A stretch of DNA of 23,269 nt from a virus: the IMG/VR virus record IMGVR_UViG_3300007735_000847, positions 1 to 23,269 of that record. One strand, given 5' to 3'. The position numbers and the translations under genes are program-made. Position 1 is the stretch's first letter. Every line of letters starts with the position of its first letter. The notes beneath the pieces are model-generated. The model made no database searches, was not told the origin of the DNA, and was given only the letters and a program-made list of their open reading frames with translations. Below, in pieces: positions 1 to 23,269 of this stretch.

Positions 1-276
1 CCTTCGTCGTCGTATCTCGTTGCGTCGCTCGACTGTTGTCAGTCCGCCCCACACGCCGACACAATCGTTCTTGATAGCAAAGTCTAGACAACTTTGGCGC
101 ACCACGCAGATGTCGCAAAGTTTCTTCGCTTCACGCACCGCATGCAAATATCTTTCATGGAAGAAGATGTCGGTGCCTTCGCCACGGCATGTGCCGTACT
201 GTTGCCATTCTGGTCGGAGCAGTTCGAATACATTCTTCGACTCCGACCAGACATCAACAATTCCGTACTCGCCCAT
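1..276 (-). CDS. WhiB-family iron-sulfur transcriptional regulator, 3' end cut by window edge
   Basis: I translated this frame by hand; it is open to the left edge, so 92 residues are visible and the C-terminus is missing. It has the full WhiB signature: cysteines at residues 30, 54, 57 and 63 (C-x23-C-x2-C-x5-C), which bind a 4Fe-4S cluster in this family. The GVWGG turn is at 74-78, followed by LTTVERR and an Arg-rich DNA-contacting tail. WhiB proteins act with the primary sigma factor to change promoter choice. Phage copies are known, such as that of mycobacteriophage TM4, which interferes with host WhiB2 and septation. The ATG overlaps the stop of the upstream membrane-protein gene as TGATG, so the two are coupled. 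The family call is close to certain. The role here, late regulator or host takeover, is inference. Confidence 0.93.
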   Translation of the reverse strand, partial: MGEYGIVDVWSESKNVFELLRPEWQQYGTCRGEGTDIFFHERYLHAVREAKKLCDICVVRQSCLDFAIKNDCVGVWGGLTTVERRNEIRRRR

Positions 277-458
277 CACTTGATTTCTTTGATCCAGCGA
301 CGCACATAGAACATTGCATAGAAGTTGACAACTGCGTAGATGAATATCTCTACGCCGCTTGCCGGACTTTCTTGCGGTATTCGTGGCATGAATAACAACA
401 TCATCCATCCCATGAATATGAACGCCAATGTGAACTTGATTTTCTCTTGCGGTTTCAT
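276..458 (-). CDS. Small membrane protein, 60 aa, two predicted transmembrane segments
   Basis: The 60-residue protein has a charged N-terminus (MKPQEKIK) and a hydrophobic stretch at about residues 9-25. A short Pro-containing loop follows, then a second aromatic-rich hydrophobic stretch at about 37-52, ending in RRWIKEIK. A strong ribosome binding site (AGGAGG, 4 bases before the ATG) supports the start. It leads a two-gene unit with whiB, which it overlaps by one base. I do not recognise the family. Two short transmembrane helices could suit a superinfection-exclusion protein or an accessory lysis protein, but nothing in the sequence decides this. Confidence 0.7.
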   Translation of the reverse strand: MKPQEKIKFTLAFIFMGWMMLLFMPRIPQESPASGVEIFIYAVVNFYAMFYVRRWIKEIK

Positions 459-469
459 TTGTCCTCCTT

Positions 470-499
470 AGTTAGTAACTCGCCTATATCAGTTATAGG
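470..499 (-). promoter_or_regulatory. Two adjacent palindromes upstream of the membrane protein-whiB unit
   Basis: The 84-base gap between the methyltransferase stop and the small membrane-protein start holds two inverted repeats. CCTATA-n5-TATAGG lies at 483-499, and AGTTA-G-TAACT lies at 470-480, ending just upstream of the AGGAGG ribosome binding site. On the minus strand the first contains TATAAC and TATAGG, which resemble -10 elements, but I find no convincing -35 partner. They could be an operator or a leader hairpin. Confidence 0.35.
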
Positions 500-542
500 A
501 CATTATGGGACAGATGTGGTGGATACTCTTAATCGGGCTGAT

Positions 543-1205
543 TTAAGCCTTCTTATGGCAACAAACAGCCAGGAGATAGTGCGACATTGGCATGAATCCT
601 GTGTGCAATGTTTCGTCGTTCATTGAGAACATGAACACCGAGTTGAAGTACTGGTACATGATGTTGCGCAGGTCGTCGCCTGTTTTGCAGTTGATGTGTC
701 CTTCTTTGCTGAGCGGTGATGCGTAGGTTTGTGATTCGAGTGATGGCATTCCGATGATTGTTGTGCCGGTCGGTTTCAACGATTTGCAGATGTTTGTCAA
801 GAACTTGTGTTCTTGAGTTGGGTCGATGTGTTCTAAGACATCAAGGCTGAAGATTCCGTCAAACTGTTTGTCAAGTGGCTGGTCAAGAATGTTGTGTTGA
901 ATGGCGGTGAGTGGCCAGGTTGGGTTCTGTCGGCGTTGTATGTCGGCGATGAAGATTGGGTCGAAGTCGATGACTGTGACTTGTTTGGTGGTTTGTTGGA
1001 TTAAACGTGTGGAGAATGCGTCGCCGCATCCGACTTCTAGGACTTGGTCATAGTTTTGGAACATTTTGGAGACGAATTTATATCTGGCGAATGTGAACGC
1101 GAATCGTCGTGGGTCGGTTTGCCAGTCGTGATTGCGCATCATGCCTAGTTCGGTGGGTTTATATTCGGCGAATGATTTGTATTGTTGTTCGCCTTGGTAG
1201 GTCAT
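543..1205 (-). CDS. Class I SAM-dependent methyltransferase, 220 aa
   Basis: The protein has the Rossmann motif I VLEVGCGDAFS, which binds S-adenosylmethionine, then an acidic motif II region (VTVIDFDP). FDGIFSLDVLEHI follows, the usual motif of UbiE/Methyltransf_11-type enzymes. The acceptor cannot be read from sequence; small molecules and sugars are common for this subgroup. I chose the ATG at 1205 because it overlaps the lysozyme stop as ATGA and has GGAAG 8 bases upstream. The open frame continues further upstream, but that part is a shadow of the lysozyme gene. With five glycosyltransferases elsewhere in the genome, O-methylation of a glycan is a reasonable guess, but DNA or small-molecule methylation is not excluded. 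No DNA-methyltransferase motif such as DPPY is visible. Confidence 0.85.
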   Translation of the reverse strand: MTYQGEQQYKSFAEYKPTELGMMRNHDWQTDPRRFAFTFARYKFVSKMFQNYDQVLEVGCGDAFSTRLIQQTTKQVTVIDFDPIFIADIQRRQNPTWPLTAIQHNILDQPLDKQFDGIFSLDVLEHIDPTQEHKFLTNICKSLKPTGTTIIGMPSLESQTYASPLSKEGHINCKTGDDLRNIMYQYFNSVFMFSMNDETLHTGFMPMSHYLLAVCCHKKA

Positions 1206-1744
1206 TTGCATTTCTTCCAGTTGCAAGGATTCCACGGCTCGAAGCCTGACAGGTTGTATAGAACGAGTCCTGCTTTGAGGTTGGTGAGTGGGTCGAGTAG
1301 TGGGTCTTGTGTGCAGATGTTTAGTTCTTGGCAGACCGCAGCCCACTTGTTTCTTGATGGGTCGTAGTTGACGCCATTGATCTGCAACAAGCCTGTGTCG
1401 GAGCGATGGTTCCATTCGGAGACGCCTGTGATGTTGCAGTCTTTGTCGACGATGTCGCCGCCTTTTCGGTTTGGGCAAGCTCCGCTTTCGCGTAGCACGA
1501 TCTGTGTCAATTTCGGGATGGCATGGTCGGGCCAACCTGCCTGTTTGGCGAGCGACGGTAGCCAAGAGGTGTCGCCGTGCCGGTATCGGATCGGCTGTAT
1601 CGGGTCGAGCCTGTCTGCCTGCCAGAGAGGCTGTAATGCGATTACAGCGACGCTGGAGTGTGCTGGTGCTGAGGCTGCCTGTGCTATGCCAAGGCTGATG
1701 GTGAGACTTGTGAGTGTTGCCAGGATTGCGGTCAAGATGCGCAT
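1202..1744 (-). CDS. Secreted lysozyme/transglycosylase-like muralytic enzyme, 180 aa
   Basis: Residues 1 to about 24 form a classic signal peptide: a basic start, a hydrophobic core and an AQA-AS cleavage site. The remaining part looks like a lysozyme-like (SLT-type) domain: a candidate catalytic Glu at 86 in VLRESG, then SDTGLLQIN at 115-123, matching the GLMQIN motif of that fold. Six cysteines (90, 103, 138, 144, 174, 179) could make disulfides outside the cell. It should cleave the glycan strands of peptidoglycan. The ATG has AAAGGA 5 bases upstream. A structured RNA element precedes it (see 1774-1880), and the methyltransferase overlaps its stop. With the M15 endolysin it gives this phage two wall enzymes of different specificity and probably different export routes. 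A virion-associated role is less likely given the signal peptide. Confidence 0.78.
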   Translation of the reverse strand: MRILTAILATLTSLTISLGIAQAASAPAHSSVAVIALQPLWQADRLDPIQPIRYRHGDTSWLPSLAKQAGWPDHAIPKLTQIVLRESGACPNRKGGDIVDKDCNITGVSEWNHRSDTGLLQINGVNYDPSRNKWAAVCQELNICTQDPLLDPLTNLKAGLVLYNLSGFEPWNPCNWKKCK

Positions 1745-1773
1745 CGTGGTCCTTTCGTTAAGTGCAGGAATGA

Positions 1774-1880
1774 CGCAACCAAGAAGGAGGTGACTTGGTT
1801 GCGGTGCTACATCAACCCTAGTGGGGAGCGCACCGTTCTACCTTAGCCGATGGGCTGGTTTGACCGCTATCTTTAGCGGT
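1774..1880 (-). ncRNA. Structured intergenic RNA or leader with an anti-Shine-Dalgarno loop
   Basis: The gap between the 87-aa gene and the lysozyme gene is packed with inverted repeats. In transcript order they are a 7-bp stem (1863-1880), AGCC/GGCT (1845-1856), a 6-bp stem CGGTGC/GCACCG (1802-1835) that can enclose a CCC/GGG mini-stem, and a perfect 10-bp stem (1774-1783 with 1794-1803). The 10-base loop of the last stem reads UCACCUCCUU on the minus-strand transcript, which is identical to the conserved 3' end of 16S rRNA. The loop's UCCUU could also pair with the AAGGA of the lysozyme ribosome binding site at 1750-1755, about 30 bases downstream. The last two stems share bases 1802-1803, so they may compete. 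There is no U-run after the final stem, so it is not a simple terminator. It could be a translational control element, a decoy RNA or a free small RNA. Confidence 0.55.
1863..1880. terminator. Hairpin at the 3' end of the 87-aa gene
   Basis: A perfect 7-bp stem (ACCGCTA/TAGCGGT) with a 4-base loop straddles the stop codon at 1873. The T-rich tract follows it only when read on the plus strand (TTTTCAGTTTTT). It therefore looks like an intrinsic terminator for rightward transcripts, although all genes here run leftward. For leftward RNA it would act as a 3' stem or as the first stem of the structured element. Confidence 0.4.
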
Positions 1881-2136
1881 TTTCAGTTTTTATTTCTAGA
1901 TCCATCAACACTTTGATGTTCTTTACCATGCCGACTGGTATGTGCAGAACATGGTCTACGGAGTCTTCGTTGCGTGACTGGTAGAGCGTGACATGGTCGG
2001 GTTTGCCTCCGTCGCCTGTGGCAAGTAGGAAGCCGACTGATTGAACTTCGGCTGGGTCGGTGTCGAGGTCTTTGATGTTGATCCACGATTCGGCACCGCT
2101 GTGTGCATCGTGCCATGTGACGAGTACGACCGTCAC
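1873..2136 (-). CDS. Small phage protein of unknown function, 87 aa
   Basis: The protein begins VTVVLVTWHDAHSG and contains VQSVGFLLATGD, HVTLYQS and HIPVGMV. This pattern of short beta strands matches small proteins I know from many environmental phages, whose function is unknown to me. The GTG start overlaps the stop of the preceding membrane-protein gene as GTGA, so it is translationally coupled to the lysis genes. No signal peptide, membrane segment or cysteine is present. Its position at the end of the lysis cluster is suggestive but does not assign a role. Confidence 0.7.
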   Translation of the reverse strand: MTVVLVTWHDAHSGAESWINIKDLDTDPAEVQSVGFLLATGDGGKPDHVTLYQSRNEDSVDHVLHIPVGMVKNIKVLMDLEIKTENR

Positions 2137-2393
2137 TTCTTCTTGCGTGTCGCAACCTGCTTGGTCTTTGTCAGACTTCCGCTTGGCTCCTTGGTTACAT
2201 GCCAGTCGAGATGGCTGGTTAATCGTGCGCCTTGTTTGCCGACCATATCGATCAGGTTGTCTAGTCGCTTTTGTACGACTGCGTGGTCGGCTCGGTTTTC
2301 GTCGCGGAATCCTTTGAGTTGCATCAAGGCGATGATGATTCCGCCGAGGGTTGCTACTGCTGCGGCGAGAACGGTTGCAAGTCCGGCGTCCAT
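2133..2393 (-). CDS. Single-span membrane protein with coiled coil, lysis-cluster (holin-like), 86 aa
   Basis: The ATG at 2393 starts one base after the endolysin stop and gives MDAGLATVLAAAVATLGG. This is a single N-terminal hydrophobic segment (about residues 4-24), followed by a charged helical stretch (RDENRADHAVVQKRLDNLI) likely to form a coiled coil, and a Lys/Arg-rich tail ending TRKKK. The open frame extends upstream to 2567, but that part overlaps the endolysin and looks like a shadow. The layout resembles small lysis-cluster proteins of actinophages, such as those annotated DUF2746 or as one-span holins. Whether it is the holin, an antiholin or a spanin-like helper is undecided. Confidence 0.72.
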   Translation of the reverse strand: MDAGLATVLAAAVATLGGIIIALMQLKGFRDENRADHAVVQKRLDNLIDMVGKQGARLTSHLDWHVTKEPSGSLTKTKQVATRKKK

Positions 2394-2394
2394 G

Positions 2395-2946
2395 TCACAC
2401 GGCCTTCTTGCTGTCGAGCCATGCTTGTACGGCTGGTGGCACATTGTCGCCTTGTGTATAGCGCAGATGCCAGGGTTCTTCTGGAACCACTTCCCATGAG
2501 AAGCCGAAGTCAAGTGCGTTCGCGAGCATCCATTCGAAGCGTGGTCCGCTTGCGCTCCAAATATCAACGGCGATGCCCAAATTATGCATGGACGAGCCAG
2601 GTGCGGCGAGTGATGCCAATGTCGGTGACTTCTTGTACCACTTCACACCTTCCCAAGTACGGGTCGATGCGCCTTCAATAGGTTGCTTCTGATATCTCTG
2701 CAAGAACACCGTGGTTTGTTGTGCGAGTGATCGGTAGGTGTCGCCTGCCGATGTTGGTTTGAATGGTTTGATGTTGTCGGCTAATGCTTTGGCTCGCATC
2801 GCATGATATGCGTCGGCTGCCCGCCAATGAAGTTTGCCTTCAGGTTGGACATCACGCAACAGATGCGCAGGCACCTCACCAGGTTTCACACCTTTGAGGT
2901 CTGCTGGTAGGTCAACCTTTACGATCGGCCAGTTCTTGGCGTTCAC
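2395..2946 (-). CDS. Endolysin, M15-family D,D-carboxypeptidase (VanY-like), 183 aa
   Basis: The protein carries the zinc-peptidase motifs of the M15 family: S-M-H121-N-L-G-I-A-V-D128 and E157-P-W-H160. His121, Asp128 and His160 would hold the zinc, and Glu157 would be the catalytic base. It should cut peptide bonds in peptidoglycan, most likely D-Ala-containing ones. There is no signal peptide and no recognisable separate wall-binding domain, so release should depend on a holin. The N-terminal 60 or so residues are of unclear role. The GTG start overlaps the stop of the holin-like gene as GTGA. It sits amid three small membrane-protein genes, which fits a lysis cassette. Confidence 0.88.
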   Translation of the reverse strand: MNAKNWPIVKVDLPADLKGVKPGEVPAHLLRDVQPEGKLHWRAADAYHAMRAKALADNIKPFKPTSAGDTYRSLAQQTTVFLQRYQKQPIEGASTRTWEGVKWYKKSPTLASLAAPGSSMHNLGIAVDIWSASGPRFEWMLANALDFGFSWEVVPEEPWHLRYTQGDNVPPAVQAWLDSKKAV

Positions 2947-3209
2947 TTCTTTTTCGCTCCAGAGAATGCTTGCTTGATTTCTTCGCTGTCAAGTTCTCCG
3001 TCGACTGATGCTTCAGCGAGTGCCGAAACAACTTTGATAACCGCCATCGCACCAGCCATGATCGCAGCCTTACCGACCGAGATGCCGATGACTGCACCTG
3101 TGGTGATTGCTGGTAGCGCGTTGGCAAGAAACAATGAGACAAGTCTTTGACCGAGGTCCAAGAACTTTGCGATTGTCGGGTTCTGTTTAATCTTCACTTC
3201 TGGCACCAT
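2943..3209 (-). CDS. Putative holin, 88 aa
   Basis: The N-terminus is hydrophilic (MVPEVKIKQNPTI). A long hydrophobic, Ala/Gly-rich region at about residues 20-66 is enough for two helices (around LFLANALPAITTGAVIGI and AAIMAGAMAVIKVVSALA). The tail is charged and ends SGAKKK. This topology, size and position directly before the endolysin gene are typical of holins in actinophages. The ATG has GGAG 6 bases upstream. The gene overlaps the previous membrane-protein gene by 23 bases and the endolysin by four. It is the best holin candidate of the three small membrane proteins here. Confidence 0.72.
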   Translation of the reverse strand: MVPEVKIKQNPTIAKFLDLGQRLVSLFLANALPAITTGAVIGISVGKAAIMAGAMAVIKVVSALAEASVDGELDSEEIKQAFSGAKKK

Positions 3210-3378
3210 GATCTTCTCCGTCCTTCGTTAATACTCCTGCCAAGTGTAGTGCTAGCGACAAGAATGTGAAGAACAACGCCCAATTCTGGACTGTGCCAGA
3301 CAAGGTCATTATGGTGATTGCGGATGCGCCGAGGGTAAACCCTAAGGCAAACAGTTCGTCTCGAAGTTTGGATATCAC
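3187..3378 (-). CDS. Small two-span membrane protein, lysis cluster, 63 aa
   Basis: The GTG start overlaps the preceding stop as GTGA. The 63-residue protein has two hydrophobic segments, about residues 10-28 (ALGFTLGASAITIMTLSG) and 33-50 (WALFFTFLSLALHLAGVL). A charged tail (TKDGEDHGARSED) follows. The size, topology and place at the head of the lysis genes suggest a holin or antiholin partner of the next gene. I do not recognise a named family. A pair of small membrane proteins before the endolysin is a common actinophage layout. Confidence 0.68.
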   Translation of the reverse strand: MISKLRDELFALGFTLGASAITIMTLSGTVQNWALFFTFLSLALHLAGVLTKDGEDHGARSED

Positions 3379-4904
3379 TTGGTTTCTCTTCTGCGCAGGC
3401 TTGCTCCTACCGCCACAAGTGTATTTGATACGGCGACCAAAGTTCTACGCTCGCCGACAGGAATGGTTTGGCCGACCATCTGGAATGAATCGAAGACGCC
3501 TGCGAACACATTGATGGTTTCTTGGAACGCTTTCTTGACTTTTGTTGGTGCTTCGTTAAGTACCTGGACTAGTTCTTCGGCCACTTCGGCGGTCAGTTCT
3601 TCTACAACGATCTGCTCGAATATCGCTTCCGCTTGCTGTTCGGTTATCGCCGCTAACACTTCAGGACTCGAAGCGATACTCACCGCCTGATCGCTTGTAA
3701 TGTTGCTCGCAAGAACTTGCTCGATGGCTGCGACTATCTGTGCCGGTGCCGCAGTCTTCAATTCGGTCAGAATCTCTGCGACCTTTATGTCGCTGATTGA
3801 TTCGCCTGATTCGGGTATCGTGGTGGTTGATGAACTCAATCCTGTTGTTGATGATGTTTCTTGGATACTTGTTTCTGGCGACGGCTGTGATGTTGGCGGT
3901 GTTGTTTCGACGGGCAGAGTTAGAGGCACGGAAGACTGAATTGGAAGAGATTCAGGCACAGTGGGATCAGGATCGGGCAGATAGGTTGTAGTCGATGTTT
4001 CTTCAACTGTGGTTTCGGGTTCAGGCAAAACGCTTGTGGTCGTTGTGGATTGCTCTGGTAAAGAAGTTGACGAACTACTAGTCGTCGTTTGAGGAGGCGT
4101 GTAGGGTGTTTGCGTTGTTGTCGGAGCTGGTGCGACAGTTGTGGTCGTCGTTGTCGTGGTACTTGTCGTTGATGTGGTTGTGCTTGTCTGAATTGGTTGT
4201 GTGGTTGTGGTCGTTGTTGTGGGAAGGAGTGTTGTAGATGTTGAAGTCGTGGAAGAAGAAGTTGAACTCGTGGTTGTTGATTCTGCAACTGTCGTCGATG
4301 TGGTTGGTGTGGTTGTTGTGGTTGATGTACTGGTTGACGAAGTAGTGGTGGTTGACGAAGTAGTAGTAGTGGTTGCGACCGCTGCTTGAGTGAACGCGGA
4401 ATCTGGGACTATCGCCCAGCCTGTGTTGTTGATGTTCCAAGCCAACATATAGCAAGTTCCGCCACCGTTTTCATAGAACCAACCGTCAAGCGGATATGAG
4501 CCGGCAGGAAATGAATCAGTTGTTTGCGCCGACCACGAACAGCCTTTGTCGTTCCAAGTGCCGAACTCTGTCAACCCGATCTTGACCGTGCCACCGTCAT
4601 CGGCTGCGACCATGAACCTGATCGTGTTGTTTGCTGGTATCTCGATGAAGCCTGTGTAGTGAACCATGAACCAGTCGTTCGGGCAAGCTCCGAATGGTTC
4701 ACCGTTGAAGTTGCGGTTGATGTTGTTTTCTATTTCGCTGTGGCAAACCGTGTACAGATCATCTGTGCGTGTTGGTGGTATCGAAGTGACCGCATATCCG
4801 ACAGCGTTCAAACCTGGTTGTGCTTCGGCGCGAACGATTGTCGGCCAGAATGACAGAACGATTGCTGGTAGCGGAATGAGCCACCTAGTTAGATGGCGAC
4901 CCAC
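3375..4904 (-). CDS. Secreted PA14-like protein with mucin-like Thr/Ser tract, 509 aa
   Basis: The domains in order are as follows. A signal peptide (1 to about 26, ending IVRA). A PA14-like beta-barrel (about 30-170) with FRMV-type strands, the DDGGTVKIG core and four cysteines at 54, 74, 122 and 151. A very Thr/Ser/Pro-rich tract of about 190 residues. An Ala/Glu-rich helical region (about 370-470). A short hydrophobic C-terminal segment flanked by arginines. PA14 domains commonly bind sugars. The Thr/Ser tract looks like a stalk and a possible O-glycosylation substrate. The GTG start at 4904 overlaps the upstream gene by 16 bases. A signal peptide is unusual for a phage tail protein, so this may be a surface protein displayed by the infected host. 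It resembles cell-surface proteins of Acidimicrobiia in its Thr runs (general knowledge, not searched). A tail-fibre role remains possible from its location. Confidence 0.7.
   Translation of the reverse strand: MGRHLTRWLIPLPAIVLSFWPTIVRAEAQPGLNAVGYAVTSIPPTRTDDLYTVCHSEIENNINRNFNGEPFGACPNDWFMVHYTGFIEIPANNTIRFMVAADDGGTVKIGLTEFGTWNDKGCSWSAQTTDSFPAGSYPLDGWFYENGGGTCYMLAWNINNTGWAIVPDSAFTQAAVATTTTTSSTTTTSSTSTSTTTTTPTTSTTVAESTTTSSTSSSTTSTSTTLLPTTTTTTTQPIQTSTTTSTTSTTTTTTTTVAPAPTTTQTPYTPPQTTTSSSSTSLPEQSTTTTSVLPEPETTVEETSTTTYLPDPDPTVPESLPIQSSVPLTLPVETTPPTSQPSPETSIQETSSTTGLSSSTTTIPESGESISDIKVAEILTELKTAAPAQIVAAIEQVLASNITSDQAVSIASSPEVLAAITEQQAEAIFEQIVVEELTAEVAEELVQVLNEAPTKVKKAFQETINVFAGVFDSFQMVGQTIPVGERRTLVAVSNTLVAVGASLRRRETK
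3795..4373 (-). repeat. Low-complexity Thr/Ser codon tract
   Basis: This part of the PA14-like gene is built of degenerate Thr and Ser codons, seen on the plus strand as runs of GTTGT, GGTTGTTG and GTAGT units. It encodes runs of up to eight consecutive threonines. Boundaries are approximate. Such tracts expand and contract by slippage and are also prone to misassembly. Confidence 0.8.
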
Positions 4905-5260
4905 TCAAGATCTTCTTCACTCCACCTATATGGTCCACCAGTCAAAGGCATCGGTGTTGGCGGTTGCCAATCATTATTGCTATCAAGAGTCCACGAAGGA
5001 TGTGGTTGCGGTGTAACGAACTCGTCGCGAACCTCATCGTATGTGTATCCAATCGCTGCATAGTGTTTGCGGTAGCCGTTTTTAACCGCATTATATGAAG
5101 TGCGTTTCACATACACACCTTCTTGGTTGATTGCTTGTGTGTAAAACTGTTCCCACGCTTCAGTTGAACCACCGACACCGTTATGTATTTCTGTTTCGTC
5201 AACGCCAACCGAAACTTGAATTACGATGTTGTCTGAATTGATCCACGCATAGTGTGCCAT
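4889..5260 (-). CDS. Tail-region protein of a family seen in aquatic phages, 123 aa
   Basis: The start at 5260 (MAHYAWINSDNIVIQV) overlaps the glycine-rich gene's stop as TAATG. The earlier TTG at 5269 is not needed. The features are an N-terminal MAHYAWIN strand pair, a central KRTSYN and RKHYAAIGYTYDE, and a C-terminal Trp/Pro-rich part with PHPSWTLD and GGPYRWSEED. This closely follows the pattern of small proteins common in marine cyanophages and pelagiphages, usually near tail-fibre genes, whose function is not established. The position after the glycine-rich adhesin agrees with a tail-tip or fibre-assembly role. Confidence 0.75.
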   Translation of the reverse strand: MAHYAWINSDNIVIQVSVGVDETEIHNGVGGSTEAWEQFYTQAINQEGVYVKRTSYNAVKNGYRKHYAAIGYTYDEVRDEFVTPQPHPSWTLDSNNDWQPPTPMPLTGGPYRWSEEDLEWVAI

Positions 5261-6135
5261 TATGACCAACTCACAGTGCCTGCGGTCGCCGCAGTAATCG
5301 TCGCCCGTTTGTATCCGCCAGACGCCGCTGATTCTGTGCCTGTTACGCCTGCACCAAACGATATTTTCAAAGAATCTGAATAACGCAAAACGACTATACC
5401 GCTACCACCGTTTCCACCATTGCCTGCTGCCGCGCCACCTGCTGTTTGACCTGCACCGCCGCCACCGCCACCACTATTTGCTGTGCCTGCAACACCATTA
5501 CCAGTAGTCGCACCAGCACCACCACCACCTGAACCGCCAGCACCCGGACTGCCATAAGTGTCGTTTGTGCCGCCACCACCGCCGCCGGCGTAAGTCACCG
5601 ATGAACCAGTGATGTTGTTTGATGCGCCATTACCACCATTTCTTGTCGAAGTTCCAGCAGCACCAACCGCAGATGCACCACCACCACCACCTGAACCACC
5701 TGGACCTGTATATCCATTGGAGTTACCGTTCCCGCCTGCAAAACCCTGTGCGGCTGTTCCTGTTCCAGGACTAAACGAGTCACGACCTGCGCCACCACCA
5801 GAGCCACCATTTGATCCTGCGCCACCACCTGTTCCACCACGACCGCCACCAGTCGAAGTAATTGTTGAAAACACAGAATCAGAACCGTTAGCTGCTGCAG
5901 CAGCAATACCACCACTACCTCCACCGCCGACAGTCACCGTGTAATTTGTTAACGACAAAAGTGATAGTTGGGATTCGTTAGAAGCACCGCCACCAGTTGC
6001 GGTAACGCTTGAACGAAGTCCACCAGCACCGCCACCACCAGCAGCGTTATAACCGCCACCACCACCACCAGCGACAACAAGAAAATCAACTGTTATTGGG
6101 CTTGGACCTGGAACTATTCCTGCAAGTATTTGCAT
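5260..6135 (-). CDS. Glycine-rich tail fibre/adhesin tip, 291 aa
   Basis: After a short beta-type N-terminus (VDFLVVAGGGGGG), most of the protein consists of Gly-rich motifs such as GGGGGG, GGSGGGGG and GGNGGSGIVVLRY. This composition is typical of phage receptor-binding tips built from packed polyglycine-II helices, such as the S16 gp38 adhesin, and of Gly-rich fibres widespread in environmental phages. The C-terminal 45 residues lose the Gly bias. The ATG at 6135 is 3 bases after the previous stop. It lies in the tail-tip block, so host recognition is the likely job. The matching plus strand shows long CCACCA runs, and open frames there are compositional shadows. Confidence 0.78.
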   Translation of the reverse strand: MQILAGIVPGPSPITVDFLVVAGGGGGGYNAAGGGGAGGLRSSVTATGGGASNESQLSLLSLTNYTVTVGGGGSGGIAAAAANGSDSVFSTITSTGGGRGGTGGGAGSNGGSGGGAGRDSFSPGTGTAAQGFAGGNGNSNGYTGPGGSGGGGGASAVGAAGTSTRNGGNGASNNITGSSVTYAGGGGGGTNDTYGSPGAGGSGGGGAGATTGNGVAGTANSGGGGGGAGQTAGGAAAGNGGNGGSGIVVLRYSDSLKISFGAGVTGTESAASGGYKRATITAATAGTVSWS

Positions 6136-6138
6136 GGC

Positions 6139-6522
6139 TCAGGTTGAGGTATTGCCGAGCAGAAGCCAACTGTTTGCCGTGTACTGCACGACAGTGACGA
6201 CCGCATATTGACCATTCGTTTTTGTTTTTGATCCAGCAGAAACAAGTGTGACACCTGATGCTGTACCGATTGTCACTTGTGCTGTGCCAAGTTGAGCGAT
6301 ATTTATTTGATCGCCGACAGCCAGAGCAACTGTCGCATTGGTTGGAATGGTTACTGTCGCGGCTGCACCTGTGAATGTGATTAATTTGCCGGCGTCGGTC
6401 AATGCGAGTGTGTATGAGGTTGCAGTACTTTGTGCATTGACTGCGACTGTGGCTTCGGCGAGTGCGTTAGCCTGCGCCGAAGTGAATGTCTGGCCGCTAG
6501 AGAAGCTCTGTCTTGCTGTCAT
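6139..6522 (-). CDS. Small tail-tip/fibre-associated protein, 127 aa
   Basis: After an Ala/Ser-rich N-terminal helix (SAQANALAEATVAV), the protein has a beta-rich body (YTLALTDAGKLITFTG, VTIPTNATVALAVGDQI, INIAQLGTAQVTI) and ends TANSWLLLGNTST. This strand pattern occurs widely at the ends of phage tail-fibre and virion-surface proteins, often as a trimeric C-terminal domain; here it stands alone. The ATG is preceded by AGGAG at 4 bases. It lies between the distal tail protein and the glycine-rich adhesin. A structural tail role is likely, and a specific one cannot be read. Confidence 0.68.
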   Translation of the reverse strand: MTARQSFSSGQTFTSAQANALAEATVAVNAQSTATSYTLALTDAGKLITFTGAAATVTIPTNATVALAVGDQINIAQLGTAQVTIGTASGVTLVSAGSKTKTNGQYAVVTVVQYTANSWLLLGNTST

Positions 6523-6529
6523 AATTCTC

Positions 6530-7774
6530 CTATCCTAGTCCAACAGTCACATCGTCAAGTTGTGACTGATCAAGTATGAATGCGGTCAAGAGTTGTGCCT
6601 GACCTAGACCGAATCTTATCCGATGGTCGGATGGTGTGATGTCGTGCGCAACGGATTCGATGAACACTGACTCGGTGCGGATAGCGGGTAGACCTTGGTC
6701 GTATTGTTTCGAAACCGAAATTACCGACCCGACATCGAGTGTGAGTACGGTCGGCCAGAGTGCCGAACCGCAAGCGTTCAGGCTGGTTGATATCTCGTTA
6801 AATCGAATCTTTGGTTCCTTGTATTTGTCCAGTAGGTTTTGTGCCAAGGCTGATCCTGCCGCCAAAGTGTCCAGCGGAACATTCGAGAACGACAAGGTCT
6901 GCACACCGTACTTGCCTTGGCTGGTCGCATCCGAAACAACTTGTGCGGCGGTGCCACCATCGACATCTATCTGCACACGGTTGAACAATGTTTCTTGACC
7001 GTATGCGACACCGATCGCCAAGATCGGTATCGCATTGATGGCCGTGCCGCCGAAGGTTGCGATCGCGGTAGAGAATGTGAAGTCAATACGCGGATCGAAC
7101 ACGATCTGGTTTTGTCGGTCTGCAAAGATTCGACCGTCTTCGGCGATCGCGACAGCCTGCAACGCCGACAGCGTGTTCGTGTTGTCGGCATAGGCGACCG
7201 TGCCACAGGTCGCGACACCCGTTGAGATGTCACGCAACGCCGTCGAGTACGCGACCTCTGGTCGATCCAAGATCGCTGACACTCGAGCCGAAGTGAGTTG
7301 CGATGACGGGTTGAATGCTGTGAGTGCTGTGCGTGAAAGTTCGTAAAGTCCGTCTGCTGCGGTGATTGATGCAAACGACAGGTTCGGCATCTCGTAAGAG
7401 ATGTCAAGGTCGGTGATCGCACCGACGAACAGTTCGGCTGTGCCGGCAAGAACCTTTACAGCCCGTCTCGGTGCCAGATCGAACGAGCCTTCATACCATG
7501 TCGATGCGGTGTTCGCTGGGTCAAACAGTCGGCCTGATGCACGGTCATCAGCCAAGATGCGACAGGTGCCAGGTTGAAATTGATCGGTTTGACTTCCACG
7601 GCCACGCTGTATCCCGACCGCCAACACATACTCGGTTGCGTCCACGAAGTCAGTTGAACCATCAAGCGTGTCTGTGCCGTCAAGTGTTGATGAGTCAAGT
7701 GTGAATGCGTCAGCGACCGCACCGACATCCAGTAGAACCGAGTATGCCTGTCCCCACTTCAGTGTCTTTGGCAT
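6530..7774 (-). CDS. Minor tail/distal tail (tail-tip) protein, 414 aa
   Basis: The protein follows the tape measure at a 2-base gap, the usual place for distal-tail or minor tail proteins. It is beta-rich with few charged helices, and includes TCRILADDRASGRLFDP, EIS-type strands and a final domain with SVISVSKQYDQG and DHRIRFGLG. This general layout is common in actinophage minor tail proteins. The N-terminus holds FTLDSSTLDGTDTLDG and the extreme C-terminus holds FILDQSQLDD. The same short motif recurs in the 248-aa head-region protein. No ribosome binding site is visible, so it is probably coupled to the tape-measure stop. Confidence 0.72.
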   Translation of the reverse strand: MPKTLKWGQAYSVLLDVGAVADAFTLDSSTLDGTDTLDGSTDFVDATEYVLAVGIQRGRGSQTDQFQPGTCRILADDRASGRLFDPANTASTWYEGSFDLAPRRAVKVLAGTAELFVGAITDLDISYEMPNLSFASITAADGLYELSRTALTAFNPSSQLTSARVSAILDRPEVAYSTALRDISTGVATCGTVAYADNTNTLSALQAVAIAEDGRIFADRQNQIVFDPRIDFTFSTAIATFGGTAINAIPILAIGVAYGQETLFNRVQIDVDGGTAAQVVSDATSQGKYGVQTLSFSNVPLDTLAAGSALAQNLLDKYKEPKIRFNEISTSLNACGSALWPTVLTLDVGSVISVSKQYDQGLPAIRTESVFIESVAHDITPSDHRIRFGLGQAQLLTAFILDQSQLDDVTVGLG

Positions 7775-7776
7775 AG

Positions 7777-9930
7777 TTAAGCAACCGCGAACTCAAGGAA
7801 GTTGTTACCAGCGATCCGCGAATATGACTGCAACACTTCCACAATCTGCCGACCAGCCTCAATACCGTTCGTGCCAAGACCCGTATTGATCGTAATGTTC
7901 GTGCCGGCACCACCAGTCGAAGTACCAGCACCAGTCGTTGTCGTCGGTGTCGGTACAGTCGGCAAAGTCGGGATCGTCAAACCAGTTCGGTTCGGCATAG
8001 TTGCCGCGGCATCAGCAACCTTTTTGATCGCTTCGGCAAGATTCTCATAGGCTTCTGTCTCGCGCTCGACCGCATCGGTCAAACGATCCGAAGCATCTTT
8101 CTCTTTTTTCTTTGCGTCATTGACCGCGTCAAGAAGTTTGTTGTAAGTATCCGAACCGATAATTGCACCGCTCACTGCCTCATTCAAAACAAGTTGTGCA
8201 TCTTTCAATCGATTGGTTGCTTCAAACTCCGAATCGCTCGCATCAGCAACATTCAACTTTGCTTGTGCCAAGTCAATCTCTGCCTGGCGGATTGCTTGCG
8301 CACTCGATGTCGGATCAGCTCGAAGTTCAGCCAATGCCTTCTCGGCATCAGCGACCGCGAACACCGCTTCTTCTACACGGAACCCAGCCTGTGCAACATT
8401 GCGTTGAGCCGCCGACAGTTCTCGCTGAGCCTTCTTGGCTTGATCTGAATCTGCACCGAACCCATTGACCGCATCGTTCAATGCCTTTTGTTTGGCAGCG
8501 ACATCATCTTGTGCGGCTTTCAAATTGTCGGCTGCAAGCGCACTACCCTTCTGAGCATTGTTGAATGCCTTCTGTGCGGATGTCGAAGACTTCAACGCAT
8601 CGGTGTACTTCTCAAACTTTTGTTTGGCGGTCTCAATAGTTTTGGCTGCACCACCGCCTGTGGTTTGAAGTTCTGCAAGTTTCTTGTTGTATTCGGCTTG
8701 CAGTTCGGCAGCCGTTTTTGTCTTGCCTGCAAGCGAACCATATCCGGCAAGCATTGGACCAATAAACTTTTGTACAGGTCCGCCGACTGCCATGCCGCGT
8801 TGTATTTGATCCAAGTTTCGTAGTTCTTCTTGAGTGACAGTTGCTGCGGCTGCGACACCAAGAACATCCTGTCGGAAGCGATCGAATGCTGCACCAGTCA
8901 CCGCCGTGTTTGTCTTCATTCCTTCAAGACCGCCGACAAAGTTATTTACTGCAAGACCAACATCATCGAACGCATCTTTGCCACCTCTTACGAATGCGAT
9001 CATCGAGACGATTGCGCCGCCTGCAAGCACGATTGGCTTCACTAGATCGATGAACACATTGGCAATCTGACCGACTGTTTCAACGACGGTCTGAACCATG
9101 TCGACTACTTTGAGTCCGAAGTCACCTGCCTGAGCCGTCGCTGCAAGTAACGCATCTCGAAGACTGCCACCACCTGACAGTTCATCAGCGAATGCCTGGA
9201 TGACTGGCACGACATTCTTTTGAATGAACGCGACAAGTTTCTCGGCGATAGGAAGCAACGCATAGCCGATACCTTCCCAAGCTTCACCGATTGAAAGTTT
9301 CAATATGTTCAGGCGACCAGCGAATGTGTCTGCTGCGGCAGACGCTGCACCACCGAATTGATTGTTTAGAGTTTCGACAACCGAACTCAAGTCTTTCGAC
9401 TTCTTAACATTCTCATCAATCGGAACACCCAACTTTGTGAGCGCACCGATGTTGCCATTGAATGCTTTGCCCAAGGCAAGCGAGACTGTCTCTAATTCGA
9501 TGCCGGTAGCGGCGGAGATATCTAGTGCAAGTCCTAGATTCTTTTGAGCGAAGGTGATGTCACCTGTTGCTCTGGCGAGGTTCGCCAAGGCCGGACGAAG
9601 TTGATCGTCGGCGACTCCAACCAGCATTTGTTGTTTGGATATATATTGCTCGACCGATGCGATCTGTTCGTCGGTGGCTTCCATTGTGCGACGCAACTGG
9701 TCGGCAAGTTTCTTTTGACTTTCTTGGTCTTCTGTGGCTGCTTTGACTGCGCTGAATGCTGCACCTGCGATAGCACCCGCCGCAGCCGTCGCAATGAGCG
9801 CACCTTTCTTAGCGACATCGAAGACTTGTCCGAGTGCGTCTGAACCTTCTTTGCCAAGTTTCTTGAATGCCGTGATAGCACTATCGGAGTTGCCGAGGAT
9901 TCTAACGAGGAATGTGCGCTCACCTGCCAT
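7777..9930 (-). CDS. Tail tape measure protein, 717 aa
   Basis: This is the longest protein of the window. It opens with GERTFLVRILGNSDSAITAFKK-type sequence, then an Ala/Gly hydrophobic segment (about residues 43-66) and a helical region with LEQYISKQQ-like repeats. A second hydrophobic region (around IVLAGGAIVSMIAFVRGG) follows, then a long coiled coil of Ala/Lys/Asp repeats (about 430-640) and a Pro/Thr/Gly linker near the end. These are the hallmarks of tape measure proteins, which set tail length and help DNA entry. By the usual rule of about 0.15 nm per residue the tail would be roughly 110 nm (inference). It normally follows the tail chaperones, but here the gp10-like and primase-like genes intervene. 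Confidence 0.93.
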   Translation of the reverse strand: MAGERTFLVRILGNSDSAITAFKKLGKEGSDALGQVFDVAKKGALIATAAAGAIAGAAFSAVKAATEDQESQKKLADQLRRTMEATDEQIASVEQYISKQQMLVGVADDQLRPALANLARATGDITFAQKNLGLALDISAATGIELETVSLALGKAFNGNIGALTKLGVPIDENVKKSKDLSSVVETLNNQFGGAASAAADTFAGRLNILKLSIGEAWEGIGYALLPIAEKLVAFIQKNVVPVIQAFADELSGGGSLRDALLAATAQAGDFGLKVVDMVQTVVETVGQIANVFIDLVKPIVLAGGAIVSMIAFVRGGKDAFDDVGLAVNNFVGGLEGMKTNTAVTGAAFDRFRQDVLGVAAAATVTQEELRNLDQIQRGMAVGGPVQKFIGPMLAGYGSLAGKTKTAAELQAEYNKKLAELQTTGGGAAKTIETAKQKFEKYTDALKSSTSAQKAFNNAQKGSALAADNLKAAQDDVAAKQKALNDAVNGFGADSDQAKKAQRELSAAQRNVAQAGFRVEEAVFAVADAEKALAELRADPTSSAQAIRQAEIDLAQAKLNVADASDSEFEATNRLKDAQLVLNEAVSGAIIGSDTYNKLLDAVNDAKKKEKDASDRLTDAVERETEAYENLAEAIKKVADAAATMPNRTGLTIPTLPTVPTPTTTTGAGTSTGGAGTNITINTGLGTNGIEAGRQIVEVLQSYSRIAGNNFLEFAVA

Positions 9931-9947
9931 GGTAAACGCAATTCTAC

Positions 9948-10661
9948 TCAGTTAGCGAGCATCCGTTTACGCAGTTCAAACCACTCGCGTTGCATATCAC
10001 GATGAATCTCTTGTTGTGTCATGCCATCGTATTTTGATAAGTCGACTGGCGCATCCCACCACTTCGGGTCAAGAACACAGCGCATCGGATTACCGCGACG
10101 AGGCTGACGAGTTGTGCGGATGTTTGGTGTGGAGAAGGTGCGTGTCGGTGCAGCGATATCGGTGATGGTCGGGTCAAGGAATCGCCAACCTGAATGATGT
10201 GTGCGGAATGGTTGACCAGCTTCGTGCTGTGGCAGGTAGAAGATACGCGCTGGGTCTTTGGTTGCTGGGTCGCCTTTGAGACGGAGACGCTCATGTGTCT
10301 CATACCAAACTTCTTCCCAATTCTGTACCGGCACAGCCTGCTCGAATGGGATGACGATGTGCCAGTGAGGATTGTCTTCGCGATGTGACCAGGTTGTGTA
10401 GGCGAAGTGTATATACGATCCGAGATCAGCTTGCTCGAATGCTTCACCGTCAAGGTCGGCGACCAACGCCCAGATGTGTTGCACATTGCGATTGCCTCTA
10501 GTCGTGTACTCACGATAAGTGACTGGCGAGTACAGCGAACCATCGGACTTGTTTGCTCGTTCCTGGTGGTTGCCGAGCATCGCTGCAAAGTCCATCCAAA
10601 ATGTAGCGATGGTCTTTGGGTAGACAGATTTGACCGATGGGAACCCGACGACTTCAAACAT
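9948..10661 (-). CDS. Primase-polymerase-like (AEP/RepB-type fold) protein, 237 aa
   Basis: The sequence matches the three-motif plan of archaeo-eukaryotic primase-like catalytic domains. ALVADLDG carries two acidic residues at 69 and 71 (motif I). NPHWHIVIPF has His99 and His101 (motif II). GDPATKDPARIFYLPQ carries acidic residues and the YLP turn (motif III). Such domains make primers or act in plasmid and phage replication initiation. The usual helicase part and PriCT domain are absent, and the C-terminal third is basic and rich in Arg/Trp. The ATG has a strong AGGAGG 9 bases upstream and an inverted repeat just before that. Its place between a neck gene and the tape measure is unexpected for a replication gene. 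A relaxase-like Rep fold is an alternative. Confidence 0.6.
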   Translation of the reverse strand: MFEVVGFPSVKSVYPKTIATFWMDFAAMLGNHQERANKSDGSLYSPVTYREYTTRGNRNVQHIWALVADLDGEAFEQADLGSYIHFAYTTWSHREDNPHWHIVIPFEQAVPVQNWEEVWYETHERLRLKGDPATKDPARIFYLPQHEAGQPFRTHHSGWRFLDPTITDIAAPTRTFSTPNIRTTRQPRRGNPMRCVLDPKWWDAPVDLSKYDGMTQQEIHRDMQREWFELRKRMLAN

Positions 10662-10678
10662 TGTGCAGAACCTCCTAA

Positions 10679-10701
10679 GTTCAGGATAGCGAATCCTGAG
10701 C
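10679..10701 (-). promoter_or_regulatory. Inverted repeat upstream of the primase-like gene
   Basis: TCAGGAT-n5-ATCCTGA at 10681-10699 extends by a G-U and a G-C pair to a stem of nine. It lies directly before the CTTAGGAGG ribosome binding site. There is no U-run. A weak promoter-like pair, TTGCAT and TATCCT 16 bases apart, overlaps it on the minus strand. It could be an operator or a 5' leader hairpin that gives this gene separate control. Confidence 0.4.
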
Positions 10702-10713
10702 CGAATGCAAGTA

Positions 10714-11238
10714 TCAGCCGATACCTAGTTGTTTGACCACGCGATCTATGCCTTCTAGGTATTCTCTGGCAATTTCGTTCTTTTGCTTGCGGACGGTCGG
10801 CCAGAAGAAGTAGCCAGATTGACCTCGATGTCGAAGGAATTGAAGTGTGGTTCGTCTGACACCGCCACCAAACTCGGCACCGAAGAAGACATCTCCGCGA
10901 GTTACTTTGATTCTGCGTTTACTATTCGGACGAGACTTTGACACAAACGCTTCTTTGTCACGCAACTTGATTGTCGGGATACGGTCGTTACTTGCGCGTA
11001 ACCCTTTGGCAACTTGTATCGCTTGACTAGCTCGACTGATTGATCCTGCTTCGATACGAACTTTTGCTTCTATGTCTCGAGCGATTGTGTAGGCGACTTT
11101 GCGCATCTCTTTGTTGAACTCTGGGCTTGCCTTTTGGAACTTCCGCAGAGTCTCAAACAAGTCTTTGACTACGACTGTGTTGCCTGCGACTGCTGCGGTA
11201 CCGGCACGACCGAGAGTCCCACCTGTGTCGCCTGGCAA
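10714..11238 (-). CDS. HK97 gp10-like neck/tail-completion protein, 174 aa
   Basis: The protein is basic, with an N-terminal helical region (VKDLFETLRKFQKASPEFNK, REVAYTIA-type) and the later pattern FGAEFGGGVRRTTLQFLRHRGQSGYFFWPTVR. The latter is characteristic of the HK97 gp10-like family of head-tail joining or tail-completion proteins. The first available start is TTG at 11238, with no clear ribosome binding site. An internal start nearer the conserved VKDLFETLRK is possible. Members usually lie before the tail tube gene; here it lies after the tail chaperones, an unusual order. Confidence 0.68.
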   Translation of the reverse strand: MPGDTGGTLGRAGTAAVAGNTVVVKDLFETLRKFQKASPEFNKEMRKVAYTIARDIEAKVRIEAGSISRASQAIQVAKGLRASNDRIPTIKLRDKEAFVSKSRPNSKRRIKVTRGDVFFGAEFGGGVRRTTLQFLRHRGQSGYFFWPTVRKQKNEIAREYLEGIDRVVKQLGIG

Positions 11239-11263
11239 GTTTGGGAACGCTGAGACGCCATCA

Positions 11264-11679
11264 TTAGATCCTTTGGTTCGGATTCATTTTGACACTCTTC
11301 CAGCGCAGATAGCCGAGCATCGTGTACAGCATTCTAGGTGATTCTTGTAGTAGCACCGATGGTGCGATATGTGTCTCGCAGGCGAGGTATGCGATCAGCC
11401 AGTGGGCTGATGATTCTCCAAAGGGACGATCACCGCAGAATCGGTTCCAACCTCCACACTCTCAACTGTCTCAATCCATTCCTCGAACTTCAACGCGGTC
11501 TTCTTTGTGCGCTTCTCTGCATGCCACGCCAACCAGGCAAGATCGGTGAGGCGTAGTTCTGTTTGGAAGTTTGCGACAGAACGATTCTTTTCGCCTTCGA
11601 AGGCGATGAAGTCTGCGAACTGTGCCGTGCATTTGCTGACGCCGCCATCGAGTGCGGTGACTTCTAGATTGATTTTCAT
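11264..11679 (-). CDS. Tail assembly chaperone, long form made by -1 frameshift, 138 aa
   Basis: Reading the first 87 codons from the ATG at 11679, then slipping back one base at CCCTTTG (11419-11425), gives GESSAHWLIAYLACETHIAP. The frame stays open to a TAA at 11264, adding 51 residues. The added part, with VLLQESPRMLYTMLGYLRW, looks like the C-terminal half of phage tail chaperones, which bind the tape measure and recruit tail tube subunits. The -1 frame has no start codon suited to independent translation near its beginning. This is the same arrangement as lambda gpG/gpGT (established knowledge). Confidence 0.87.
11394..11425 (-). other. Programmed -1 frameshift site: slippery heptamer plus hairpin
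   Basis: The heptamer CCCTTTG (11419-11425) is correctly phased as C CCT TTG, the X XXY YYZ pattern. After a 7-base spacer comes a perfect 7-bp stem (ATCAGCC/GGCTGAT, 11394-11400 and 11405-11411) with a 4-base loop. Heptamer, spacer and stem all match the standard design, and the resulting -1 frame encodes a recognisable chaperone C-terminus. Confidence 0.88.
11395..11679 (-). CDS. Tail assembly chaperone, short form (gpG-like), 94 aa
   Basis: This is the unshifted product. It begins with a beta-rich MKINLEVTALDGG and continues with KCTAQFADFIAFEGE and a helical DLAWLAWHAEKR section. It follows the tail tube gene and has AGGAGGT in front of the ATG. Short-form chaperones coat the tape measure during tail assembly. 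The stop codon at 11395-11397 lies inside the frameshift-stimulating hairpin. Confidence 0.87.
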   Translation of the reverse strand: MKINLEVTALDGGVSKCTAQFADFIAFEGEKNRSVANFQTELRLTDLAWLAWHAEKRTKKTALKFEEWIETVESVEVGTDSAVIVPLENHQPTG

Positions 11680-11707
11680 TCTTACCTCCTGATTGTTTTG
11701 TTAAGAA

Positions 11708-12115
11708 TTAAGCAGTTGCCTTGGTGATCGTTCCGCTGATTGGCCAAGTTACATCGGCTGTGTTCAACTCGCCCACCGCGCCATTCACTGGTGTAAACTC
11801 TGTACAAAGCACTGAGAAGGTATAGCTCGGGTTAGCGGTGCTGACTGCGGCTGTTCCTGCTTTGACAACCATCGTGACAGCAGTCGAGCCGATCAATGGC
11901 ATGATGAGTCCGTCAATGGCGTTGTAGTCGTTGTGCAACGAGAGTGTCACAGAGTTGTCGATCAAACCTGACACGCGAGTTACTGCGCCACCAGACCCGA
12001 ACGAAGTTGTTGGTACCTCTGCTGCCGAAGTGCTGATTGTTACAGCGGCGACATTGTCTGAGATGTTTGTACCGTTGAGAGTGACTGAAGTGTTTGTGAG
12101 AACTAACTTTGCCAT
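11708..12115 (-). CDS. Major tail (tube) protein, 135 aa
   Basis: The protein is compact and beta-rich, beginning MAKLVLTNTSVTLNGTNIS, with alternating hydrophobic strands, a single Cys and few helices. It ends with WPISGTITKATA. The strand pattern, the size and the position between the tail terminator and the tail chaperones identify it as the tube protein that polymerises around the tape measure. AGGAG stands 10 bases before the ATG, inside the 3' end of the small upstream gene. At 135 residues it is on the short side for tube proteins, with no extra Ig-like domain. Confidence 0.83.
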   Translation of the reverse strand: MAKLVLTNTSVTLNGTNISDNVAAVTISTSAAEVPTTSFGSGGAVTRVSGLIDNSVTLSLHNDYNAIDGLIMPLIGSTAVTMVVKAGTAAVSTANPSYTFSVLCTEFTPVNGAVGELNTADVTWPISGTITKATA

Positions 12116-12117
12116 GA

Positions 12118-12285
12118 TTATTTATCTCCTGCCTTGTCGGCTTTCGAGGTTGATTTATCCGCTACCGGAACAATGCGACCCGATTGCAGTAGAGAGTCTA
12201 GATGATCAACATCTTCGCCATCAATAGTGGCTGGATATTGTTTGTCTAGAACGGTGAAGCCTTCGACCACCTGATACTTTGCCAT
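12118..12285 (-). CDS. Small protein between tail terminator and tail tube, 55 aa
   Basis: I translated this by hand. It begins MAKYQVVEGFTVLDKQYPAT and ends in a Lys/Asp-rich tail (TSKADKAGDK). The middle, HLDSLLQSGRIVPVA, resembles the C-terminal part of small phage proteins that carry a hydrophobic G-R-I/L turn followed by a Lys tail. The ATG lies 3 bases after the terminator gene's stop, and the gene's own TAA is 2 bases before the tube gene's ATG, so it fills the gap exactly. Its function is unknown. Confidence 0.75.
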   Translation of the reverse strand: MAKYQVVEGFTVLDKQYPATIDGEDVDHLDSLLQSGRIVPVADKSTSKADKAGDK

Positions 12286-12288
12286 AGC

Positions 12289-12699
12289 CTAAGCATACAC
12301 CACGACACGGAAGTCGACCGTCAGATAGGTCGTATCGTTGGCGTCCACGGTTGAGATGTTGGATGCCTCTTCGACGATGAGTGTTTGCGCGTATCCACCC
12401 AGCGTGGTGTCGGCTTCGATTGCTGCGCGAATCCCGTTGTCATAAGACAGGTAACTGTCCATCAGGTTTTGTGCTGTGCGTTCAGCTGCACGGCCGACGA
12501 TCACACTGACCGTGAATACATGTGTGACTAGACCTGCCCGCATCGCACCGTGATAGGTGATCGACTCTAAGGTCGGCCATGCGATACCGCCGAGCGAAGG
12601 ATTTACTTGGTCGGGTTGTTGTGCGTAGGCGCGAAGGTTTGTGATTGTTGCGAGACGGGTTTGTAAACCTGTTTTGAGTTCGGTGACTGTTGCGGTCAT
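12289..12699 (-). CDS. Tail terminator/tail completion protein, 136 aa
   Basis: It starts MTATVTELKTGLQTRLATI, a typical amphipathic first helix of tail terminator proteins. Beta strands follow (ESITYHG, THVFTVSVIVGR) with a helix between (RTAQNLMDSYLSYDNGIRAAI), and it ends with strand VDFRVVVYA. This alpha-beta order and the location after the connector and before the tail tube agree with lambda gpU-type or minor capsid/tail-completion proteins. It caps the tail tube and joins it to the neck. The start overlaps the connector stop as ATGA. Confidence 0.75.
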   Translation of the reverse strand: MTATVTELKTGLQTRLATITNLRAYAQQPDQVNPSLGGIAWPTLESITYHGAMRAGLVTHVFTVSVIVGRAAERTAQNLMDSYLSYDNGIRAAIEADTTLGGYAQTLIVEEASNISTVDANDTTYLTVDFRVVVYA

Positions 12700-13322
12700 G
12701 CGAACATTCGCATTCGGCGATATGGCTCGACAAGTTGTGCGACATCTGGGTCGAGTGCGCGTGTCACTCGTATCGCACCCAAGTCTCCGAAGCCGGCAAC
12801 GCCGAGCGGTGAATCGTAACGCTTGAAGATTCTTGACGCCTGAATGATCACCGCTTGTGTGATCGGCTCAGGCACAGATGGCCAACCATAGACTGCGGTC
12901 AGTTGCACCAATGCTTCCGAGCCATAGTTTGCGTTCAAGGTTGGGAACAGATAGTCGCCGACTGCACGGATGCGTGTGTAAGGAACTGTCAATCCATCCA
13001 AGATTCCGTTCGTTGGTTCCAACTGGTAGTCGCTGGTTGTCCATGTCACATCGAATACGCCGTCAGCAAGTGTTGAAGTTTTGAGAGTCAATGATGTCGA
13101 GGAGATGTCGTCAATCTCGCAAACATATTCGTTGCCTGCGGTGAACACTCGTGTCGTTGCCGAACCGTATGCCCAGAACTGTCTGTTTGCATAACCATCA
13201 ATGAGCCGACTGGCTGCACCGGCGCAGTTGTCTATGAGTTCGTCATCTTGTGTGTCGGCTGTGCCGATACGAAGAGCAGCCTTGATCTGGTTGCGTGTGG
13301 CATAGCCGTTGGTGATAGCCAT
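12696..13322 (-). CDS. Head-tail connector (gp6/gp15-like adaptor), 208 aa
   Basis: The N-terminal part, ATRNQIKAALRIGTADTQDDELIDNCAG (residues 8-35), is the helical start seen in HK97 gp6-like and SPP1 gp15-like adaptors. A beta-rich insertion follows, then a conserved-looking AVYGWPSVPEPITQAVIIQA helix near the C-terminus. The W-P-x-V-P-x-x-I pattern is typical of this family. It forms the ring under the portal. AAAGGA precedes the ATG by 3 bases. Normally it follows the capsid gene closely; here five glycosyltransferase genes come between. Confidence 0.82.
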   Translation of the reverse strand: MAITNGYATRNQIKAALRIGTADTQDDELIDNCAGAASRLIDGYANRQFWAYGSATTRVFTAGNEYVCEIDDISSTSLTLKTSTLADGVFDVTWTTSDYQLEPTNGILDGLTVPYTRIRAVGDYLFPTLNANYGSEALVQLTAVYGWPSVPEPITQAVIIQASRIFKRYDSPLGVAGFGDLGAIRVTRALDPDVAQLVEPYRRMRMFA

Positions 13323-13329
13323 AGTTCCT

Positions 13330-13983
13330 TTATCTTACTTCAGAGTCAGGTCGAGTGTACTCGGCAACAAACTTGTGCATCTCAAGATCTGCATCAACAT
13401 GCGAATCCGACGAGATACGGTTCGTCCGAATATCGTTCACCAACATTTGCACACCTTCAGGCTTAAACCATCTCGCACCATGCACCCAACACTTCCACCA
13501 GAATGCCCAATCTGACCAGTAAACATTTGGGTATCCGCCAGTCCTATCCCAGATGTCTTTCGTGAACCAAGAGGTTCCCATCACATGATTGTGGAATCTG
13601 TCAACACCCATTCGTTCAGGTGCGGACGGGTTCACACCGCCATGCGACATGAACCGCAAAGTGTTCGCAACCACATCAGCGATGTCATCAATGTTCGGTG
13701 GCATACAAGCGAACGCATCAGGATAGAACCTGTCATCCATACCGCAACCAGCAATCCAACCTTCTTTGATTGTTGCGATCGCTGCATGATACATCGCATC
13801 AACCCGTCGAGTGCGACACTCAACCAAACGACAAGGCAAATCCTTCACACCGCAATCATCGTCAGGATGATAAGCAATCACGACATCGTCAGCCGGTGGG
13901 TTCAAAGCCTGTACAGAATCCCACCAACCTTGCACTTCATCTTTGTATGCGGTACCCCACGCAAACCCGACAACAGTTATCAC
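13330..13983 (-). CDS. Putative glycosyltransferase, GT-A-like, 217 aa
   Basis: The start MITVVGFAWGTAYKDEVQGW is a nucleotide-sugar-binding type strand-helix. VVIAYHPDDDCG and GCGMDDRFYPDAFACM follow; the MDD element probably supplies the metal-binding acidic pair of GT-A enzymes. The later GGYPNVYWSDWAFWWK looks like an acceptor-side region. The GTG start overlaps the preceding stop as GTGA. It is the last gene of the coupled five-gene glycosylation run. The assignment rests on fold pattern and context; the donor and acceptor sugars cannot be read. Confidence 0.68.
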   Translation of the reverse strand: MITVVGFAWGTAYKDEVQGWWDSVQALNPPADDVVIAYHPDDDCGVKDLPCRLVECRTRRVDAMYHAAIATIKEGWIAGCGMDDRFYPDAFACMPPNIDDIADVVANTLRFMSHGGVNPSAPERMGVDRFHNHVMGTSWFTKDIWDRTGGYPNVYWSDWAFWWKCWVHGARWFKPEGVQMLVNDIRTNRISSDSHVDADLEMHKFVAEYTRPDSEVR

Positions 13984-14735
13984 AAAGCCTGAGTCTGCTC
14001 AATGAACAAATCTAACTGCTCGGCCATAGTCGGAAAGTAATCAAGATAAGCCTGATACGACTTGCCGACTTCGGCTTTTGCTTCATTAACTTTTGATGCA
14101 CAGTTCACGGCACCAAATATCTTCATCGGTCCAGCAGTCAGATGCGATAGATCCCAGCCATCGTTCTCGATGATGACAACTGGACAGCCGCACAAAGTTG
14201 CCTCATGCACAAGCGCAGTGTACGCATCGAACGAGATCAGATATTCAGCCGACCGCAACGCTTCAGCAAGTTCTTTGCGTGTAGACGGCCAGTTATGAGA
14301 TATCAACTTTGCACCATCAGGCACATGACCCATCTGACCTTTACCAATCCAAACCAACACACCAGACCGCTCACCAACACCAGGATGGAATATGTCAGGT
14401 TCCAGATAAGGCACATTCAGCACAGGACTTTCGTTGATGTTCGGATGCCAAACAAACTGGAACCCATCTTTCGTTGCGTGATTCAACAACCACCACACGA
14501 CACGATTCGAACCCGAAGGATTGCCTTCAACAATCTCAGGATAAACATGAATCGCATCATCAGGAACCTCAACACACTCAGGCACCGACCACGGATTGTC
14601 AACAAACGGACCATGAGTCATTCTCATCTCGGCTTGTAATCCGCGATCACGCAACAACTTGCCGAGCAAATACAACACTCGAATCCCACCAGAAACACGC
14701 CGATAATCAGGCGACCAAATCACATACGGCTTCAC
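13980..14735 (-). CDS. Putative glycosyltransferase, GT-B-like, 251 aa
   Basis: The N-terminal PYVIWSPDYRRVSGGIRVLY contains the SGG loop of GT-B enzymes. The C-terminal half holds LVWIGKGQMGH and SFDAYTALVHEATLCGCPVV, the E-A-x-x-x-G-x-P nucleotide-sugar-binding helix of GT4-type folds. At 251 residues it is shorter than most GT-B enzymes. I chose the GTG at 14735 because it overlaps the previous stop as GTGA; a TTG at 14750 is the longer alternative. It sits in the middle of the coupled glycosylation run. Confidence 0.75.
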   Translation of the reverse strand: MKPYVIWSPDYRRVSGGIRVLYLLGKLLRDRGLQAEMRMTHGPFVDNPWSVPECVEVPDDAIHVYPEIVEGNPSGSNRVVWWLLNHATKDGFQFVWHPNINESPVLNVPYLEPDIFHPGVGERSGVLVWIGKGQMGHVPDGAKLISHNWPSTRKELAEALRSAEYLISFDAYTALVHEATLCGCPVVIIENDGWDLSHLTAGPMKIFGAVNCASKVNEAKAEVGKSYQAYLDYFPTMAEQLDLFIEQTQAL

Positions 14736-15466
14736 CGTCGAAACCGCCAACTGTCAGGATGCTTACCGGCGACAACCCACTTCGGCCAATCCGCAGCAAC
14801 CTCAATTTCATTCAATCTTGTACCCTCCACAAATATGCCGTCACGCAAACAGTCACGCATCTTCGACTCAATATCGCCGACATTCAATTCTTGATGACTG
14901 AATTGACGCAACTTCTTCACGCACCGATCCACTCCACCCATCCATCCAAGATGCCAACCACCAATCAACTTTGGCATCGTATAGCGGTCAACCTGTCTCA
15001 TCTTGTTAGCGGTGCTAGTGCGTTGACCCCACGGACCAGCAACACAAGTCAACTCCATCGGCCCTTCCCAATGGACGCTGTACACAAGATGACGCATGAT
15101 TACCGAATGCCAACCATGACAAAACCGTTCAAGCATCGAAGGCGACCATATCTCGTCGACATCACAAACTGTCACGACATCAGTATCCTGCACCGCCAAT
15201 TCGTTGAAGGTATGGAACAAAAAGTTGCGTGTAGTTTGTTCAACTATCCACGGATCAGGATTGACAGGTGTCGTGAAGTCAACCCAATGAATCTTGTGCG
15301 CCCATGGCTGAAACCGTTCACGACTCTCACGAACCTTTGGTTCACCAGTGAACGACTTGTCACCTTCAATGATGACAAACAGATTGACTGTGTCAGCCAA
15401 TTCCCACAGCCGGCATTCGAGCATATCGGCTTCGCCGTTGAACAGAACGCCGTCAAAGACTTTCAT
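14732..15466 (-). CDS. Glycosyltransferase family 17-like protein, 244 aa
   Basis: The opening KVFDGVLFNGEADMLECRLW followed by VNLFVIIEGDKSFTGEPK matches the GT17 signature. That family includes beta-1,4-mannosyl-glycoprotein N-acetylglucosaminyltransferases and many bacterial and phage relatives. VTVCDVDEIWSPSMLERF supplies the DxD metal site. The ATG at 15466 overlaps the previous stop as TGATG, so it is coupled. A longer frame to 15505 exists but lacks support. Transfer of a sugar onto a phage glycan is likely, and the sugar is not predictable. Confidence 0.82.
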   Translation of the reverse strand: MKVFDGVLFNGEADMLECRLWELADTVNLFVIIEGDKSFTGEPKVRESRERFQPWAHKIHWVDFTTPVNPDPWIVEQTTRNFLFHTFNELAVQDTDVVTVCDVDEIWSPSMLERFCHGWHSVIMRHLVYSVHWEGPMELTCVAGPWGQRTSTANKMRQVDRYTMPKLIGGWHLGWMGGVDRCVKKLRQFSHQELNVGDIESKMRDCLRDGIFVEGTRLNEIEVAADWPKWVVAGKHPDSWRFRR

Positions 15467-16119
15467 CAATCCCAACTCAGGTCTAGTCGGCGTTGCAGAT
15501 CCCATTGACCTGCGTCAAGTCGTGCGTTGCGCAATTTGAACAGTTCATGGTTGGAGTTGAATGTTGCCGAGTTCTTCGCCTGATAGGAGACATCGGATAG
15601 AAGTGTCGATGAGTTGTCGTGCATGATGATGTCTTGTGATTTGCGGATCGTTTTGCCAAGACGCACAGCGCGACGCTCATAATCGTTGTCTTCGAAATAG
15701 GCAGGATGGAATGCTTCGCAGAACAGACCGACATCTTTCACGACATGCGAACCAATCCATGCGCAAGCCCATTCTGGTGAACCTGTCAGATGTATCTCGT
15801 TCGGGTAACACTGTTCCCAGAATTGTTCAAGTTTGTTCGGCATGAACCAGGCGTCCGAGTTGAGCAGAATCCAACCCGATGCAAACGGTGTCATCTTGAT
15901 ACCAAGATTCCAAGATGTCGCCACACCAAGATTGCTCGGCATGTCCAAGATATAAGTTTTGCCGTGCCGACTATGGCGTGGCATCACCAAACAATCTTCT
16001 TCAATCTTGCCTCCGTTGTCGATGATGATGATCTTGTCAACAGGGAAGTCAAGTGAATCTAGGCAGCGTTCAAGTAGGTCGTATCGGTTTAGGACTGGGA
16101 TTATTACGACCGGCACCAT
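15466..16119 (-). CDS. Glycosyltransferase family 2-like protein, 217 aa
   Basis: It starts MVPVVIIPVLNRYDLLERCL, the GT2 nucleotide-binding beginning (P-V-L-N-R). IIIDNGG, SNLGVATSWNLGI and ILLNSDAWFMP follow, the last standing in for the DxD motif. PAYFEDNDYERR is the usual acceptor-side ED acidic element. I chose the ATG at 16119 because AAGGAG lies 8 bases upstream; an earlier start at 16149 has weaker support. It overlaps the preceding glycosyltransferase gene by 16 bases. Confidence 0.88.
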   Translation of the reverse strand: MVPVVIIPVLNRYDLLERCLDSLDFPVDKIIIIDNGGKIEEDCLVMPRHSRHGKTYILDMPSNLGVATSWNLGIKMTPFASGWILLNSDAWFMPNKLEQFWEQCYPNEIHLTGSPEWACAWIGSHVVKDVGLFCEAFHPAYFEDNDYERRAVRLGKTIRKSQDIIMHDNSSTLLSDVSYQAKNSATFNSNHELFKLRNARLDAGQWDLQRRLDLSWD

Positions 16120-17399
16120 GCGGACAACTCCTTCATAGCGGGCTTCCAATGTGTCTCAAATACGGTGTCGGCTCCATACCCTTGAGCATGGGTGATGGCG
16201 TCCTGAGAACGGCTCCTAGGCGCGTCATAGGCCGCTTTGAGGGCATTCACGATGTCAGGGACATTAGGTGTGAAAAACCATGATCGTTGCGCCGCATCCC
16301 ACCAAGGCTGACCCTCAACCGTCCAACCGTCACCGACCAGCTCAGGTTGCGCCGTGAAGTTCGAGACAATCACACGACAACCACAAGCCTGTGCTTCGAT
16401 GACTGGAATGCCGAAACCTTCACCCATCGAGCAGGCCAACAGAACATCGGACGCCGTATACATCGCAGCCATCACATTCTGTGGCATGCCATGCCGGTAT
16501 GCGTATTGATCGACAACCTTGTACTTGTCTGGAGCAACACCGCAAGCATCCAATAGTTGAATCAGGTTAATACCAGACATCGCACCATTCGGTTCGGTGT
16601 AGAGATATAGCACCGCATCGGGATGATCTTTGGCGAATATCGAATAGGCGAGAATGTTTTCAGCCCAAGCCTTACGAGCAGGTTGCGCACCTTTGTTTGT
16701 TGCAACCATCGAGATCACGAATCTGTCTTCTTCCCAACCCATGAACTCTCGACCAGTCATCTTGGTGCCGTTCGCCAAAGTGATCGACTCGGTTGGTTGA
16801 AACACAGATTCGATTGCGTGAGGAACATACAGATGCTCGACACCTGCAATGTCCAACATTCGTGAACCGAACTTTGACATCGCGATCGGTTTGACATTGT
16901 CACGCGCACACCAAGCCAATACATCTGGCGGCGTCGGCTGATGATCAATCGGAACCCACGACGCAATGTTCTTCCATTCTTTCAACGATTCAGATTTCAA
17001 CACCCACACATCGAACAATGTCATCATCAATGTCGGTGTGGATAGATCTTGGTTCGCCCATTCCATTGTGTGCGCGACAACGACATCGTCGGAGTATGCG
17101 AATAATCCTTGCGGATATATTTTGAAACCATTCCAAGTCGATGCCGAACCAGCGAGTCCGTACATCGCGTGGACTGCTATTTGGTGGCCTTCTTTCGCGA
17201 GCCTTTGGATGGCTTGCGCGGTTTGCTGTCCGTATCCTGTGGCAGCCCAAGGTGCGTTGCTATACCAGAGGATTCTGAGTCGGTCGGGATTGGTAGGTCG
17301 GATGTTTCCAACAAGTGCGCTACGCCCGCTCGGAGCAAACGCTCCGCTAAATATCCTGGCATCTCCACCGGAACGCCTTTGACGATTACTTTTTCCCAC
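16104..17399 (-). CDS. Glycosyltransferase, GT-B fold (GT4-like), up to 431 aa
   Basis: The recognisable enzyme begins at about residue 43 with RILWYSNAPWAATGYGQQT. It includes VVVAHTMEW, WVPIDHQPTPPD and LYVPHAIESVF, and has the GT4 donor-site motif EGFGIPVIEAQACG (E-x7-E). The only start upstream of that core after the in-frame stop is the GTG at 17399, 5 bases after AGGAGG. The first 40 residues (VGKSNRQRRSGG...) look unlike a folded domain and overlap a 74-residue frame that starts 2 bases earlier. It opens the five-gene glycosylation run. The enzyme call is strong and the N-terminus uncertain. Confidence 0.85.
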   Translation of the reverse strand: MGKSNRQRRSGGDARIFSGAFAPSGRSALVGNIRPTNPDRLRILWYSNAPWAATGYGQQTAQAIQRLAKEGHQIAVHAMYGLAGSASTWNGFKIYPQGLFAYSDDVVVAHTMEWANQDLSTPTLMMTLFDVWVLKSESLKEWKNIASWVPIDHQPTPPDVLAWCARDNVKPIAMSKFGSRMLDIAGVEHLYVPHAIESVFQPTESITLANGTKMTGREFMGWEEDRFVISMVATNKGAQPARKAWAENILAYSIFAKDHPDAVLYLYTEPNGAMSGINLIQLLDACGVAPDKYKVVDQYAYRHGMPQNVMAAMYTASDVLLACSMGEGFGIPVIEAQACGCRVIVSNFTAQPELVGDGWTVEGQPWWDAAQRSWFFTPNVPDIVNALKAAYDAPRSRSQDAITHAQGYGADTVFETHWKPAMKELSAWCRS

Positions 17400-17401
17400 A
17401 T
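17177..17401 (-). CDS. Small post-capsid protein, 74 aa, overlapping the glycosyltransferase start
   Basis: The frame reads MWEKVIVKGVPVEMPGYLAE, then RLLRAGVAHLLE and a Lys-rich tail (SKPRKPSKGSRKKATK). That plan, a short beta pair, an 'AE-LL-AG-A' helix and a basic tail, is typical of small proteins encoded right after phage capsid genes. It shares the AGGAGG with the glycosyltransferase GTG, at only 3 bases spacing from its own ATG. The overlap with the enzyme's frame is 223 bases, of which the last 100 or so encode the recognisable enzyme core. Both frames look protein-like in different halves, so either two real products overlap or an indel has merged neighbouring genes. Confidence 0.6.
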   Translation of the reverse strand: MWEKVIVKGVPVEMPGYLAERLLRAGVAHLLETSDLPIPTDSESSGIATHLGLPQDTDSKPRKPSKGSRKKATK

Positions 17402-17435
17402 GATCCTCCTAAGTTTAGTGCAGAGCAGAAAATAG

Positions 17436-17473
17436 AAAAAGCCTCGGCAGGTCCTGCACGACCCTGCCGAGGC
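17436..17473 (-). terminator. Intrinsic terminator behind the major capsid gene
   Basis: A perfect 11-bp GC-rich stem (GCCTCGGCAGG/CCTGCCGAGGC, 17441-17451 and 17463-17473) with an 11-base loop is followed on the minus strand by TTTTTCTATTTT. It lies about 50 bases past the capsid stop and should separate capsid transcription from the glycosylation genes. Confidence 0.93.
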
Positions 17474-17486
17474 TTAATCCTAGTCA

Positions 17487-17502
17487 CAGTCCTTGCGGAC
17501 TG
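17487..17502 (-). other. Small hairpin just after the capsid stop
   Basis: CAGTCC and GGACTG form a 6-bp stem with loop TTGC, between the capsid stop and the main terminator. It may protect the transcript's 3' end or be incidental. Confidence 0.4.
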
Positions 17503-17525
17503 CCATGTCTTATCTCAGAGAACTA

Positions 17526-18722
17526 TTAAGCAGTTCCACCGATGAGGTATTTGACATGTGAACTGACTGGAAGATTTCCGTCAACCCGCATGGTGGCCCT
17601 GAAGGTCACTAAGCCCGCATTGAATGCGTAGTCATCGCTTCGATCCAACTTGATGCCGCCAACTTGACGAACATAGTACGAAGGAAGATGTCCGAAGATT
17701 ACCGACTTCGCGTTAGTTGCTGTGTCTGCCATTGCTGGGTTCTCGAATACTGGGTATCCAAGAAGCAAGTCTTGTGCATCGGCGTTGAGTGCTGGTGAGA
17801 ACACATAGTTGCCTGCTGTGTCCTTCAACGAGCGCATCTTCGCGATTGAAGACGAGTTCATCTGGAAGCCTGAACCAGCCAAACGACGACCCGCTGTGTC
17901 TACCGAGTAGACCAAGCTGATCAAGTTGTCTGCTGTGAAAGCACCCGACACACCCGTTCCGCCAGTTACGCCGGCAGCGGCTGCTGTGACGATACCTTTT
18001 GGTTGGTTTGTGCCTGAACCAGTTGTCAATGCTGCGTTAACTCGGAAGCCAAGTTCGTTGCCGACCTGATCTGCCAAGAATGACAAGATGTCAACACCTG
18101 CATCTTCGATCAACTCTGTTGAGAGTTGTACGAGGAATGAGTACTTGTAGGCACCCAAGGTGATGAACGAGTTGAAGATTGGATCGGATTCAGCGATTGC
18201 TGTGCCTTCACCAGTGATTGCTGCAGTTGAATACTGAGCAAGCGATGGAATCTGAAGGTTTTCGCCTGATGCTGTGTTCAAGACTGTTGAAGTCTGGAGC
18301 ATTGGACCAACATGACGAGCAAGCATGATGACTTGATCGTAGAACGATGTTGGAACTGGTGAACCAGTCGAAGTCTTTACGACATCACGCTTTTCAAACG
18401 AGTACGAACGAAGTTCGCCTTTTGCCATCGAGCGGATAACTTCTGCATCTGAACGAACACCGCGTGGTGCGTCAGCGACAGGACGAACCTGGTCTGCGAA
18501 CTCGCGTGTTGCTGCATCCAAACGAAGTTCACGGGCCTCATCGGCGCGGAGCTTCTCGATCGTTGCTGTGCGCTCATCAAGTTCTTTGCTGATGCGCTCA
18601 TATGTCTGTGTCTCTTCTGCTGACAAGTCACGCTTCTCAGCGGTTGCGACATCAAGAATCTTCTTTGCGGCTTCCCACGCTATTGCGCGTTGTGCCATTT
18701 GTTGTTCGATAAATTGTTTCAT
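17526..18722 (-). CDS. Major capsid protein, HK97 fold, 398 aa
   Basis: Residues 1 to about 75 are a charged coiled coil (the delta or scaffold domain). The mature capsid part begins near residue 100-110. Motifs such as TSTGSPVPTSFYDQV, ITGEGTAIAESDPIF, TGSGTNQPKGIV and a C-terminal DDYAFNAGLVTFRATMRVDG are characteristic of HK97-type capsids. The prohead protease just upstream should remove the delta domain. The ATG has GGAG 5 bases upstream. The gene has its own promoter and terminator, which suits the high demand for capsid subunits. Confidence 0.96.
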   Translation of the reverse strand: MKQFIEQQMAQRAIAWEAAKKILDVATAEKRDLSAEETQTYERISKELDERTATIEKLRADEARELRLDAATREFADQVRPVADAPRGVRSDAEVIRSMAKGELRSYSFEKRDVVKTSTGSPVPTSFYDQVIMLARHVGPMLQTSTVLNTASGENLQIPSLAQYSTAAITGEGTAIAESDPIFNSFITLGAYKYSFLVQLSTELIEDAGVDILSFLADQVGNELGFRVNAALTTGSGTNQPKGIVTAAAAGVTGGTGVSGAFTADNLISLVYSVDTAGRRLAGSGFQMNSSSIAKMRSLKDTAGNYVFSPALNADAQDLLLGYPVFENPAMADTATNAKSVIFGHLPSYYVRQVGGIKLDRSDDYAFNAGLVTFRATMRVDGNLPVSSHVKYLIGGTA

Positions 18723-18779
18723 GATTTCTCCATAATTGGTTGTTGATTGGTTGTGCGCAGGAAGTTGTATTCCGATGGC

Positions 18780-18816
18780 GCGGGACGCGGACCAATCTCT
18801 AGCCGTAGCGGGACGC
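18780..18816 (-). repeat. Two GCGTCCCGC mini-hairpins in the capsid gene leader
   Basis: On the minus strand GCGTCCCGC occurs at 18808-18816 and 18780-18788, 28 bases apart. Each can fold as a 3-4 bp stem with a TCC triloop (AGCG-TCC-CGCT and CGCG-TCC-CGCG). They lie just downstream of the predicted transcription start. They may be an operator pair or a 5' RNA element, and direct tests would be needed to tell. Confidence 0.5.
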
Positions 18817-18831
18817 TTACCGACAGACTGA

Positions 18832-18861
18832 ATTATAGACGATGGTCTATATGTTTTTCAA
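18832..18861 (-). promoter_or_regulatory. Sigma-70-type promoter for the major capsid gene
   Basis: On the minus strand TTGAAA (18856-18861) and a perfect TATAAT (18832-18837) are 18 bases apart. The -35 box lies inside the end of the protease gene. Initiation would be near 18825, leaving a leader of about 100 bases. Confidence 0.78.
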
Positions 18862-20703
18862 CAGTTCAAGTTTTTTCGCCAACAAGTTCACCGTGTGAGG
18901 AACTTTGGCTGGTTCGGCACGAAGTTTGCCGACCGTCTCGGACAGAAGATCCGCTGCGTCATCGCTCAATGTGCCACCGGCTTCGAGTATTGTGATCGCT
19001 TCGGCGAGTTTGTCGGCATCGATACCTGTGCGCTTGGCAAGAATGTCCAACGATCTAACAGTGGCCGAGGTTGCCTTGTAGGCAGGGAAGCCAGTCACGA
19101 CCGACACTTCATGCAAACGGACATTGCGTAGTTCGCGGGTCATGCCATCATCTGACCAACTGTCTCCGCCTGCTGGAACCGAGAAGCCGAACGACATCGA
19201 GTCAACATCGCCGCGTTGCATGAGAACGCTTAGGTCACGGCCGACGGTTGTGTCTGGCAGATCGGCGTTCACCAATAAACCTTTTGAATCTTCTTCAAGT
19301 CGCAAAGTCTTTGACCGTGTCGAAGCAAGCAACATAGAAGAGTCGTGGTTCATGTACATCTTGATCGTGTTGCGACCTTTCAACGATTTGCGGAATGCAC
19401 CTGGTGCGATTCGCTCAATGAACGGCAATGGTTCGGAGTCTGAGTTGAAGACCGCTGCGTAACCTGTGAACGACATGCCGTCGCCTGTCGGACCTGCGCG
19501 CAATTCAAACTCGTTGACATTAACGCGACGCATCTCGACTTTGTTGTCTTCCATGCCAGGAATGTTAGCAAAGTATTCACTCTTAGCGCGATGGAAGTTG
19601 AACAATCCTCGTTCGTCTTTGATTGCGTTCGCTTTGCGTTCGAACCAGTCTCGTGCCGGTTGCGGGTTCAACGGGTTAATGCCCCACAGATAGTGTGCTA
19701 CAGCACCAGCACCAGGGAACTGGTCGTTGCTCGCGTTTGAGTTCTTTGGTGCTTCCAGATCCACGGCATGGCGTTGCGCCCAAGCGTTAGCACGGATCAC
19801 TTTGTCTTCCGTGATGTCGCCTCTCGCCATGTCTCGTGCCTCACGAACGGTTCTATCGACCAGCCCTTCACCCGCGAGACCTTGACCGTAGTAGTCCAAT
19901 CCTTTTCTTGCCGCGCTGCGAATGTAGACAGGTATCTCAAGAGATACCTGGCGAACCATTTCTTCTGGGTCTTCGTCTGGTTGCCATGCGTTGCAATAGA
20001 ACCCGCCGTCAACATACTCATCCCATTTCTCACAATATGCCTTGAGGTTGTCTCCTTCTCCTTGGACATTTGTTTCGTCGTAGAAGTAACAGTTCCCGCA
20101 AGCACGACCATCGGGAACATCAGGCGACAACGCAGGACGATAGTTGTCTGGTAGCGCACGGTCAGCCGCCGAATACTTCGGATGATCAACATGCAACAGA
20201 TCGTTGTCCGTGATGTAGGCAGGATTCTCTGGACGGCCAACACGACTCAAATACATGAACGCATTCACTCGAGCCATCGCCCATTGCGCACGACCAATAC
20301 CAGGACGATGCGAAGTCGAATATGCACCAGCACCACGACGATACACAGACTTCAACACACCGAGCGTGACACGAGTCCAAACAGGACGATTCTCTGCATC
20401 CATCTTCTCGTTGTGATCGGTCACTTTGTTTCGCAACGCCGTCTCGGTTGCCTCGTTGATTTCTATCCCGCCTTGCTTACCTGCCGCCGACCCAGCAGGA
20501 TTCTTGTCGCTACCTGTGATCTGATCCTTCGGTGGTGCCGGTGCGCGTTCGCCACCTGGTTCCATGTCCTCGGCGATAGACACCGCAACCATCTGGTCAA
20601 TCGCATCTTGTTTTGTTGTGTGACAGCCGATTACTTCGCCATCTTCTTTGATGGTGGCCCATCCAGAACAGTCTGGTGATTTGTCTGTAATGAAGTAAGG
20701 CAT
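18847..20703 (-). CDS. Multidomain prohead protease with HiPIP-like cysteine motif, 618 aa
   Basis: The domains are: a small N-terminal unit (about 1-46, PDCSGWATIKEDGEVIGCHT) found in front of many actinophage proteases; a helical unit (84-178, with RGAGAYSTSHRPGIGRAQWA); a cysteine motif C202-x2-C205-x18-C224-x12-C237, laid out like the 4Fe-4S site of high-potential iron-sulfur proteins and ending FYCNAW; and a helical module (255-365, RTVREARDMARG and LWG). The last domain is an S78-type protease (391 to about 560), with His453 in MNHD, Ser504 in SMSFGF and Glu532 in LHEVSVV as likely catalytic residues. A short helical tail follows. Prohead proteases trim the capsid protein's scaffold domain and are usually about 200 residues, so two thirds of this protein is extra. 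The ATG overlaps the previous stop as TGATG. Confidence 0.88.
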   Translation of the reverse strand: MPYFITDKSPDCSGWATIKEDGEVIGCHTTKQDAIDQMVAVSIAEDMEPGGERAPAPPKDQITGSDKNPAGSAAGKQGGIEINEATETALRNKVTDHNEKMDAENRPVWTRVTLGVLKSVYRRGAGAYSTSHRPGIGRAQWAMARVNAFMYLSRVGRPENPAYITDNDLLHVDHPKYSAADRALPDNYRPALSPDVPDGRACGNCYFYDETNVQGEGDNLKAYCEKWDEYVDGGFYCNAWQPDEDPEEMVRQVSLEIPVYIRSAARKGLDYYGQGLAGEGLVDRTVREARDMARGDITEDKVIRANAWAQRHAVDLEAPKNSNASNDQFPGAGAVAHYLWGINPLNPQPARDWFERKANAIKDERGLFNFHRAKSEYFANIPGMEDNKVEMRRVNVNEFELRAGPTGDGMSFTGYAAVFNSDSEPLPFIERIAPGAFRKSLKGRNTIKMYMNHDSSMLLASTRSKTLRLEEDSKGLLVNADLPDTTVGRDLSVLMQRGDVDSMSFGFSVPAGGDSWSDDGMTRELRNVRLHEVSVVTGFPAYKATSATVRSLDILAKRTGIDADKLAEAITILEAGGTLSDDAADLLSETVGKLRAEPAKVPHTVNLLAKKLELLKNI

Positions 20704-21449
20704 CAGACCAACAATAATACTTCAGCGTCATCGTCAAGAATGCTGAATGTGATGGTGGATTCTGCTCGAGCGTTCATGCCACCAAACTTTGCGGAGGTTA
20801 CTGCATAGCGTCGTTTCGGTTCAATGATGACAGGTTCGACAACTGGTTCAGGTTCGATTTTCTTGCGTCGTCGTGGTGCGGCATATTGTCGACCGCCGAC
20901 AGGTGTCGGTTCTGGTGTCGGTTCTGGTGGTGTGTCGGTTGCGTCAGCGGTCGCAGCAAGTCCGCCGAGATTGGCTGTGGCGATCGCATTTTGTTCGACT
21001 GCGGTGATCGCCGAAGCAACAAGACCGCCGAGGTTCGCTGATGCGCTCGCAGGTAGCACGACAGTTGCAGTCGCCGAACTGGCAAGTCCGCCGAGGTTCG
21101 CTGATGCGCTCGCAGGTAGCACGACAGTTGCAGTCGCCGAACTGGCAAGTCCGCCGAGTTGTGCTTCGGCGGTTGCCGAAGTCGTGACGATTACTTCTGC
21201 AACTTCAGCAATCAGTTCACCGAGAGAAGCCGATGCGGAAGCGAAGTGTGTGACAGTCGATGTTGCGCTTGCCGACATTGCGCCGAGTGTCGCTGTGCCA
21301 GTCGCAGTTGTTAAGAACTCTGCGCCGTCAAGAACTTGTGCGCCGTCTAGTTGACTTGTGTCAAGTATGAACGCAAGACCACCATCAAGACCCGTTGTCG
21401 TGTCGTTCAGTGTTGCTTGCCTGTCAAGCAGGAATCTTTTGACCGCCAT
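20703..21449 (-). CDS. Ala-rich repeat protein of the head module, 248 aa
   Basis: The N-terminus holds LDGGLAFILDTSQLDGAQVL, a short motif also found in the distal tail protein. The middle (about residues 50-170) is a set of 21-residue Ala/Ser/Thr repeats with consensus L-G-G-L-A-S-S-A-T-A-T-V. A Pro/Glu linker and an Arg-rich patch (RRRKKIEPEP) follow, then one more repeat-like strand set. No catalytic motif is visible. Context between portal and protease suggests a virion or head-surface protein. The repeats probably form a beta structure similar to tail-fibre or head-fibre shafts. I do not recognise a named family. Confidence 0.7.
   Translation of the reverse strand: MAVKRFLLDRQATLNDTTTGLDGGLAFILDTSQLDGAQVLDGAEFLTTATGTATLGAMSASATSTVTHFASASASLGELIAEVAEVIVTTSATAEAQLGGLASSATATVVLPASASANLGGLASSATATVVLPASASANLGGLVASAITAVEQNAIATANLGGLAATADATDTPPEPTPEPTPVGGRQYAAPRRRKKIEPEPVVEPVIIEPKRRYAVTSAKFGGMNARAESTITFSILDDDAEVLLLV
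21025..21158. repeat. Perfect tandem 63-bp repeat, about 2.1 copies
   Basis: Bases 21025-21087 and 21088-21150 are identical, and the next 8 bases start a third copy. The period is 21 codons and keeps frame in the Ala-rich protein. Perfect identity implies a recent duplication or active homogenisation. Confidence 0.95.
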
Positions 21450-21456
21450 CGCGGTA

Positions 21457-21840
21457 CTAACTAGCGACAGTTAGAGATGCAGACAGATTGCCTGACGAGA
21501 TTGTGTAGGTGTCACCAGCCGTGTACGGGTTCGCGGTGATCGAGCCGGAGAACAAGAAGTTACCTGCCGTCAAACTGTCCCAAGCGGTAAAGTGTGTTGC
21601 GTCTTGCGAACCTGCGATATTCGTCCAACTGATATCGGCGTCCGAGCTGATCGCACCAGCGGATGCCGCACCAAACGACGCAGCCTTACGAGTTGTCTCA
21701 GTTGCAGGGTTAGCGGTACCTAACGCACCAGGATCACCAGTGTGAAGTTTGATGTACACCTGTGCGACCGAATAAGAAGTATTGTTCGCAAGCGCATCCA
21801 GCCAAGCGTTGCAAAGATAAGCAGATAAACCGTGCGCCAT
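21457..21840 (-). CDS. Small virion-type protein between portal and head proteins, 127 aa
   Basis: The start MAHGLSAYLCNAWLDALAN is an amphipathic helix followed by YIKLHTGDPGALGTANPATETTR. This pattern is recognisable from many actinophage proteins that are annotated as structural, fibre or decoration proteins (for example the Phage_fiber_2-like group). The rest is beta-rich and ends SGNLSASLTVAS. The ATG overlaps the portal stop as TAATG. The pattern is well preserved, but the exact role (head fibre, decoration or tail) is not settled. Confidence 0.72.
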   Translation of the reverse strand: MAHGLSAYLCNAWLDALANNTSYSVAQVYIKLHTGDPGALGTANPATETTRKAASFGAASAGAISSDADISWTNIAGSQDATHFTAWDSLTAGNFLFSGSITANPYTAGDTYTISSGNLSASLTVAS

Positions 21841-23269
21841 TATTCCTCAACCCTTTCGGTGATTGTCAAGATTCTACCTTCGGCGTCACGCTCAACAGTT
21901 CGCACAGTCGGCTTGTTCTCAGGAACATTCACACGCACAACAGTTTCAGGAACATTGATGACTGGTGGTGCAACATTCACATTCGCCGGTGGAACATTCA
22001 CGACAACCTCAGGCATTGTCACATTCACATCACGCTGGTTCACATCGTAGGTTGGTGCTGGTTCGGTGACTTGTTGCAACAAGACCGGTGCGACACCTGT
22101 GTGCGCGATCGGATCGATGTCGATTGCTTTCAACACGGCGGCAGGTTCGAAACCTGAGTTGATTAGACGCTGAGCGATAGCGGTCTTGCGGTCAAGTTCT
22201 GTGAGTCCAGCCGCAGCAAGATCGACATTGGCGAGCGGTACACGGTAAGCATCGCCGCCTTCGGCTGGTCGGAGATCTTCGAAGCGTCGCACATCGTTGA
22301 TTGACAGCCAACCAGCTTGCAGACCTGATGAGTATCCTGCGACACGCGAACCGAAGTCGCCGCGCATCAAACCGTCAAGGTTGAACTTCATGAACGCACC
22401 GTTGGTGAGAAGTTTGTTTGAGTAGCCGTCTTCGATCTTGGTGACATACGGTCGGAGTGTGTGCATCACAAAGTGAATGCCGTTCATCTCGACCGATGCG
22501 TATGCTTGCGCACCTGACTGGATGACACCAGCCATCGATGGTGGTACACGGAACGCGCGAAGAATCTCTTCGACTGCGAACTGTCGTGATTGTAGGAACT
22601 GTGAGTCGTCTGGTGCGACCGAAGTTGTCGTGTACTTCGCACCGCCGAACAGGATGCCTGGTCGATGTGAGCGTCGCAAACCTTTGTGACCTTCTTCGAA
22701 TCCGTCAACAAGCGACTTCGCTTGTTCGCGGGTCAGGTTGCCTGGAAACTCGATGATGCCAGAAGTGTGCGAACCTTGACCGAAGAACCTTGCAGCGAAC
22801 TCCTCAAGAGCCTTCGACAAACCAAGATTTTCTTTGACAAGTTCGATGCGTGAACGGCCACGCAAATCACCAGGTAAACGCAACTCGGACAGATGAATCA
22901 TGTCATCATGCTCAATGATGTACTGATTGTCGTAAACATAAATAAGTCGGCGTGACTCGTCGCGCTTCACTTCAACTTTCAACGGATTCAACACAGCCAA
23001 ACCAGCAACACCGGCATCGTCACGAATGATGCGTGTGAACGAGTTACCATTCAACAGCATCGAGACAAGCACCTGCTGGAAGTGGTCGGTGCGTGACACA
23101 CCGATCTCAGGCATATCCAACCATTCAGGTCGTGGTCGATATGGTCGGCGGTCGCCGTCGACACGGATGTAGGTGTCGACTGGCAGAGTTGAGATAGAGT
23201 CGGCGATAAGTCGGACACACGCATACACGGTTCCGATCTTCAACGAATCTTCTTGCGTGACTACCGTGC
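21840..23269 (-). CDS. Portal protein, HK97 family, 5' end cut by window edge
   Basis: The frame is open to the right edge. The visible part, from TVVTQEDSLKIGTVYACVRL, lacks only the N-terminal stretch of a typical HK97-family portal. Further hallmarks are DHFQQVLVSMLLNGNSFTRI, the helical FAARFFGQGSHTSGII and FRVPPSMAGV, and GWLSINDVRRFEDLRPAEGGD. The portal forms the dodecameric ring through which DNA is packaged and ejected. The C-terminal 60 residues are an unusual run of alternating Val/Asn/Pro strands (NVNVAPPVINVPE). An internal TTG at 23243 is not the real start. Confidence 0.94.
   Translation of the reverse strand, partial: TVVTQEDSLKIGTVYACVRLIADSISTLPVDTYIRVDGDRRPYRPRPEWLDMPEIGVSRTDHFQQVLVSMLLNGNSFTRIIRDDAGVAGLAVLNPLKVEVKRDESRRLIYVYDNQYIIEHDDMIHLSELRLPGDLRGRSRIELVKENLGLSKALEEFAARFFGQGSHTSGIIEFPGNLTREQAKSLVDGFEEGHKGLRRSHRPGILFGGAKYTTTSVAPDDSQFLQSRQFAVEEILRAFRVPPSMAGVIQSGAQAYASVEMNGIHFVMHTLRPYVTKIEDGYSNKLLTNGAFMKFNLDGLMRGDFGSRVAGYSSGLQAGWLSINDVRRFEDLRPAEGGDAYRVPLANVDLAAAGLTELDRKTAIAQRLINSGFEPAAVLKAIDIDPIAHTGVAPVLLQQVTEPAPTYDVNQRDVNVTMPEVVVNVPPANVNVAPPVINVPETVVRVNVPENKPTVRTVERDAEGRILTITERVEE

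Follow-up and report, generated by a model that had tools for sequence, protein, structure and literature searches.

A hairpin in the leader of a lysozyme-like phage gene presents in its loop a copy of the anti-Shine-Dalgarno (anti-SD) 3′ end of 16S rRNA, and on comparative sequence grounds it is a real RNA element under selection rather than a product of chance. The main reason is that it is carried by 22 leaders, always before the same gene, and that these were found through the protein, a route blind to the leader. The probable role of the hairpin is to adjust the timing or the site of translation initiation. The favoured explanation, with a probability of about 0.42, is that this structured, selected leader RNA competes in cis for the Shine-Dalgarno (SD) sequence of the lysozyme-like gene itself.

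The hairpin and its genomic setting

The stretch of DNA analysed, referred to as the window, is a 23.3-kb phage contig (IMG/VR; 23,269 nt) with its genes on the minus strand. The gene content includes portal, head protease, capsid, tail, VanY-type peptidase and WhiB. WhiB is taken as an actinophage mark (PMC6802176) and, compared by portal, Pontimonas phage phiPsal1 is the closest isolate (44%); from these two similarities the host is probably an actinobacterium. The lysozyme-like protein carries ESG...GLLQIN motifs, conserved in its alignment, and it is from these sequence motifs that the label is drawn. It has no match in Pfam or PHROGs, its gene has none among isolate phages, and no relative was found in the bacterial genome collection. 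The best Foldseek matches, to MltE lytic transglycosylases and insect lysozymes, are non-significant (E 0.14 and worse). A VanY-type peptidase (2395-2946, minus strand), probably an endolysin, is encoded directly upstream of the pair of small genes preceding the leader, and for this reason the lysozyme-like gene is probably not the sole lysis enzyme.

The leader fills the 128-nt gap between a gene ending at 1873 and the start of the lysozyme-like gene at 1744. On the minus strand it reads TAAGGT, hairpin 1, hairpin 2, a linker with CCUGCAC and then GAAAGGACCACG-AUG (Table 1). TAAGGT is probably a -10 box of the actinobacterial TAnnnT type and would mark the promoter. The first-pass annotation had described four stems packed before the gene, two of them sharing bases. 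Hairpins 1 and 2 are real and have base 1803 in common, whereas the remaining two, a CCU/AGG helix over the SD and the dyad at 1865-1878, are present in the sequence but draw no support from covariation. The CGCTA-AAGA-TAGCG dyad is the sole copy in the window, is partly kept in relatives and may be an operator.

Table 1. Features of the leader and its gene (window coordinates)
Feature	Position	Strand	Description
Lysozyme-like (transglycosylase-type) gene	1202..1744	-	ORF of 180 aa, probable signal peptide
GAAAGGACC, SD of the lysozyme-like gene	1748..1756	-	Invariant in 22/22 leaders
CCUGCAC element	1762..1768	-	Between hairpin 2 and the SD; CUGCAC core kept in 22/22 leaders
Hairpin 2	1774..1803	-	10-bp stem, arms 1774-1783 and 1794-1803, anti-SD loop; from sequence, covariation and folding
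Hairpin 2 loop, UCACCUCCUU	1784..1793	-	16S rRNA anti-SD 10-mer; same in 21/22 leaders
Hairpin 1	1803..1834	-	GGUGC ... GCACC outer stem around CUCCCC-ACUA-GGGUUGAUGUA; abuts hairpin 2
TAAGGT, probable -10 box	1840..1845	-	5 nt upstream of hairpin 1; conserved in the alignment; TAGGGT in L180
CGCTA-AAGA-TAGCG dyad	1865..1878	-	Near the inferred -35 region; overlaps the stop of the upstream gene

Read from the minus strand (1803-1774), hairpin 2 is CGCAACCAAG-UCACCUCCUU-CUUGGUUGCG, which confirms the perfect 10-bp stem, the 10-nt loop and the 10-nt match to the 3′ end of 16S rRNA reported in the first-pass annotation. The resemblance ends with the tail, as the window record has no SSU rRNA match. 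The view that such an arrangement is not chance is borne out by its rarity in the window as well as by its conservation across the 22 leaders. The sequence TCACCTCCTT occurs once in the window, with both strands searched and up to one mismatch allowed. There are eight perfect stems of at least 8 bp on the coding strand of the window, and the chance expectation of the anti-SD 10-mer in the loop of any of them is ~1e-5 by the analysis's own arithmetic. In 8 Mb of other sequence, both strands included, just four other hairpins with a stem of at least 8 bp have as much as CCTCCTT within the loop.

Conservation and covariation of the leader

Relatives were gathered from viral contigs with the lysozyme-like protein as query, 31 and then 80. 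This query ignores the leader, and the presence of the hairpin in the relatives was therefore sampled without bias. At least 22 distinct leaders contain the hairpin, all in related viral contigs and all upstream of the lysozyme-like gene. These leaders form a single clade; all are metagenomic, and further members of the family may exist beyond the 22. Every close relative retains both stem and loop, and the most diverged carrier is L180, with a protein identity of 63%. Relatives without the hairpin, which would have spoken against it, occur only outside the clade (L025, L027-L030 and the examined part of L181-L229). Some distant lysozyme relatives (L181, L184, L188, L223, L226 and L228) have a different structured leader within ~100 nt upstream. 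An example is AUAGG-CAGGA...UCCUG-UUG-CCUAU, followed by CCACC and an SD, and the stems of such leaders seem to covary between phages.

Each genome checked has one anti-SD hairpin, and a covariance model of the leader recovers each genome's own copy and nothing else in 616 kb searched. Pattern scans with the loop and closing bases, CCTGCAC, GAAAGGAC or fixed stem ends returned, among the matches listed, this family alone with a comparable stem. The five pattern matches in bacterial genomes are all in unrelated genomes, where the covariance model finds none.

Compensatory changes in the stem around a constant loop, the evidence that the first-pass annotation had looked to, were found. Hairpin 2 has five stem types (GCAACCAAG, GCAACCAG, GCAACUCAG, GCAUCAAG and GCAACCAC), each perfectly complemented by the opposite arm, and its length varies symmetrically, by whole base pair. 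The loop-closing pair is reversed from G-C to C-G in L180. In a 19-sequence alignment, both-sided changes are present at 6 of 12 stem pairs and 97.8% of the stem cells are paired, compared with 91.8% in shuffled and 30-66% in slid controls. The covariation events are few because the 22 leaders are one clade; nonetheless, several appear independent. On the gene tree the UCAG stem sits on several separate branches, which suggests that stem types have been exchanged between phages through recombination of leaders, or have re-evolved. The CUCAG/CUGAG stem type is scattered over the lysozyme tree (L005, L013, L018-L020 and L024).

The loop is near-constant in relatives in which the third codon positions of the lysozyme-like gene fall to 45-78% identity with the window. 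The single exception among 22 leaders is L170, with UUACCUCCUU, a C to U change that would still permit G·U pairing to an SD. Ensemble folding at 37 °C has hairpin 2 ~96-100% formed, with the loop open, in 10 of 11 leaders tested.

This pattern, with arms that vary and a centre that is fixed, is the opposite of a palindromic operator, and a DNA-level role as a protein-binding site is very improbable. The same low estimate covers an antisense role, in which the hairpin (loop AAGGAGGUGA) would bind ribosomes for a small plus-strand ORF. On the plus strand the loop reads as a perfect SD, and in most leaders TTG and a 15-codon frame come after it. However, the frame is broken in L024 and L170, so that the mini-ORF was rejected as not conserved, and the surrounding phage genes, putative promoter and SD all face the minus strand.

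Conservation extends to other parts of the leader, and the outer stem of hairpin 1 also covaries (GUGUU/AACAC in L026, AGGCA/UGCCU in L180). Several conserved blocks besides the loop, and the location of hairpin 1 at the putative 5′ end, would suit a leader that governs mRNA stability or, in a riboswitch-like manner, binds a ligand or protein together with hairpin 1 and CCUGCAC. The 16S match would then be part forced, as UCCUU complements the SD, and part coincidence. Such a leader is an improbable explanation, as the five remaining loop bases would match the 16S tail by chance only ~1 in 1000 times (4^-5), and L180 has lost the hairpin 1 apical sequence while retaining the anti-SD loop. Rfam gave 0 matches at the gathering threshold and, on a relaxed search, one chance-level match (E 3.6).

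The CUGCAC core of the linker recurs elsewhere in these phages. In the window CTGCAC is located at 1762-1767, 10663-10668 and 17418-17423, all on the minus strand, and by observed versus expected counts it is enriched ~10-23 fold in SD-proximal regions (window and G001-G010 contigs, L374-L391). Of the hexamers enriched there, leaving out SD-like and A-rich ones, it recurs most often across the genomes. Some 5-7 unrelated genes, prim-pol, the capsid-downstream gene and lysozyme among them, have it near their SD or start, either ahead of the SD or in the stretch from SD to AUG, and it may serve them as a common translational control motif. After the major capsid gene (17402-17480, minus strand) a TAGGAT box, a hairpin and a U-rich stretch precede CUGCAC and a strong SD. 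The stem of this capsid-downstream hairpin is variable and its near-constant loop contains GUGCAG, complementary to CUGCAC. Pairing between the two was rejected for that leader as it is broken in L495 (CGCAG loop) and in CCGCAC variants such as L425.

Modes of action considered

In the favoured explanation, transcription would probably start a few bases past TAAGGT, so that the mRNA would open with two back-to-back hairpins, the second exposing the anti-SD 10-mer. The loop would base-pair with a Shine-Dalgarno sequence, for which the tail of the ribosome itself competes. Its 3′ half, UCCUU, which abuts the 3′ arm of the stem, would fold onto the gene's own AAGGA (1750-1754, within the SD) 18-21 nt downstream, forming an H-type pseudoknot. 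Lysozyme synthesis would be slowed until ribosomes, a ligand or a factor regain the SD, giving the leader a putative role in timing.

Competition in cis ranks first since the element's position and geometry are both linked to a single gene. The spacing from hairpin 2 to the SD is constant in every leader tested, with a stem of 9 or 10 bp and a linker of 18-21 nt, and the loop UCCUU and the SD AAGGA are jointly invariant; both features favour cis action. Since neither partner changes, no covariation between loop and SD is seen. The predicted layout matches a classical H-type pseudoknot in which L1 is UCACC, L2 is absent and L3 is long. In nested folds at 37 °C the SD is 34-86% unpaired, and the 5-bp pseudoknot is possible besides. 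The sole natural loop change, in L170, falls in the half that the UCCUU:AAGGA pairing does not use. The earlier suggestion that the loop blocks its own SD is thus possible on geometry; against it, the duplex has only 5 bp (-4.6 kcal/mol) and half of the conserved loop is left unused. The actinobacterial 16S tail (UCCUUUC) forms 7 bp with the same SD (GAAAGGA), at -10.1 kcal/mol. For the UCACC half of the loop, conserved to nearly the same degree, there is no conserved partner in the leader or gene start, a gap that could be filled by trans action or by proteins or anti-SD-cutting toxins that recognize the loop as a 16S tail.

In the trans alternative, the leader or a processed 5′ fragment would, late in infection, silence other mRNAs of phage or host that have strong SDs, with its own SD escaping as its register is poorly bound. 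The pairing energies agree with this, as duplexes between the loop and the canonical SDs that other phage genes in the window carry come out at -10 to -12 kcal/mol and the gene's own SD is well matched to the ribosome. The near-invariance of all 10 loop bases, and the signature of an identical anti-SD motif in differing stems, shared with the sRNA NfeR1 (PMC10746234) and also with LhrC and NmsR, point the same way. The proposal is nevertheless rather unlikely, given that no obvious terminator separates element and gene, the hairpin is held at a fixed distance from one gene, there is one copy per genome and the loop must compete with ribosomes. The first-pass annotation had also raised binding to SDs elsewhere; ordinary strong SDs do pair well, but a search for a fully complementary target inside the phage was unsuccessful, with no further exact AAGGAGGTGA in 10 phage contigs.

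Alternatively, a protein or enzyme that recognizes the anti-SD tail, for example a host anti-SD-cutting toxin, may bind or cut the loop. The leader would then serve either as a decoy or as a sensor whose cleavage alters lysozyme translation. The loop equals the tail over the full 10 nt, more than SD pairing in cis requires. Several anti-SD-cutting toxins have been described in mycobacteria (PMC12274833, PMC12620021). MazF-mt11 cuts at C^ACCU and MazF-mt3 at U^CCUU (PMC12274833), while RelE1 cuts next to the anti-SD (PMC12620021); the loop offers CACCU and UCCUU single-stranded, exactly where these actinobacterial toxins cut. The WhiB gene and portal similarity, with the actinobacterial host that they indicate, are in keeping with this. 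It is nonetheless quite unlikely, as CACCU is lost in L170 (UUACCU), the conserved linker and SD spacing are left unexplained, and no anti-SD-cutting toxin is known for the host. The earlier phrase "mimics the ribosome's decoding end" is a misnomer, since the sequence is the anti-SD tail and not the decoding site; mimicry of the tail is the sense in which it survives as a rival.

Taken together as one reading, the leader as decoy of the ribosome's anti-SD tail is unlikely, whether it silences strong SDs in trans, with its own shifted SD spared, or baits or senses anti-SD-cutting host toxins. If it were true, lysis enzyme output would report the state of host ribosomes.

Further candidates were rejected. 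Kissing between hairpins 2 and 1 (GGGUUGA) is out because the hairpin 1 loop is not kept in L180, and a minimal start-stop AUG-UAG in hairpin 1 is missing from L021 and L024. Recognition by Era requires GAUCA, which is not kept in L180.

Comparison with known systems

Anti-SD loops in bacterial sRNAs and SD-hiding leaders in phages are both already known. The two are united when the leader of a lysis-type phage gene holds a copy of the 16S tail that is under selection, as here in phages whose hosts are aquatic, poorly cultured and probably actinobacterial. Such a leader would offer a simple RNA means of tying the output of a cell-wall enzyme to ribosome availability.

The 16S rRNA 3′ tail and UCACCUCCUU are identical over 10 nt (PMC6107228, PMC6288834, PMC12274833), with no wider 16S resemblance. 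Cleavage by MazF-mt11 at C^ACCU takes off the last 11 nt in mycobacteria (PMC12274833). As removal of 11 nt fits ACCUCCUUUCU, the actinobacterial tail is inferred to be UCACCUCCUUUCU; the mycobacterial tail would continue with UCU, whereas the phage loop is closed by a stem pair.

Among sRNAs, the NfeR1/alpha-r14 family of rhizobia has an ultraconserved, unpaired anti-SD motif within differing stems and pairs with translation start regions (PMC10746234). The constant motif in a loop on a variable stem is found in the phage element as well. The family, however, consists of discrete trans-acting sRNAs with three motif hairpins, and the motif is CCUCCUCCC rather than the 16S tail; the phage element is a single hairpin, one per leader and genome, in an mRNA leader. 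The CU-rich loops of LhrC of Listeria and NmsR of Neisseria are likewise complementary to SDs, but these are discrete sRNAs with several redundant motifs and not phage leaders (PMC4132741, PMC5362039).

Among phages, the T4-type gene 32 mRNA has a leader pseudoknot that controls translation, although this is a gp32-binding structure located 67 nt upstream of the start, with no anti-SD loop described there (PMC3014915). The T4 lysozyme gene e has a structured leader able to bury the SD and delay the lysis enzyme, and its early transcripts are translationally silenced in this way (PMC3014915). The T4 structure is a simple helix that covers the SD when early transcripts read through, and use of a late promoter does away with it (PMC3014915), while the phage element has its putative promoter upstream of the hairpins and the anti-SD in a loop. 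On the features tested, the element belongs to neither NfeR1/alpha-r14 nor T4 gene e, and it shares its logic with both.
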